A stretch of DNA of 53,241 nucleotides. Source: Bacillota bacterium. Its GTDB lineage: Bacteria; Bacillota; Sulfobacillia; Sulfobacillales; JAIMBI01. Both the position numbers and the translations under genes were made by a program. The notes below the pieces were generated by a model, which was not told the origin of the DNA, did not search any database, and saw only the letters and a program-made list of their open reading frames with translations. Numbering within the stretch: position 1 is the stretch's first letter; every line of letters begins with the position of its first letter. Shown one piece after another: positions 1 through 53,241 of the stretch. The stretch is taken from the NCBI GenBank assembly GCA_021797815.1, contig JAJZYZ010000002.1, positions 65,256 through 118,496 of the forward strand, in the 5' to 3' direction.

Positions 1-56
1 CGCTGAGGCTGCAGGTGGCGCGACGGCGGACGGAGTTCCTGATGGCGCATGTGTAG
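1..56 (+). CDS. 3' end of an unidentified gene (partial)
   Basis: An open frame enters from the left edge and ends at a TAG at 54-56, leaving 17 visible residues that end RTEFLMAHV. The strong hairpin that follows directly supports a real gene end here. The tail is Arg-rich and too short to identify. It could also be chance coding. Confidence 0.35.
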   Translation, partial: LRLQVARRRTEFLMAHV

Positions 57-61
57 ATGAG

Positions 62-90
62 AAGAGCCCCGGCCTCGGGCCGGGGCTCTT
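62..90. terminator. Bidirectional hairpin terminator
   Basis: A perfect 13-bp inverted repeat (62-74 with 78-90) closes a 3-nt loop (TCG). It lies between the end of a rightward gene (stop at 54-56) and the end of the leftward M24 peptidase gene (stop at 95-97). The T tract is short on both sides, but stem strength and convergent position fit a shared terminator. Confidence 0.75.
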
Positions 91-94
91 GCTT

Positions 95-1201
95 TCAGTC
101 GATGATGACGGGTTCGCGCGCCAATCGGGACAGGATCCGCGCCGGCCCGTCGGTCACGATGGCGATGTCCTCGATTCGGACTCCGAATCGTCCCGGCAGG
201 TAGATGCCAGGCTCGATCGAAAATGCCATGCCGGGTTCGAGCACGGTGTCGTCGCCTTCCATCATGAACGGCGGCTCATGGACAGACACGCCGATCCCGT
301 GACCCGTGCGATGGACGAAGTACTGACCGTAGCCAGCGCGTTCGATGACGGCTCGGGCGGCGCGGTCGACAGCCTGGGCGGGGTGTCCCGCCCGGGCCGC
401 CTCTGCACCCGCGAGGCGCGCGTCCAGTACGATCTGATGGACCGTCAAGAACTCCGCGTCCGGCCGCCCCACGTACGCAGGGCGGGTGAGGTCGGAACAA
501 TAGCCGTTCTTGCGGCAGCCAATGTCAAACCACAGGGCGCCATCGGTCACGGGCGTCTCGTCGGGGTGATGGTGGGGGGCGGCGGTGTTCGGACCGAAGG
601 CGACCCCCTGGAAGCTCAGGCCGTCACTCCCGAGCTGGCGAAAACTATCCAGCATGGCGTCATGGAGCTCTCGCTCACTAACACCTCGCCGGATGGCTTC
701 CACGCCGCGCGCAAAGGTCTCGTCGGCGGCATCCGACGCCACCTGCAGGCGGTCTACTTCTTCGGCGTCTTTTACCATGCGCAACGGGCGCATCACGTGA
801 CTCGCGAGGCCGATGCCGTCCGGGGCCAGAATGTGGCGGATGGTTCGGACGTGGTCGTGACGAGCGGCGTCGGACACCAGCAGGCGGCCGCCGGTGCCAG
901 TGCCGGATGCCGTCCGGAGCGCCTGCTCCAGGGCATCACCGCCCCCATCGGCGTCCTGGAAGTCATAGACGGTCACGGGTCCGCCATCCAAGAGCTCGTG
1001 GGCCTCGTGGGCGTTCACGCCCGGTACCACCATGGCCGCCCCGCGTGCTCCCACGACGAGAAAACAGACGCGTTCGTCTGCCATCGGGGTATATCCCCCG
1101 AGGGCGTACATGACGTCGTCGCCGGCCGCCAGCAGGACCGCCCGCGCCCCTTGCTGCTCGGATCGCGCCCGGATGCGGGCCAGGCGGGCATCGCTTACCA
1201 T
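95..1201 (-). CDS. M24-family metallopeptidase (Xaa-Pro aminopeptidase-like), copy 1
   Basis: A 368-residue cytoplasmic protein of the pita-bread M24 family, which removes N-terminal residues next to proline or acts on related dipeptides. The C-terminal half has all five expected metal ligands: D226 (WFDIG), D237 (CSDLTR), H301 (RTGHGIG), E330 (SIEPG) and E344 (RIED). The N-terminal 130 residues match the creatinase/prolidase N domain. I start at the ATG at 1201 because AAGGAG lies 7 nt upstream; a start 21 nt further out lacks such a site. The next gene upstream is a paralogue of equal length, so this is a tandem duplication. Substrate cannot be told from sequence. Confidence 0.88.
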   Translation of the reverse strand: MVSDARLARIRARSEQQGARAVLLAAGDDVMYALGGYTPMADERVCFLVVGARGAAMVVPGVNAHEAHELLDGGPVTVYDFQDADGGGDALEQALRTASGTGTGGRLLVSDAARHDHVRTIRHILAPDGIGLASHVMRPLRMVKDAEEVDRLQVASDAADETFARGVEAIRRGVSERELHDAMLDSFRQLGSDGLSFQGVAFGPNTAAPHHHPDETPVTDGALWFDIGCRKNGYCSDLTRPAYVGRPDAEFLTVHQIVLDARLAGAEAARAGHPAQAVDRAARAVIERAGYGQYFVHRTGHGIGVSVHEPPFMMEGDDTVLEPGMAFSIEPGIYLPGRFGVRIEDIAIVTDGPARILSRLAREPVIID

Positions 1202-1261
1202 CTGGCATCTCCTTCTTTCCAACCAGGGTTCGTGTCGCCATCGTCGATGCGGCCCATGCGG

Positions 1262-2368
1262 CTACACCGGCACGACGACGGGTTCTGGGGAGAGCTTTGA
1301 CAGGATTTCGGCCGGACCATCGGTTACCACCGCGATGTCCTCGATGCGCACGCCAAAGCGGCCTGGCAGATAGATGCCGGGCTCGATGGAAAAGGTCATG
1401 CCAGGCTCCAGGATGGTGTCATCCCCTTCCATCATGAATGGCGCCTCGTGTCCTGCCACGCCGATGCCGTGCCCGGTGCGGTGGACGAAGTATGCCCCGT
1501 ACCCGGCCTTCTCGATCACGGCACGAGCGGCACGGTCGACGGCCGACGCCGGATTGCCGGCCCGGGCTGCCTGTTCTCCCGCCTGGCGGGCCTCCCACAC
1601 GATCCCATGGATCTCGCGGTAGAAGGCGTCCGGCTCGCCTCGGTAAGCCATCCGGGTGAGGTCCGAGCAGTAGCCGTTCTTCCGGCACCCAAGATCAAGC
1701 CACATGGGACCCACGCCAATGGCGGTGTCGTCGGGGCGGTGATGAGGGGCAGCCGAGTTGGGCCCGAAGGCAATGAGCTGCGAGCTTGCGCCGTCACTGC
1801 CCACACGCCGGAAATTCTGCAGCATGGCGTCATGCACGCCCCGTTCGGTGACACCGGCGGCGATGGCGGCCACGCCCGCTCCGAAGGTCGCATCGGCCGC
1901 ATCGGAGGAGCGCCGCAGACGCTCTATCTCTTCGGCGTCTTTCACCATCCGCAGGGGCCGCATGATCACACTGGCAAGGTCGATGGCCTCCGGCGCCAAA
2001 GCGCGCTCGACCGCCAGCATGTGATCATGGCGCGCGGCGTCGGACACCAGGACCCGGCCCCCTGTGGTCTGGCCGGTAGCCGTTTGGAGGGCCTCCGACA
2101 GGGCCGCGTCGGGTCCCGCATCATCGGCGTAGTCAAAGATGGTCACCGGGAAACCGGCCAGGTGAACATCGGCGTCATGCGCGTTGACGCCCGGAACCAC
2201 GAGGGCGGCACGGTCGGCTCCTACGACGAGAAAGCAGCAACGTTCGTCACCGGGCGGGGTGAAGCCGAGGGTGTAAAGCACGTCGTCGCCGGGGGACAGG
2301 AGCACGGCACGGACACCGGCCGCAGCGACGCGATCCTGCACCCGGGTGAGACGGGAATCGGTGAGCAT
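1262..2368 (-). CDS. M24-family metallopeptidase (Xaa-Pro aminopeptidase-like), copy 2
   Basis: A 368-residue paralogue of the gene just downstream, with the same order of segments and metal-ligand motifs (LDLGCRKNGYCSDL, HRTGHGIG, SIEPGIY, RIEDI). AAGGAG sits 6 nt before the ATG. It is first in a two-gene leftward unit, with a 60-nt gap to copy 1. The copies diverge most in the N-terminal domain and in the loop after GHGIGV (SVHEPP versus AGHEAP), which may reflect different peptide preferences. A weak -10-like TATCCT lies about 20 nt upstream of the ATG, but no good -35 was seen. Confidence 0.88.
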   Translation of the reverse strand: MLTDSRLTRVQDRVAAAGVRAVLLSPGDDVLYTLGFTPPGDERCCFLVVGADRAALVVPGVNAHDADVHLAGFPVTIFDYADDAGPDAALSEALQTATGQTTGGRVLVSDAARHDHMLAVERALAPEAIDLASVIMRPLRMVKDAEEIERLRRSSDAADATFGAGVAAIAAGVTERGVHDAMLQNFRRVGSDGASSQLIAFGPNSAAPHHRPDDTAIGVGPMWLDLGCRKNGYCSDLTRMAYRGEPDAFYREIHGIVWEARQAGEQAARAGNPASAVDRAARAVIEKAGYGAYFVHRTGHGIGVAGHEAPFMMEGDDTILEPGMTFSIEPGIYLPGRFGVRIEDIAVVTDGPAEILSKLSPEPVVVPV

Positions 2369-2434
2369 AGTGCACTCCTTTGGTCAGGATAGGGTCTCGG
2401 GGCCAGCTTCGCTACGGTTCCGACCGGTTCCTGT

Positions 2435-2471
2435 CCCGCGGCGCCCGCGGCGTGGCGCCGGGGGCCGCGGG
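2435..2471. repeat. GC-rich inverted repeat between divergent genes
   Basis: CCCGCGGC at 2435-2442 is the exact reverse complement of 2464-2471, and the 21-nt spacer is itself rich in GC palindromes. It lies between the leftward peptidase genes and a rightward small gene. It has no T tract, so a terminator role is doubtful. It may be a regulatory hairpin or only a composition effect. Confidence 0.35.
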
Positions 2472-2524
2472 ATGATACGGTGGCGGCAAGACATTGACAC
2501 GGGGGTGGCCCTACGGACGCGCTC

Positions 2525-2743
2525 ATGCGGCGCCGGTGGCTCCTATACTCTCTTTTGGCCGTGAACGTGATTCTAAACGCCGTGTTGCCGCCCGTTTTTC
2601 TCTTGTCCGCGCTGTTTTTGGTGGTCATGTCCTTCCGGACCGAGTTTCGCCCCCTTTTTAGGCTCTACGGGATCGTCATCTTGGCCGGCGGGCTTCTGGC
2701 CCTCTTTGGCGGTCTCGCGCTGCGCGGTCACCTGCACCCCTAA
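2525..2743 (+). CDS. Small membrane protein, two predicted TM segments
   Basis: A 72-residue hydrophobic protein with an Arg-rich N-terminus (MRRRW), a long hydrophobic segment at about residues 6-36 and a second at about 47-67, separated by a basic loop (FRTEFRPLFRLYG). This looks like a two-helix inner-membrane protein. No Shine-Dalgarno precedes the ATG, so a downstream GTG (2561) is possible. Its TAA overlaps the stop of the convergent aspS gene by 3-4 nt. No family recognised; the hydrophobic pattern is the main support. Confidence 0.5.
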   Translation: MRRRWLLYSLLAVNVILNAVLPPVFLLSALFLVVMSFRTEFRPLFRLYGIVILAGGLLALFGGLALRGHLHP

Positions 2744-4077
2744 GGCGCAAGGCGGCCGCGATAGCGCGGGAAGGCCGTAACCTCGCGAATGTTGGCCGCG
2801 CCTAGATACTGCTTGGCCACGCGCTCCAGGCCGATGGCAAAGCCGCCGTGGGGCGGCATTCCATGCCGGAACGCCTCGAGATAGGCCCCGAAGGGAGTGG
2901 GGTCCATGCCCCGCTCGGCCATAACTCGAAGGTAGTCGGCCTCTCGATGCAGGCGCTGACCGCCGGTCACAATCTCAAGGCCCCGAAACAGGATGTCGAA
3001 GCCGCGCGAATACCCCGGCCGGTCCGGGTCGGGATGGGTATAGAAGGGCCGTTCGTCCTGGGGATACCCGGTCACCACCAAAAAGTCGGACAGGAACTCG
3101 GTACGCGCCCACTCGCCTAAGTGGCGCTCGCCGGCCGGGGTGAGGTCAGGCCGTTCGCCGGGCTGCCGGATATGGGCCGCTTCCAGCACGGCCATCGCGT
3201 CCTCGAACGAGAGCGACGGCAGCGCATCCGGCATCAGGACCGGCTCCTGGTCGGGCATGAACGCCGCCGCGGCCGCCATCATCTCCGCCAATGCTTCGCG
3301 CGCGGTCGCAATGAGCTCCGCCACATTCTCGATGAAGCCCATCTCGGCGTCGAGGGAGCAGTATTGGGCCAGATGGCGCCCCGTGTCGTGGGGCTCGGCC
3401 CGGAACACCGGACCCACCTCGAACACCCGCTCCAGCACCCCGACCAGCATCTGCTTGTAAAGCTGGGGGCTTTGCGTGAGGTAGGCGGGAACGTCAAAGT
3501 ACTCAAGCCGGAAGACCTCGGCACCCCCTTCGGCCGTCGCGCCCACCATCTTGGGGGTAAAGACCTCCGTGAAGTCGAGACGGCGGAGCGCGGCCCGGAA
3601 TCCTTCCGCCAGCGCCGCCATGAGAGCGAGGGCCTGACGGCGGTCCGCGTGCCGCAGGGTGACCGCTGCGTGGTCGAGGATGAAGGGCAGACTTGCCTGC
3701 AGTTCCCGGCGTGACAGGACCACCGGGGGAGGTTCAGATGCTGCCGCCAGCACGGTGATGCGCGGCGCCACCAGCTCGACGCCGCCGGGTGCCCGCGGCT
3801 CGGTGCCGGGCGTGCCGATGACCTCCAGGACGCTTTCGTCGGGAACGGCGGTCAGGGGCGCCATTTCTTCGGCGTCGGCGCGAATCTGAGCCAGACCGGT
3901 TCGGTCACGGAGCACGACAAAGTTGAGAGTTCCGAGCCGGCGGACGTTGTGCAGAAAACCTTGGAGCCGAACCTCCTGGCCGATGTGGCCGGAAAGATCG
4001 GCGGCCAGGGTGCGGGGAAGCTTTTCGGGGGCAGGATGAGTTGAGCCAGTCGGCTCGGACGGGTCAGACGGATTCAT
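2740..4077 (-). CDS. aspS: Aspartyl-tRNA synthetase, archaeal/non-discriminating type
   Basis: A class II synthetase of 445 residues that charges tRNA-Asp and, in many relatives of this type, also tRNA-Asn for GatCAB amidation. An OB-fold anticodon-binding domain (about 25-115) precedes the catalytic domain. Motif 2 is at about 219-238 (FEVGPVFRAEPHDTGRH) and motif 3 at about 411-420 (GGFAIGLERV). It lacks the large GAD insertion of standard bacterial AspRS, and its length fits the archaeal type. The start at 4077 is set by GGAGG 8 nt upstream; a longer frame to 4143 would run into the T-box. Expression appears to be set by that T-box, whose specifier reads GAC (Asp). Whether the enzyme is discriminating cannot be decided here. 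Confidence 0.92.
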   Translation of the reverse strand: MNPSDPSEPTGSTHPAPEKLPRTLAADLSGHIGQEVRLQGFLHNVRRLGTLNFVVLRDRTGLAQIRADAEEMAPLTAVPDESVLEVIGTPGTEPRAPGGVELVAPRITVLAAASEPPPVVLSRRELQASLPFILDHAAVTLRHADRRQALALMAALAEGFRAALRRLDFTEVFTPKMVGATAEGGAEVFRLEYFDVPAYLTQSPQLYKQMLVGVLERVFEVGPVFRAEPHDTGRHLAQYCSLDAEMGFIENVAELIATAREALAEMMAAAAAFMPDQEPVLMPDALPSLSFEDAMAVLEAAHIRQPGERPDLTPAGERHLGEWARTEFLSDFLVVTGYPQDERPFYTHPDPDRPGYSRGFDILFRGLEIVTGGQRLHREADYLRVMAERGMDPTPFGAYLEAFRHGMPPHGGFAIGLERVAKQYLGAANIREVTAFPRYRGRLAP

Positions 4078-4293
4078 GCATGGCACCTCCGCACGCTCTC
4101 CTCCCTTGGTGCGGACGGGGAGGGACCCGTGGTGCCACCGCACTTCGTCGGCTGACCGACCTCATGCCCGATAACGCGGGCAGCGTGCTCACAAACGCTC
4201 GGGAGTGTCTTCGCCAGGGCCTCGTGCCGCGTTTCAGCGCCAGCGGCTCTCTTTAACGAAGGGAACCTGGGTACTACTCTCCGTCATGGCGTT
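4078..4293 (-). promoter_or_regulatory. T-box leader with GAC (Asp) specifier; SD-sequestering type
   Basis: Read leftward, the leader has a Stem I closed by CCAGG/CCTGG, with an AGTA motif and a distal GCCGC/GCGGC helix. The specifier loop reads GAA-GAC-A, with GAC at 4209-4207. Two small hairpins follow. The antiterminator-like element has helix GTGCGG (4143-4138) with CCGCAC (4114-4109), a TGGCACC bulge (4137-4131) and helix ACGGG/CCCGT. TGGC should pair with the GCCA end of uncharged tRNA-Asp. No T tract follows. Instead TGGCACC is exactly complementary to GGTGCCA (4087-4081), which overlaps the aspS Shine-Dalgarno GGAGG (4090-4086). This implies control of ribosome access, as known for actinobacterial T-boxes. 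Confidence 0.88.
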
Positions 4294-5056
4294 GTGCGGA
4301 TGGTAGCACCTCGGCGCGAGACTGTCGAGAATGCGAGAGGAGCTTGAGGAAGGCGGCGACGTAAGCTCCCGCAAACGGTTCCAGCTCTTGAATGGGCGGG
4401 GTCGGCGCGATATCTCCGAGGACCCCGTAAACCCGCAGACGCAAATATTCCCCGAACACCCGGGCCCGCCCGCTGCCCGATTGCGACCAGTCCTGGCGGG
4501 AGAGCGGCACACCATCGTACGCGGCGTCAAAGCCAAGGGGCGTTAGGGCGATGACGGGCGGGAGGTGACGGAGGAGAGTCGCGCGGGCGCGCCCGGCACC
4601 GTGACTCTTGGTGATGAAAAGCAGCGAGGCAACCGAGTCGAAGTCCAACCGCTCACGCGCAAACAGGACATTCTCAAGCGTGTTGCGCGAACGGTCCTCA
4701 ACCACGATGGCGGCGTCGGGAACACCGGCGTCGAGAAGATGCCGCCGCATCTCTCGGGCTTCCGGAATCTCGGTGTCATGCCAGTCCGGATGTTTCACCC
4801 CGCTCGGACTCACCCCACCGGTGACAAGCACCAGCGGTGCCAGCTCCCGTCGATAGGCGGCAATCGCCGTCTCCCAGTGGCCGGGATGGGTCCCCCCGAA
4901 CACGAACAGCAGATCGGCCGGTGCGGGCGCCGCCGGCGGCAGAAACACCGCCTCGGTCAGTTTGCGGATCGCATCCGGCGACAGGGGCGGGGAGGGGGGC
5001 GCCTTCGGTACGAGGGGAGTGTTTCGGGGGCTCTCAGGCGTCGACGAGGGCGTCAA
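4274..5056 (-). CDS. YdcF-like DUF218 domain protein
   Basis: About 260 residues with the DUF218/YdcF Rossmann-like core: LLFVFGG near the start, a VTGG turn, then EAREMRRHLLDAGVP and the hallmark EDRSRNTLENVLFARE. The family is linked to envelope or nucleotide-related functions, but its reaction is not settled. No signal peptide or TM helix is evident, unlike the SanA/ElyC branch. I favour a TTG start at 5056, preceded by GGAGGT 5 nt upstream and overlapping the RidA gene by 23 nt; an ATG at 5107 would lie deep inside RidA and encode an implausible Trp/Cys-rich leader. Its 3' end contains the promoter and first bases of the aspS T-box. Confidence 0.72.
   Translation of the reverse strand: MTPSSTPESPRNTPLVPKAPPSPPLSPDAIRKLTEAVFLPPAAPAPADLLFVFGGTHPGHWETAIAAYRRELAPLVLVTGGVSPSGVKHPDWHDTEIPEAREMRRHLLDAGVPDAAIVVEDRSRNTLENVLFARERLDFDSVASLLFITKSHGAGRARATLLRHLPPVIALTPLGFDAAYDGVPLSRQDWSQSGSGRARVFGEYLRLRVYGVLGDIAPTPPIQELEPFAGAYVAAFLKLLSHSRQSRAEVLPSAQRHDGE
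4300..4328 (-). promoter_or_regulatory. Promoter of the aspS T-box transcript
   Basis: TCGACA (4328-4323), a 17-nt spacer and TACCAT (4305-4300) with an upstream TG form a sigma-A-like promoter with extended -10. The predicted start, about 4293, falls just before Stem I of the T-box. The promoter lies inside the 3' end of the DUF218 gene. Confidence 0.65.
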
Positions 5057-5423
5057 CTTCCACCTCCACCAGCAGATCGGGGTTAATGAGCTTCGACACT
5101 TCCACAAGCGTGGCGGCCGGATGAAACTCCCGGAAGAGAGTGCCCATCACCTGTCCGATGTCGTCAGCCCGTCCGATGTCGGTCGTAAAGATCCGAACAC
5201 GCACGATGTCCTGCAGCCGCGCTCCCGCCTGGCGGAGCGCCTCTTCGATGATTGCAAACGCCCGTATCGTCTGTGCGCGCATATCTCCCGCGCCCACAAC
5301 CGCTCCCTCCCGCATGGCGGTGGTCCCGGAGACCCACACGTGCGAGCCTGCGCGCACGACCCGCGAATAACCGTAGCGGGCCTCCCAGGGGGAACCCGAG
5401 GCGATCTCCATCCGCTCACCCAT
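5034..5423 (-). CDS. RidA (YjgF/YER057c/UK114) family protein
   Basis: A 129-residue trimeric-fold RidA-family protein. RidA proteins hydrolyse reactive enamine/imine intermediates from PLP enzymes; some subfamilies have other roles. Visible hallmarks are SRVVRAGSHVWVSGTTA near the N-terminus, AFAIIEEALRQAGARLQDIVRVRIFTTD in the middle and ATLVEVSKLINPDLLVEVEVDA at the end. The Arg typical of enamine-active RidA near position 105 is not at the usual place (VSKL), which suggests another subfamily. The start at 5423 has GGAGG 6 nt upstream, and the length matches the family. It is first of a two-gene unit with the DUF218 gene. Confidence 0.85.
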   Translation of the reverse strand: MGERMEIASGSPWEARYGYSRVVRAGSHVWVSGTTAMREGAVVGAGDMRAQTIRAFAIIEEALRQAGARLQDIVRVRIFTTDIGRADDIGQVMGTLFREFHPAATLVEVSKLINPDLLVEVEVDALVDA

Positions 5424-5609
5424 GGCCTGCCTCCACTCGCCATTGTCTCCTTCCCGGCGCGGGGCTGGTCCGCGCGCGCTCTCGAAGCCCCGAGCCGCCA
5501 TTGCCCCCTGCGACCTTCTTGACCGGGGGGGGCGGCCGCCGACGGGGCCGGGACAAACCGCCACCGTCGATCCATGCGGCTTCCGGGCGACCCTGAATCG
5601 ATGCGCTGG

Positions 5610-6176
5610 CTACCGGGGCGCCACGTCTTTACTGACGATGTAGGCGTGCTTTCCTACCTGCCGGCCGCGTGTGAAGCCGAACTGGTCAAACAGCTCCACG
5701 GTCGCGCTGAATAGAAATCGGCCCGGCGCCTCCCGACCGGCCGTCACCTCGGAGATGGCCTCCGTACGTCCGCCGCCCGCGGCACCAATCTGTACGAGCG
5801 CTCCCTCGAGCGCTTTCCGGGCAATGCCCAGCCCGCGATGTCTCTTATCCACGTAGAAACACGTGATCCGCCAGTCAGGGAGGGGGGGCGGATCTTTCTG
5901 GTACTCGCGCAGATGTTTGATGTTCGGAAGCTCCAAGGGGCTCCCGTACTGGCACCATCCCTGGGCCCGGCCATCTTCGTCGAAGACCAGGGCCGCATGG
6001 GCGCGGTCCTCCCGGACACGCTTTTCTTTGGCGACACGATGGTCGGAGCCCCGCTCTTCTGGTGTGAGGTGATACGAGATGCACCAGCATCCGCCGAAGA
6101 TGCCGTTGTTGCGCTCGACGAGCTCCGAAAACGCCTCCCAGGTGGACGCATCGAGCGGCCGTACGGTATATGACAT
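5610..6176 (-). CDS. GNAT-family N-acetyltransferase
   Basis: 188 residues with a GNAT fold. The acetyl-CoA-binding segment is the V-x-x-x-x-R-G-x-G-I-A stretch (VDKRHRGLGIARKALEGAL) at about 110-128, and the C-terminus has the usual F-x-x-x-G-F turn (LFDQFGFTRGRQVG). An N-terminal GGCWCISYHL segment resembles a branch of uncharacterised GNAT proteins. AAGGGAGG lies about 6 nt before the ATG. It is a single leftward gene, 187 nt upstream of RidA. Substrate unknown. Confidence 0.82.
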   Translation of the reverse strand: MSYTVRPLDASTWEAFSELVERNNGIFGGCWCISYHLTPEERGSDHRVAKEKRVREDRAHAALVFDEDGRAQGWCQYGSPLELPNIKHLREYQKDPPPLPDWRITCFYVDKRHRGLGIARKALEGALVQIGAAGGGRTEAISEVTAGREAPGRFLFSATVELFDQFGFTRGRQVGKHAYIVSKDVAPR

Positions 6177-7217
6177 CGGTGCCTCCCTTCGCTTCTGTCC
6201 TTGCGGACCCTTTCTTCGACGGCCGTGGGCCGGGTCCTGCGGGCACCTGTGAGCAGGTGATAGATAGACGAGAAGAGGTGAGGCGCGGCATCCGTGTCGA
6301 CCCTCACTCCTTCGCGTCTTCGCTCGCTGGTCACGCTGGTCGCGTTGATAGGCAAGGGTCCCGTGCAGAGCGGACCTAGATGACGTCGCGCCGCGAGCTC
6401 ATAGCGTCTGGAGTCGCGGACCGGTTAGGGCGGAATGGCAGCGTCAATGTGATGCGGAGCCGGCCCCGCGCGAGGATGGGCGCGGTCGCGAACGCGGCGA
6501 TGCATGATGCGCGGAATACCTCGCGCGCGGTTCACCGGCTACCAGCCGGAGGGCGAGTATAACGAAAAGCCATGAGCGAAGGGGGCCCTTCCTGCCTGCA
6601 CCTGGCGCCGCCAGCGGCCGAAGCTTGGCATGGATCTGCCCTCCGTGATGGCTCGAACAGCGGACAACGAGGCACGGGTCGCGGTAATGGAGCCGTGCAG
6701 CACGGGCGCGCCTACGGAGGATGGTGCCAGCCGCCCGCTTGATCCGGGTCAAGGCGGCGGGACCGGGGGACGAGACCTGTTCGGGAGGCCCTGGCTCGCA
6801 CAACGCGGTCGCCCGTTACAAGTCGTGCTGGAGCTACAGCGATGGAACCGCCCTTGGCCTTGACACCAGAACCGCTTCACGACGGCGGGCGTTATCCTGG
6901 GGGGGTGTGTTTTTCGGGAGTTGCCTGTCCAGTATCTCGGGCCTCGAGAGTCCGTGAGCGGCTAGCGTCCGCAAGCTCTTGCGCGGTCGGACCCTCGCTT
7001 GCGGGGGCGGCGCCGGTCAGCGGCGCGGACCCACCGGCTTCAGCCGGTCGGGGCTTGACGCGACACCGTCGTTGCGTACGGTCGCGCGCCTACTGGAAGG
7101 CAAGTCGCCTCCATAAAAGAAGGACCCCGTCCGCGCCGACACCCATCGCCCCGCGATGGTGTCAGACACGCACGAGATCCCCGTAGAACTCTATCCGGGC
7201 CAAGCTATCCAAGCTTT
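6177..7217. other. Gene-free stretch of about 1 kb
   Basis: I see no credible gene here. Short frames on both strands have skewed Arg/Pro/Ser content, no ribosome sites and no family motifs. The stretch holds several small inverted repeats, for example ACCGGC/GCCGGT at 7033-7048, and a better hairpin next to the leucine tRNAs (separate entry). It could be decayed coding DNA or hold an unrecognised RNA. Confidence 0.5.
7113..7163 (-). terminator. Possible terminator region for the tRNA-Leu transcript
   Basis: Downstream of the leucine tRNAs, read leftward, a hairpin (7163-7153 with 7149-7138, one bulge, 3-nt loop) is followed by a short GGAC-GGG-GTCC hairpin running into TTCTTTT. Together they look like a weak two-step terminator. 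The T tract is imperfect. Confidence 0.42.
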
Positions 7218-7302
<85 letters not shown>

Positions 7303-7309
7303 AAACCAC

Positions 7310-7396
7310 TGGTGCCGAAGGTGGGACTTGAACCCACACGAGCTGTCGCTCACGGCGCCCTGAACACCGCGTGTCTGCCTGTTCCACCACTTCGGC
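7310..7396 (-). tRNA. tRNA-Leu (anticodon CAG)
   Basis: An 87-nt class II tRNA with encoded CCA. The acceptor stem GCCGAAG pairs with CTTCGGC and the discriminator is A. The anticodon stem CGGTG/CGCCG encloses loop TTCAGGG, giving CAG for CUG, the main leucine codon in such GC-rich genes. The variable arm is long. A -10/-35 pair lies directly upstream. Confidence 0.96.
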
Positions 7397-7405
7397 GCGC
7401 TCGTT

Positions 7406-7435
7406 AGTATAGCAGGGGCCATGATTCGGGCGCAA
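7406..7435 (-). promoter_or_regulatory. Promoter of the tRNA-Leu pair
   Basis: Read leftward: TTGCGC (7435-7430), an 18-nt spacer and TATACT (7411-7406), ending 9 nt before the first base of tRNA-Leu(CAG). It is divergent from the ccm operon promoter. Confidence 0.7.
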
Positions 7436-7489
7436 GATCTGGACCCGGCCGTGACATCAATAAGGCGAGAAGGTCGACATGACCCCCTA

Positions 7490-7498
7490 TGATATAAT
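7490..7498 (+). promoter_or_regulatory. Extended -10 promoter of the ccm operon
   Basis: TG-A-TATAAT is a perfect extended -10 element, about 25 nt before the first ccmE ribosome site. No convincing -35 lies at the right distance, as is common for extended -10 promoters. Confidence 0.65.
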
Positions 7499-7531
7499 GA
7501 GGCGATTTTCTTCCAGGTCGAGGTGATCCAC

Positions 7532-7936
7532 GTGAACCGACGACTGCGGCTGCAAATCGGCACGGTGGTGGTTCTTGCAGCGCTGGTTTATCTCGGCATT
7601 ATGGCCGCCCACAACTTCTCGCAATACTTTGTGCCGGTGAGTCAATACCGGAGCGAGTTCACGTCATTCGCACATAAAACCTTACGGGTGCAAGGAAAGC
7701 TTCTGGCAAACTCGGTGCACTATGATCCCGCCACCGAGGTGCTGACATTCGTGCTGGCGTCGGGGCAGGCGCGTCTCCCCGTGCGCTATGTGGGTTCGAT
7801 GCCCTCGGAACAGTTCAAAAACGCCAATGCCATCGTGGAGGGCTCCATGGGTCAGCACGGCGTCTTTCTCGCCAAACAGCTTTTGATACAGTGTCCGGAT
7901 CACATCCAGGCCCTCCCCAGCGGGAAAGCTTCGTAG
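7532..7936 (+). CDS. ccmE: Cytochrome c maturation heme chaperone CcmE (Cys variant)
   Basis: A 134-residue membrane-anchored heme chaperone. CcmE takes heme covalently outside the membrane and hands it to CcmF for attachment to apocytochrome c. A TM anchor lies at about 9-28, followed by the OB-fold domain (RVQGKL, ANAIVEGSMG, FLAKQLLIQCP). The heme-binding position carries Cys121 in CPDHI. E. coli CcmE has His130 in an H-x-x-x-Y motif, and known variants use C-x-x-x-Y; here the Tyr position is Ile. The GTG at 7532 is chosen because GAGGTGA lies 4-5 nt upstream; a GTG at 7523 would sit inside that site. First gene of the ccm operon. Confidence 0.85.
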   Translation: MNRRLRLQIGTVVVLAALVYLGIMAAHNFSQYFVPVSQYRSEFTSFAHKTLRVQGKLLANSVHYDPATEVLTFVLASGQARLPVRYVGSMPSEQFKNANAIVEGSMGQHGVFLAKQLLIQCPDHIQALPSGKAS

Positions 7937-7945
7937 GGCCGGCCC

Positions 7946-9967
7946 ATGAGCTTTGTCTGGCTGGGCCGCATCGCGCTCATGTTGGCGGGCATGTCGGCCG
8001 TCTACACGGCCGCGGGTGGGTTTTACGCTTATAAGACCGGCAACACCCGTCTACGTGAAAGCGTAAGAGGCGCGGCTCTGGCGGTTGCCTTCACGATTAC
8101 CATCGCGGTCCTGGCCCTTGAGTACCTGCTGGTCACGGGCGATTTTTCGGTGAGCGCCGTTTACGAGACCACCAACCGGGGCCTGCCTTTGGCCTACCGG
8201 CTGGCGGCCCTGTGGGGCGGAGACGCGGGTTCCGTGCTGTTCTGGACCTGGATCTTGAGCCTCTACACGGCTTACGTGGCCGGTGTGGGGTGGCGCCAGG
8301 AACGGCATCTGACCCGCCTGGCCGTTCCGATTCTCGGAACGCTGCTGGTGTTCTTTACGGGCATGGCGACGCTGGTGGTGAGCCCCTTCGGCATCGTGCC
8401 GGGTTCGCCCATAAATGGCAGCGGGCTCGACCCGCTCTTGCAAAACCCGGTCATGACCATCCACCCGCCCGCGATGTATACGGGCCTTATCGGCCTGTCG
8501 GTGCCGTTTGCCTTCTTTATGTCAGGTTTGTGGCAGAACGCGGAGACGCGGGAGTGGATCGGCGTCGTCCGGCGCTGGATGTTATTTGCCTGGATGTGCC
8601 TCAGTGCCGCCATCGTCCTCGGGGGATGGTGGTCATACATGGAGCTCGGCTGGGGCGGGTACTGGAAATGGGACCCGGTGGAGAATGCCTCGCTTCTGCC
8701 GTGGTTGGCCGCGACGGCAGCCCTGCACCTGATGCAGGCCGAAGAGCGGCGCGGACTGTACCGTCTTTGGACCAGCATCATGATGATGGCAAGCTTTCTC
8801 CTGACGCTGGTGGCGACGTACATCACTCGCAGCGGCGTCATTAAAGACTCCGTACACTCGTTTGCCGGCACCGGTGTGGGTCCGTACTTTTTTGGCCTTT
8901 TCTGGTTCGGCCTCTTCGCCACCGTGGCGGTCATTGTGGTCCGCCGACGGCAGGTCATGGACACCGTGACCCTCGACCGCATGCTGTCGCGTGAGGGCCT
9001 CTACTACCTGATGGCCTTTGCACTGACCGTCATGACGGTGGTGGTACTCTTCGGGACGTTTTATCCGGTGATCACGGGGGCGTTGACGGGAACGCAGCGG
9101 GTTTTGCAGGTGGGCTTCTTCAACACCATGACGGCCCCGCTGTTTCTGGTTCTGATAGCTCTGTTGGTGCTGGCGCCAGTCGCCACCTGGCGCTCGGTCC
9201 GCTATCGCGAACTGGTGCAGAAGCTCCGCTGGCCATGGATCGTGGCCGTGGCGGGCGCGGTCGCGGCATTTTTCTGGGGAGCCCGGGCCCCGCTGCTCCT
9301 GCTCGGCGACTTCCTGGCCGTGTTTGCGATTGCCGCGACGGTGCGCGCGTTCACGGAGATGGCGCGCGTACGCGCGCGGGCCACGGGTGAGGACCTGGGG
9401 ACGGCGCTGTGGCGGGGGGTGCGGGCGAACCGGCGCCGCTACGGGGGTTTCGTGGCGCACCTGGCGTTTCTCATCATCGTGCTCGGCGTCATCGGGTCGC
9501 ACACGGGCAACACTTCTGTAATCCGGCGCTTTCAAGTCGGGCAGACCGAGACCGTGGGGCCGTATCGGGTCACCTATGCCGGGCTCGCAACCGTAAACCA
9601 CTCGGCCTACGAGACCAATGAGGCGCGTCTCATCGTGAACGGCGGCGGCTTCCACAACCGGTTGTTTACGCCCGGCATCAATATCTTTCCCGGGTCATCC
9701 GAGCCGGTTGCCCAGGTGTCGATCGTCGGCAACCTGGCGCGTGACCTGTACACCGTGCTTGGCTCCTATACGGCTGGTGGCACCGTGGTTCAGGTCCAGT
9801 TTCTGGTGAACCCGCTGGTGTCATGGATCTGGATCGGCATGTTCATCATGGTGTTCGGCACGCTTATCGCCCAGGGGGGTCCGAGCCGTCCGCGTCGGCG
9901 GCTGGTGCCCGGCGTGTCGGAGTCGGTGGAGCGGGTGCCTTTGCGGGAGCGGAGGGATGAGGCATGA
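7946..9967 (+). CDS. ccmF: Cytochrome c heme lyase subunit CcmF
   Basis: A 673-residue polytopic membrane protein that joins heme from CcmE to the C-x-x-C-H motif of apocytochromes. The heme-handling WWD region is clear (GGYWKWDPVENASLLPW, with W242 of KWDP), as are PGSPINGSGLDPLLQNPVMTIHPP before it and the large outside domain (about 515-620) before the last TM helix. Length matches the family. It begins 9 nt after ccmE with only a weak ribosome site and overlaps the next gene by ATGA. Confidence 0.95.
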   Translation: MSFVWLGRIALMLAGMSAVYTAAGGFYAYKTGNTRLRESVRGAALAVAFTITIAVLALEYLLVTGDFSVSAVYETTNRGLPLAYRLAALWGGDAGSVLFWTWILSLYTAYVAGVGWRQERHLTRLAVPILGTLLVFFTGMATLVVSPFGIVPGSPINGSGLDPLLQNPVMTIHPPAMYTGLIGLSVPFAFFMSGLWQNAETREWIGVVRRWMLFAWMCLSAAIVLGGWWSYMELGWGGYWKWDPVENASLLPWLAATAALHLMQAEERRGLYRLWTSIMMMASFLLTLVATYITRSGVIKDSVHSFAGTGVGPYFFGLFWFGLFATVAVIVVRRRQVMDTVTLDRMLSREGLYYLMAFALTVMTVVVLFGTFYPVITGALTGTQRVLQVGFFNTMTAPLFLVLIALLVLAPVATWRSVRYRELVQKLRWPWIVAVAGAVAAFFWGARAPLLLLGDFLAVFAIAATVRAFTEMARVRARATGEDLGTALWRGVRANRRRYGGFVAHLAFLIIVLGVIGSHTGNTSVIRRFQVGQTETVGPYRVTYAGLATVNHSAYETNEARLIVNGGGFHNRLFTPGINIFPGSSEPVAQVSIVGNLARDLYTVLGSYTAGGTVVQVQFLVNPLVSWIWIGMFIMVFGTLIAQGGPSRPRRRLVPGVSESVERVPLRERRDEA

Positions 9968-10206
9968 CACCGCTCGGCCTCGTGATGGTGGTGACGCTGG
10001 TTCTGGTGACGGTGGCGCTGGTGGCGGTGCCGTACTGGCGCGCTGGGCGCGACCCTCTGGAAGAGACACCCGGCGGGGGCAGTTTTTCGCAGGATGTGGA
10101 TCGGCTCCTGCGTGACCTTTTCTGCCTCGAATGCGGCATGCGCCTCGAACGTGCCGGCCAGTCTCCCTGTCCCCACTGCGGGGCGAGCCGGAGCGATGCG
10201 TCATGA
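9964..10206 (+). CDS. Small TM protein with zinc ribbon, ccm-operon associated
   Basis: 80 residues: one TM helix (about 4-24), a basic segment (RAGRD) suggesting a cytoplasmic C-terminus, then a zinc-ribbon-like C-x-x-C...C-x-x-C (FCLECG and CPHCG, about residues 54-72). Its place after ccmF is where many genomes have ccmH. It does not have the LRCxxC context of CcmH, and the two CxxC pairs with Gly look metal-binding rather than redox-active. Both ends overlap neighbours by ATGA, so it is surely co-translated. Function unknown; a CcmH- or CcmI-like assembly role is inference. Confidence 0.72.
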   Translation: MTPLGLVMVVTLVLVTVALVAVPYWRAGRDPLEETPGGGSFSQDVDRLLRDLFCLECGMRLERAGQSPCPHCGASRSDAS

Positions 10207-11009
10207 GACGCCTGAGCGCGGTTCTCCTGCTGCTGGCGGCGGTGCTGTGGCCGGCGGGGGCCATGGCGGCCACACCGAAGGCCAGCCTGGAGCTTCTGGT
10301 CCTGCTCCCACAGAAACATACCCTGGCGGTTTTCGAGCAGGTGGAGATGGCGCCCGTGGCACCGGAGCCGTCCATTGGCCTTCTCCAGGGATTTCAACAC
10401 CTGTCACCCATTAATGTGTCGGTCATCGCGGTGTCGCACGATGCCGCCCGGATTTCCGGGAGTCCCACGACCATAGCCGTGAAATATTCGGTTCCCTGGG
10501 ACGGAACCTCCACGCTTTTGATGCAGACGCTGCCGGTTTTCACCGGCTCCGTGGTGGTGATGGTGCCGCAGTCGCTGACGCTGCCCCCGGTGCTTAACCC
10601 CAACTGGACCGTCAGCAAATCGCGTAAGATCCCGGGACTCCCTAACAGTCCCACCTTCCGGGTTTACACCACCTCCAACGTGCAGGCGGGCCAGTCGGTG
10701 GCGGCGTCGGTCGAGAGCTCGTCCAGCGCGCCCACCACGAGCCTACCTGCCTCTGGATTCCCGCTCGCCGGGCGCGCGGTGGAGTTCGGACTGGGACTTG
10801 CGGTACTGGCCGGTGCGCTTGTGGCCGTGAACTGGCGGCCCCTCACCGATTGGGCGCCGCTTCCCGACGTCCGCGACAATTTTCTGGGGCGGCTCGCGAG
10901 TCTGGAGTCGGAGAAGAGGCGGGGCGTCATCGCGGACGAGGAGTATCAGACCGAGCGGGCAGCGCTCCTCACTCGACTGGAGCAGGTGTGGCGCAAACGC
11001 CCGCAGTAG
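10203..11009 (+). CDS. Secreted, membrane-anchored protein of the ccm operon, unknown function
   Basis: 268 residues with a clear signal peptide (MRRLSAVLLLLAAVLWPAGAMA, cut near residue 22 at AMA/AT). An outside domain of about 170 residues is rich in beta-prone and Thr/Ser/Pro stretches, followed by a TM helix at about 204-220 and a cytoplasmic tail. The tail is helical and charged (LASLESEKRRGVIADEEYQTER), much like SHOCT-type or CcmI-type tails. The start at 10203 overlaps the preceding stop (ATGA). No domain recognised. An apocytochrome- or CcmF-handling role follows only from the operon. Confidence 0.72.
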   Translation: MRRLSAVLLLLAAVLWPAGAMAATPKASLELLVLLPQKHTLAVFEQVEMAPVAPEPSIGLLQGFQHLSPINVSVIAVSHDAARISGSPTTIAVKYSVPWDGTSTLLMQTLPVFTGSVVVMVPQSLTLPPVLNPNWTVSKSRKIPGLPNSPTFRVYTTSNVQAGQSVAASVESSSSAPTTSLPASGFPLAGRAVEFGLGLAVLAGALVAVNWRPLTDWAPLPDVRDNFLGRLASLESEKRRGVIADEEYQTERAALLTRLEQVWRKRPQ

Positions 11010-11713
11010 CCCTGGAGTTCACGCATGTGGCCAAACGCCTCGGAAGCCGATGGGTGCTGCGAGACGTCAATTTCACCCTGGCGCGGGGGGAGACCGCCGT
11101 CGTCCTGGGTCCGAACGGCGCCGGTAAGACGACGCTCTTGAAACTGGCCGCCCGGACCTGGACGCCGTCACACGGCAATATCCGGTGGTTCGGCGGGGAG
11201 GCGGCCGAGTCTGAGGGAGATGTCCGGATCGGATACCTCGGGCATGCGTCGTTTCTCTATCGGGCCCTATCTGGCCTGGAGAATTTAGAATTCTACGCCC
11301 GCCTTTACGGCCTGAAGCGTCCCCGCGCCTCGGCCGAGGCCGCACTTGAGCGGGTGGGGCTCACCGCTTTCCGGTTCGAGCCGGTGCGGCGCTACTCGCG
11401 GGGAATGGAACAGCGCTGTGCGATTGCGCGGGCATTTCTCGCGAGCCCCGACCTTCTGCTCCTGGACGAGCCGTACACGTCCTTGGATCTGCAGGCGACC
11501 GGGGTGCTTGACGAGCTTGTGCGGGGGACGACCGGCCGGGGCGGTGCCGCCCTTGTCATTACCCACCAGCTGCATGAGGCCGAGCGCCTGGGAGACCGGA
11601 CCGCCATCCTGTGGCAAGGCCGGATCGTGAGGAGCGCGGAGTCAGGGGAGTTTGCCGCGCTGGCGGCCGCTTATCGGACCCTGTTTGAACGCCGTGAGCA
11701 CGATGGGGCGTAA
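10988..11713 (+). CDS. ccmA: Heme exporter ATP-binding protein CcmA
   Basis: A 241-residue ABC ATPase that powers release of holo-CcmE together with CcmB, CcmC and CcmD. Walker A is GPNGAGKT (41-48), the signature YSRGMEQR, Walker B LLLLDEPYTSLD and the switch His ITHQ. The GTG at 10988 is chosen because GGAG lies 6 nt upstream and the protein then begins as CcmA usually does; it overlaps the previous gene by 22 nt. The variant signature (SRGM for SGGQ) is typical of CcmA. Confidence 0.92.
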   Translation: MAQTPAVALEFTHVAKRLGSRWVLRDVNFTLARGETAVVLGPNGAGKTTLLKLAARTWTPSHGNIRWFGGEAAESEGDVRIGYLGHASFLYRALSGLENLEFYARLYGLKRPRASAEAALERVGLTAFRFEPVRRYSRGMEQRCAIARAFLASPDLLLLDEPYTSLDLQATGVLDELVRGTTGRGGAALVITHQLHEAERLGDRTAILWQGRIVRSAESGEFAALAAAYRTLFERREHDGA

Positions 11714-12377
11714 GTTCTGGGCCATCATCGGCAAGGATCTGCGGCTCGAGTTCCGGGGCAAGGACATCTGGGTGACGATGGCGGCCTTCGTCATCATGGT
11801 GGCCCTTTTGTTTGGTCTCGCCATCAATCCCTACACCACCCATCTGGGTCCCGTGTTTCCCGGAATTCTCTGGTTGAGCTTCCTGTTTGCGGGTATGCTG
11901 GCGGTAGGACGGGGCTTCGAACACGAAGCCGAAAATGACGCGCTTCTCGGATTGATGGCGGCGCCGGGAGACCGGCTTTCCATATTTGCGGCCAAGCTGG
12001 TTATGGCCTTCCTGTTCATGTTCTCGGTGGATCTGGTGCTGAGTCCGATCGTGTTTGCGTTCATGGATCAGCCGCTCGCCGGCTCACTGGGGCTCTACGT
12101 GCTGGTCCTGGCGCTCGGATCGCTCGGGTTTGTGTCGGTGGGGACGCTGTTTGGAGCCATGGCGGCTCAGACCCGGGCGGCGCAGGTGCTGATTCCCGTG
12201 ATGCTGGCCCCGTTTGCGGGGCCCGTGGTAATTTTCGGAGTGCAGGCGACCGGAGCGGTCCTGCACGTTTCGTCCACTTCCAGTGGACCGTGGCCGTGGA
12301 TTTATGCCCTGATTGCCTACGACGTCATATTTCTCGCGCTACCGCTTTTGCTGTATGACTACGTCTGGGAGGTATAG
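11703..12377 (+). CDS. ccmB: Heme exporter membrane protein CcmB
   Basis: A 224-residue permease with about six TM helices and the usual CcmB start (FWAIIGKDLRLEFRGKD), followed by LLGLMAAPGDRLSIFAAKL in the cytoplasmic loop. It partners CcmA. The start lies inside the end of ccmA (ATGGGGCGTAA overlap), so coupling is likely. Length is normal for CcmB. Confidence 0.92.
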   Translation: MGRKFWAIIGKDLRLEFRGKDIWVTMAAFVIMVALLFGLAINPYTTHLGPVFPGILWLSFLFAGMLAVGRGFEHEAENDALLGLMAAPGDRLSIFAAKLVMAFLFMFSVDLVLSPIVFAFMDQPLAGSLGLYVLVLALGSLGFVSVGTLFGAMAAQTRAAQVLIPVMLAPFAGPVVIFGVQATGAVLHVSSTSSGPWPWIYALIAYDVIFLALPLLLYDYVWEV

Positions 12378-12381
12378 AAGC

Positions 12382-13065
12382 ATGCGCGGTCGGGATTGGT
12401 GGCTCGTGCCCATGGCCCCGTTGTTCATCGTGGCATTGTGGCTCAACTTTATCGGCACCCCGGATGCGAAGCAGCTGCTCTCCTCCGAGCGCATCTTCTA
12501 CTTTCACATGGGGTCAGCTACGGCGGCCGGTTTTGCTTTCCTGCTAGCGTTTGTGGCCAGCATCGCCTATCTGCGCACGCGGCGGCGGCGGTGGGACGCC
12601 ATTGCGGCGGCCGCCACCGAGGTCGGCGTGGTCATGACCACCATGGTGCTGGTGTCAGGCATCTTGTGGGGCAAGGTGGCCTGGGGAGTCTGGTGGACGT
12701 GGGACCCCCGGCTCACCGCGACGGTCGTCATGTGGGTGATGTTCGTCGCCTACCTGCTCCTGCGGGAATGGACCGACAACCCCGAACGGCGGGCGTCTTA
12801 CGCCGCCGTCCTCAATATCGTCGCATTCTTCATCGTGCCCTTGAACTATGTGGGAGTCCGGTGGCTCAATACCATTCATCCCTTCGTCATCACCGAAAAG
12901 GGCATCGCCCTGCCGGGAATGATGCAGGTGGCCATGTTCGTCTCGATGGGCGCCTTTACGTATCTGTTCATGGCCTGGATGGTGGTGCGGGTGCGCCTCT
13001 TGGAGACGGAAGCGGTTGTGGATGACATGAAAGATCGGCTGCGCACACGTCTTGACGCTATCTAG
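12382..13065 (+). CDS. ccmC: Heme exporter protein CcmC
   Basis: A 227-residue, six-TM heme-handling protein that loads heme onto CcmE. The WWD motif VWWTWDPRLT (about 103-111) is intact, flanked by conserved His residues (FYFHMG near 40 and TIHPF near 170). GGGAGG lies about 9 nt before the ATG. It sits directly after ccmB as in canonical operons. Confidence 0.93.
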   Translation: MRGRDWWLVPMAPLFIVALWLNFIGTPDAKQLLSSERIFYFHMGSATAAGFAFLLAFVASIAYLRTRRRRWDAIAAAATEVGVVMTTMVLVSGILWGKVAWGVWWTWDPRLTATVVMWVMFVAYLLLREWTDNPERRASYAAVLNIVAFFIVPLNYVGVRWLNTIHPFVITEKGIALPGMMQVAMFVSMGAFTYLFMAWMVVRVRLLETEAVVDDMKDRLRTRLDAI

Positions 13066-13100
13066 GTTGACCGTCCAAACATGCCGCGGGAGGCGATTGT

Positions 13101-13304
13101 GTGAGTGCCGCTGAAGGTCGCGACCTCTTGTTCCTGTTCTTTGCCTATACGGCTCTGTTTCTCATCATGTTCGGATTCTTGTTCCGCATGACCGGGAAGA
13201 CCAAGCTGTTGAAGCAGGAGGTAAGCCTCCTCAAGGACGAGATGCATCTCGAAGGCTCGGACCCCTTTCAGGAGGGAACCGAGGACCACCACCTGAACGC
13301 CTGA
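13101..13304 (+). CDS. ccmD: CcmD-like small membrane protein
   Basis: 67 residues with one TM helix (LFLFFAYTALFLIMFGFLF, about 10-28) followed by a charged, probably coiled cytoplasmic tail (KLLKQEVSLLKDEM). Size, topology and position after ccmC fit CcmD, which helps release holo-CcmE. The GTG start has GGGAGG 8 nt upstream. CcmD proteins are poorly conserved, so the name rests mostly on context. No ccmG or ccmH follows. Confidence 0.72.
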   Translation: MSAAEGRDLLFLFFAYTALFLIMFGFLFRMTGKTKLLKQEVSLLKDEMHLEGSDPFQEGTEDHHLNA

Positions 13305-13403
13305 GCCGCGGGTCCGGCACCGAGGCCGCGTGCTGTGTACAATGAATGGGGAAGGCGCCGCGTCAGGGGGCGCCCCGTGTGTATGCCCGAAGAGGAGGTA
13401 GCG

Positions 13404-13793
13404 ATGATCAGGGTGCTGGTGGCCAAGCCGGGTCTCGACGGCCACGACCGCGGGGCCAAGGTGATCGCCCGGGCGCTCCGGGATGCCGGCATGGAAGTGA
13501 TCTACACCGGGCTTCATCAAACGCCCGAACAGATTGCCGACGCCGCGCTGCAAGAAGATGTGCAGGTGGTGGCCATTTCCGTTCTTTCCGGGGCCCATCC
13601 CACTCTCGTGCCCCGCATTGTCAATCTGGTTCGGCAAAACGGTCAGGAGGACGTGCTCATCCTTCTCGGCGGCATCATTCCTGAACAGGACGTGCCCGCC
13701 ATGCTGGACGCGGGGGTCGCGGCGGTGTTCGGCCCGGGAACCGACACCCGCGACATTATCGCCTACATAACCGAACACCTGCCGGCCGCATGA
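13404..13793 (+). CDS. Cobalamin-binding subunit of an acyl-CoA mutase (methylmalonyl-CoA mutase type)
   Basis: A 129-residue stand-alone B12-binding domain. The hallmark D-G-H-D-R-G ([13 protein letters not shown], about 11-19) supplies the His ligand to cobalt, followed by the S-x-L segment (SVLSGAH) and the GG loop (LLGGIIP). Such small subunits pair with a separate catalytic subunit in methylmalonyl-, isobutyryl- or ethylmalonyl-type mutases. GAGGAGG lies 5 nt before the ATG at 13404. It overlaps meaB by ATGA. The catalytic subunit is not in the window. Confidence 0.9.
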
Positions 13794-14752
13794 GTGAGTT
13801 GGGCGGTCGGGTTCTTCGCCAGGAGCGGGCCGGCGTTGCGCGTGCCCTGACCGTTGTGGAACGCGGCGGCAGTCCTGGGCGCGAGTTGCTGCGTGAGCTC
13901 TTCCCCCATACCGGGCACGCCCATGTGGTAGGAGTCACCGGTGCGCCGGGTGTCGGAAAGTCAACCCTCGTGGACGGAATTGCGCTGGAGGCCCGCCGGC
14001 GCGGACGCACGGTGGGCATCATCGCCGTTGACCCCTCAAGCCCCTTCACGGGGGGCGCCATCCTGGGAGACCGGATCCGAATGCAGGACGCCGTCATGGA
14101 TGCCGGCGTCTTCATGCGGAGCCTTGCGAGCCGCGGCCAGACGGGAGGGCTGTCGCGCTCCTGTGCCGCTTCGCTGGAAGTGCTCGACGCGGCCGGTTTT
14201 GACCTTATCCTGGTGGAGACCGTGGGGGCGGGTCAGAGCGAGATTGAAATCATGGCGCTTGGCCACACGACGGTCGTCGTGATGGCACCGGGTCTTGGCG
14301 ACGACATTCAGGCCATCAAGGCCGGTATTTTGGAAATCGCCGATGTGTTCGTGGTTAACAAGGCCGACCGTGAGGGAGCCGACCGCACGGTGCGCGAGAT
14401 CCGCAGCATGTTGCATCTGGCCGCCCTGGCCCCGCCCTGGCCCCCTCCGATTATCCGGACGGTCGCCCAGACGCGGCAAGGAGTCGCCGACCTGTTGGAC
14501 AGCCTCGACCGTCATCAGATCTTCCTGCAGGAGAGCGGCACCCTGGCCGGCCGGCGGCTTCACCGAACCGCCCATCTGCTTCGACAGGCCGTCACCGATC
14601 TTGCCGACCGGCGTCTACAGGCCGCGATGGAGGGTGGGGACTGGGAGCTGGTCCTGCGCGATATCCTCGCCGGCCGCCGCGATCCAGAGGATGTGGCGGG
14701 GACGATCTTGAGTGGTGAGACGCCCGGGTCCCCGGGGCGAAAGGAGCCGTAA
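13790..14752 (+). CDS. meaB: MeaB/ArgK-family GTPase, mutase chaperone
   Basis: A 320-residue G3E-type GTPase that protects and reactivates B12-dependent acyl-CoA mutases. Walker A is GAPGVGKST (51-59), followed by the family signature [19 protein letters not shown], the switch ETVGAGQSE and base-recognition NKAD. It overlaps the B12-binding subunit by ATGA, which ties it to that mutase. The C-terminal helical arm is present, so the protein is complete. Confidence 0.94.
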
Positions 14753-15916
14753 ATGGGAGGCGGACTTGATGACGACACACGCCTCGTGCAAGACGCGATC
14801 CTGCGCCTGGTCCACTCAACGATCCAACCCCGCAGCGCAGAATTCGATGCCACCGGACATTTCCCGCGGGAAAACCTGACTCTTCTGGCCGAACAGGGTT
14901 TTATGGCGATGACGGCGCCGGTCGCGTATGGGGGGGCCGGACTTTCGTACCTGGCGCAGTCAGTGGTGGTGGAGGCGCTCGCCTTTGGCTGCCCCGCCAC
15001 GGCCGTGATCTATGAAGTGCACAATTCCCTGCACACAGAGGCGGTCTGGCGTTTCGGAACCGACGCGCAGAAGAAGGCCTGGATCCCGAAGCTGGCGGCC
15101 GGCGAGGTTATCGGTGCGTTTGCCCTCACCGAAGCCGAGGCCGGGTCAAACGCGGCCGACCTGTCGTCGATGGCGCGTCCCGAGGCGGGCGGATATCGGC
15201 TTACAGGCCGGAAAATGTTTATCTCCAGCGCCGGGGAAGCCGAACGGTATCTCGTGTTCGCCCGTCTTCCAAACACGGCCGGGCGTGACGGGATCACGGC
15301 GTTCATGGTGGACCGGGATGCGCCCGGGGTCTCGTTCGGCAAACCTCTCGAGAAGATGGGCCTTCATGCCTCGAAGACCGCCGAAATGATATTGGATGAC
15401 GTGTTCGTGGCGGACGGCGACCGGCTCGGGTCTGAAGGACTGGGCTACGAAATCGCACTGACGCTCCTGGACGGCGGGCGGATCGGAATTGCGGCGCAGG
15501 CGTGCGGCATGCTGGCGGCCGCCCTTATGCGAAGCCGCCGCTATGCTATGGAACGCAAGCAGTTCGGCCAGCCGATCTCCCGATTCGAGGGCGTGCAGTT
15601 TAAACTCGCGGACATGGCCACGGATCTCTACGCGGCGCGCCTTATGACCTATGAGGCGGCCCGGCGCCGGGACGAGCCAGACATTCGGACCCGGGCGGCC
15701 ATGGCCAAAGTGTTCGCGTCGGAGGCCGTCGTCCGCCACGCGCTGGCCGCCATTCAGGTGCATGGTGGATACGGGTATATCAAGGACTACGGGGTCGAGC
15801 GCATCTTGCGCGATGCGAAGGTGACGGAGATCTATGAGGGCACCTCCGAGGTCATGCGGCTTGTCATCGCCTCGGGACTCCTGCACGGGACGGACGAGGC
15901 GCTGTGGGAGGTGTGA
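14753..15916 (+). CDS. Acyl-CoA dehydrogenase
   Basis: A 387-residue FAD-dependent dehydrogenase that forms the alpha-beta double bond in acyl-CoA. Visible are FALTEAEAGSNAADL (FAD/substrate loop), KMFISSAGEAE, the RKQFGQPISRFEGVQFKLADM helix, HGGYGYIKDYGVERILRD and catalytic Glu362 in YEGTSEV. Length is standard, close to short-chain/butyryl enzymes. AAAGGAG lies 7 nt before the ATG, which directly follows the meaB stop. Co-transcription with the mutase genes suggests branched-chain or propionyl-type acyl-CoA metabolism. Confidence 0.94.
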   Translation: MGGGLDDDTRLVQDAILRLVHSTIQPRSAEFDATGHFPRENLTLLAEQGFMAMTAPVAYGGAGLSYLAQSVVVEALAFGCPATAVIYEVHNSLHTEAVWRFGTDAQKKAWIPKLAAGEVIGAFALTEAEAGSNAADLSSMARPEAGGYRLTGRKMFISSAGEAERYLVFARLPNTAGRDGITAFMVDRDAPGVSFGKPLEKMGLHASKTAEMILDDVFVADGDRLGSEGLGYEIALTLLDGGRIGIAAQACGMLAAALMRSRRYAMERKQFGQPISRFEGVQFKLADMATDLYAARLMTYEAARRRDEPDIRTRAAMAKVFASEAVVRHALAAIQVHGGYGYIKDYGVERILRDAKVTEIYEGTSEVMRLVIASGLLHGTDEALWEV

Positions 15917-16124
15917 GGCGTGGCCAGGCGTAACCTCGATGGGGCCGGCCGGTGCCCCTTGCGACGGCCCGCTGTCGCACGGGCGCCTCGGGGGACAGCG
16001 AGTCATGTGCTCGTATACATGCGGGCCGGACAGTTCGCGGCGCCTGACGGACCGGCCGAGCCGTCCCGTGGGCCGTTTGCCCGCGCATCCTGTGGTCGTG
16101 GGGCCATGCCCGGCTCTCGGGGAC

Positions 16125-16152
16125 AAAAAGAGGGAGCGCGTCGCGCCCCCTC
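16125..16152 (-). terminator. Rho-independent terminator of tRNA-Pro
   Basis: Read leftward, GAGGGGGCGCG (16152-16142) pairs with CGCGCTCCCTC (16140-16130), with one G-U pair, and is followed by TTTTT (16129-16125). It lies 16 nt past the CCA end of tRNA-Pro. Confidence 0.85.
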
Positions 16153-16167
16153 ATCACCCTAAAAAAC

Positions 16168-16244
16168 TGGTCGGAGAGACAGGATTCGAACCTGCGACCT
16201 CCTGCTCCCGAAGCAGGCGCGCTACCAAGCTGCGCTACTCCCCG
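16168..16244 (-). tRNA. tRNA-Pro (anticodon CGG)
   Basis: A 77-nt tRNA with encoded CCA. The acceptor stem CGGGGAG pairs with CTCTCCG (one G-U). The anticodon stem CTGCT/AGCAG encloses a loop carrying CGG, reading CCG. The T arm contains GGTTCGAATCC. It has its own promoter and terminator. Confidence 0.96.
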
Positions 16245-16256
16245 ACTTCGATATTG

Positions 16257-16285
16257 AGTATAGGTGTGGGCGAGTCCGGGGTCAA
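16257..16285 (-). promoter_or_regulatory. Promoter of tRNA-Pro
   Basis: Read leftward: TTGACC (16285-16280), a 17-nt spacer and TATACT (16262-16257), ending 12 nt before the tRNA. This is a near-consensus sigma-A promoter. Confidence 0.8.
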
Positions 16286-16448
16286 GGCACCATGCGTTAA
16301 GGCCGCCGGGTCCATGGCTTCATGGCAAATTGCCGGCGGATCCGCGAGCCCTTTGACGTGGGTCGGGCGCCGCCGGCAGGCGTCCGGACGGCCCTGGACA
16401 CTCTCGCCAGGATTTCACCGCGGTCACGGAGAGCTGTCCCCGCTGCGC

Positions 16449-16477
16449 TTGCGCACGCTTGCGGGGCGGGCGAGAAT
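16449..16477 (+). promoter_or_regulatory. Candidate promoter for the crotonase-murT-selB unit
   Basis: TTGCGC, a 17-nt spacer and GAGAAT lie 39 nt before the crotonase ATG. The -35 equals that of the tRNA-Leu promoter. The -10 is weak (4 of 6). Confidence 0.38.
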
Positions 16478-16515
16478 GACACACAGGGTTCTTAGCTAAA
16501 GGCAGGCGAGTCAGC

Positions 16516-17310
16516 ATGGAAGAACGATCCGACGCGACGATGGTGAGGCGTGATCGCCGTCACGCGGAAGCCGGCATTGAACGCGTGGTCCTCGCCCACC
16601 CCGTGCGGCGGAACGCCCTCTCCCGCGCGCTCCTGCAGGAGCTCGATGAGGTGCTCGCGGCCATCGAGGCGGAGGGTCGGGTGAAGGTGGTGATCCTGGC
16701 CGGCGAGGGACCGGCATTCAGCGCCGGTCATGACCTGCGTGAGCTCCGGTTCGGGGCGACCGACGAGGTCGCGGCGGTGTTTGACGCCTGCGCCGCGGTC
16801 ATGACCCGCATCCGCACGATGGCGGCCATCGTCGTGGCGGAGATTGAAGGAGTCGCCACGGCCGCCGGATGCCAGCTGGTGGCCACCGCCGATCTGGCCG
16901 TTGCCGGGGCGGATGCCCGCTTTGCGACCCCGGGGGTCAAGATTGGCTATTTCTGCACCACCCCCGGGGTCGCGCTCGGTCGCAGCGTCGGGCGTAAAGC
17001 CGCCCTCGAAATGCTTCTGACGGGTGACTTCGCCTCGGCCGACGAGGCACGGTCCATGGGCCTCATCAATGTCGTGGTGCCGCCGGGTAAGGCTGAGACG
17101 GAGGCATTTGCGCTGGCCGGACGGGTCGCGCGCCACGCGCGGGCTACCCTCGTGGCCGGCAAGCGAGATTTCTACCGCCAGCTCGAAATGCCGGAAGCTG
17201 AGGCGCTCCGCTTCGCCTCCGGAATCATGGTCGAGCAGGTGGCCAGGGATGAAGCACGGGAGGGCATGAGCGCTTTTCTTGAGAAGCGCGAGCCGGTGTG
17301 GCCCGACTGA
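16516..17310 (+). CDS. Enoyl-CoA hydratase/isomerase family protein, ECHDC3-like
   Basis: A 264-residue crotonase-fold protein. The oxyanion-hole segments are clear (FSAGHDLREL near 72 and EGVATAAGCQL near 115). The stretch YFCTTPGVALGRSVGRKAALEMLLTG matches the ECHDC3-like branch, where the two glutamates that activate water in true enoyl-CoA hydratases are absent. Its reaction may therefore differ (isomerase, hydrolase or non-catalytic). Its end overlaps the murT GTG start by 13 nt. Only a weak ribosome site precedes the ATG. Confidence 0.85.
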   Translation: MEERSDATMVRRDRRHAEAGIERVVLAHPVRRNALSRALLQELDEVLAAIEAEGRVKVVILAGEGPAFSAGHDLRELRFGATDEVAAVFDACAAVMTRIRTMAAIVVAEIEGVATAAGCQLVATADLAVAGADARFATPGVKIGYFCTTPGVALGRSVGRKAALEMLLTGDFASADEARSMGLINVVVPPGKAETEAFALAGRVARHARATLVAGKRDFYRQLEMPEAEALRFASGIMVEQVARDEAREGMSAFLEKREPVWPD

Positions 17311-18737
17311 CGGGCGGCGCGCGCGCGAGAAGAGTCGGGGGCCCGGGAGTGCTGCGAGCAATGGCGGCGCTTGTGGCGGGACGGCTGACGGGGTCGGTAA
17401 GCCGGCTCCTCGGCCACGGCGGCTCCTCCGTGCCGGGGGCGGTTGCGCGCCGCGTCGACCCCGCCCTCTTGCGAAAGCTTGGAGGAGGTCTCGAGAGCGG
17501 ATCGCTCCTTATTACCGGCACTAACGGGAAGACCACCTCCTCACTTTTGGTCGAGCAGATCCTGACGGCCGCCGGGCTCCGGGTGCTGAGAAACCGCAGC
17601 GGCGCTAACCTCATCGTGGGACTCACGGCCACCCTCATGCAGGCGGCGCGGCTCGATCTGTCCATCAAAGCCGACTGGGCGGTGCTGGAAACTGACGAGG
17701 CGTCGATACCGCGGGCCGTGGAGGAGGTCAGGCCCCGACTCCTGGCGGTGACGAACTTCTTTCGGGATCAGCTGGACCGCTATGGAGAGCTCACGAGCGC
17801 CGTGAAGCTGGTTGCGCGGGGGGCGGCCGCGCTTTCGCCGGCCGCGATGCTGGTCTTGAACGCGGACGATCCGCACGCCGCCAGCCTCGGTCGGGAGGCA
17901 CGGGGCCCGGTGGTGTACTTTGGCCTCGGCTCACCGGATCTGGCCCTCGACGCCGGGGCCGAGACCCTGGACGCGCGTTTCTGCCCGATCTGCGGCGAGG
18001 AACTTTCCTATTCGCTCCGGTTCTACGCACACCTCGGACACTACATCTGTCCCGGCTGTGGGTTTGCCCGGCCGCGGCCCACGGTGGAGGCGGTGGACGT
18101 TGTCCGCGAGGGCCCCTCGGTCCGGCGGGTCCGCCTGCTGGTGGACGGCGCGCCGACGGAGGTAACCCTCAGTCTCCCCGGCACCTACAATATCTACAAC
18201 GCGGTCCTGGCCGCGGCTGTGGCCCACGGGCTCGGTGTCGGCACCGAGGCTGTGGTCGAGGGGCTTCGGACAAGCCGGGGAGCGTTTGGCCGCATGGAGA
18301 CCGTGAGCTTTCGCGGGCGAGAACTGCGACTGGCGTTGGTGAAAAACCCGACCGGATTCAACCAGGTGCTGCGGGCGGTGGCCGAAGACCCCCGGCCCAA
18401 GATGGTAATGATCGCGATCAATGACCGGTACGCGGATGGCCGCGATGTGTCTTGGCTGTGGGACGTCGACCTGGAGTCCATGGCCTCGGTGATGGGCGCC
18501 GTTCAGTGGGTGGCCGCGGGTACGCGGGCGGCAGATATGGCCGTGCGGCTGAAGTACGCGGGCATCCACCCAACACTCATCCGCACCGTGGGGACGCATG
18601 CCGAGGACGCGCTGCAGGCCCTGATGGAGGAGTCGACCCCGCCGCTGTGCTACGTGCTCCCGACGTACACCGCTATGATGGAATTGCGGGGGGCGTTGGA
18701 GCGCCAGGGGCTCGTGTCCTCCTTCGTCGAGGGGTGA
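17298..18737 (+). CDS. murT: Lipid II isoglutaminyl synthase subunit MurT
   Basis: A Mur-ligase-like protein of up to 479 residues. With GatD, MurT amidates the D-Glu of lipid II. The P-loop is LITGTNGKTT (about 71-80), the acidic motif ETDEASIP follows, a four-Cys zinc ribbon (CPICG and CPGCG, about 232-256) interrupts the central domain, and the C-terminal DUF1727 domain contains KNPTGFNQVL and NDRYADGRD. The start is uncertain: GTG 17298 gives overlap with the crotonase gene, and ATG 17361 gives a family-like N-terminus (MAALVAGRLTG). No gatD lies next to it, although the two are normally paired. Confidence 0.9.
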   Translation: MARLTGGARARRVGGPGVLRAMAALVAGRLTGSVSRLLGHGGSSVPGAVARRVDPALLRKLGGGLESGSLLITGTNGKTTSSLLVEQILTAAGLRVLRNRSGANLIVGLTATLMQAARLDLSIKADWAVLETDEASIPRAVEEVRPRLLAVTNFFRDQLDRYGELTSAVKLVARGAAALSPAAMLVLNADDPHAASLGREARGPVVYFGLGSPDLALDAGAETLDARFCPICGEELSYSLRFYAHLGHYICPGCGFARPRPTVEAVDVVREGPSVRRVRLLVDGAPTEVTLSLPGTYNIYNAVLAAAVAHGLGVGTEAVVEGLRTSRGAFGRMETVSFRGRELRLALVKNPTGFNQVLRAVAEDPRPKMVMIAINDRYADGRDVSWLWDVDLESMASVMGAVQWVAAGTRAADMAVRLKYAGIHPTLIRTVGTHAEDALQALMEESTPPLCYVLPTYTAMMELRGALERQGLVSSFVEG

Positions 18738-18752
18738 AAGCGAGGTTTTTCT

Positions 18753-20630
18753 GTGCGGCCGGTGGTGATTGGGACGGCGGGTCACATCGATCACGGCAAG
18801 ACCACTCTCGTACGCGCCATCACCGGGCTGGACACCGATCGGCTGCCCGAGGAACGGGCGCGCGGCATCTCCATCGACCTGGGATTCGCCCCGTTCGTCC
18901 TGCCCTCCGGTCGGCGGGCGGCCTTCGTGGACGTACCGGGTCATGAGCGCTTTGTCCGGAACATGGTGGCCGGCGTCCACGGCATGGACGCCGTCATTCT
19001 GGTGGTGGCCGCCGATGAGGGCGTCATGCCGCAAACGGCGGAACATCTGAACATCCTGACCCTCCTCGGGGTGCATCAGGGTCTTACCGCGCTTACGAAA
19101 GTGGACCTGGTCGAGCCAGAATGGCGCGAGCTGGTGGAGGAGGATCTTCGCACCCGGCTCAGGGGCACGTTTCTTGCCGAGGCGCCTATCATGCCGGTGA
19201 GCGGGGTGACCCGGGAGGGAGTCGACGCGCTACTATCAGCTCTCGACCGGATGTTGGAGGGTGTCGTCCCACGTGATGAGAGGGGGACGCCACGCCTGCC
19301 GGTCGACCGCGTTTTCACCGTGCGGGGGTTTGGGACCGTGGTTACGGGGACGCTCACAGCCGGCGTCCTGCGCCTCGACGACCCCGTTGAACTGGCCCCG
19401 GAGGGCGTCGAGGCGCGGGTGCGCGGTCTGGAAGTTCACGGCGAGCGGGTCGAGGAGGCCCGCGCCGGTCAACGGGTAGCGGTGAACCTTGGGGGCATCA
19501 ACCGTGCACAGGCTCGCCGGGGACAGGTGGTGACCCGGCCGGGAACGCTCAAGGGGGCGGAGGTGGCCCAGCTCGAGGTGAGTCTCCTGACCGGCGCGCC
19601 GAGTTTGAAGCATCGCGCGCCGGTTCACGTCCACGCCGGTACCGACGAGGCGGTCGGGCGCCTTTACTGGTACGACCGGACGGCTCTCGAGGCGGGACAG
19701 ACCGCCTTCGGCGAACTCCGGCTGCAACGACCGCTCGTGCTGGCGCGGGCCGACCGGGTGCTGCTGCGTTCCTATTCTCCCGTAACCACGATCGGGGGAG
19801 CTAGCGTCGTCGAGATCCATCGTCATCATCGACGGCGGGAGCCGGGACTCATCGACCAGTTGACGCGTCTGGCCAAGGCCGACCCTGTCGATCTGGCGCG
19901 GCGCCGCATCGAGGAGGCGGCGGCGCCAGTCGCCTTCGAGACGCTGGCCCATGAGGCTGACATTCCCGTGGCCGTTCTGCGCGAGGCCCTGGCGGGCGAC
20001 GCCGATGTCCTGGTGCTGGAGGGGCGCATGGCTCTTGCACGAAGGGCGGCGGAACGTACCAGCGAGGCCGTGAAGGGCCAGGTGTTAGAGTTTCAGGCGG
20101 CTCATCCCCTCCGGCCCGGACTGCCGCGAGAGACGCTGAAGCCGTTGGCGCGGGACTGGGACCCTCGCATCTGGGCACAGTTCCTGGGCGGACAGGAAGG
20201 GCTCGTGGTGGAGGGGGACTCCGTGCATACGCGCGGTTTCGCGCCACATGCATCCCCGATGCAGCTCCGGGCCGAAGAGACGGTCGCGGCCCGCCTGGAG
20301 GCGGCCGGCCTATCGCCGCCCCCTATCGAGACGCTGGTAGCGGAGGCCGGCGTCGGAGAGACAGACGCGGGAGACTTCCTGGCCTGGCTCGCGGGCCGCG
20401 GCCGCGTCACGCGCATCGACGAGCACCTGTATGTGAGCGCTGCGGCTTTTGACGAGGCTATTACACGGGTCCGAGAGGCCCTGGCGCGCGAGGGGCCGCT
20501 CGGTACGTCCAGCCTGCGGGAGGTGCTGGGAGTCAGCCGGAAGTACGCGGTGCCCCTTCTTGAACGCATGGACCAACTTCGTGTCACGCGGCGGATGGGC
20601 GACACACGCACGTTGGGGGGAGCGTCGTGA
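18753..20630 (+). CDS. selB: Selenocysteine-specific elongation factor SelB
   Basis: A 625-residue translational GTPase that delivers Sec-tRNA to in-frame UGA codons. The G domain has GHIDHGKT (10-17), the switch DLGFAPF, DVPGH and TKVD. Domains II and III follow ([18 protein letters not shown]), then a C-terminal array of winged helices, the last ending in the family-typical [13 protein letters not shown]...[10 protein letters not shown]. The GTG start has GCGAGG 7 nt upstream. Full length and intact motifs suggest a functional selenocysteine pathway, but selA, selC and selD are not in the window. Confidence 0.93.
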
Positions 20631-21337
20631 TTGGTACCCGCATCGAGGTAGCGTGGGCCAAGATGCCCAAAGGCGCGCTCGGGGAGAGCGGCGACAGTAT
20701 CGAATTGGTGGAGCGCCCGCTGGGCGGCGTGTCCCTGGTGCTGGCCGATGGTCAGGGCTCTGGCCCGGCGGCCCGGCGTATCAGCCGCATGGTGGCCATG
20801 AAGGCTATCGGACTCGTGGCGGATGGAAGCCGGGACGGGGCGGTTGCGCGCGCGGTGCAAGACATGCTCTACACGGCGCGCGAAGGCCGCGTCACCTCAA
20901 CCTTGACCATTTTGTCGGTCGACCTCTCTACCCGGACGGCCGTCATCGCGCGAAACTCGTCGTGTCCCGTGGTCGTGCGCCAGGAGGCGGCCATCTTCCG
21001 GCTAGAGGGCCATGCCGAGGCCATCGGCACCTACCGGCGGACGCGGCCCGCCATGACCGAACTGCCGCTCACCTCCGGGACCGTGCTGGCGACGTTTTCC
21101 GACGGGATCATCCACGCCGGCCGCCGGGTGGGCAAGAGCCTTCCCTGGGAGACACTGGATGAGGAGCTCCGCGGCCTGGACGCGGTCCATCTCGGCGTTT
21201 GGGTGCAGTCGGTCCTGGACCGGGCGGTGACGCTCGATGGCGGACGCCCCCAAGACGACATGAGCGTGATGGCTCTCGCGGTGATGGAAGACGACCGCCC
21301 GCCCCTCCGCTGGCTCCGGGCCAGCATTCCCACCTGA
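20627..21337 (+). CDS. SpoIIE-like PP2C-family phosphatase
   Basis: A 236-residue stand-alone PPM/SpoIIE phosphatase domain, probably metal-dependent toward phosphoserine/threonine. Metal-binding motifs are LADGQGSGPAA (first Asp-Gly), ATFSDGI and DDMSVMAL (Asp-Asp pair). It has no TM helix or sensor domain, unlike SpoIIE proper, so a free-standing regulator such as an anti-anti-sigma phosphatase or RsbX-like protein is plausible. It overlaps selB by GTGA and the next gene by TGATG, implying coupling. Partner unknown. Confidence 0.82.
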   Translation: MIGTRIEVAWAKMPKGALGESGDSIELVERPLGGVSLVLADGQGSGPAARRISRMVAMKAIGLVADGSRDGAVARAVQDMLYTAREGRVTSTLTILSVDLSTRTAVIARNSSCPVVVRQEAAIFRLEGHAEAIGTYRRTRPAMTELPLTSGTVLATFSDGIIHAGRRVGKSLPWETLDEELRGLDAVHLGVWVQSVLDRAVTLDGGRPQDDMSVMALAVMEDDRPPLRWLRASIPT

Positions 21338-21699
21338 TGCGCCCCCTGGTGGTAGTCGGCCCCTGTGCGGCCGGGAAGACAACGCTCGTCGAGGGGCTTG
21401 TGGCCCTCGGGGTAGACGCGCGGGCGGTGGCCCAGGAACATTCTGCCATCCCCAACCTCTTTTGTCGGAATGTCCCGGACGATGCCGTTCTGGTCTATCT
21501 TACGGCCGACTATCGAGTTCTCCATGGGAGACGGCCCCACTCGAGCGGCCGTCCGCAATACGCGGCGGAACGGCCGCGCCTCGAATCCGCCCGCGCCGCC
21601 GCTGATCTTCTGCTGCACACGGACGGCGTCGGGATTGAAGAGGTGCGCGCGCGGGTGCTGACGTGGCTCGAGGAGCTTTCGACCCGCAAGCCGGGATGA
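21337..21699 (+). CDS. Small P-loop NTPase-like protein, unknown function
   Basis: 120 residues opening with a Walker A (GPCAAGKTTL, 8-17), as in nucleotide or shikimate kinases. The rest is short: a QEHSAIP segment, a strand resembling Walker B (DDAVLVYLTAD), an Arg-rich stretch and a C-terminal helix. There is no obvious lid domain. It overlaps the phosphatase gene by TGATG, so the two are likely made together. A small-molecule or nucleotide kinase is possible but unproven. Confidence 0.7.
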   Translation: MRPLVVVGPCAAGKTTLVEGLVALGVDARAVAQEHSAIPNLFCRNVPDDAVLVYLTADYRVLHGRRPHSSGRPQYAAERPRLESARAAADLLLHTDGVGIEEVRARVLTWLEELSTRKPG

Positions 21700-21717
21700 G
21701 AGTGCACGCAGGTTCAT

Positions 21718-21747
21718 TTGACCGCCGTTTTTGGGCCGGTCTATAAT
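21718..21747 (+). promoter_or_regulatory. Promoter of secDF and probably the following genes
   Basis: TTGACC (21718-21723), an 18-nt spacer and TATAAT (21742-21747) lie 31 nt before the secD ATG. The TTG of the -35 box is in frame with secD and could be mistaken for a start codon. Confidence 0.78.
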
Positions 21748-21777
21748 CGGACGACATTTCGGGGAGCGTGGAGCGGT

Positions 21778-23004
21778 ATGCGAAGAAGAGCCCGCACCTG
21801 GTTTCTGGTCATCTTCATCGTGCTCGCCATGGGCGGCTTCTATTTCGTGCACGTGAACCCCATTACGAGTCATCTCCACTACGGCCTCGATTTTCGGGGC
21901 GGGGTGGAGGTCGAGTACCAGGCGCATCCCGGTCCCGGACAGGTGCTGAACTCCGCGACCATGCAGCGCTTGCTGACGCTCATTCAAGAGCGGGCCAACA
22001 AGCTCGGGGTGAGTGAGCCGGTCATTGCCCAGGTAGGCTCGAACCGGATTATGGTCCAGCTGGCGGGCATCAAGAGCCAGGAGCAGGCCCTGCACTATCT
22101 CGGGGAAACCGCCTCGCTTGAGATCAAGGACCCGACCGGCAAGCACGTGCTGCTCACGGGGGCCGACCTGTCGTCGGCCACAGCCGAAATTGACCAGACC
22201 CAGGCCGGCAGCCCCTATATCATTGCGCTCACCTTCAATGCGAAGGGCACCAAAGCGTTTGCTTCGGCCAGCCAGACGTATCTGGGCCAGCGGCTGCCGA
22301 TCTATCTGAACGGGAAGCTCCTGGAGGCGCCCACGGTCAAGAACGTCATCACCAATGGTCAGGCGATCCTCTCCGGTGGCTTTCCGACACTGAAATCGGC
22401 CGAGACCATGGCCCTCCTCCTGCAGTCAGGGGCGCTGCCCGTGAACTTGAAGGTGCTGGACGTCCGCACGGTGTCGGCCACGTTGGGTCAGGCCTCGGTT
22501 CAGGCGAGCAAGCTCGCCGCGGCCCTCGCGCTCCTGCTCATCGGCATCTTCATGGTGGTCTGGTACCGGCTCGCGGGGCTCCTGGCGGATGTGGCGCTCT
22601 TTGTCTACATGTTCTTCATGCTGGGCGCGCTCTGGGCCCTGCACGCCACCATTACCCTGCCGGGGGTCGCCGGCATGATCCTGTCAGCCGGCATGGCGGT
22701 GGACGCGAACGTCATTATCTTCTCCCGGGTGCGCGAGGAGATGGAGGCCGGCAAGAGTCCGCGGGCCTCGGTGGAGCAGGGCTTCCGTCACGCGATCCGG
22801 GCCATCATCGACTCCAATGCCACTACGTTTCTGGCCGGGCTCCTGCTGTTCGTGCTGGGATCCGGCGAGGTGAAGGGGTTTGCCATTACCTTGATGGTCG
22901 GCATCGTCATCTCGTTCGCCACGGCCGTATTCGTCACCCGCGAATTTATCCGGCTGGCGGCCGACGCCGGCTGGGCGCGTGTGCGCACCATTTTTGTGGG
23001 CTAG
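21778..23004 (+). CDS. secD: Protein translocase subunit SecD
   Basis: A 408-residue SecD that uses the proton motive force to pull translocating proteins outward. TM1 lies near 9-27 (FLVIFIVLAMGGFYFV), followed by the signature YGLDFRGGVEVEYQ, a shortened outside domain and five C-terminal TM helices with GMAVDANVIIFSRVREE. It is shorter than proteobacterial SecD, as usual for Firmicutes. The ATG at 21778 has GGAG just upstream. It is followed 14 nt later by secF. Confidence 0.95.
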   Translation: MRRRARTWFLVIFIVLAMGGFYFVHVNPITSHLHYGLDFRGGVEVEYQAHPGPGQVLNSATMQRLLTLIQERANKLGVSEPVIAQVGSNRIMVQLAGIKSQEQALHYLGETASLEIKDPTGKHVLLTGADLSSATAEIDQTQAGSPYIIALTFNAKGTKAFASASQTYLGQRLPIYLNGKLLEAPTVKNVITNGQAILSGGFPTLKSAETMALLLQSGALPVNLKVLDVRTVSATLGQASVQASKLAAALALLLIGIFMVVWYRLAGLLADVALFVYMFFMLGALWALHATITLPGVAGMILSAGMAVDANVIIFSRVREEMEAGKSPRASVEQGFRHAIRAIIDSNATTFLAGLLLFVLGSGEVKGFAITLMVGIVISFATAVFVTREFIRLAADAGWARVRTIFVG

Positions 23005-23018
23005 CGGGGAGGCCATCG

Positions 23019-23906
23019 ATGCATTTTCATTTCGACTTTGCCCGGCACTGGAAGCTCTGGTTCGCGTTCTCCGGCACGCTGGTTGTGATTGCCATCCTAG
23101 CCCTGACCCTGCGGGGGCTTAACTATGGCATTGACTTCACGGGCGGCACGCAGATGGATCTCCGTTTCACGCACGCCGTGACCAGCCAGGCCATCAGCCG
23201 CACGCTTGACGCTCAGCGTCTCGGGAACTCGACCGTGGTCTTCATCGGATCGGGGCATAAAGAGGCTCTCATTACCACGCCCACGATATCGGAGACCGAG
23301 CGGACCAGTCTTCTCCGTACGATGCGGACCAAGGTGGCGCCCTTTACGGAGGTGTCCACGAGCCGGGTCTCGTCCATCATCGGACAGCAGACGGAGCGCA
23401 CGGCGCTCCTGGCCGTGCTGCTGGCCACGGTCGGCATTATTCTCTACATCGCGATCCGGTTCGAGTTTCGCTTTGCCATGGCGGCCATTATCGCCCTCAT
23501 CCACGATGTGCTCATCACGGTGGGTCTCATCGCGCTCATTCACATCAGTCTGTCCGAGTACTTCGTCATGGCGGTGCTTACGATCTTCGGGTATTCCGTC
23601 AACGACACCATCATCATCTTCGACCGCATCCGGGAGAATCTCCAGCGCCAGCAGAGGAAAGAACCGCTGGAAGATCTGGTGAACCGGAGCCTGAATCAGG
23701 TGCTGGTGCGGTCCATCAACACATCCAGCACCGTTCTGCTGGCGCTGGCCGCCATCCTCATCTTCGGCGGGTCCAGCATCAAGGACTTTGCATCCACCAT
23801 GCTGATCGGCGTGTTTCTCGGCACCTACTCGTCCATCTTCATCGCAAGCCCCATCTGGCTTCTGTGGCGGCAGCGCCGCCCTGGACCGCGGGCTCGAGCC
23901 GCCTGA
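23019..23906 (+). CDS. secF: Protein translocase subunit SecF
   Basis: A 295-residue partner of SecD. TM1 is at about 11-29, then the signature YGIDFTGGTQMDLRF, a short outside domain and the C-terminal helices with GYSVNDTIIIFDRIREN and the final SSIFIASPIWLLW. GGGGAGG lies 6 nt before the ATG. secD and secF are separate here rather than fused as in Bacillus. Confidence 0.95.
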   Translation: MHFHFDFARHWKLWFAFSGTLVVIAILALTLRGLNYGIDFTGGTQMDLRFTHAVTSQAISRTLDAQRLGNSTVVFIGSGHKEALITTPTISETERTSLLRTMRTKVAPFTEVSTSRVSSIIGQQTERTALLAVLLATVGIILYIAIRFEFRFAMAAIIALIHDVLITVGLIALIHISLSEYFVMAVLTIFGYSVNDTIIIFDRIRENLQRQQRKEPLEDLVNRSLNQVLVRSINTSSTVLLALAAILIFGGSSIKDFASTMLIGVFLGTYSSIFIASPIWLLWRQRRPGPRARAA

Positions 23907-24216
23907 GGATACGTGGCACCGGATGGCGCAGCGGGATCGGGATGGGCCGTCGGGCGGCGCGTCCGCGCTTGACCCAGAGCAGGACATCAGGTGGCGGAAC
24001 GGCGGTGCGCGGTCCAGGCGGTCAGCGAATGCCACGGCGCCCGCGTCATCTGGCGCACCTTGTCGCTGCACCCGGGTCGACTCTTTTTGAAGCTGGTCGT
24101 TCCTGCCTTTCCCATGCCCCAGCAGCGTCGGGGGGTGCGCTTCTGCATGTTAGACTCGACTCGGGAGGCATCACCTTTCGCACCAATCTTCTCCTGTCCA
24201 TGAAGGGGCCCGCCTC
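23907..24216. other. Intergenic stretch before recJ
   Basis: About 310 nt with no credible gene. A possible extended -10 (TG-T-TAGACT, 24148-24156) about 60 nt before recJ could start the recJ-apt-rel-dtd-hisS transcript. No -35 or terminator hairpin was seen. Confidence 0.4.
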
Positions 24217-26436
24217 ATGCTGACCGAGGGAGCTTTCGAACCTCTTGCGGCCGCACTCGGTGTCCCGCCGCTCTGGGGGCGCATCCTGCATGCCTGCGGC
24301 ATCCGGGAGGAGGCCCAGTACCTCGCCCTGGTGGAGTCCGAGCGCCTCTCGGACCCGGCCGCTCTCTCGGACCTCGAGCGGGCAAGCTCGCTGCTGGCGG
24401 AGGCTGTGCGGGCGCGTGGGCGCATCCGGGTGCACGGCGACTACGACGCCGATGGCGTGACCGCAACCGCCATTTTGGTGCGGGCACTCACGCTTCTCGG
24501 GGCCGAGGTCGACGCCTTCATTCCCAATCGGTTTGACGACGGCTACGGCCTCTCGGTCGAGGCGGTTGACCGTGCGGTACGAGAGAACATAAGCCTCCTG
24601 GTCACGGTCGACTGCGGGTCGAGTGCGGCCGAAGCGGTCGGTGCCGCACGTCGGGCGGGACTCGGGCTCATCGTGACCGACCACCATCGGATTCCCGAGG
24701 CCTGGCCGGAGGCGGAGGCGTTTGTGAACCCCGAGCGGGAAGGGCCCGGGCATCCGATCTTGTCCGGAGCGGGAGTGGCCTTGCAGTTGGCGCGAGCGCT
24801 GCTGGGCGAGGAGCCGCCGGAGGCCTTGTGGGGACTCGCAGCCCTCGGCACCGTGGCCGACGTGATGCCCATGCGGGGCGACAGCCGGGTCATCGTCAAG
24901 CGCGGTCTCCACGCGCTTCGCCAGGGTCTCCCTGTCGGTCTGGCCGCGCTGCAGCGGATGGCGCGCCGGGATGTGGCGCACACAAGCGCCCGGGATCTCG
25001 GTTTTTCGCTGGCTCCCCGCATCAATGCGGCGGGGCGGCTCGGAAGCCCCATGCCGGCCCTGGGACTGGCGCTTACCGATTCGGAGGCCGAGGCCGACTC
25101 CCTGGCCCGTGAGCTCGAATCTTTGAATCAGCGGCGGCGCACGCTGGCCGAGGCCGTCTACGAGGAAGCCTGCCTGGCCGTAGAGCGGCGTGGCAGCCCC
25201 TTGCCCCCATTTTTGGTGGTGGCGGGGGAAGGCTTTCACGAAGGCGTGATCGGGATTGCGGCCGGGCGTCTCAGCGAGCGGTACGCACGGCCCGCGGCGG
25301 TCGTGGCGGTCGGCGCGGAAGGCAACAAAGGCTCCGCGCGCGGGGGCCGCTACGGGGATGTGTTTTTGGCCCTTGACCACCATCGGGAGCTGTTCTCCGC
25401 TCTCGGCGGGCACCGGGGAGCGGCCGGTTTCACCGTTCGGCCGGAGGCGTTGGCGGGTCTCGAGGCGGCGCTGTCGCGTTCTTTTGTGGCAGACGCGGTG
25501 TCTGCCGGACGGGGTCCGGTGCTGGACGCCGAGCCGGAGGCGCTTACGGCCGGCCTGGGTGCATTTCTTGACAGCCTGGAGCCTTTCGGGCCGGATTTGG
25601 AGGCACCCCGCTTCCGGGTGGCGGGGGAAGTGGAGCGGGTCCGTCGGATGGGCCGCGACGGTTCCCACGCGCGATTCCAGATGCACGGCGCGCCGCTTGA
25701 GACGGTTGCCTTCGGGGCCGGCGCGGCGGCCGCCGAGCTTGCCGGCCGCAAGGCGGTCACGCTCGTGACCCTGGAGTCCAACTGGTGGCAGGGGCAGCAG
25801 CGCTACGAGCTGCGGCTGGACGAGCTCTTGTGGCCCCCCGCGGCGGGTCGCGGCGCCCTGACCCGCCAGCGCTGGGACCTGTCAGACACGGTATCGTCGC
25901 CGGCCACCCTGGTGGTGGCCGCGTCGCGCCGTCGGGCCCGTGCCGCCGCCCTCGGCGGCGAGCCCGTGCTGTGCTGGTGGCAGGACTTCGGAAACCCCGC
26001 CCACAGCGAGCGCGCCGACCCTCGTATCCTTGGGCGTGTGGACACCGTGCACATCGTGGACGGTCCTCCCCATCGCTGGGCGCTGGCGGCGCTTCTGGCC
26101 GCGCTGCCGGAAGATGTCGCGGTCCACTGGCAGTCCTCGGCCCTCGACCCCGGGCCGGTTCTCCGCCGCTGGCAGCGCCTGGTGCCGGACGCCGATCACC
26201 TGCGCGGCCTCTGGCGGCGGCGGCGGGAGGGCGTCGCGCCGCTCTGCGCCGGTCGCCGGGTCCTTGTGGACCTCGGCCTCTGGAACGGAGAACAGCCGGA
26301 CCGGCGCCATGAGCTCCAGGAAAGTCTGCATTTCCGCACGGCCTGGGTCGAGAGGCGGGCAGCCGAAACGGACTGGGCGCAAGGCGGCCCCTGGGCATGG
26401 CGGGAGGAGGAGGGCGCGCGTGGATTGGCGGAGTAA
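24217..26436 (+). CDS. recJ: Single-stranded-DNA exonuclease RecJ
   Basis: A 739-residue 5'-3' exonuclease of the DHH superfamily used in recombination and mismatch repair. Core motifs are HGDYDADGVTA (about 73-83), VDCGSS, the DHH triad (TDHHRIPE, about 155), GTVADVMP and the DHHA1 motif GGHRGAAGF. An OB domain follows (VRRMGRDGSHARF). A C-terminal region of about 180 residues resembles the Firmicute RecJ C domain. Its end overlaps apt by 17 nt. Position between secF and apt-rel is typical of Bacillota. Confidence 0.93.
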   Translation: MLTEGAFEPLAAALGVPPLWGRILHACGIREEAQYLALVESERLSDPAALSDLERASSLLAEAVRARGRIRVHGDYDADGVTATAILVRALTLLGAEVDAFIPNRFDDGYGLSVEAVDRAVRENISLLVTVDCGSSAAEAVGAARRAGLGLIVTDHHRIPEAWPEAEAFVNPEREGPGHPILSGAGVALQLARALLGEEPPEALWGLAALGTVADVMPMRGDSRVIVKRGLHALRQGLPVGLAALQRMARRDVAHTSARDLGFSLAPRINAAGRLGSPMPALGLALTDSEAEADSLARELESLNQRRRTLAEAVYEEACLAVERRGSPLPPFLVVAGEGFHEGVIGIAAGRLSERYARPAAVVAVGAEGNKGSARGGRYGDVFLALDHHRELFSALGGHRGAAGFTVRPEALAGLEAALSRSFVADAVSAGRGPVLDAEPEALTAGLGAFLDSLEPFGPDLEAPRFRVAGEVERVRRMGRDGSHARFQMHGAPLETVAFGAGAAAAELAGRKAVTLVTLESNWWQGQQRYELRLDELLWPPAAGRGALTRQRWDLSDTVSSPATLVVAASRRRARAAALGGEPVLCWWQDFGNPAHSERADPRILGRVDTVHIVDGPPHRWALAALLAALPEDVAVHWQSSALDPGPVLRRWQRLVPDADHLRGLWRRRREGVAPLCAGRRVLVDLGLWNGEQPDRRHELQESLHFRTAWVERRAAETDWAQGGPWAWREEEGARGLAE

Positions 26437-26932
26437 GGTGCGGACCATTCCTGATTTTCCCACGGCCGGTGTGCTGTTTCGCGACGTTCTGCCAGCCTTT
26501 TCGGACCCGGCTGCGTTGCGGGGGCTTGTGACGGAGATGGCGGAGCGCCTTCGACCCGTTCACCCTGACGTCATTGTGGCACCGGAAGCCCGAGGATTTC
26601 TGATAGGCGCCCCCCTGGCTCTGGAGCTGGGGGTCGGGCTCTTGCCAGTCCGCAAGCCCGGGAAGCTTCCCGGCCCCGTTGTCGCCGAGGAATATGCTTT
26701 AGAATATGGGAAGAGCCGGCTTGAGGCGTCAGCCGAGACGAGGCTCACAGGGCTTGCGGCCGTCGTGGTGGATGATGTGCTGGCGACGGGCGGTACCGTG
26801 CTGGCCGCAGCAAGGCTGGTCGAGGCATTGGGCGGTCACGTAGCGGGGTACCTCTTCCTCCTGGAACTTCTGGACTTAAAGGGACGGGAACGGCTTACGG
26901 GGGCCCCGGTGGAGGCCCTGTGGAGCCTGTAG
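26420..26932 (+). CDS. apt: Adenine phosphoribosyltransferase
   Basis: A 170-residue salvage enzyme making AMP from adenine and PRPP. The N-terminus reads VRTIPDFPTAGVLFRDV, as in most Apt. The PRPP loop is VVVDDVLATGGT (about 113-124), and APEARGFLIGAPLA is the adenine/dimer segment. The GTG at 26420 is chosen because AGGAGG precedes it and the N-terminus then matches the family. Confidence 0.93.
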   Translation: MDWRSKVRTIPDFPTAGVLFRDVLPAFSDPAALRGLVTEMAERLRPVHPDVIVAPEARGFLIGAPLALELGVGLLPVRKPGKLPGPVVAEEYALEYGKSRLEASAETRLTGLAAVVVDDVLATGGTVLAAARLVEALGGHVAGYLFLLELLDLKGRERLTGAPVEALWSL

Positions 26933-26945
26933 GAGGCGAGTAAGC

Positions 26946-29078
26946 GTGGCGGCGGCGGGGACCCTGGAGGACCTACTCGGGTTCGAGCCCAGCCCGGCGG
27001 ATGCGGAACGCATCGGCCGGGCGCTGGATCTTGCCCAGGCCGCCCATGAAGGGCAGTCGCGCGCGTCGGGTGATCCGTACATCGCCCACCCGATGGCGGT
27101 GGCGAAGATCCTGGCGGGCCTCAACATGGACACCGATACCATCGTGGCCGCCCTGCTTCACGACGTTGTCGAGGACACGCCGGTGCCCCTGTCCCGCATC
27201 GAAGAGGAGTTTGGGTCGGATGTGGCCCAGCTGGTGGACGGTGTGACCAAGCTCTCGCGGCTGGAAGTGAAAAGTCGCGAGGAGGAGCAGGTCGAGAACC
27301 TGCGCAAGATGTTTCTCGCCATGGCGCGGGACATCCGGGTCATCATCATCAAGCTGGCGGACCGGCTCCACAACATGCGCACGCTGAAGCATCTGCGGCG
27401 CGAGCGCGTTGAACGCATCGCCCGCGAGACTCGGGAGATTTACGCCCCGCTGGCAAACCGCCTCGGGATCTTCCGCATTAAGTGGGAGCTTGAGGACCTG
27501 GCGTTTCAGTTTCTGGAGCCGGAGGCGTTCCAGGCCATGCGCGACCGTGTGGTCAAGCGCCGCCTCGAGCGCGAGGCGGACGTGGAAGAGGCCATGGACG
27601 TCCTGCGGGGCCGCCTGGCCGAGGCCGGCATCGAGGCTGAGGTGTCGGGCAGGGCCAAACACCTGTACAGCATCTATCAGAAGATGCAGCAGCAGCACAA
27701 GGGCTTTGATGAGGTTTACGACCTGGTGGCGGTCCGCGTCCTGGTCGGCAGCGTCCGCGACTGCTATGCCGCGCTCGGGCTGGTGCACGAGATGTGGAGG
27801 CCGCTGCCCGGGCGGTTCAAGGATTACGTGGCGATGCCGAAGTCGAATCTCTACCAGAGTCTGCACACGACCGTGGTCGGCCCTGGCGGGGAACCATTCG
27901 AGGTCCAGATCCGGACGTTCGAGATGCATCACACGGCCGAATACGGTATTGCCGCGCACTGGCGCTACAAAGAGGGTACGCGCCCGGACCGAGACTTCGA
28001 GCAGAAGTTGTCGTGGCTCCGCCAGCTGCTTGAGTGGCAGCGCGACATGCGCGACGCCAACGAATTTATGGAGACGCTCAAGGTCGACTTGTTTGCAGAC
28101 GAAGTTTTCGTGTTTACCCCCCGCGGCGACGTGATTGAACTGCCGTCAGGCGCCACGCCGGTCGACTTCGCCTACCGCATCCACACGGATATCGGCCATC
28201 ACTGCGTAGGAGCGCGCGTGAACAGCCGCATCGTCCCGCTGCCGACGGAGCTCGAGAACGGGGACATCGTGGAAGTCCTGGTCAACCGCCAGTCACCCGG
28301 CCCATCGGCCGACTGGCTGCACTTCGTTCGCACGCCCCAGGCTAAGACGCGGATTCGCCAGTGGCACCGCCGGGAGCGGCGTCAGGAGCATCTCGCGCGA
28401 GGACGGGAGGTGCTTGAGCGGGAGCTTCGCCGCCAGGGTCTCAAACCCGGAGAGGAACGGCTGCAGGAACTGGCGCGGCGGCTCGGTCATCAAACCCTGG
28501 ACGAGCTGTGCATCAGCCTGAGCGAGGGGACCCAGAACCTCTCGACCCTCGCTTCGCGGCTCCGCGAGGAACCGGTTCGCCCGACTCCTGTCAGCCGCCC
28601 GTCCTCGAAGCCGCGTGAGAAGAGCCACGGCGGAGTGCTGGTGCGGGGGCAGGGAAGCCTCCTGGTTCGCTTCGGACGCTGCTGCCAGCCGGTGCCCGGC
28701 GACCCCATCATCGGGTATCTCACCCGCGGCCGGGGCGTCTCCATCCACCGGCTCGACTGCCCGAATCTGACCGAGCTGGCGCGGGACCCCGAACCGCGCA
28801 TGGTCGAGGTGGCCTGGGACGATGCGACCCCGCCGGGGCCGCGGGCCGTGGAACTTTCCGTCCGCGCCTGGGACCGGCCCGGACTGCTGGCCGACGTGGC
28901 CACCGTAGCCGCCCATACCAATATCCTGAATGCGACCGCCCGGAGCTTCAAGGACCGCACGGCGACGGTGACCCTGCGGCTGGAAGTGGGTCATCTTGAT
29001 CAGCTGAACCGCATCATGGACCGCATCGGAGCCCTGCCGTACGTTCTGCAGGTCGACCGCGTCAGTCGGGAACTCTGA
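26946..29078 (+). CDS. relA: Bifunctional (p)ppGpp synthetase/hydrolase Rel
   Basis: A 710-residue long RSH protein that makes and degrades (p)ppGpp in the stringent response. The HD hydrolase domain is intact (H48, HD at 72-73, HDVVEDTP). The synthetase has YDLVAVRVL and RFKDYVAMPKSNLYQSLHT. A TGS domain follows (VFVFTPRGDVIELPSG), then the conserved-Cys domain (RCCQPVPGDPIIGY) and a C-terminal ACT domain. Both catalytic halves look active. The GTG start has GGAGG 9 nt upstream. It overlaps dtd by TGATG. Confidence 0.96.
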   Translation: MAAAGTLEDLLGFEPSPADAERIGRALDLAQAAHEGQSRASGDPYIAHPMAVAKILAGLNMDTDTIVAALLHDVVEDTPVPLSRIEEEFGSDVAQLVDGVTKLSRLEVKSREEEQVENLRKMFLAMARDIRVIIIKLADRLHNMRTLKHLRRERVERIARETREIYAPLANRLGIFRIKWELEDLAFQFLEPEAFQAMRDRVVKRRLEREADVEEAMDVLRGRLAEAGIEAEVSGRAKHLYSIYQKMQQQHKGFDEVYDLVAVRVLVGSVRDCYAALGLVHEMWRPLPGRFKDYVAMPKSNLYQSLHTTVVGPGGEPFEVQIRTFEMHHTAEYGIAAHWRYKEGTRPDRDFEQKLSWLRQLLEWQRDMRDANEFMETLKVDLFADEVFVFTPRGDVIELPSGATPVDFAYRIHTDIGHHCVGARVNSRIVPLPTELENGDIVEVLVNRQSPGPSADWLHFVRTPQAKTRIRQWHRRERRQEHLARGREVLERELRRQGLKPGEERLQELARRLGHQTLDELCISLSEGTQNLSTLASRLREEPVRPTPVSRPSSKPREKSHGGVLVRGQGSLLVRFGRCCQPVPGDPIIGYLTRGRGVSIHRLDCPNLTELARDPEPRMVEVAWDDATPPGPRAVELSVRAWDRPGLLADVATVAAHTNILNATARSFKDRTATVTLRLEVGHLDQLNRIMDRIGALPYVLQVDRVSREL

Positions 29079-29548
29079 TGCGGGTCGTTCTGCAGCGGGT
29101 GACAACCGCGGCCGTCGCCGTGGACGGGCACGAGATCGGACGCATCGGCCCGGGCCTCCTGGCTCTCGTCGGGATCGGAGCCGGTGACGATCATGCCGTC
29201 GTCGAGCGGATGGCCGCCAAGGTGGCCGCGCTCCGCATCTTTAGGGACGACCGGGGCCACATGAACCGCGACGTGCGCGATCACAAAGGCGCCGTTCTCT
29301 CGGTGTCGCAGTTCACGCTGTACGCGGACGTGCGCCGCGGCCGGCGGCCAGGATTTACGGAGGCGGCGGCGCCCGAGGTGGCAAAACCCCTGTGGCTTGC
29401 TTTTGGCGAGGCGCTGAGGGTGCAGGGACTGCCCGTCCACGAGGGTGAGTTCGGCGCGGACATGGCCGTGTCGCTGGTGAATGACGGACCGGTCACCATT
29501 CTCCTGGACAGTGCGATGTGGGGAGGCGGCGATGCAGGAGCAGTATAG
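29078..29548 (+). CDS. dtd: D-aminoacyl-tRNA deacylase
   Basis: A 156-residue editing enzyme that frees D-amino acids from tRNA. The catalytic/chirality motifs are SVSQFTLYAD (about 70-79) and NDGPVTILLDS near the C-terminus (the GP cis-peptide motif). Length is typical. It overlaps rel at the 5' end and hisS at the 3' end, the standard Bacillota rel-dtd-hisS order. Confidence 0.95.
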   Translation: MRVVLQRVTTAAVAVDGHEIGRIGPGLLALVGIGAGDDHAVVERMAAKVAALRIFRDDRGHMNRDVRDHKGAVLSVSQFTLYADVRRGRRPGFTEAAAPEVAKPLWLAFGEALRVQGLPVHEGEFGADMAVSLVNDGPVTILLDSAMWGGGDAGAV

Positions 29549-30788
29549 GCGGCCGCGCGGTACCCAGGATGTGCTGCCGGAAGCGAGCGAGCGGCTCGAG
29601 GCACTCCGGCGGCTCACGCGGGGAGTGACGGCCCGTTATGGCTACGGCGAGATTCAAACGCCGGTCTTTGAGCAGACGGCCGTGTTTGTGGATGGCGTGG
29701 GCGAGGGGACCGACATCGTCCAGCATGAGCGTTACACGTTTACGGATGCGGGCGGTGTGTCGCTCACGCTGCGGCCGGAGGGCACGGCGGCGGTGGCGCG
29801 GGCGTACGTGGAGCACAATATGGCCACGTGGCCGCAGCCCGTCCGCCTTTACTACTGGCAGCCCATGTTTCGCCGGGAACGGCCGCAGGCGGGCCGCTTC
29901 CGCCAGCACACCCAGTACGGGATCGAGCTTGTGGGCAGTGAGCACTTCAGCGCCGACGCGGAAGTGATTGCGGTCGGGGTGCGGATCCTGGCCGAGGTGG
30001 GCAAGGCGCCCCAGGTGCTCGTCAACTCGATGGGGGATGAGGTCTGCCGCCCGCGTTACCGGGAGGCGCTGGTGTCCTACTACACGGACCATTTTGAGGC
30101 ACTGTGCGAGGACTGCCAGGCCCGGCTTCGCATAAATCCCCTGCGCCTCCTAGATTGCAAGCGGGACGTGGGTTTGAAGGCGGGAGCGCCTGACATTGCA
30201 GACTACTGGTGTGAGGCGTGCCGTGCGCACTTTGATGGGGTCACGGCTCTTTTGGGCGCCATGGACGTCCGGTGGACCCGGGACAGCGGTCTCGTGCGTG
30301 GTCTCGACTATTACCACCGGACCGTGTTTGAGATCCAGGATCCGGCCCTCGGCGCCCAGAGCACCCTTATCGGCGGCGGCCGCTATGATGGGCTCGCCAA
30401 CCGGGTGGGGGCGGCAGGGCGCACGCCGGGCGTCGGTTTCGGGGCGGGGGCGGAGCGTCTTCTGCTGACGCTGCCGCCCGAGTACGGGCAAAATCGGCGG
30501 CCCCGCGTCTTCGTGGCCCGGGTAGGAGACGGACAGGACGCGTTCTTGTGCGCCGAACAGATCCGGCGGGCGGGACTCGCGGCCGACGTGGACGTGATGG
30601 GTAGGAGCCTGAAGGCGCAAATGAAAGATGCGGCCCGCCGCGCTGCATGGGTCGTCATTGCGGGGGGACGGGAGTGGGCCGAAGGGCGGGCCCCGGTTCG
30701 GGATCTCGCGTCCGGTTCAACCGAGGAGGTGGCGCTCGGCGATTTGGTCGGGTATTTGGCCGAGCGTGTGGGAGCGGACCGGCCCTGA
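29532..30788 (+). CDS. hisS: Histidyl-tRNA synthetase
   Basis: A 418-residue class II synthetase. Motif 2 is YYWQPMFRRERPQAGRFRQ, the His-specific motif is RGLDYYHRTVFE, and motif 3 lies in GVGFGAGAERLL. The C-terminal anticodon domain is present (PRVFVARVG onward). Start at 29532 is set by GGGGAGG 5 nt upstream. It overlaps dtd by 17 nt. No T-box lies upstream, so control probably comes from the operon promoter. It ends 66 nt before the 6S RNA promoter. Confidence 0.95.
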   Translation: MQEQYRRPRGTQDVLPEASERLEALRRLTRGVTARYGYGEIQTPVFEQTAVFVDGVGEGTDIVQHERYTFTDAGGVSLTLRPEGTAAVARAYVEHNMATWPQPVRLYYWQPMFRRERPQAGRFRQHTQYGIELVGSEHFSADAEVIAVGVRILAEVGKAPQVLVNSMGDEVCRPRYREALVSYYTDHFEALCEDCQARLRINPLRLLDCKRDVGLKAGAPDIADYWCEACRAHFDGVTALLGAMDVRWTRDSGLVRGLDYYHRTVFEIQDPALGAQSTLIGGGRYDGLANRVGAAGRTPGVGFGAGAERLLLTLPPEYGQNRRPRVFVARVGDGQDAFLCAEQIRRAGLAADVDVMGRSLKAQMKDAARRAAWVVIAGGREWAEGRAPVRDLASGSTEEVALGDLVGYLAERVGADRP

Positions 30789-30853
30789 CCCGCAGGAGTC
30801 CGAACATGGGGGGCGAAAACCTGTCGCCGGTCGGGCCCGCACGCTGGGCGTGA

Positions 30854-30882
30854 TTGCGACCGCACCGCCGCCCGGCTATAAT
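30854..30882 (+). promoter_or_regulatory. Promoter of 6S RNA
   Basis: TTGCGA (30854-30859), a 17-nt spacer and a perfect TATAAT (30877-30882). The predicted start is about 30890, exactly where the closing stem of the RNA begins. Confidence 0.82.
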
Positions 30883-30890
30883 GTGACAAG

Positions 30891-31066
30891 ACCCTGCGGT
30901 GTTCGTGCGGTGGTTCGATAGGTTTTGAGCCAACACCAAGACCTAGGGAGCCTGATCCGTCCGGGTGGCCGTCCTGCCCCGTCATCGGGGACTGCGAAAG
31001 CTCGGAGGAGGCACCCACCTGCCAGCGGCAGGTTCAAAACGTCGGAGCCCACGGCATTGTGGGGCA
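30891..31066 (+). ncRNA. ssrS: 6S RNA (RNA polymerase regulator)
   Basis: About 175 nt with the 6S layout. The 5' end CCCTGCGGTG pairs fully, with G-U pairs, with CATTGTGGGG at 31055-31064. The 5' strand carries TGTTCG and then TTTTGAGCC, and the 3' strand carries GGAGCCCACGGCAT, both resembling conserved 6S segments flanking the central bubble. 6S RNA mimics an open promoter, binds housekeeping RNA polymerase and is copied into short product RNAs. It has its own promoter and terminator and no open frame. Position after hisS recalls the Bacillota habit of 6S genes near synthetase genes. Confidence 0.85.
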
Positions 31067-31070
31067 ATTT

Positions 31071-31094
31071 CGCGGGGCGTGGCCCCGCGTTTTT
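31071..31094 (+). terminator. Rho-independent terminator of 6S RNA
   Basis: CGCGGGGC (31071-31078) pairs perfectly with GCCCCGCG (31082-31089), with a 3-nt loop, followed by TTTTT. It lies just past the closing stem of the 6S RNA. Confidence 0.92.
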
Positions 31095-31133
31095 CGTGTG
31101 CAGGCGAAGTTCGCGACGTAAAGGCGGGCGGCT

Positions 31134-32159
31134 ATGAGCGTTGATCTGCGGAGCGATACGGTCACCCGACCGACAGGCGCCATGCGCGAGGCGATGGCGC
31201 GGGCCCCGGTGGGTGATGACGTGTACGGTGAAGACCCGACGGTCAATGAGTTGCAGGAATTTGCGGCGGCTCTTCTGGGCAAGGAACGCGCGCTCTATCT
31301 TCCGAGTGCCACCATGAGCAATCAGGTGGCGGTGCTGGCGCATACCGAGCGGGGTGACGAGCTCTTCTGCGATGTCGACGCCCACGTCTACGGTGCGGAG
31401 GCCGGATCTCCGGCCATGCTGGCCGGGGTCATGTGCCACACGCTGCCGGCCGTGGGCGGCATCGTGGCGGCCGACGTCCTGGAGGCCGCCATCCGGCCGG
31501 CTAACATTCATCACCCACGTCCCCGCTTGCTGACTCTGGAGAACACCCACAACGGAGCGGCGCTGCACCCGGATCGTCTCGCGGCGACCGTAGCGGTCGC
31601 CCGCGCGCACGGGCTTAGCATCCACCTCGATGGAGCGCGCCTCTTCAACGCGGCCGTGGCCCTGAACCTGTCCGCCCGGACGCTGACAGAGCCGGTGGAC
31701 AGTGTCACGGTGTGTCTGTCAAAGGGTCTGGGGGCTCCGATGGGCGCGCTGCTGGCGGGTTCTAACGCCTTCATCGAACGGGCCCTTCGCTACCGGAAGG
31801 CGCTCGGCGGCGGCCTGCGTCAGGCAGGCATCGTAGCGGCCGGCGGCCTTTTCGCGCTTCGCCACCACGTGGAGCGGATGGCCGACGACCATCGGCGGGC
31901 GCGGACTCTGGCGTCGGCCCTGTCGGGACTTCCGGGCATGCGGGTCGTGGAGGCGGAGGTGCCCACCAACATGGTGATGGTCGACCTCGATGGTGCGTCG
32001 GGGCCCCTGGTCGACCAGGGCCGCGGCGTCGGTGTCCTGTTCGGGTCCATGGGTCCGGGCCGGCTTCGGCTTGTCACGCACCTCGATGTGGACGATGCCG
32101 GAATCGCGGCGGCGGCTGACTTCTTTACAAAAGTCGCCCGCGAGCGCCGGGGCGCGTAA
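31134..32159 (+). CDS. ltaE: Low-specificity L-threonine aldolase
   Basis: A 341-residue PLP enzyme that splits threonine or allo-threonine into glycine and acetaldehyde. N-terminal SVDLRSDTVTRPTGAMREAM is the family hallmark; His83 (DVDAHVYGAE) stacks on PLP, and Lys197 (CLSKGLGAPMG) forms the Schiff base. LENTHNGA and HLDGARLFNAAV are also typical. It starts 39 nt after the 6S terminator with no clear promoter of its own, so some read-through is possible. Confidence 0.93.
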   Translation: MSVDLRSDTVTRPTGAMREAMARAPVGDDVYGEDPTVNELQEFAAALLGKERALYLPSATMSNQVAVLAHTERGDELFCDVDAHVYGAEAGSPAMLAGVMCHTLPAVGGIVAADVLEAAIRPANIHHPRPRLLTLENTHNGAALHPDRLAATVAVARAHGLSIHLDGARLFNAAVALNLSARTLTEPVDSVTVCLSKGLGAPMGALLAGSNAFIERALRYRKALGGGLRQAGIVAAGGLFALRHHVERMADDHRRARTLASALSGLPGMRVVEAEVPTNMVMVDLDGASGPLVDQGRGVGVLFGSMGPGRLRLVTHLDVDDAGIAAAADFFTKVARERRGA

Positions 32160-32160
32160 G

Positions 32161-33540
32161 GTGCGCGAGGATCTCTTCGGGGCGGCGGGCGAGCGCGATC
32201 GCGCCCGCTCCGCACCCCTGTCTGACCGGATGCGCCCGCGGGTCCTCGCCGAGGTGGTGGGACAGGACCACCTGTTGGCCCCGGGTCAGGTTCTGGAGCG
32301 CATGGCCGCGGAAAGGCGGCTCCGTTCGCTCATCCTCTACGGGGCACCGGGCTCGGGCAAGACCACCATCGCGCGGCTCCTGGCGGCCGCGGTAGAGAGC
32401 GCCTTTGTCCCGCTCTCGGCCGTGGAGGCGGGGGTGGCCGAGGTGCGCCGGGTCGTAGAGGCGGCTCGTGAGCGATGGCGTCTCGAGGGCCGGGGTACGG
32501 TCGTCTTTCTGGATGAGATCCATCGGTTCAACAAGGCGCAGCAGGACGTGCTCCTGCCTCACGTGGAGACCGGTACCCTCACGCTTGTGGGTGCGACCGC
32601 CGAAAACCCCTGGGTCACCATTATCCCGGCGCTGTTGTCGCGTTGCCTCTTGCTCCAGGTGAAGCCCCTCGGGCGAGACGACGTGGTGAGTGTGCTGCGG
32701 CGGGCCCTTGACCGCCGGGCGGAGTGGCGGCCGGATGCGCGGGTGGACGACGCGGTCTTGACGGCCATCGCCAACCGTGTGAGCGGGGACGCCCGGCTGG
32801 CGCTGAATTTGCTGGACTGGACCCTGCTCTTGACGGCCCCGGGAGAGGTGGCCGGGGAAGAGCGGGTGGACCAGGTGTGGAAGGAGGCGCCGCACTACCA
32901 CGACCGGGCCGGTGATCGGCACTATGACCGCGTCTCCGCCTTCATCAAAAGCCTGCGTGGTTCGGATCCCGATGCCGCCCTGTTCTGGTTCGGGCTCATG
33001 CTGGCCGGCGGCGAAGATCCTGAATTTGTGAGTCGACGGCTTATGGTTCATGCCGCCGAGGACGTGGGCATGGCCGACCCGCGGGCGCTCCTGGTAGCGG
33101 TGGCCGCCCATCAGGCCCTCATGGCGGTCGGCCTGCCGGAAGCACGCATTCCCCTGGCCGAAGCGGTCATCTACATTGCCACCGCCCCCAAATCGAACAG
33201 CGTGGTAGACGCGTTGGCCAGACTTGACGAAGCCGTCAGCGACCACGCCGATGCCGAGGTGCCCGTCGCCCTGCAAAGTCCGCAGTACAAGGGCGGGGCA
33301 GTGGCGGGCTACCGGTACCCGCATGGAGCGCCCGGCCATTTCCTGCCAGACGCGCACCTGCCGGACGATTTGCGGGAGCTTTATCTGTACCGCGGCAGCG
33401 ACCAGGGCGAGGAGCGGCTGACACTCGCGCGGGCGGCCGCATGGCGCGCGGCGCGGGAGGCATTTGCCCGGACGGCTTCGGAGCAAACTCTATCCGCGGA
33501 CACCGTCCCCAATGCGGATGGGGACCGTACGCCAGGGTGA
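32161..33540 (+). CDS. rarA: Replication-associated AAA+ ATPase RarA (MgsA)
   Basis: A 459-residue clamp-loader-like ATPase that acts at stalled replication forks with SSB. Walker A is GAPGSGKT (61-68), Walker [11 protein letters not shown], sensor 1 GATAENP, and the C-terminal tetramerisation region includes [23 protein letters not shown] and [10 protein letters not shown] start at GTG 32161, next to the threonine aldolase stop, because the family N-terminus (DLFG...[17 protein letters not shown]) begins there; its ribosome site is weak. The gene upstream is unrelated. Confidence 0.93.
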
Positions 33541-33624
33541 TCACCCCCCGTCGTCTTGACATCGGACCACCTCCTCATCCGCGCCGTTCCAGGCTCCGGG
33601 CGGCACCTGCCCCGCCGCGCCTCG

Positions 33625-33654
33625 TTGACCGCAGCACCCGCGCGGTGTTAGGAT
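33625..33654 (+). promoter_or_regulatory. Promoter of Rrf2-mnmA
   Basis: TTGACC (33625-33630), an 18-nt spacer and TAGGAT (33649-33654) with an upstream TG. Predicted start is near 33661, 55 nt before the Rrf2 ATG. Confidence 0.55.
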
Positions 33655-33661
33655 TTTCGTG

Positions 33662-33682
33662 TTGACAATTCGCACATTGACG
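33662..33682 (+). promoter_or_regulatory. Possible Rrf2 operator (direct repeat)
   Basis: TTGACA (33662) and TTGACG (33677) repeat at a 15-nt period just downstream of the predicted start. This would suit autoregulation by the Rrf2 protein. No good -10 follows either TTGAC, so neither is a convincing -35. Confidence 0.3.
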
Positions 33683-33715
33683 AGACGGCATCTTCGATGA
33701 AAGGACGGTGAGACT

Positions 33716-34174
33716 ATGCTGCGGGTGTCGGCGCGCGGCCGTTACGGCGTGAAGGCTGTCTTTGAACTGGCCCGCCGGTTTGGCGAGGGCCCCGTGTCTC
33801 TGTCGCTGATTGCCCGGGAACAGGGTCTTGCCGAACCATATCTCGAACAGCTGATGCCGGCACTGAAACGGGCGGGGCTGGTAGAGGCCGTGCGCGGTAG
33901 TCAGGGTGGATATGCCCTGAGCCGTCCGCCGTCCCGGGTGAGCGTCGGGGACGTGGTGCGGGCGCTTGAAGGCCCCATCATGCTGACCACGTGCACGAGC
34001 GACCTCCCGCACGACTGCCCCGAGCTTTCCCGCTGCATCGGACCGGACGTATGGTCGCGGGTGCAGGAGGTTCTGGTGGCCAGTATGGACAGCATGAGTT
34101 TTGGCGCGTTGGTGGCCCAGAAGGAACCGTCGCCGGACGCCGTGATTCTGCAGGCATCTGGAGGAGGCACATGA
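33716..34174 (+). CDS. Rrf2-family transcriptional regulator (IscR/CymR-like)
   Basis: 152 residues. An N-terminal winged helix (MLRVSARGRYGVKAVFELAR, SLSLIAREQGLAEPYLEQLMPALKRAGLV) is followed by the wing GSQGGYALSRPP. Three cysteines, C93, C101 and C107, resemble the [2Fe-2S] ligands of IscR (C-x5-C-x5-C in E. coli; C-x7-C-x5-C here), so iron-sulfur sensing is likely. CymR, the cysteine regulator, lacks such a cluster. The next gene is mnmA, overlapping by 4 nt. A cysteine desulfurase gene usually lies between the two but is absent here. Confidence 0.88.
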   Translation: MLRVSARGRYGVKAVFELARRFGEGPVSLSLIAREQGLAEPYLEQLMPALKRAGLVEAVRGSQGGYALSRPPSRVSVGDVVRALEGPIMLTTCTSDLPHDCPELSRCIGPDVWSRVQEVLVASMDSMSFGALVAQKEPSPDAVILQASGGGT

Positions 34175-35235
34175 GTCGAGCCACAGTCGTAGTAGGACTA
34201 AGCGGCGGCGTCGACTCCTCGGCAGCCGCCGCTTTATTGCTGGACGCCGGCTATGAGTGCATCGGCGTCACCATGCGGCACCTGCCGGCGGAGGCAGCGA
34301 ACAGCTGCTGCTCTCTGGAAGCGGTGGTGGACGCAAGGCGCGTGGCCAAGAAGCTCGGGATCCCCCACTATTTGGTGGACGTGGAGGATGCATTTCGACA
34401 CGCGGTCATCGAGCCGTTCGAGGACGCTTACGTGCGGGGCGTTACGCCAAATCCGTGTGCGATGTGCAACCGCCACATCAAGTTTGGAAGCCTCTGGGAC
34501 TGGGCACGGGACCGGGGCGCCGACTATATTGCGACCGGCCACTACGCGCGAATTCGGGAAGGCGAAGATGGGCTCGAGCTCTGGCGCGGCGCGGCCCGTG
34601 AGAAAGATCAGAGCTACATCCTCTACACCCTGACCCCGGACGATCTCCGCCATGTCCTGTTCCCGATCGGTCATCTGCAGAAGCCGGTGGTGCGGGACCT
34701 GGTGGAGGCCCGGGGCCTCGCCACGGCCCGCAAGCCCGACAGCCAGGAGCTCTGTTTCGTGCCCAAGAACGACTACCGGGGATACCTCCGCCAGCATCGG
34801 CCCGATTCCGTCCAGGAGGGCCGTATCGTCGACAGCGGAGGGCGTGAGCTGGGACGGCACCAGGGTATAGCCTTTCACACCGTCGGGCAGCGGCGGGGCC
34901 TCGGGATTCAGGCGCCGGTGCCGCTCTATGTACTGGGGGTGAACCCCGAGGACAATGAGGTGGTGGTGGGGCCGCGCGAGGAAGGTCTGGCCATGGGGTT
35001 CACCGTGACCGACGTGGCGGGACCCGACGCTCCCCCCGGCATCTTTTCGGGCTCCGTGCAGGTACGCTCGCACGGCCACGATCGCCCCGCGTGCTGGGTG
35101 CCAACGGAACAGGGCGCGGAGGTCCGGTTTGAGGCGCCGGAGTGGGGGGTGACCCCGGGACAGGTGGCCGTGCTTTACGAGGGTGAACGGCTGCGCGCCG
35201 GCGGCCGCATTACCCGTGACATCCGCCGGGCCTGA
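34171..35235 (+). CDS. mnmA: tRNA-specific 2-thiouridylase MnmA
   Basis: A 354-residue enzyme that adds sulfur to U34 of tRNA-Glu, -Gln and -Lys. The PP-loop is SGGVDSS (11-17). The catalytic cysteines are in NPCAMCNRHIKF (C96, with C99 nearby) and ELCFVPKNDYRGYL (C195). ATGHYAR and KDQSYILYTL are also typical. GGAGGAGG lies 4-5 nt before the ATG. Sulfur must come from a desulfurase encoded elsewhere. Confidence 0.95.
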   Translation: MSRATVVVGLSGGVDSSAAAALLLDAGYECIGVTMRHLPAEAANSCCSLEAVVDARRVAKKLGIPHYLVDVEDAFRHAVIEPFEDAYVRGVTPNPCAMCNRHIKFGSLWDWARDRGADYIATGHYARIREGEDGLELWRGAAREKDQSYILYTLTPDDLRHVLFPIGHLQKPVVRDLVEARGLATARKPDSQELCFVPKNDYRGYLRQHRPDSVQEGRIVDSGGRELGRHQGIAFHTVGQRRGLGIQAPVPLYVLGVNPEDNEVVVGPREEGLAMGFTVTDVAGPDAPPGIFSGSVQVRSHGHDRPACWVPTEQGAEVRFEAPEWGVTPGQVAVLYEGERLRAGGRITRDIRRA

Positions 35236-36144
35236 CCCTCTCGCCTGACGGACCCTCCTCGCCGGGCGGCACCCTGCCTCACTGCTCCGGGAGTTCTCCG
35301 CGGACGGTCTTGACGACCCCCAGGGAATGCTGGCGCTCTTTCGGCCGCACGGGTCTCATCCTGGCCGACAAGTCGATGCAGGCGGACCCGACGGTGGAGA
35401 ACCGGAAGAGATTCGGAAAATCCATCCCGCCCTCTTCACGTGACGCGGCCAGGAGGCGCGCCTGGCCGGCACAGGCTGGCTGCGGGTGGCTGTCCGACGC
35501 TTGCGGACCTGGTGTCCGGCGGCGGCCGGGTCCTTGCGTTGAAGCTCGCGCGCGAGATGGGGCGAGGCCGAGCCGCTTTATCTGGCGCCGATCCTGGCCC
35601 GCGTCCCGGACGGTCATCGTGACGGACGCGGTCGCGCGTGCGACCGGCCGTCCCGGTTTAGGCTTAGGCGCGCTGGCGGCCCCTCGCGGTTCGGGGGCGG
35701 CATGGACTGTCGCTGACCCTGGTTCCTCGGCACGAGGGCGGGACCGGCGGGTACGGGCGCGGACGGCTTCACCAAGTTTTCGGGGATCTCGCGAGGCGTA
35801 GGGATCTACGGTGCCTATGCGGAGGGCGAGCGTGCGCCGCGCATCGGCGAGCCTGCCGCTCCCGGAGGACAGCTGTCGCAACGGGCAGCGCCGGTCGAAG
35901 CTCGAAGAGCCTCGGCGCGACCACCCGGCGGCGCTCCGTCTAGCGTGGGTCTCGCGTACCGGGCGGCGTCGTGGTTAGTTTGCACGTCGTCATGGTCCGC
36001 GCCGACCGCGTTTGTTGTGGCCGAGCTCATCAGCTGGCGCCGGGCCCCGCCGACCGCTCGGGAGCAGCAGCCGCCGGCCTCCACCGGGCCGCTCCGATTC
36101 CTGTGCCGACCGGGGCTCCGGCCCGTCATCGTGGGCGCCGGAGC
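35236..36144. other. Gene-free stretch of about 0.9 kb
   Basis: Overlapping frames on both strands lack ribosome sites and family motifs, and stop codons break all frames. One short in-frame run at about 35741-35850 (reading ADGFTKFSGISRGVGIYGAY) looks more protein-like than its surroundings and could be a gene remnant. I could not identify it. The right end leads into the acs promoter. Confidence 0.45.
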
Positions 36145-36173
36145 TTGAACCCCGCGCCCATGAGCTTGATAAT
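36145..36173 (+). promoter_or_regulatory. Promoter of acetyl-CoA synthetase
   Basis: TTGAAC (36145-36150), a 17-nt spacer and GATAAT (36168-36173). The predicted start is near 36180, giving a leader of about 70 nt. Confidence 0.65.
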
Positions 36174-36186
36174 CAACCCCAAGTGC

Positions 36187-36209
36187 GCCGTGGCCCGGAT
36201 AGCCACGGC
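36187..36209 (+). repeat. Hairpin in the acs leader
   Basis: GCCGTGGC (36187-36194) pairs perfectly with GCCACGGC (36202-36209) around a 7-nt loop. It lies just after the predicted transcript start and 42 nt before the acs start codon. It may be a stabilising or regulatory hairpin, or an operator palindrome. Confidence 0.45.
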
Positions 36210-36251
36210 CGAGGTTCCGGGGGCCGCACACAAGGCGAGGAGGGACTGCCG

Positions 36252-38288
<2,037 letters not shown>

Positions 38289-38315
38289 GCCAGGCGGACC
38301 CGACCGTAAGAGCCG

Positions 38316-38324
38316 TGCTATTCT
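38316..38324 (+). promoter_or_regulatory. Extended -10 element before alaS
   Basis: TG-C-TATTCT lies 44 nt before the alaS start. No -35 was found, and no T-box leader fits into the short gap, so alaS is probably controlled by this element and read-through from acs. Confidence 0.45.
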
Positions 38325-38368
38325 GGAAGGAACGCCCCCCGACTTTCGTTCGTAGGAGGAGGCAGACG

Positions 38369-40990
38369 GTGACCGCGGACAGCCTGAGGGCCCGATATCT
38401 CGAGTACTTTGCCCGCCGCGGCCACACGGTGGTGCCAAGCTCCTCGCTGGTTCCGGCCGAAGATCCGACCCTGCTTTTCACCAATGCCGGCATGAATCAG
38501 TTCAAGGATGTCATCCTGGGACGGGAGAAGCGCAGTTACCAGAGGGCCGTGAGCGTGCAGAAATGCGTGCGCGCGGGCGGCAAGCACAACGACCTGGAGC
38601 AGGTGGGACGGACCGCGCGGCACGGGACGTTCTTCGAGATGCTGGGCAACTGGTCATTTGGGGATTACTTCAAGCGGGATGCCATCCGCTTCGCGTGGGA
38701 GTTCGTGACCGAGGAATTGGGCCTTCCGCGCGAGCGCCTGTGGGTGACAGTTTTTCGCGATGACGACGAGGCGTACGCACTCTGGCAGGAAGAGGCGGGG
38801 GTCCCGTCGGAGCGGATCGTGCGCCTGGACGAGAAGGACAATTTCTGGGAGATGGCCGACACCGGCCCGTGCGGCCCGGACACGGAGCTGTTCCTCGACC
38901 GCGGTGCGGAGTTTGCCTGCGGCCCGGACTGCGGCATCGGTCGTTGTGAGTGTGACCGTTTTCAGGAATTTTGGAATCTGGTGTTCATCCAGTTCGATCG
39001 TGGCCAGGATGGCTCCCTGACGCCCCTGCAGCGTCCGACGGTGGACACCGGGATGGGACTCGAGCGCGTTACCGCCATCCTGAACGACCAGCCGTCGATT
39101 TTCGAGACCGACCTGTTCTGGCCCATCATCCGCCGGGTCGAGGAGATGGCGGGCGGAAAGTACCAACCGCTTCCGGATGTGGCGGGACTGCCGTACCGTG
39201 TCATCGCGGACCACGTCCGGGCCGTGACCATGCTGCTGGCAGACGGGGTGCTGTTCTCCAATGAGGGCCGTGGCTACGTCATGCGCCGGATTCTTCGCCG
39301 GGCCGTCCGGTACGGCCGCGTGATCGGCCTTCAGGAACCATTCTTATTCGAGCTGGTGCCCGTGGTGGGAGAGATTCTGGGCGGTGCGTACCCGGAGGTG
39401 CTGGCCGGGCAGGGAACGCTGACGGCTACCATCAGGGGTGAGGAAGAGCGTTTTCAGGAAACGCTCGAAGGCGGACTGCGCCAGCTGTCGGACATGCTGG
39501 GAGGGATAGAAGCAGGCGGGCGGCTGTCGGGCGAGGCCGCCTTCCGTCTGTATGACACCCACGGTTTTCCCATTGACATCACCATGGATGTGGCCGGCGA
39601 GCGGGGCGTAGAGGTGGATGTCGACGGGTTTGCCGCCCTGATGGCCGAACAGCGGGCACGGGCGCGGCGGGAGCGACCGGTCCGCGTGCGTGACCTGCCG
39701 CCCATGCCTCCTTCCCATTTTCTCGGTTACGAGACGCTCGGCGATGAGTCGACGATCGGGATCTTGTGGCGTGGCGGGGAGCCGGTGCCGGAGGCCGTGA
39801 CCGGTGATGCGGTGATGGCGTACCTGCCGGACACGCCCTTCTACCCGGAGGGCGGGGGGCAGGTGGGGGATCGCGGCCGCCTCATCGGCCCTGACGGGAT
39901 TGTGGTCGTAGAAGACACCCAGAAGGAGTCGGGCGCCATCTGGCACTTCGGGCGCGTCGAAAGTGGACGCATCCGACGCGGAGACGTGGTGCAGGCGGTA
40001 GTGGACGGAGAGCGGCGCGCCGGAGCCATGCGCAATCATACCGGGACACATCTCCTGCATGCCGCGTTGCGCGAGGTGCTGGGCGACGGGGCGCGTCAGA
40101 CCGGCTCACTCGTGGCCCCTGACCGTCTGCGGTTCGACTTCAGCCACCCGCAGCCGCTCACGGCCGGCGAGGTGCGGGATGTGGAGGACCGGGTCAACCG
40201 GTGGATCCTGGAAGATAGGCCGGTGCAGACCGTGGAGACGTCGCTCATGGAGGCGCGTGCCGCCGGCGCCATCGCCTTCTTCGGCGACAAGTACGGGGAG
40301 CGCGTGCGGGTGGTGGAGGTGCCGGGGGCCTCCAAGGAACTGTGTGGCGGCACCCACTGTCGGCGTACCGGTCAGATAGGACAGTTGCGGATCGTGGAGG
40401 AAACGGGGATCGGCAGCGGAATGCGGCGCTTGGAGGCCGTCACCGGCCTTGGCAGCCTGGAATGGTCACGGACCCAGGAGGAGCGCTTGGATGAAGCCGC
40501 CGCGACCCTGAAAGCCACCCGCGAGTCGCTGACTGAGCGGGCGCATGATGTCATGGAGACAATCCGGGAGCTCGAGCGGCGGGTCCGGGAGGCGGAACGG
40601 CAGGCCCTGGAACAGACGGCGGTCGAGCTTCTGGAGAGAGTCGAAGACGTCGCGGGACTCCGGATGGTGCGAGCCGAAGTGCAAGAACGTACGCCCGAGG
40701 AAGTCCGGCTTCTGGTGGACCACTTGCGGGAGCGCGTGGATGTGGCCGTCGTGGCGTCTACCGTGGGCGGTCGGGTCAACCTGACGGCTCTCGCTGGACC
40801 CCGGGCTCAGCGGGTGGGGCTGAAAGCCGGGGAACTGGTGCGGGAGCTGGCCCCGTTGGTGGAAGGCGGCGGCGGGGGTCGTGCGGACCTGGCCCAGGCG
40901 GGCGGCAAGAATGCGGCCGGAGTGGCACACGCGCTGGCGGCCGCGCGAACGGCGGTCGAGAAGCGTGCCCTGCAGGACATCTCCTCGTAA
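38369..40990 (+). CDS. alaS: Alanyl-tRNA synthetase
   Basis: An 873-residue class II synthetase, standard length. The catalytic core begins with RYLEYFARRGHTVVPSSSLVP and includes VQKCVRAGGKHNDLEQVG. The editing domain has the zinc/catalytic set NHTGTHLLH and CGGTHCRRTG. A coiled segment (about 700-760) leads to the C-Ala domain with the Gly-rich GGGGGRADLAQAGGKN. The GTG start has AGGAGGAGG 6 nt upstream. It is followed by ireB-ruvX, the usual Bacillota order. Confidence 0.96.
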   Translation: MTADSLRARYLEYFARRGHTVVPSSSLVPAEDPTLLFTNAGMNQFKDVILGREKRSYQRAVSVQKCVRAGGKHNDLEQVGRTARHGTFFEMLGNWSFGDYFKRDAIRFAWEFVTEELGLPRERLWVTVFRDDDEAYALWQEEAGVPSERIVRLDEKDNFWEMADTGPCGPDTELFLDRGAEFACGPDCGIGRCECDRFQEFWNLVFIQFDRGQDGSLTPLQRPTVDTGMGLERVTAILNDQPSIFETDLFWPIIRRVEEMAGGKYQPLPDVAGLPYRVIADHVRAVTMLLADGVLFSNEGRGYVMRRILRRAVRYGRVIGLQEPFLFELVPVVGEILGGAYPEVLAGQGTLTATIRGEEERFQETLEGGLRQLSDMLGGIEAGGRLSGEAAFRLYDTHGFPIDITMDVAGERGVEVDVDGFAALMAEQRARARRERPVRVRDLPPMPPSHFLGYETLGDESTIGILWRGGEPVPEAVTGDAVMAYLPDTPFYPEGGGQVGDRGRLIGPDGIVVVEDTQKESGAIWHFGRVESGRIRRGDVVQAVVDGERRAGAMRNHTGTHLLHAALREVLGDGARQTGSLVAPDRLRFDFSHPQPLTAGEVRDVEDRVNRWILEDRPVQTVETSLMEARAAGAIAFFGDKYGERVRVVEVPGASKELCGGTHCRRTGQIGQLRIVEETGIGSGMRRLEAVTGLGSLEWSRTQEERLDEAAATLKATRESLTERAHDVMETIRELERRVREAERQALEQTAVELLERVEDVAGLRMVRAEVQERTPEEVRLLVDHLRERVDVAVVASTVGGRVNLTALAGPRAQRVGLKAGELVRELAPLVEGGGGGRADLAQAGGKNAAGVAHALAAARTAVEKRALQDISS

Positions 40991-41018
40991 ACCGCGAAAC
41001 ACGGGAGGCCGCCGTTTG

Positions 41019-41027
41019 TGGTATGAA
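41019..41027 (+). promoter_or_regulatory. Possible extended -10 before ireB
   Basis: TG-G-TATGAA lies about 85 nt before the ireB ATG, in the 120-nt gap after alaS. No -35 partner was seen. Confidence 0.3.
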
Positions 41028-41110
41028 TGGCGAGCCGAGGCGTAAGACTTCGTCAGCCCACCGGGTCGGTTGTCGGCGGCGCGGTCGAACCTATGGGAGA
41101 GGAGGCCCCG

Positions 41111-41383
41111 ATGAGCGACATGGACCAGACCCGGAGGTTAAGCGCCCGGGGGGATGTCGCCAATGAAGCTGACGCCATCCTGCAGGCGGTCTACCAGGCG
41201 CTGAAGGATCGCGGATACAACCCGATAAGCCAGCTGGCAGGTTACCTCCTGTCCGGGGATCCCGCGTTCATCACGAGCCACCAGGAGGCGAGGAGCCTCA
41301 TCCGTCGGGTGGAACGAGACGAACTGGTTGAAGAATTGCTGCGGCAGTTCGTCGAACGCCTGGAGAGTCAGCCCCTCCGGTGA
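41111..41383 (+). CDS. ireB: IreB family (DUF965) regulatory phosphoprotein
   Basis: A 90-residue protein. IreB in Enterococcus is a small dimer phosphorylated by the Ser/Thr kinase IreK and affects cephalosporin resistance. The family start DMDQTRRL is present, including the Thr that is phosphorylated in IreB, followed by [32 protein letters not shown]. Start at 41111 is fixed by GGAGG 5 nt upstream. It overlaps ruvX by GTGA. Confidence 0.93.
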
Positions 41384-41823
41384 CGCCGGGACGCATAATG
41401 GCCCTGGACATCGGGGAAAAGAGGGTGGGTGTCGCGGTCAGCGATGAGACCGGCACCATTGCCACGCCCCGCGATCCCATCTTGCGCCGGAACCTCGCCC
41501 AAGATCTGGCCCGCATCCGAAGTCTCGGCGAAGAACTGCATGTGCAGCGGATCGTGGTGGGTTGGCCGATTAGTTTGAACGGCACCGTGGGTCCCCAGGC
41601 TCAGCGGGTCGAGGCGTTTGTAGAGCGCCTGCGCCAGGCCCTGGCCTGGCCGGTGGATCTGGTGGACGAGCGCTTCACGACCCGCGAGGCCGAGAGGATC
41701 CTCGTGGACCAAAACGTGCGGCGCCGCAGGCGTCGGGACCTTGTTGACGGTCTGGCGGCGGCCGGGATTCTCAAGACATATTTGGACCGCCGGGCGGCGG
41801 GCCAGGAACGGGGTGACGCGTGA
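41380..41823 (+). CDS. ruvX: Holliday junction resolvase-like RuvX (YqgF)
   Basis: A 147-residue RNase H-fold nuclease, linked to pre-16S rRNA 5' processing and Holliday junctions. The fold begins [17 protein letters not shown] with the first catalytic Asp, then [21 protein letters not shown] and the last acidic motif [14 protein letters not shown]. It overlaps ireB and the DUF1292 gene by GTGA on both sides. Confidence 0.94.
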
Positions 41824-42134
41824 GCGACGAGGACCGCATTCACAAGATGGGTGAAGAGGGCGATGAGGACGAGGTCATCACCCTGACCGACGAGAACGGG
41901 GAAGACCACGACTTCGTCGTGGTGGACGTAATTGAGGTCAGCGCGCATGAGTACGCCATCCTGCTTCCCTATGAGACGGCCGACGATGAAGAGGCGGAAG
42001 CCGTCATCCTGAGGCTCGAGCGATCCACCGATGGAGAAGATCAGCTGGTGGAAATTGACGACGAGTCCGAGTGGCAGGCTGTGGTGGATGCGTATGAGGC
42101 CGTACTGGATGAAGAGGGCGACGACGGCGAGTAG
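41820..42134 (+). CDS. DUF1292 family acidic protein
   Basis: A 104-residue, strongly acidic protein with the DUF1292 core (VITLTDENGEDHDFVVVDVIEVSAHEYAILLP). The family is common next to ruvX and mltG in Bacillota, but its role is unknown. Overlap with ruvX and a 12-nt gap to mltG imply one transcript. Confidence 0.88.
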   Translation: MSDEDRIHKMGEEGDEDEVITLTDENGEDHDFVVVDVIEVSAHEYAILLPYETADDEEAEAVILRLERSTDGEDQLVEIDDESEWQAVVDAYEAVLDEEGDDGE

Positions 42135-42146
42135 AGGCGGGAGGGG

Positions 42147-43196
42147 GTGACCCCCGTTGGCCGTGGGGTGCAAAGACCCCGCCGAACCGTGCGTCGCGTG
42201 ATGGGCGCCGCCCTGGGGGCGGCGCTGTTGGTGACGCTTGCAGGGTACGTTCTTTGGCGTTACATGAGCGGCGCCCCGATGCCGCAGGCCCGGCATACGG
42301 TGGTGGTCACCGTTCCCGAGGGTGCCCCGGCCTCCACGGTGGCCCGTATCCTGCAGAGCTCGGGTGTGATCCGGAGCGCCTGGGCTTTTTTGATTCTGGC
42401 GGGGGTCGACCACCTGGATGCGCGCCTCCAGCCGGGCCCGTATCGGATGTCGTCTGCGTGGCCGTTGCGGACGGTTCTAAGTCACCTGGCCCAGAACGAC
42501 ATCCTGATCGTCCGGGTGACGGTGCCCGAGGGGTTTACGGTCTCGCAGATTGAGGCGCGCCTGGTTGCGGACGGGATCGGGAGCCCGACGGCGGTGGCGG
42601 CTGCCGTGAAGCAGGCGCAGCCCCCCGGATCGGTGCCGTCGGGGGTGCGGGATCCAATTGAAGGATTCTTGTTTCCCGACACCTATCTCATCCCTTACGG
42701 CACTGCGCCCAAAGCCGCCATCGCCATGATGCAGCACGATTTTCTCGTGCGTACGAGAGCACTGCGACACGAGCTTCCGCCGGGCGAGAGCGTCTGGCAG
42801 TGGGTGACGCTGGCCTCCATCGTGCAGGCTGAGGATCGAGATCCGGTCGATGCTCCACTCATTGCGGCGGTATTTGCCAACCGTCTGCGGGTGGGGATGC
42901 CGCTGCAGTCGGACGCCACCGTGCGCTACGCGCTCTTCAATCGGGTCAAGGGCGGGTTGAGCCTCCAGGACCTGACCGTGAGGTCTGCCTACAACACGTA
43001 CGTGCACACGGGGCTCCCGCCGGGCCCGATTGATTGTCCGGGCCTCATGGCGCTTAACGCCGCCCTCCATCCGGCCCATGTCGGATATCTTTATTTCGTG
43101 AGCACACCAAGTGGAGGCGATCTGTTTGCCACCACTTATCAGCAGCACCAGCTGAACATGGCCAAAGTCGCCGCCATGACTAAAAGCGGCTCGTAG
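42147..43196 (+). CDS. mltG: Endolytic murein transglycosylase MltG
   Basis: A 349-residue membrane-bound enzyme that cuts nascent glycan strands. One N-terminal TM helix (about 19-38) is followed by a LysM-like segment (VVVTVPEGAPASTVARIL), then the YceG core with EGFLFPDTYLIP, LASIVQAEDRD and NRLRVGMPLQSDATVRYAL, ending PGLMALNAALHPAHVGYLYFV. The Glu of ASIVxxE is present; the preceding position is Gln where E. coli has Glu. The GTG start lies directly after a run of G and a weak ribosome site. Confidence 0.93.
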   Translation: MTPVGRGVQRPRRTVRRVMGAALGAALLVTLAGYVLWRYMSGAPMPQARHTVVVTVPEGAPASTVARILQSSGVIRSAWAFLILAGVDHLDARLQPGPYRMSSAWPLRTVLSHLAQNDILIVRVTVPEGFTVSQIEARLVADGIGSPTAVAAAVKQAQPPGSVPSGVRDPIEGFLFPDTYLIPYGTAPKAAIAMMQHDFLVRTRALRHELPPGESVWQWVTLASIVQAEDRDPVDAPLIAAVFANRLRVGMPLQSDATVRYALFNRVKGGLSLQDLTVRSAYNTYVHTGLPPGPIDCPGLMALNAALHPAHVGYLYFVSTPSGGDLFATTYQQHQLNMAKVAAMTKSGS

Positions 43197-43206
43197 GCGC
43201 CCGCCG

Positions 43207-43404
43207 ATGGCTCTGGTGTACGGGACGGTGATGGCGGTGTCGGGGGCGTTTGCGCTGGCGGCCTTTTTCTTGCGAGACGCCGACTGGCGAGTGGCCCGAC
43301 GACTCTGGTGGCTCACGGCCCTGCTGGCGGCGGGGACGGCCGTGCTGGTGTATCTTCTGGCCACCAATGCGGCGCTTTACCGGGCATTTTTCGGAGGACC
43401 CTAG
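43207..43404 (+). CDS. Small membrane protein, two TM segments
   Basis: 65 residues with two hydrophobic helices (about 3-22 and 33-53) separated by a basic turn (RDADWRVARR). It starts 10 nt after mltG with a weak ribosome site. No family recognised; its place suggests an envelope-related role. Confidence 0.6.
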   Translation: MALVYGTVMAVSGAFALAAFFLRDADWRVARRLWWLTALLAAGTAVLVYLLATNAALYRAFFGGP

Positions 43405-43428
43405 GCACAAAGGCGGGGAGTCTCAGAC

Positions 43429-44253
43429 ATGTGGCAATATCGGCGGGTGGTGGGGGTCGCGCCGCTCGGCTGGGCGGTGTGGTGCGGACTTGCGGCGCTA
43501 TTGCCCTACGCCTTCGTCCTGTGGTGGGTGCGTGCCCGCCTCGGACAGCCAGACGGATGGACGCGGGCGATCCTCTTCTTTGGAATGTTCCTGGTTATCC
43601 GCTACCTGGCCGCGGTCTGGTATTCGTTCAGCGCCAGGCGCTACGGGGGCTGGGAGCTTTTCACGGCAGGCGGGCAGATCATGGAAGTGAACGCCCGTCG
43701 CGGTTTGGTGGTGGGACTGTGGCTGTGGCCGACCGGCGTCCTGTTGGGAGCGGACGCCGCCTGGAGCGGGCTTTTCGGGGCGCCCCCGGGCGGCTGGGTG
43801 TGGGCCGTTCTGCTTGGGGTGCCGTTCGCCCAGGCACTGCTGTTTTTTGGCACAGCGTGGCTCTATACCTGGCTCGTTGTCTCGATGAGCCGCCCGCTCC
43901 GGTTGATCGGCGCCGCGCTGAACGCGGAGTCGCACCGGGTGGCGCGGATGCTTCCGGGGTCGGCACGCACGGTGGCCGGTACGCTGGCGTACGCCTGGAT
44001 CGTGTGCGGAGCCATCATCATGATCGTGACACTGTTCGCGGGGCTCTTTGTCCTGGTGCACCATCTGCCGGCGGGCTACTTCGGTCTCGGGGTGGCCCTG
44101 TTCGTGGGCTTTGCGGTGGCCGTAGCCGGATTTCCGTTGGCGGTGGTGCTTGGAGTCTGGTTTCAGCTCCTGGCGGCGTTTTACAATGCGGCCGGCCGCG
44201 GTCCGTTGTGTCTCCGCTGGCAGGAGGTGCGCGTCTCGGTGCCGGTGGAATGA
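43429..44253 (+). CDS. Polytopic membrane protein, unknown function
   Basis: 274 residues with about six TM helices (near 13-34, 46-65, 85-104, 117-143, 182-209 and 212-245). The loops are basic (SFSARRYGG and SMSRPLR), fitting a cytoplasmic side. No catalytic motif was seen. GGGGAG lies about 8 nt before the ATG. It overlaps the glycosylase gene by ATGA, so they are co-translated, though no functional link is evident. Confidence 0.75.
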   Translation: MWQYRRVVGVAPLGWAVWCGLAALLPYAFVLWWVRARLGQPDGWTRAILFFGMFLVIRYLAAVWYSFSARRYGGWELFTAGGQIMEVNARRGLVVGLWLWPTGVLLGADAAWSGLFGAPPGGWVWAVLLGVPFAQALLFFGTAWLYTWLVVSMSRPLRLIGAALNAESHRVARMLPGSARTVAGTLAYAWIVCGAIIMIVTLFAGLFVLVHHLPAGYFGLGVALFVGFAVAVAGFPLAVVLGVWFQLLAAFYNAAGRGPLCLRWQEVRVSVPVE

Positions 44254-45023
44254 AACGGGTCAAATATTGGGCCGTGGTTGAGGAACGTCGGCTGACGGCC
44301 CTGCACGAGCGTCTGCCGGAATGGTTTACGCGCGAGGGGCGGCCGCTCCCCTGGCGAGCGACCCGGGATCCGTACGCCGTCGTGGTGTCGGAAATCCTCC
44401 TCCATCAAACCACGGTCGCGACGGTGGCCCCGGTGTATGAGCGATTCCTGTCTCGCTTCCCGACGGTGGCCGACTTGGCCGCAGCGCCGCTCGCAGACGT
44501 GAAGGCCATCACGGACCCCCTTGGCTACAAGGTGCGGGGCAAGTGGCTCCACGCCATCGCCCGGACGGTGATGGAGGAGTGGGACGGAAGGTTTCCCGAC
44601 ACCCTGGAGGGGCTGATGACCCTGCCCGGCGTGGGCCGCTACACCGCCGGCGCCGTTCTGGCGTTTGCGTATGGCCGACCGGCGGGCATCCTCGACACCA
44701 ATGTGGCACGGGTGATGGCGCGCCTCTTTCGAGTCGGGCCGGAACCGAAGGGCGCGGAACGCCTGCATCGGCTCTGGGCCCTGGCCGAGGCGGTGGTGCC
44801 GGATAACGATGCCTGGCGATTCAACCAGGCGCTCATGGACCTCGGCGCCACCGTCTGCCGCGCCCGTAAGCCCGCGTGTCTCACCTGCCCCCTGGCCGAC
44901 ATATGCCCGTCACGCGGGTTCACGGCGGAGGCGGCTGCATCGAACGATCCCGACGGGGTCATGTTCTGGGAGCGGCCCAAAACCAAGCGCTGCCGGAAGG
45001 CCGCCGACGGCCCCGAGGCGTAG
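44250..45023 (+). CDS. MutY-like DNA glycosylase (short, iron-sulfur)
   Basis: A 257-residue HhH-GPD glycosylase. PLPWRATRDPYAVVVSEILLHQT matches MutY, with Glu48 at the MutY catalytic position. The helix-hairpin-helix LPGVGRYTAGAVLAFAYG (from 125) is followed by the catalytic Asp149 (LDTNV). A [4Fe-4S] cluster is bound by C203, C210, C213 and C219. The C-terminal NUDIX-like 8-oxoG-reading domain of full MutY (about 350-370 residues) is missing. It may be a short MutY or a Mig-type mismatch glycosylase. Confidence 0.82.
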   Translation: MKRVKYWAVVEERRLTALHERLPEWFTREGRPLPWRATRDPYAVVVSEILLHQTTVATVAPVYERFLSRFPTVADLAAAPLADVKAITDPLGYKVRGKWLHAIARTVMEEWDGRFPDTLEGLMTLPGVGRYTAGAVLAFAYGRPAGILDTNVARVMARLFRVGPEPKGAERLHRLWALAEAVVPDNDAWRFNQALMDLGATVCRARKPACLTCPLADICPSRGFTAEAAASNDPDGVMFWERPKTKRCRKAADGPEA

Positions 45024-45051
45024 GCCGCGCTCCCGAGAGCGGGCGGGAAAT

Positions 45052-45339
45052 TCAGACCGGCCGGCAGTGGATGGCGGCCTCCCCTATCCACAGTTCCTTG
45101 CGGCGAAACACCAGTCGCCCCTCAACCACGATAACCGCGCCTTTTCCGCGCTGGCGGAGTTGTTCCCACTCGGTCTGCGTGCGCGCGACCGCCACCTCGC
45201 TCAGGTTTACGTGCAGTTCGCCCCCGTCCGGTGTGCCGAGCACCCAGTGCGTGCCGTCCGCTTCCGGCAGCCGACGTGAATAAAGGGCCATATCGACGAC
45301 AGCCGCAATCCGCGGTGAGCCCACCTGTAGCGTCTCCAT
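45052..45339 (-). CDS. Hypothetical protein, about 95 residues
   Basis: A soluble, mostly beta-predicted protein (AVVDMALYSRRLPEADGTHWVLGTPDGGELHVNLSEVAVART) ending GAVIVVEGRLVFRRKELWIGEAAIHCRPV. AGGAGG lies 7 nt before the ATG, and a GTG one codon earlier is an alternative. It is the only leftward gene between about 16.2 kb and the right end, converging on the glycosylase gene with a 28-nt gap that holds a small CGCTC/GAGCG hairpin. Family not recognised. Confidence 0.65.
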   Translation of the reverse strand: METLQVGSPRIAAVVDMALYSRRLPEADGTHWVLGTPDGGELHVNLSEVAVARTQTEWEQLRQRGKGAVIVVEGRLVFRRKELWIGEAAIHCRPV

Positions 45340-45409
45340 CACGATTCCTCCTGCTCGCGAGATGTTTCGGGCGGGGGTGAGCCCGTCCCGGTCGTTCCTG
45401 AATTTCTCA

Positions 45410-45418
45410 TGCTAACAT
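45410..45418 (+). promoter_or_regulatory. Possible extended -10 for the MaoC-SDR cluster
   Basis: TG-C-TAACAT lies in the 243-nt divergent gap (45340-45582), about 165 nt before the first MaoC-like gene. No -35 was seen. The rest of the gap shows no gene. Confidence 0.3.
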
Positions 45419-45582
45419 CAAAACCAGCGGCATCTATGGCCATCGGCGGCTTAAGGTCGGGTGCTTGGTCGGCGGCCCAGATGCAGCCGAGGTTCGTCGA
45501 TTCAGAATCCCAGATTCGCGCCCTGCGTGCCACTCGCCTCGCGAAGAAGCTCGCGGGCGTTCTGCCCGGGAAAGGGGCCGCC

Positions 45583-46029
45583 ATGTTTGCGGTGGATGAG
45601 ACGTTGGTGGGCCGAAAGTCCGAGCCCGTGGTGAATGAGATCGAAAAAGGCGCCGTGCGGCGCTTTATGGAGGCCCTCGGAGACACCGATGCCCTGGGTC
45701 TGGACGAGGAGGCCGCGCGGGCGGCCGGTTATCGAAGTCTGCGTGCCCCGCCCACGTTTGCCGTCACCCTTCGACGGAACCCTCCCCCGGGTCTTGTCAT
45801 GCCGCGCGCCGGCACGATCCATGGCGAGCAGCACTTTACATACGGCGCGCCGATTGTGGCGGGCGACCGCATCGCGGTGAGCAGCTGGCTCGAAGACGTG
45901 AAGGTGCGGAACGGGAGCCGGGGCCCGATGACGCTGGTGACGGTGGCGACCGAGGGGATAAATCAGGACGGGGTCAGCGCGTTTGTTGGCCGGGCCATCC
46001 TCATCGTCACCGAAGCGGCCGCCCGATGA
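45583..46029 (+). CDS. MaoC-like hot-dog protein, N-terminal (FAS1-like dehydratase) type
   Basis: 148 residues resembling the non-catalytic half of heteromeric enoyl-CoA hydratases. It starts MFAVDETLVGRKSEPVVNEIEKGAVRRFMEALGD and contains RAPPTFAVTLRR, GTIHGEQHFTYGAPIVAGD and the final strand SAFVGRAILIVTE. It lacks the Asp/His dyad seen in the next gene. The start at 45583 gives family length; a longer frame to 45409 has no support. It overlaps the next gene by ATGA, so a heterodimer is likely. Confidence 0.85.
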   Translation: MFAVDETLVGRKSEPVVNEIEKGAVRRFMEALGDTDALGLDEEAARAAGYRSLRAPPTFAVTLRRNPPPGLVMPRAGTIHGEQHFTYGAPIVAGDRIAVSSWLEDVKVRNGSRGPMTLVTVATEGINQDGVSAFVGRAILIVTEAAAR

Positions 46030-46451
46030 AGGCGGGCGACCGGCTCGGCCCCTACAACCACGAGATGACGCGTGAGCAGCTGGTTCGCTATGCCGGCGCC
46101 TCGGGGGACTTCAATCCTATTCACTACGACGATGAGCGGGCGCGCGAATTTGGCCTTCCTGGAGTCATCGCCCATGGCATGTTGAACATGGGTCTCATCG
46201 CGCGCTATCTGTCCGCCGCCCTACCGGAAGGCGCGCGCTTTGAGGAGTACGGCGTACGGTTTCGCGCCTATGTACGGCCGGGCGAGCGGCTGAGCCTCAC
46301 CGCGCGGGTGGACGAGGTCGTGAAGGAAGCTCGACGAAGCTTGGCCACCCTGTCGATTGAGCTCATGACGGGATCGGGGGTGAGCGCCGTGACCGGGCGG
46401 GCGCGCGTCAGCTGGGCGACCGATGTCGAAGAGACGCGGCCCGCAACCTAG
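46026..46451 (+). CDS. MaoC-like (R)-specific enoyl-CoA hydratase, catalytic half
   Basis: 141 residues with the hydratase-2 motif YAGASGDFNPIHYDDERA: the catalytic Asp28 and His33 are present, followed by GLPGVIAHGMLNMG. With the preceding gene it resembles two-protein hydratases such as ChsH1-ChsH2 of steroid side-chain degradation or the HTD pair of fatty-acid pathways. Substrate is inference from the surrounding acyl-CoA genes. Confidence 0.88.
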   Translation: MKAGDRLGPYNHEMTREQLVRYAGASGDFNPIHYDDERAREFGLPGVIAHGMLNMGLIARYLSAALPEGARFEEYGVRFRAYVRPGERLSLTARVDEVVKEARRSLATLSIELMTGSGVSAVTGRARVSWATDVEETRPAT

Positions 46452-46555
46452 TCGGACGCATGACGGATCGGAGAGCCTACGAACGGAGCCCGGGTAATCG
46501 GCGGATCCCATCATCGCAGAATCCCGGTATCCCAGAGTCCAAGGAGGATCAGCGC

Positions 46556-47311
46556 ATGGGGCAGCTGGATGGACGGGTGGCGGTCGTAAGCGGAGCGGGG
46601 CGGGGCATCGGCCGGGCGGAAGCCGAGCGGCTGGCGGAGGAGGGCGCGGCGGTGGCCGTGCTCGACCTGCGCGAGGAAGACGTGGCGGAGACGGTGCGGC
46701 GGATTCGCGACAGTGGGGGGCGGGCGGAGGGGCTCGTGGCGGACGTCACCGAGCGCGATCAGGTCGAAGAAGCTTTGCAGGCATGTGCTTCGCGCCTCGG
46801 CCCCATAGGGGTTCTGGTCAATAACGCGGGCATCCTGCGCGACAATCTCCTGTTCAAGATGAGCGACGATGACTGGGACATGGTCATGGCGACTCACCTG
46901 AAAGGCACCTTCCTGTGTTCACGGGCCGCGCAGCGCTACATGGTTGAACAGCGGTGGGGAAAGATTGTGAATACCTCGTCCACCTCGGCTCTTGGAAATC
47001 GCGGGCAGGCCAACTATTCGACCGCCAAGGCCGGCCTGCAGGGATTCACCAAGACGCTCGCCATCGAACTCGGCCCCTTCAACATCAACGTGAACGCTGT
47101 AGCCCCCGGGTTTATCGAGACGGATATGACGCGGGCCACCGCCGAGCGGCAGGGCTTTGACTTTGAGGCCTCCAAGACGGCCGCCTCCGCCCGCATTCCG
47201 CTCCGCCGCGTCGGCCAGCCGCGCGACGTCGCCAACGTGGTCGCGTTCCTGTGCTCAGAGGAAGCCGCCTACGTCACCGGGCAGGTCATCTACGTCCGGG
47301 GCGGGCCCTGA
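46556..47311 (+). CDS. SDR-family oxidoreductase (3-oxoacyl reductase/3-hydroxyacyl dehydrogenase-like)
   Basis: A 251-residue short-chain dehydrogenase, FabG-like. The cofactor motif is VSGAGRGIG (about 11-19), followed by NNAG and the catalytic set with Ser in NTSSTS, Tyr154 and Lys158 (NYSTAK). VAPGFIETDM and the end GQVIYVRGG are typical. AAGGAGG lies 8 nt before the ATG. In this cluster it would oxidise the 3-hydroxyacyl-CoA made by the MaoC pair. NAD or NADP preference is unclear; Asp at the end of beta-2 (VLDL) favours NAD. Confidence 0.9.
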   Translation: MGQLDGRVAVVSGAGRGIGRAEAERLAEEGAAVAVLDLREEDVAETVRRIRDSGGRAEGLVADVTERDQVEEALQACASRLGPIGVLVNNAGILRDNLLFKMSDDDWDMVMATHLKGTFLCSRAAQRYMVEQRWGKIVNTSSTSALGNRGQANYSTAKAGLQGFTKTLAIELGPFNINVNAVAPGFIETDMTRATAERQGFDFEASKTAASARIPLRRVGQPRDVANVVAFLCSEEAAYVTGQVIYVRGGP

Positions 47312-47376
47312 CGGGGGCATGGCCGAGAGCGACCCGTCCCGGGACGGGCAAAGGCGTACGTGAAGGAGGCTAAGGT

Positions 47377-48648
47377 CTGTATACCCGGCTTAATCCGTCG
47401 GTGTATCTCGGCGACTCGGGCGATGGGCCGGCCATGATGGCGGGCGGCGCCACGCGGCTTGTGGACTTGCGCGGGGAGACTACCCCGCCCAGATACCGGG
47501 TTCCAGTGGACCACTTCCCCCTGGCGGATCTGCGCGGCGGTCAGCACGAAATGCTGCTGGCGGCCGCGCGCCGGGTGAAGGAGCTGGCGGAGGGGGGCGA
47601 GACGGTCGGCATCTACTGCCAGGCTGGGGTCTCCCGAACCGCGGCCGTGGCTGTCTTGTATCTCATGCTGGCGGGCCTTTCCCGGGCGGATGCCATGCGA
47701 ATGGTGCGCGAACGCCGTCCCCAGGCGCACCCCGCGGAGGCTCTTGACCGGACACTCGACGAACTGGCGGTCGAGCTGTCAGAAGACCGCCTGCAGCCGT
47801 TCACGGTGGACGTCGACGGCGTACGGGTGGCCGGCGTCCGACGGCGGGGTCCGGGCGCGCCGCTCGTGCTCCTGCACGGTGCCTACGGTGATTGGACGCA
47901 CTGGCGCCGCAATCTGGAGCAGCTGGCCACCGCAGCCGACGTGTATGCCCTCGATCTACCCGGTTTCGGAGAGTCGGGAGACGTACCGGGGGCTTACTCC
48001 CACACCGCATACCTGGAGATTCTGGGCCGCGCCATCCGGGCGTTCGTGGACCCGCCAGTGATACTGGGCGGCTATTCGCTCGGCGCCGGTCTGGCGGCGC
48101 GCCTGGCGGTTTCCGACCCGGATCTGGTGCGAGCGTTGCTGCTGGTGTCGCTGGTGGGGCGGACCGGCGACCCTGCCGCCCATCACCCCGTAGACGAGCG
48201 CCACTTCACCCATCCCTCAGATCTGGAAGACCGGCTGTCGGTTCTGGCGCACAATCTCCGCCACTGGCATGTGGCCGACCCCGCCATCGTGGATGAACGG
48301 CTTGTCGCCATGACCTATAAGAGCGTCTTCTTTACCCGTCTCACACCGCGGCGGCTCAGGACCGCGCCCCATCCCATGCCGACCCTGCAGGTTGTGGAGC
48401 GGTTGTCTGGCCTCCCGACCCTGATGGTGTGGGGAGAAGGGGATGCGTTCTGCCAGCCCTCGGCGGCCGAATGGGCAGCGGCCTGCGCGCGGGTGCTGCC
48501 GGGGGCGGCCCAACGCGTCATCCGGGGCGCGGCGCACTTTTGCCAGTGGGAGCGGCCGGATGCCTTCGTCGCGGCGGTGCGGCCGTTTCTAGCCTCTCAG
48601 ACGACGGGCGGGCTGGCCGCGGAAGGAGAGGGCAGTTGTGGAGTCTGA
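47377..48648 (+). CDS. Dual-specificity phosphatase / alpha-beta hydrolase fusion, probable CTG start
   Basis: An unusual two-domain protein of about 423 residues. Residues 1-130 are a DSP-type phosphatase: YLGDSG near the start, a likely acid loop (PLADLR) and the C-x5-R active site IYCQAGVSRTAA (Cys81, Arg87). Residues 140-410 are an alpha-beta hydrolase: oxyanion motif LLHGAYGDW, nucleophile Ser234 (GGYSLGAG), acid Asp356 (GEGDAF) and His387 (GAAHFCQW). A GTG at 47401 has no ribosome site and would cut off the first beta strand. A CTG at 47377 has AAGGAGG 7 nt upstream, directly after an in-frame stop, so CTG is my preferred start. It overlaps the next gene by 11 nt. Confidence 0.82.
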   Translation: MYTRLNPSVYLGDSGDGPAMMAGGATRLVDLRGETTPPRYRVPVDHFPLADLRGGQHEMLLAAARRVKELAEGGETVGIYCQAGVSRTAAVAVLYLMLAGLSRADAMRMVRERRPQAHPAEALDRTLDELAVELSEDRLQPFTVDVDGVRVAGVRRRGPGAPLVLLHGAYGDWTHWRRNLEQLATAADVYALDLPGFGESGDVPGAYSHTAYLEILGRAIRAFVDPPVILGGYSLGAGLAARLAVSDPDLVRALLLVSLVGRTGDPAAHHPVDERHFTHPSDLEDRLSVLAHNLRHWHVADPAIVDERLVAMTYKSVFFTRLTPRRLRTAPHPMPTLQVVERLSGLPTLMVWGEGDAFCQPSAAEWAAACARVLPGAAQRVIRGAAHFCQWERPDAFVAAVRPFLASQTTGGLAAEGEGSCGV

Positions 48649-50734
48649 GCGCAGGCGCCAGCTCACGCGACTCCTGGCACCGGCGTCGGTGGCCGTGGTG
48701 GGGGCCTCTCCCAACTCGCGCTACGGGATGCGCATGCTGGGAAACCTGGCCCGTCGGGACTGGCAGGGCCGCCTGTACGGGGTGAATCCTCGATATCGCG
48801 AGGTTGCCGGATATCCCTGCTACCCGAGCCTCCGGGACCTTCCGGAAGCGGTCGACCTGGTGGTGGTGGCCACGGCGGGAGCGGCCGTGCTCACGGTGCT
48901 GGAAGAGGCGCAGACGGCGGGCGCCGGCGGGGTCATCGTGCTGGCCGCGGACGTTCCCGACAGCCAGCGGGCCCGCATCGCCGAGATCTCGCGCGGATCG
49001 GGCGTGGCGGTGCTGGGTCCGAACTGCCTCGGATATGTCGGGGCGGCGGGCGGCCTCACCGGCGCCTGGTCCATCGGCCTGCCCGAGAAGCCTTTCATCG
49101 GTCCGGGGCCGGCCGTGGTCTCGCAGAGCGGGAATCTCGCGAACCATCTTGTCAACTATTACGTGGGCCAGAGGTTCAGCCATGTCATCTCGTCCGGCAA
49201 TCACTGGGGCGTGAGCCCCATGGAGTTTGTCGAGTGGCTGGTGCCGCGCGGCGAGGTGCGCGTTCTGGGCGCCATCATTGAGGGAAAGCCGGATGCCGAG
49301 GGGTTTGCCGCCGCGGCCGAGGCGGCGCGGCAGGCGCGAAAGCCGCTGTGCGTGCTCCACCTCGGGCGCAGCGCGCTCGGCCGGGCGATGGCGGAGGCGC
49401 ACACGGGGGCTCTAGCCGCCGGCGACGAGTGGTGGCGGGCCATGCGCCGGCGCGTGCCTTTTGCCGAGGCCACCGACCTGGAGGAGTTTGCCGCCATCCT
49501 GAAACTTTTGGGCCGGCTCGGGGAGCCCGGTCATCTCCGGGTCGGACTCGCCGCCAGTTCCGGTGGGGAGTGCGGCCTAATGGCCGATCTGGCCGAGACG
49601 CTGGGGGTGGACCTGGCGGAACTCACCCAAGAGAGCCGGGTCCGCCTGCGGCGCGCGCTGCCGGTGTATGTCCATCCGCAAAACCCGCTCGACTACGGGG
49701 CCAGCACCTGGGGCACCGAGGAGCCCTATCAGACCGTGGTGACGGAGCTCGCGGCGGACGCCCATGTGGACCTTGCCGGGGCGGTGCAGGACTTTCCCGG
49801 ACACCCGGACCATGTGGGACCCTGGGAGACGATGATGGACGGCGCGGCCCATGCTCAGCGGAGCACGGGCAAACCGGTCCTGGTTATGACGACCATGGGC
49901 GGGGTCCCGGAGCGGTACTACGACCGCGCGGAGAGCTTGGGACTCCAGATATTTGCCGGGCTCAGGCCCACCATGGCCGGGCTCGGAGAGGTAACGCGCC
50001 TCGGGCGGGAGGCCGCCGCCTGGGTCCGGCCGCAGCCGCGCCCGGAACGGGCCCGGCCGCCCCTCGGACGCGGTCCCTGGAACGAGCAGACGGCCAAGGA
50101 GGTACTGGCCGAGTGGGGACTCGGCCATCCTCGGGGAATGCGGGCCGACTCCCTGGCGGAGCTGCCGCACGCCGCCGATCTGGTGGGCTATCCGGTCGTG
50201 CTGAAGGCTTTGAGCGTGCGCCACAAATCAGACGTAGGCGCCGTAGCCGTGAACCTGGCCGCCGAACACGAGCTTCGCGAGGCGGGCCGCGAGATGGAGC
50301 GGCGGCTCCGGAACGCCGGGGTTCAGGCCCACGGCTTTTTGGTGGAGGCCTATGTCCCCGGTCGACTCGAGTGGTTTGTGGGTGGATCCACCGTGAGCGG
50401 GGTGCTGGTGACGGGCCCCGGCGGCGTTGATGTGGAGATCTGGCGAGACACGGCTCCCATTCTCATCGGCGCCTCCCCGGAAGAGGTGAGCCGGGCCCTC
50501 GATGAAACCCGGGCAAGCCGGATCCTGGCCGGCCATCGCGGGCACGCTCGGTATGACGTCGACGCCCTGGTGGGGGCGTTGGTGAATCTCTCGGACTTTC
50601 TTTCACATTATCGCGAGCGCCGGATTACGGTTGATGTGAACCCGCTTTTGGTGGGAGAAGTTGGAGAAGGCGTGCTGGCCGCCGACGTGCTTCTTCTGGA
50701 GGAGGATCTGGCGGTGCAGGAAGGGAGCTCGTGA
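48638..50734 (+). CDS. Fused NDP-forming acyl-CoA synthetase (acetate-CoA ligase family)
   Basis: A 698-residue protein joining the alpha (CoA-binding) and beta (ATP-grasp) parts of ADP-forming acyl-CoA synthetases. The N-terminal Rossmann domain begins ASVAVVGASPNSRYGMRMLGNL; PNCLGY and VSQSGNLA follow. The probable phospho-His is His255 (EAHTGALA), near H257 of the Pyrococcus enzyme. The ATP-grasp half starts at about 475 with VVLKALSVRHKSDVGAVAVNL and ends VDVNPLLVGE. It overlaps both neighbours. In this cluster it probably activates an organic acid, or makes ATP from the acyl-CoA product. Confidence 0.88.
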   Translation: MESERRRQLTRLLAPASVAVVGASPNSRYGMRMLGNLARRDWQGRLYGVNPRYREVAGYPCYPSLRDLPEAVDLVVVATAGAAVLTVLEEAQTAGAGGVIVLAADVPDSQRARIAEISRGSGVAVLGPNCLGYVGAAGGLTGAWSIGLPEKPFIGPGPAVVSQSGNLANHLVNYYVGQRFSHVISSGNHWGVSPMEFVEWLVPRGEVRVLGAIIEGKPDAEGFAAAAEAARQARKPLCVLHLGRSALGRAMAEAHTGALAAGDEWWRAMRRRVPFAEATDLEEFAAILKLLGRLGEPGHLRVGLAASSGGECGLMADLAETLGVDLAELTQESRVRLRRALPVYVHPQNPLDYGASTWGTEEPYQTVVTELAADAHVDLAGAVQDFPGHPDHVGPWETMMDGAAHAQRSTGKPVLVMTTMGGVPERYYDRAESLGLQIFAGLRPTMAGLGEVTRLGREAAAWVRPQPRPERARPPLGRGPWNEQTAKEVLAEWGLGHPRGMRADSLAELPHAADLVGYPVVLKALSVRHKSDVGAVAVNLAAEHELREAGREMERRLRNAGVQAHGFLVEAYVPGRLEWFVGGSTVSGVLVTGPGGVDVEIWRDTAPILIGASPEEVSRALDETRASRILAGHRGHARYDVDALVGALVNLSDFLSHYRERRITVDVNPLLVGEVGEGVLAADVLLLEEDLAVQEGSS

Positions 50735-51507
50735 TGGCGTTTGTGGAAATAGCGGTGCAGGAGCAGGTGGGGGTGCTGCGGTTAAACCGTCCTGAGCGGC
50801 TGAACGCTCTGTCCTTCGATGTGCTGAGCGAGTTTCGGGCCGCGCTTGCCGAGCTCCGCGTCCGGGAGGTTCGCGCCCTCGTCCTCACAGGGACCGGCCG
50901 GGCTTTTTCAGCCGGAGCCGATGTGAAGGAATGGGCGTCTTCGGAGCGGGACCCGGGCGCGCCGTCCTGGGGCGAGTTGGCGCACGCGCTGATGGCGGAG
51001 TACTACGAGTTTCCGGTGCCCAAGGTTGCGGCCGTGAATGGCCTCGCGTATGGGGCCGGCTGCGACTTCGCACTGGCCTCCGACATCCGCATCGCGCACC
51101 CCGAGGCCCGATTCTGCGAGGCGTACATCCGTCTTGCCATCCCTCCGGATGTGGGCGGCACCTGGCTTCTGCCGCGAGTCGTCGGCGAGGCGCGGGCGCT
51201 CGAGATGATAATCACGGGGCGGGAAGTGGGGGCGGAAGAGGCGGCACGCATCGGTCTTGTGAATGTGGTTACCGGCGAGGACAACTTCTGGCCCACGGTG
51301 GAGGAGTGGGCGGGACGCCTCGCCCACGGACCCACGGCCGCCATCCGCCTCGCGCGCGATCTGGTGCGCGGCTCGGCGGGTCTCCAACTTCGGAGTGGTC
51401 TCGCCGCTGAAGATCGGGCCACCCAGTCTCTTCATGACAGCCACGACCATCGAGAGGCGCTCGCGGCTCAGGTGGAGAAGCGGGCCGTAACGTTCCTGGG
51501 ACACTAA
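50734..51507 (+). CDS. Enoyl-CoA hydratase/isomerase family protein
   Basis: A 257-residue crotonase. The oxyanion segments are FSAGADVKEW (about 60-70) and VNGLAYGAGCDFALASDIRIA. The catalytic stretch is CEAYIRLAIPPDVGGTWLLPRVVG, where Asp stands at the second acid position; the first, usually Glu, is not clear. An isomerase or unusual hydratase is possible. Its start overlaps the previous stop (GTGATGG), with GGGAG upstream. It likely acts in the same pathway as the two following dehydrogenases. Confidence 0.87.
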   Translation: MAFVEIAVQEQVGVLRLNRPERLNALSFDVLSEFRAALAELRVREVRALVLTGTGRAFSAGADVKEWASSERDPGAPSWGELAHALMAEYYEFPVPKVAAVNGLAYGAGCDFALASDIRIAHPEARFCEAYIRLAIPPDVGGTWLLPRVVGEARALEMIITGREVGAEEAARIGLVNVVTGEDNFWPTVEEWAGRLAHGPTAAIRLARDLVRGSAGLQLRSGLAAEDRATQSLHDSHDHREALAAQVEKRAVTFLGH

Positions 51508-51520
51508 CGGGGAGGGACGC

Positions 51521-52675
51521 ATGGACTTCAATTTTTCGTCGGAGCAGTATCTCCTGCGTGACAGCGCCCGCGATCTGTTTTCGGCCATCGCGGGTCCGGG
51601 CGTCGCTCGCACCGCCTACCGCGATAAAGCCACGGTGGCCGAGCGCCTGCGCGCGCCCCTGGCGGAGCACGGCATGCTGGGTGCCGGCGTCCCCGAGGCG
51701 CTGGGCGGAAGCGGGCTTTCCCCGCTCGACATGGCGCTAATCTTCGAGGCGAGCGGGGCATCGCTCCTGCCTTATCCCCTGATGGAGACCTATGTGGCCG
51801 CGCGCGCCCTGGCGCGGGGATCGCAGAGCCCCCTGCAGGACCGTCTGGGTGAGGCCGTGGCCGCCGGGGACGAGACTGTCACGGTCGGGTGGGGCAGTCC
51901 GGACGGCCTCTTTACAGGGACCGGCGTGCAGGCGGTGGGATCTTCGCCGGTGCGCCTGTACGGCCGGCGGACGTTCGTTCCTTTCGCTGCCGCCGCCAGC
52001 CTGATCGTGATGCCGGTGGAGTGGAAAGCGGCCGGCGGCATCGCCCTGGTGCGGGTGGACCCTCGCGCCGAGGGCATCGATGTCGTGGCTCTCGAGAGCC
52101 TCGACGGCTCCTATCCCCTCTATGCCCTTGAATTTCACGGAGCGGAGCTCACACCCGACGCCGTGGTGGGCTACGGGCGGGAGCTCTTCGTGGAGATGCG
52201 GTCGACGGCCTGGGCAGCGCTGGCGTTTGAGGCGCTCGGGGCCGCGGAGGAGGCGTTTTCGGCCACGGTTGAGTACGTGAAGGTGCGCGAGCAGTTTGGC
52301 CAGCCGGTGGGGCGATTCCAGGCCGTGAAGCATACCGCCGCCGACGACTACCTCCTGGTGGAAAGTGCGCGTGTGGCCGGCCGTTATGCGGCCTGGGCCG
52401 TCTCCGAGGACGGGGCCGAGGCGCCGCTGTACGCCGCGCTGGCCAAATCCTACGCGTCGGAGGCCGCCCGTACCGTCACCAGCGACGCGATCCAGCTCCA
52501 TGGGGGCATCGGGTATACGTGGGACAGCGACATGCATCTGTACTTCAAGCGCGCATGGCGGGTAGCCGCGGAACTGGGAACGCCCATCCAGATCCGAGAA
52601 CAGATGGCGCGTCTGGTGTTGGACGGGACCGGGCCTTTCAAATCCACAGCGCCGGTGGGGGGAGGAGACGCATGA
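51521..52675 (+). CDS. Acyl-CoA dehydrogenase, subunit lacking the YEGT glutamate
   Basis: 384 residues with the ACAD fold: MDFNFSSEQYLLRDSARDLF, REQFGQPVGRFQAVKHTAAD and AIQLHGGIGYTWDSDMHLYFKRAW. The C-terminal YEGT base motif is missing, and the FAD-binding middle region is divergent (GWGSPDG for the usual TEPGAGSD). These traits match the partner subunit of heteromeric ACADs such as FadE26-FadE27 of actinobacterial steroid degradation. GGGGAGG lies before the ATG. It overlaps the next ACAD gene by ATGA. Confidence 0.88.
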   Translation: MDFNFSSEQYLLRDSARDLFSAIAGPGVARTAYRDKATVAERLRAPLAEHGMLGAGVPEALGGSGLSPLDMALIFEASGASLLPYPLMETYVAARALARGSQSPLQDRLGEAVAAGDETVTVGWGSPDGLFTGTGVQAVGSSPVRLYGRRTFVPFAAAASLIVMPVEWKAAGGIALVRVDPRAEGIDVVALESLDGSYPLYALEFHGAELTPDAVVGYGRELFVEMRSTAWAALAFEALGAAEEAFSATVEYVKVREQFGQPVGRFQAVKHTAADDYLLVESARVAGRYAAWAVSEDGAEAPLYAALAKSYASEAARTVTSDAIQLHGGIGYTWDSDMHLYFKRAWRVAAELGTPIQIREQMARLVLDGTGPFKSTAPVGGGDA

Positions 52676-53241
52676 ATATCGCGTACACGGAAGCCGAGGA
52701 AGCTTTCCGCACCCGGTGCCGGGAGTTCCTGGACGAGGTGCTGCCGGAGGGATGGGGAACCCCCGCCCACCCGGCTCCTCAGGACGCCGAGGAGCGAGCC
52801 CGGGTCGGATTGTGGTGGGAGAAGACCCTTTACGCGCACGGGATGGCCGGTCTGTCGTGGCCGCGGGAGTATGGCGGCCAGGGCCTCTCCTGGGTCGAGG
52901 AAGTCATCTTCGCCGAGGAGTGCGCGCGTGTCGGTGCGCCTGCCGGCATCAACGGCCTTGGCAAGGGACTTTTGGGCCCTACGCTGCTGGTGGAGGGGAG
53001 CGAAGCCCAGAAGCAGCGCTTCCTGCGGCCGCTGCTCGCAGGAGACGAGGTCTGGTGTCAGGGATATTCGGAGCCGAACTCCGGGTCGGATCTGGCTTCT
53101 CTGCGCACACGCGCGGAGCTTCAGGGCGACGAGTGGATCTTGAGCGGCCAGAAAATCTGGACGTCAAACGCCCACCTCGCGGACTGGTGCTTCGTGCTGG
53201 CACGGACCGACCCCAGCGTTCCCAAGCATCGGGGCATCACA
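52672..53241 (+). CDS. Acyl-CoA dehydrogenase (partial, runs off the right edge)
   Basis: The first 190 residues are visible, with no stop before the edge. MNIAYTEAEEAFRTRCREFLDE opens the protein, followed by GLSWPREYGGQGLSWVEEVIFAEE and the FAD/substrate loop GYSEPNSGSDLASLRTRAE, then GQKIWTSNAHLADWCFVLART. The intact SEPNSGSD loop contrasts with the preceding ACAD, so this is probably the FAD-binding half of a heterotetramer. The catalytic base lies beyond the window. Confidence 0.9.
   Translation, partial: MNIAYTEAEEAFRTRCREFLDEVLPEGWGTPAHPAPQDAEERARVGLWWEKTLYAHGMAGLSWPREYGGQGLSWVEEVIFAEECARVGAPAGINGLGKGLLGPTLLVEGSEAQKQRFLRPLLAGDEVWCQGYSEPNSGSDLASLRTRAELQGDEWILSGQKIWTSNAHLADWCFVLARTDPSVPKHRGIT

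Follow-up and report, generated by a model that had tools for sequence, protein, structure and literature searches.

A full-length T-box in front of the archaeal-type aspS gene of an uncultured Bacillota bacterium probably acts on translation initiation

Introduction

The aspS gene of an uncultured Bacillota bacterium is preceded by a T-box that is followed by no recognizable terminator, which raises the question by what means this tRNA-sensing leader acts on its gene. The locus is contained in a stretch of DNA of 53,241 nucleotides that was analysed as a whole and that is hereafter termed the window. An earlier note had read the leader as hiding the ribosome-binding site rather than ending transcription, a mode of action that it described as known mainly from ileS of Actinobacteria. 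This view of the field agrees with the literature, where ileS of Actinobacteria was the first gene with predicted translational T-boxes (Seliverstov et al., 2005; PMC1262725), and where a review considers the translational class as mostly Actinobacterial, reports a long Stem I for a few of its members, and describes the order in which the classes of T-box evolved as unknown (PMC7583486). Here we describe the leader together with a survey of archaeal-type AspRS genes, which were collected from the class of the organism (154 genomes) and from other phyla.

Results

Identity and parts of the leader

The boundaries proposed previously (4078-4328) are correct, and all features of the aspS leader are located on the minus strand, which had gone unstated (Table 1). 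The Rfam covariance model RF00230 matches this strand at 4296-4108 from end to end (model positions 1-219) with a score of 93.9 bits, above the gathering cut-off of 93, and an E-value of 2.4e-19. The outcome of this check, which the earlier note had itself suggested, confirms that the leader is a real full-length tRNA-sensing T-box and bears out the description of a complete element with Stem I, specifier GAC and TGGCACC bulge. The specifier is directly preceded by a conserved GAA (4212-4210) and is also found in the sister species and in relatives from g3, a genus of the same family, and g44, with GAT at this position in L096. The antisequestrator is composed of helix A1, formed by GUGCGG (4143-4138) and CCGCAC (4114-4109), the bulge UGGCACC (4137-4131) and helix A2, formed by ACGGG (4130-4126) and CCCGU (4119-4115); the start of aspS follows 53 nucleotides after the bulge. 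The region of Stem II, which is reduced in the window, and of Stem IIA/B is mostly absent from the alignment of the related g3 leaders shown (L094-L097).

Table 1. Positions of the aspS leader, its gene and further features in the window.
Feature	Position	Strand	Basis or remark
aspS, archaeal-type AspRS, ATG start	2740..4077	-	NF003483; start codon conserved in sister species
GUGCGGAGGUGCCA, complementary to UCCGCAC (A1 3' side) and UGGCACC (bulge)	4081..4094	-	minimum-energy fold pairs both
GGGAGGAG in linker, able to pair with CCUCCC of the A2 loop (competitor hairpin)	4098..4105	-	alignment; kept in sister species
T-box leader, full length	4108..4296	-	RF00230
Antisequestrator	4109..4143	-	Rfam alignment; A1, bulge and A2 as aligned
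Stem III	4147..4161	-	Rfam alignment
Reduced Stem II (4198-4183) and Stem IIA/B region (4182-4165)	4165..4198	-	deletions relative to Rfam consensus
Stem I, long form, with AGUA motif and distal AGAGAG/GCUGAAA loops	4197..4290	-	Rfam alignment
Specifier GAC (Asp), followed by A	4207..4209	-	aligned regions read against model
Promoter-like site TCGACA-17-TACCAT, TG before -10	4300..4328	-	only one in 4000-4700; shuffles mean 0.1
6S RNA, elsewhere in the window	30888..31069	+	84.3 bits

A tRNA-Asp gene was not found in the window's own assembly, and the fit of the tRNA to the leader thus rests on analogy with the sister species G089, whose tRNA-Asp contains the anticodon GUC, the discriminator G and the end GCCA, complementary to the specifier GAC and to UGGC of the bulge. 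By this analogy, the UGGN of the bulge would match the NCCA end of the cognate tRNA-Asp.

The synthetase encoded behind the T-box is of the archaeal type, as had been recognized before, and scores 463.9 bits against NCBIfam NF003483 (cut-off 353). Its match to TIGR00458 (313.2 bits) is below the cut-off of 368.4. A non-discriminating charging of tRNA-Asn is putative; AsnRS and GatA are both encoded in the genome. A bacterial-type AspRS was found neither in this genome (G000) nor in G089, the two species by which the genus is sampled, and it is present in the remaining genomes of the order with a completeness of 90% or more. With no other AspRS detected in the genus, the T-box appears to control the only such enzyme found there.

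In line with the proposal of a promoter inside the upstream gene, a sigma-70-like site (4328-4300) is located within the end of the upstream open reading frame (5107-4274). In G089, both hexamers of this site are unchanged, and a -10-like box is found just ahead of Stem I in most other related leaders. The conservation of this predicted promoter suggests that the leader probably starts its own transcript. The last codons and the stop of the upstream reading frame (4274-5107, minus strand) overlap the 5' strand of Stem I, so that it ends inside the T-box, and its product matched no NCBIfam family.

Absence of a terminator

The strongest indication of a different mode of action of the aspS leader comes from the comparison with the other ten T-boxes of this genome, all of which are equipped with T-rich terminators containing 6-7 T within 8 nucleotides. 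In the window, no stretch of 8 nucleotides after the T-box core contains more than three T, which substantiates the described absence of a T tract, and no terminator-like site was detected in 4000-4700. The leader does not fit the transcriptional class of T-boxes, which is characterised by an intrinsic terminator exclusive with an antiterminator.

Transcriptional control might nevertheless persist if premature ends were generated by Rho or by the competitor hairpin between the A2 loop and the linker, which lacks a U tract. We regard this as unlikely. The hairpin resembles a terminator arm, and its pairing is marginal in the sister species (p 0.05), significant in five g44 leaders (p at most 0.006) and associated with low p-values in most leaders of the family f3, while genuine terminators precede the same kind of gene in more distant members of the class and in several Chloroflexota. 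However, the pairing is not significant in the window itself (p 0.45) and no T-rich tail follows any such hairpin, which contrasts with the terminators used by the other ten T-boxes.

Complementarity to the ribosome-binding site

Downstream of the T-box, the bulge finds its exact reverse complement in GGTGCCA (4087-4081), a sequence that overlaps the Shine-Dalgarno sequence GGAGG (4090-4086) of aspS, as had been noticed from the sequence. Just upstream, GUGCGGA (4094-4088) is complementary to UCCGCAC, which comprises the 3' strand of A1 and one base of A2. The entire segment GUGCGGAGGUGCCA thus includes the Shine-Dalgarno sequence and a GCCA that resembles the 3' end of tRNA-Asp. Among 77 starts in the window that contain a Shine-Dalgarno sequence and that served as null set, 3.9% show a 7-nucleotide complement to the T-box strand and 1.3% reach the same stability of pairing.

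Both helices are joined in the minimum-energy fold, which covers the Shine-Dalgarno sequence and the start codon irrespective of whether the 3' domain alone or the whole leader is folded. For the 3' domain, where this sequestrator is the minimum-energy structure, the z-score is -1.98 and 7 of 200 shuffles are as stable, and the fold of the whole leader does not stand out from its controls (z -0.28). The energy for opening the Shine-Dalgarno region is matched by 70% of shuffled linkers and by 34% of shuffled antisequestrators, and the site is not buried more strongly than in shuffled controls rich in GC. Energetics thus allow sequestration and do not prove it. As proof of a hidden ribosome site, folding energy had to be dismissed for the relatives as well, which do not exceed shuffled linkers or antisequestrators with few exceptions (L104, L096, L021 and L035). 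The sister species retains only GGCACC and GGUGCC (6 base pairs) together with a weakened second helix, and the minimum-energy fold of its 3' domain differs from that of the window.

Conservation of the pairing in relatives

A single copy of the A1 variant found in the window (TGCGGTGG...CCGCA) is contained in each of 24 among the 154 genomes of the class, and it is always located in front of an archaeal-type AspRS. Two matches were detected in an even sample of 398 Bacillota genomes, mostly from outside the class, and both are already among the 24. None of these 24 leaders contains a hairpin with a directly following T tract; the T7 in L113 and T5 in L106 are located between the Shine-Dalgarno sequence and the start, which is not the position of a terminator. 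More distant members of the class contain canonical T-boxes before archaeal-type aspS, and 16 of 19 of these show at least 5 T in 8 bases.

The pairing between the T-box strand and the start region is conserved in a second family (f24), where GGAGGTGGTGCC[A/G]TG is invariant and its flanks are variable in five species (L098-L101 and L103). The complement GGUGGUGCC[A/G]UG forms 8-9 contiguous pairs with the T-box strand, and all 77 null regions stay below 8. The same pairing without T tracts recurs in other phyla, in L036 (Thermoleophilia), L045 (Dormibacterota), L021 (a Chloroflexi MAG) and L046 and L048 (both Phytohabitans). In L026 (Actinoplanes), the bulge has changed to UGGUACC and the start region to GGUACC, equivalent to a compensatory U-A change. 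Across 15 representatives, start regions pair better with their own than with foreign T-box strands (mean -14.6 compared to -13.6 kcal/mol, permutation p 0.0025, with permutation p-values treating related leaders as independent). The reading of a leader that hides the Shine-Dalgarno sequence rather than terminating transcription is thus supported by comparison, namely by a pairing that is conserved in a second family, recurs elsewhere and is compensated in one case, and not by energetics.

The comparison also bears on the reading that the complement has arisen by chance in a GC-rich genome, with the T-box being a relic or acting by an unrecognised route. This reading would fit the unexceptional behaviour in folding controls and the fraction of about 4% of start regions in the window that reach a 7-nucleotide complement. 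It is difficult to reconcile with the recurrence in several lineages, the invariance in five species, the compensatory case and the result of the permutation, and with the conserved promoter-like site and T-box core in front of the sole AspRS of the genus. We thus assign it a very low probability.

Variation among leaders without terminator

Sequestration by the T-box strand is not found throughout. In 13 leaders of f3, from the same order, neither a terminator nor a pairing of the T-box strand with the Shine-Dalgarno sequence was detected, and most of these contain the competitor hairpin, in which the A2 loop pairs with the linker. In L105, L107, L110, L112 and L140, among others, this linker, which extends from the antisequestrator to the Shine-Dalgarno sequence, pairs with the A2 loop in a covarying manner, without a T tract after it. 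In these 13 order-mates, the exact OFF structure may thus vary. The idea that all leaders without terminator share one OFF structure was consequently rejected, in light of the f3 leaders and of several Actinomycetota that contain another anti-Shine-Dalgarno sequence.

The same f3 leaders, which have kept T-box and adjacent hairpin despite lacking both features, would be accounted for if binding of tRNA mainly set the stability or processing of the mRNA, with cleavage near the competitor hairpin, and not the access of ribosomes. Control of the processing type is known for other leaders. However, nothing in the window indicates a cleavage site, and other lineages have specifically retained the pairing to the Shine-Dalgarno sequence and start, so that we consider such a role improbable for the aspS leader.

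In g3, the 3' strand of A1 can pair with the Shine-Dalgarno sequence instead (L094, -14.4 kcal/mol; L096, -19.3 kcal/mol). Terminator-less T-boxes before archaeal-type aspS are also found in Actinoplanes, Streptosporangium, Nonomuraea and other Actinomycetota (L019, L026, L029, L034, L184-L204 and others). In many leaders of this phylum, the anti-Shine-Dalgarno sequence consists of the 3' strand of A1 followed by UCC, as exemplified by GCACCUCC with GGAGGUGU in L034 (permutation p 0.023, under the same treatment of relatives), and it shows signs of covariation.

Other leaders depart at the specifier. The glycine codon GGC replaces GAC in several genera of f3 (L102, L104, L105, L107, L108, L137, L140 and L141). 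In L141, the bulge UGGA fits tRNA-Gly, whose discriminator is U in G000, and the match to AspRS is partial and contains a stop. In L032 (Thermomicrobiales), a T-rich terminator is followed downstream by GGTGCCATG, which is complementary to the T-box bulge, and the start is only putative.

T-rich terminators are retained in eight relatives from Chloroflexota and Thermomicrobiota. With several Chloroflexota keeping them, one cassette of AspRS and T-box would exist in both modes. In a tree of AspRS sequences, the enzyme of the window groups with those of f3, f24, Chloroflexota and Actinomycetota with 100/100 support, separate from the remaining enzymes of the class, which are mostly preceded by T-boxes with terminators. 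When the presence of the A1 variant without terminator is mapped as a character onto this tree, at least two changes on well-supported branches are required. A horizontal spread of the cassette accompanied by changes in its output is a reasonable reading of these relationships and not a proof.

Discussion

The features described in this study make it likely, in our view, that the aspS leader is a T-box that controls the initiation of translation. The parts of the element, their complementarity, the recurrence of the pairing and the lack of a terminator are properties of the analysed sequences, from which we infer a switch and its direction. In the proposed mechanism, the leader would be transcribed from a dedicated predicted promoter inside the upstream gene. 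If tRNA-Asp is charged, the antisequestrator would not be held and the T-box strand UGGCACC would pair with GGUGCCA across the Shine-Dalgarno sequence and spacer, while the freed 3' strand of A1, UCCGCAC, would pair with GUGCGGA just upstream, thus burying the Shine-Dalgarno sequence and start codon. Uncharged tRNA-Asp would pair with the specifier GAC and, via its GCCA end, with UGGC, and the antisequestrator stabilised in this way would release the Shine-Dalgarno sequence and start. GCCA is also present in the mRNA segment, which may thus be a direct competitor of the tRNA end for UGGC. In the earlier proposal that uncharged tRNA-Asp frees the ribosome site, the components hold as observed, and the release itself stays at the level of a candidate mechanism.

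A broader proposal, which we put forward tentatively, is that one cassette, common to Bacillota, Chloroflexota, Dormibacterota and Actinomycetota, has switched its output between termination and hiding of the Shine-Dalgarno sequence more than once, and that in its translational form the start of the mRNA imitates the GCCA of tRNA-Asp, so that uncharged tRNA and ribosome site would compete for UGGC. Leaders with and without terminators in front of one type of gene in related organisms provide a natural series on how the output of a riboswitch changes.

Whereas the type of T-box is itself known, its likely translational action combined with a long Stem I, aspS as regulated gene and an origin in Bacillota would be new. 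In the open-licence literature, we found no description of a translational T-box for aspS or in Bacillota and nothing on T-boxes in connection with Sulfobacillus or Chloroflexi; with the search limited to such papers, this absence is weak evidence of novelty. For the database TBDB, the search for translational T-boxes covered Actinobacteria and those class I hits whose Stem I is truncated, and class I leaders were trimmed so as to end in poly-U (PMC7778990). Leaders of the kind described here would be missed or mislabelled by searches that presuppose such an end, or that look for translational forms in Actinobacteria or among truncated Stem I alone.

The leader shares Stem I, specifier, Stem IIA/B and the UGGN bulge with the transcriptional T-boxes described by RF00230, including the ten others of its genome, from which it is distinguished by the missing U-rich terminator by an A1 helix of GUGCGG and CCGCAC instead of the common GGG and CCC, and by a gene start located 53 nucleotides behind the bulge. 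The T-boxes of other class members and of Chloroflexota (L013, L016, L032, L115, L118 and others) likewise precede an archaeal-type AspRS, and L013, L016 and L032 also share the A1 variant, but most of these leaders contain T-rich terminators. In Clostridium acetobutylicum, work by Saad and colleagues from 2012 and 2013 reportedly described a T-box before a cluster for tRNA-dependent amidation with a second AspRS, which acts by antitermination with specificity for Asn and Glu. That T-box also precedes an AspRS gene, in contrast to the window, where specificity is for Asp, a terminator is absent and the AspRS is the sole one found.

Close counterparts are the T-boxes of Actinobacterial ileS, which likewise combine a T-box sensor with the absence of a terminator, and in which the Shine-Dalgarno sequence is sequestered in an alternative fold, as is proposed for the window. 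These mostly contain a short or intermediate Stem I without elbow-binding distal loops and regulate ileS, whereas the leader in the window, from Bacillota, contains a long Stem I with AGAGAG and GCUGAAA loops and the specifier GAC in front of aspS. The Bacillota case is not isolated, because the same type of AspRS and T-box also occurs without terminators in Actinomycetota, where the anti-Shine-Dalgarno sequence of 3' strand of A1 and UCC is similar in spirit to the sequestering hairpin of ileS (PMC1262725). In the window, it is instead the T-box bulge itself that would pair with the Shine-Dalgarno region, thus placing the predicted contact sites of tRNA end and ribosome-binding site on the same strand.

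Follow-up and report, generated by a model that had tools for sequence, protein, structure and literature searches.

A single gene encodes an N-terminal DSP-type cysteine phosphatase joined to a C-terminal alpha/beta hydrolase with a Ser-His-Asp triad, and it lies within a conserved acyl-CoA catabolic gene cluster. Positions refer to the window, which is the whole stretch of DNA that was analysed, 53,241 nucleotides in length. The best explanation, given about an even chance of being right, is that the product is a pathway hydrolase carrying an accessory, usually active phosphatase or sensor domain, translated from a CTG codon and fixed in its operon.

The fusion protein and its family

The features of the gene are as follows.

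47377–48648, + strand: DSP phosphatase and alpha/beta hydrolase fusion gene, 423 amino acids plus stop
47377–47784, + strand: DSP-type phosphatase domain, residues 1–136 (PF00782)
47527–47529, + strand: Asp51, putative general acid, kept in every copy with an intact P-loop
47617–47637, + strand: P-loop C81-Q-A-G-V-S-R87 (C-x5-R), from the sequence and the family alignment
47788–48600, + strand: alpha/beta hydrolase domain, residues 138–408 (PF00561/PF12697), with structural matches to CarC, HsaD and BphD
48076–48078, + strand: nucleophile Ser234 (G-Y-S-L-G), invariant in 7 of 7 fusions
48442–48444, + strand: Asp356 of the triad, invariant in 7 of 7
48535–48537, + strand: His387 of the triad, invariant in 7 of 7

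Within 47341–48648 one frame stays open between a TAA at 47371 and the TGA at 48646–48648 and, read from CTG 47377, gives 423 residues (coding 47377–48645). Both Pfam matches exceed the curated cut-offs: DSPc (PF00782) at residues 60–128, with an E-value of 9e-12 and 45.4 bits against a cut-off of 33.5, and Abhydrolase_1/6 at residues 162–400, with an E-value of 4e-20 and 73.0 bits for PF00561 and 73.9 bits for PF12697. The profile score together with the C-x5-R motif and Asp places the first half in the DSP/PTP cysteine phosphatase superfamily; the fold, the G-x-S-x-G elbow and the Ser-Asp-His triad place the second in the alpha/beta hydrolase superfamily. An AlphaFold2 model of the full-length protein, built with seven sequences, predicts both domains with confidence (mean pLDDT 86.8, pTM 0.85). 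The sequence and Pfam thus agree with an earlier note on this DNA, which had described one frame carrying both enzymes with their catalytic residues intact, and its numbering of Cys81 and Ser234 is correct given the CTG start.

Six more full-length fused homologues, in the same domain order and at 38–80% identity, are present in five of the 61 related genomes searched. Identity is 80% in the sister species (G001), 49% in G039, 47% in G037, 45% in G009 and 42% in G010; the additional copy of G001 is about 38–39% identical. Compared with the sister species, the phosphatase half has a dN/dS of 0.14 and the hydrolase half one of 0.12. These full-length homologues and the low dN/dS values argue that the fusion is more than chance. 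The earlier note had allowed that homologues might be split by a frameshift between the domains, and none of the six is. A frameshift or assembly artefact was rejected on the strength of these other copies, one of which (G009) sits in a single-contig chromosome of 3.47 Mb. The comparisons show that the fusion is a true single protein and not an artefact.

Among all 154 genomes of the class the fusion family is confined to one order, and a 398-genome sample across the phylum contained no fusions besides those of the source genome and G009. No stand-alone orthologue of the hydrolase was found among the 154 genomes, where E-values jump from 1e-134 to 1e-27 with nothing between. The possibility of two separate genes elsewhere was accordingly rejected for the hydrolase, whereas the phosphatase does occur alone in one case (G002, 64% identity). 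A scan of genome contigs returned the sister species and two hydrolase-only matches at 26–35% identity; plasmid records gave hydrolase-only matches at about 30% identity and no fusion match. Phyla beyond that of the host were covered by pattern scan only. As judged from these genomes, the family is small, restricted to date to a single bacterial order and in every case beside acyl-CoA breakdown genes.

Probable initiation at a CTG codon

The sequence around the start has four features.

47363–47369, + strand: Shine-Dalgarno site AAGGAGG, 7 nt before the CTG
47371–47373, + strand: in-frame TAA stop
47377–47379, + strand: putative CTG start codon (residue 1), also present in the sister species, with homologue starts one codon downstream of this column
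47401–47403, + strand: GTG (Val9), the conventional start expected from an ORF caller, but GTC and so no start codon in the sister species

The ribosome site and its spacing are as the earlier note had given them. The CTG was also said to follow the in-frame stop directly; in fact GGT (47374–47376) separates the two. The window has three occurrences of AGGAGG-N5-8-CTG, so a ribosome site followed by CTG would be weak evidence on its own, and the case for the CTG is built instead on comparison. The two further occurrences are at 31006 and 35451 on the + strand.

In the sister species both the ribosome site (GGAGGAGGAG) and the CTG are retained, the start region reading GGAGGAGGAGACGGT-CTG-CTT. 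Codons 3–22 differ between the two species by six synonymous changes and no amino-acid change (dN/dS of zero), and the only codons available between the in-frame TAA and the conserved codon 3 are GGT, CTG and TAT. In six distant copies (the lone DSP and five of the fusions) the start is an ATG or GTG one codon downstream of the CTG column. Structure points the same way: the first strand of the predicted DSP fold consists of residues 3–6, upstream of Val9, and the alignment with DUSP structures begins at profile position 3. In one sister species, then, the CTG is conserved and there is no usable alternative. Translation of the fusion very probably starts at CTG 47377, as had been proposed.

Initiation at GTG 47401, or at Met20, with the upstream CTG there by chance, is very improbable. 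GTG is a common start codon and the three occurrences of the CTG pattern would suit a chance origin, but the GTC of the sister species cannot serve as a start there, codons 3–8 are altered only at synonymous sites, and a protein begun at Val9 would lose the first strand of the DSP fold. No ribosome site was found before this GTG, in agreement with the earlier note. An upstream frame joined by a frameshift was rejected as well: by eye, the GTG-initiated frames before the CTG differ between the two sister species, and there is therefore no conserved upstream frame.

A precedent is the RepFIB rep gene of E. coli plasmids, which likewise combines a CTG start and a good ribosome site with an in-frame GTG farther on that is picked in error; it is widely misannotated at the GTG 14 codons downstream (PMC11983097). 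It encodes an unrelated protein, and N-terminal analysis and mutation were used to test its CTG, whereas that of the fusion is supported by comparison. Among nearly 85,000 genes of model bacteria, just 20 carry an annotated CTG start (PMC11983097), and in E. coli CTG yields about 1% of the level obtained with ATG, according to a figure cited in PMC10449621. The FIB rep gene offers a tested example of low expression from a CTG paired with a strong ribosome site (PMC11983097), and the same pairing probably keeps the level of the fusion protein low within its operon. The fusion start is a rare case of comparatively supported CTG initiation on a bacterial chromosome. Standard gene callers misplace such starts at a downstream GTG, which removes the first strand of the domain.

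The acyl-CoA operon and the hydrolase half

The fusion is surrounded by the following genes.

45409–46029, + strand: MaoC/FAS1_DH-type dehydratase gene 1 (PF13452), ORF as called with the true start probably downstream
46026–46451, + strand: MaoC-type dehydratase gene 2 (PF01575)
46460–47311, + strand: SDR/FabG-type dehydrogenase (Pfam), ORF as called
48638–50734, + strand: ADP-forming acyl-CoA synthetase (PF13380/PF13607/PF13549), its start overlapping the fusion end by 11 nt
50731–51507, + strand: enoyl-CoA hydratase (crotonase) family gene (PF00378)
51521–52675, + strand: acyl-CoA dehydrogenase, PimD/IpdE2-like subunit
52519–53241, + strand: ORF with the 5' part of a second, PimC-like acyl-CoA dehydrogenase gene, truncated where the contig ends, with its true start close to 52672

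The location of the fusion inside an acyl-CoA cluster, already remarked upon in the earlier note, proves to be conserved. The two MaoC-type dehydratase genes lie just upstream of the fusion in all seven loci, with the SDR gene inserted between them and the fusion in the source genome and the sister species. Downstream, six of the seven loci have two acyl-CoA dehydrogenase genes, one PimD-like and one PimC-like, either immediately after the fusion or beyond the genes for the ADP-forming acyl-CoA synthetase and crotonase. The names PimC/PimD and IpdE2 denote resemblances, every score being below the curated cut-offs; the truncated ORF at 52519–53241 is 89% identical to an ORF of the sister species (L038 3270–4469) that matches pimC_large. 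Some relatives have thiolase, AMP-ligase, transporter or IclR regulator genes near the fusion. The fusion is a fixed member of an acyl-CoA catabolic operon with paired MaoC dehydratases and paired PimD/PimC-type dehydrogenases, joined in the source genome by the SDR, the crotonase and the ADP-forming acyl-CoA synthetase. Just upstream of the operon, a 96-amino-acid ORF (45052–45342, − strand) has no Pfam match and is 95% identical in the sister species (L038 11729–12019); it is an uncharacterised conserved small protein.

Within this operon the hydrolase half most likely has the core job, the hydrolytic cleavage of a pathway substrate or intermediate, for which an ester, a lactone, a thioester and a carbon-carbon bond are all possible targets. 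Its closest solved folds are those of meta-cleavage product C-C hydrolases. The top 14 structural matches are all of CarC, DxnB2, HsaD, BphD or CumD (Z of 27.4–29.9, CarC having 29.9), and the best sequence-profile match is to HsaD (E-value 6e-22). The Ser-His-Asp triad and an aromatic residue after the His are shared with these enzymes. An Asn before the nucleophilic Ser and an Arg in the cap domain are diagnostic of the class. In the fusions, the residue preceding the nucleophile is Tyr in 7 of 7, where HsaD has Asn (G-N-S-L-G), and the residues aligned with the Arg of the HsaD VDQR motif (BphD Arg190) are R, R, Q, K, Q, R and F, with R in the source copy. Because of the Tyr and the unconserved Arg, the hydrolase half is not classed as a C-C hydrolase; the attached DSP domain is a further difference.

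It is quite improbable that the hydrolase half is nevertheless a meta-cleavage-type C-C hydrolase of a ring-degrading pathway, similar to HsaD or CarC. Besides the structural and profile matches, the resemblance of one acyl-CoA dehydrogenase to IpdE2 of steroid degradation would suit such a role. However, the Z scores exceed those of generic esterases by only about 3, no ring-cleaving dioxygenase was found among the neighbours tested, and the two diagnostic positions differ as described.

The phosphatase half and the working of the two domains

The DSP half was also folded and structure-searched alone; the list for the full-length model had been filled by hydrolase matches. Its nearest folds are DUSP28, DUSP14 and Tk-PTP, with which it shares the fold, the C-x5-R loop, the upstream Asp and the N-terminal strand pattern. 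It differs from them in its identity of about 25%, the attached hydrolase and the existence of two family members without catalytic residues. These neighbours leave proteins, lipids and small molecules as possible substrates. Enzymes with DSP folds are active on lipids, sugars and RNA as well. The phosphatase half would have an accessory function, dephosphorylating a pathway metabolite or protein or sensing a phosphorylated ligand, and a sensor or regulatory role may include the phospho-lipid sensing that had been suggested.

The two halves differ in how their catalytic residues are kept. The hydrolase triad is present in 7 of 7 fusions, while the phosphatase Cys and Arg are lost in two: the G010 copy is without Cys, Arg and Asp, and the second G001 copy is without Cys and Arg, yet still stands in the MaoC-MaoC-fusion-PimD-PimC order. 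These pseudophosphatase copies, with the hydrolase triad intact, are at L039 3456–4709 and L010 1489–2706. In the motif-intact copies the DSP half is conserved equally to the hydrolase half or more so; between the source copy and its distant homologues identity is 50–56% in the DSP half and 43–45% in the hydrolase half. In the copies that have lost the motif, the corresponding values are about 25–37% and 41–49%. Good conservation of the DSP half where the motif is kept, together with its dN/dS, suggests that the phosphatase is active in most copies. The pattern is read as a hydrolase step needed in every copy and a phosphatase that is selected and active in most, yet separable.

The lone DSP gene of G002 (L044 9194–9634, GTG start, 146 amino acids) is flanked by PimC/PimD-like acyl-CoA dehydrogenase genes, which ties the phosphatase half to operons of this type even without the hydrolase. 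This DSP has a weak match to PF22785 (polymorphic-toxin-associated DSP), under its cut-off. A phosphoprotein phosphatase controlling the acyl-CoA dehydrogenase/dehydratase complex, and tethered to an operon enzyme for localisation, would fit both this gene and the closeness of the fold to the protein phosphatases DUSP28, DUSP14 and Tk-PTP. It is nonetheless rather unlikely, as a common fold indicates no substrate and the substrates of DSP folds extend well beyond proteins.

A bifunctional catalyst, in which both sites act in sequence on one substrate with dephosphorylation followed by acyl or ester cleavage or the reverse, is distinctly unlikely. Five of the 7 fusions retain both motifs, purifying selection acts on both halves, and in these loci the halves are always fused. 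Against this, the loss of the phosphatase residues in two fusions, with the triad kept in all, argues against an obligatory two-step reaction; one of the two is in an operon with the usual MaoC-MaoC-fusion-PimD-PimC order, the DSP stands alone in one genome, and no phosphate-handling gene (kinase or phosphotransferase) was recognised among the neighbours tested. The coupling of dephosphorylation to ester or thioester cleavage raised in the earlier note is so far unsupported as an obligatory one, on account of the two degenerate copies and the lone DSP of G002. It is improbable that the Cys phosphatase and the serine hydrolase work jointly on a single phosphorylated intermediate, acyl or derived from acyl-CoA, in a novel pathway of acyl-CoA breakdown, with the conserved CTG limiting dosage.

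The preferred reading, a pathway hydrolase with an accessory phosphatase, has its own difficulty. In the intact subgroup, conservation is higher in the DSP half than in the hydrolase, and the DSP occurs alone in G002; both facts sit awkwardly with the term accessory. The degenerate copies may do a different job, and they are therefore no proof that the phosphatase is accessory in the source copy.

In mammalian soluble epoxide hydrolase (EPHX2), the phosphatase is of the HAD type and the hydrolase uses an Asp nucleophile. This enzyme is the nearest analogue in layout, with a phosphatase followed by an alpha/beta hydrolase in one chain and a relation to lipids in both cases. The fusion has instead a Cys-based DSP and a Ser234 nucleophile, and these differences in phosphatase class and nucleophile make it an independent combination rather than a member of the EPHX2 type. 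The lipid phosphatase at the N terminus of EPHX2 and the alpha/beta hydrolase at its C terminus regulate each other's activity (PMC11676941). Searches of the open-licence literature turned up no account of a protein joining a DSP to an alpha/beta hydrolase, and this operon-linked combination of two known folds, confined to a single order among the searched genomes, is apparently undescribed. Two common enzyme types have been joined, and several genera keep the join alongside one fixed group of acyl-CoA genes. Such a join predicts that these pathways would include a hydrolytic step with phosphate-linked control or a phosphate-linked co-substrate.
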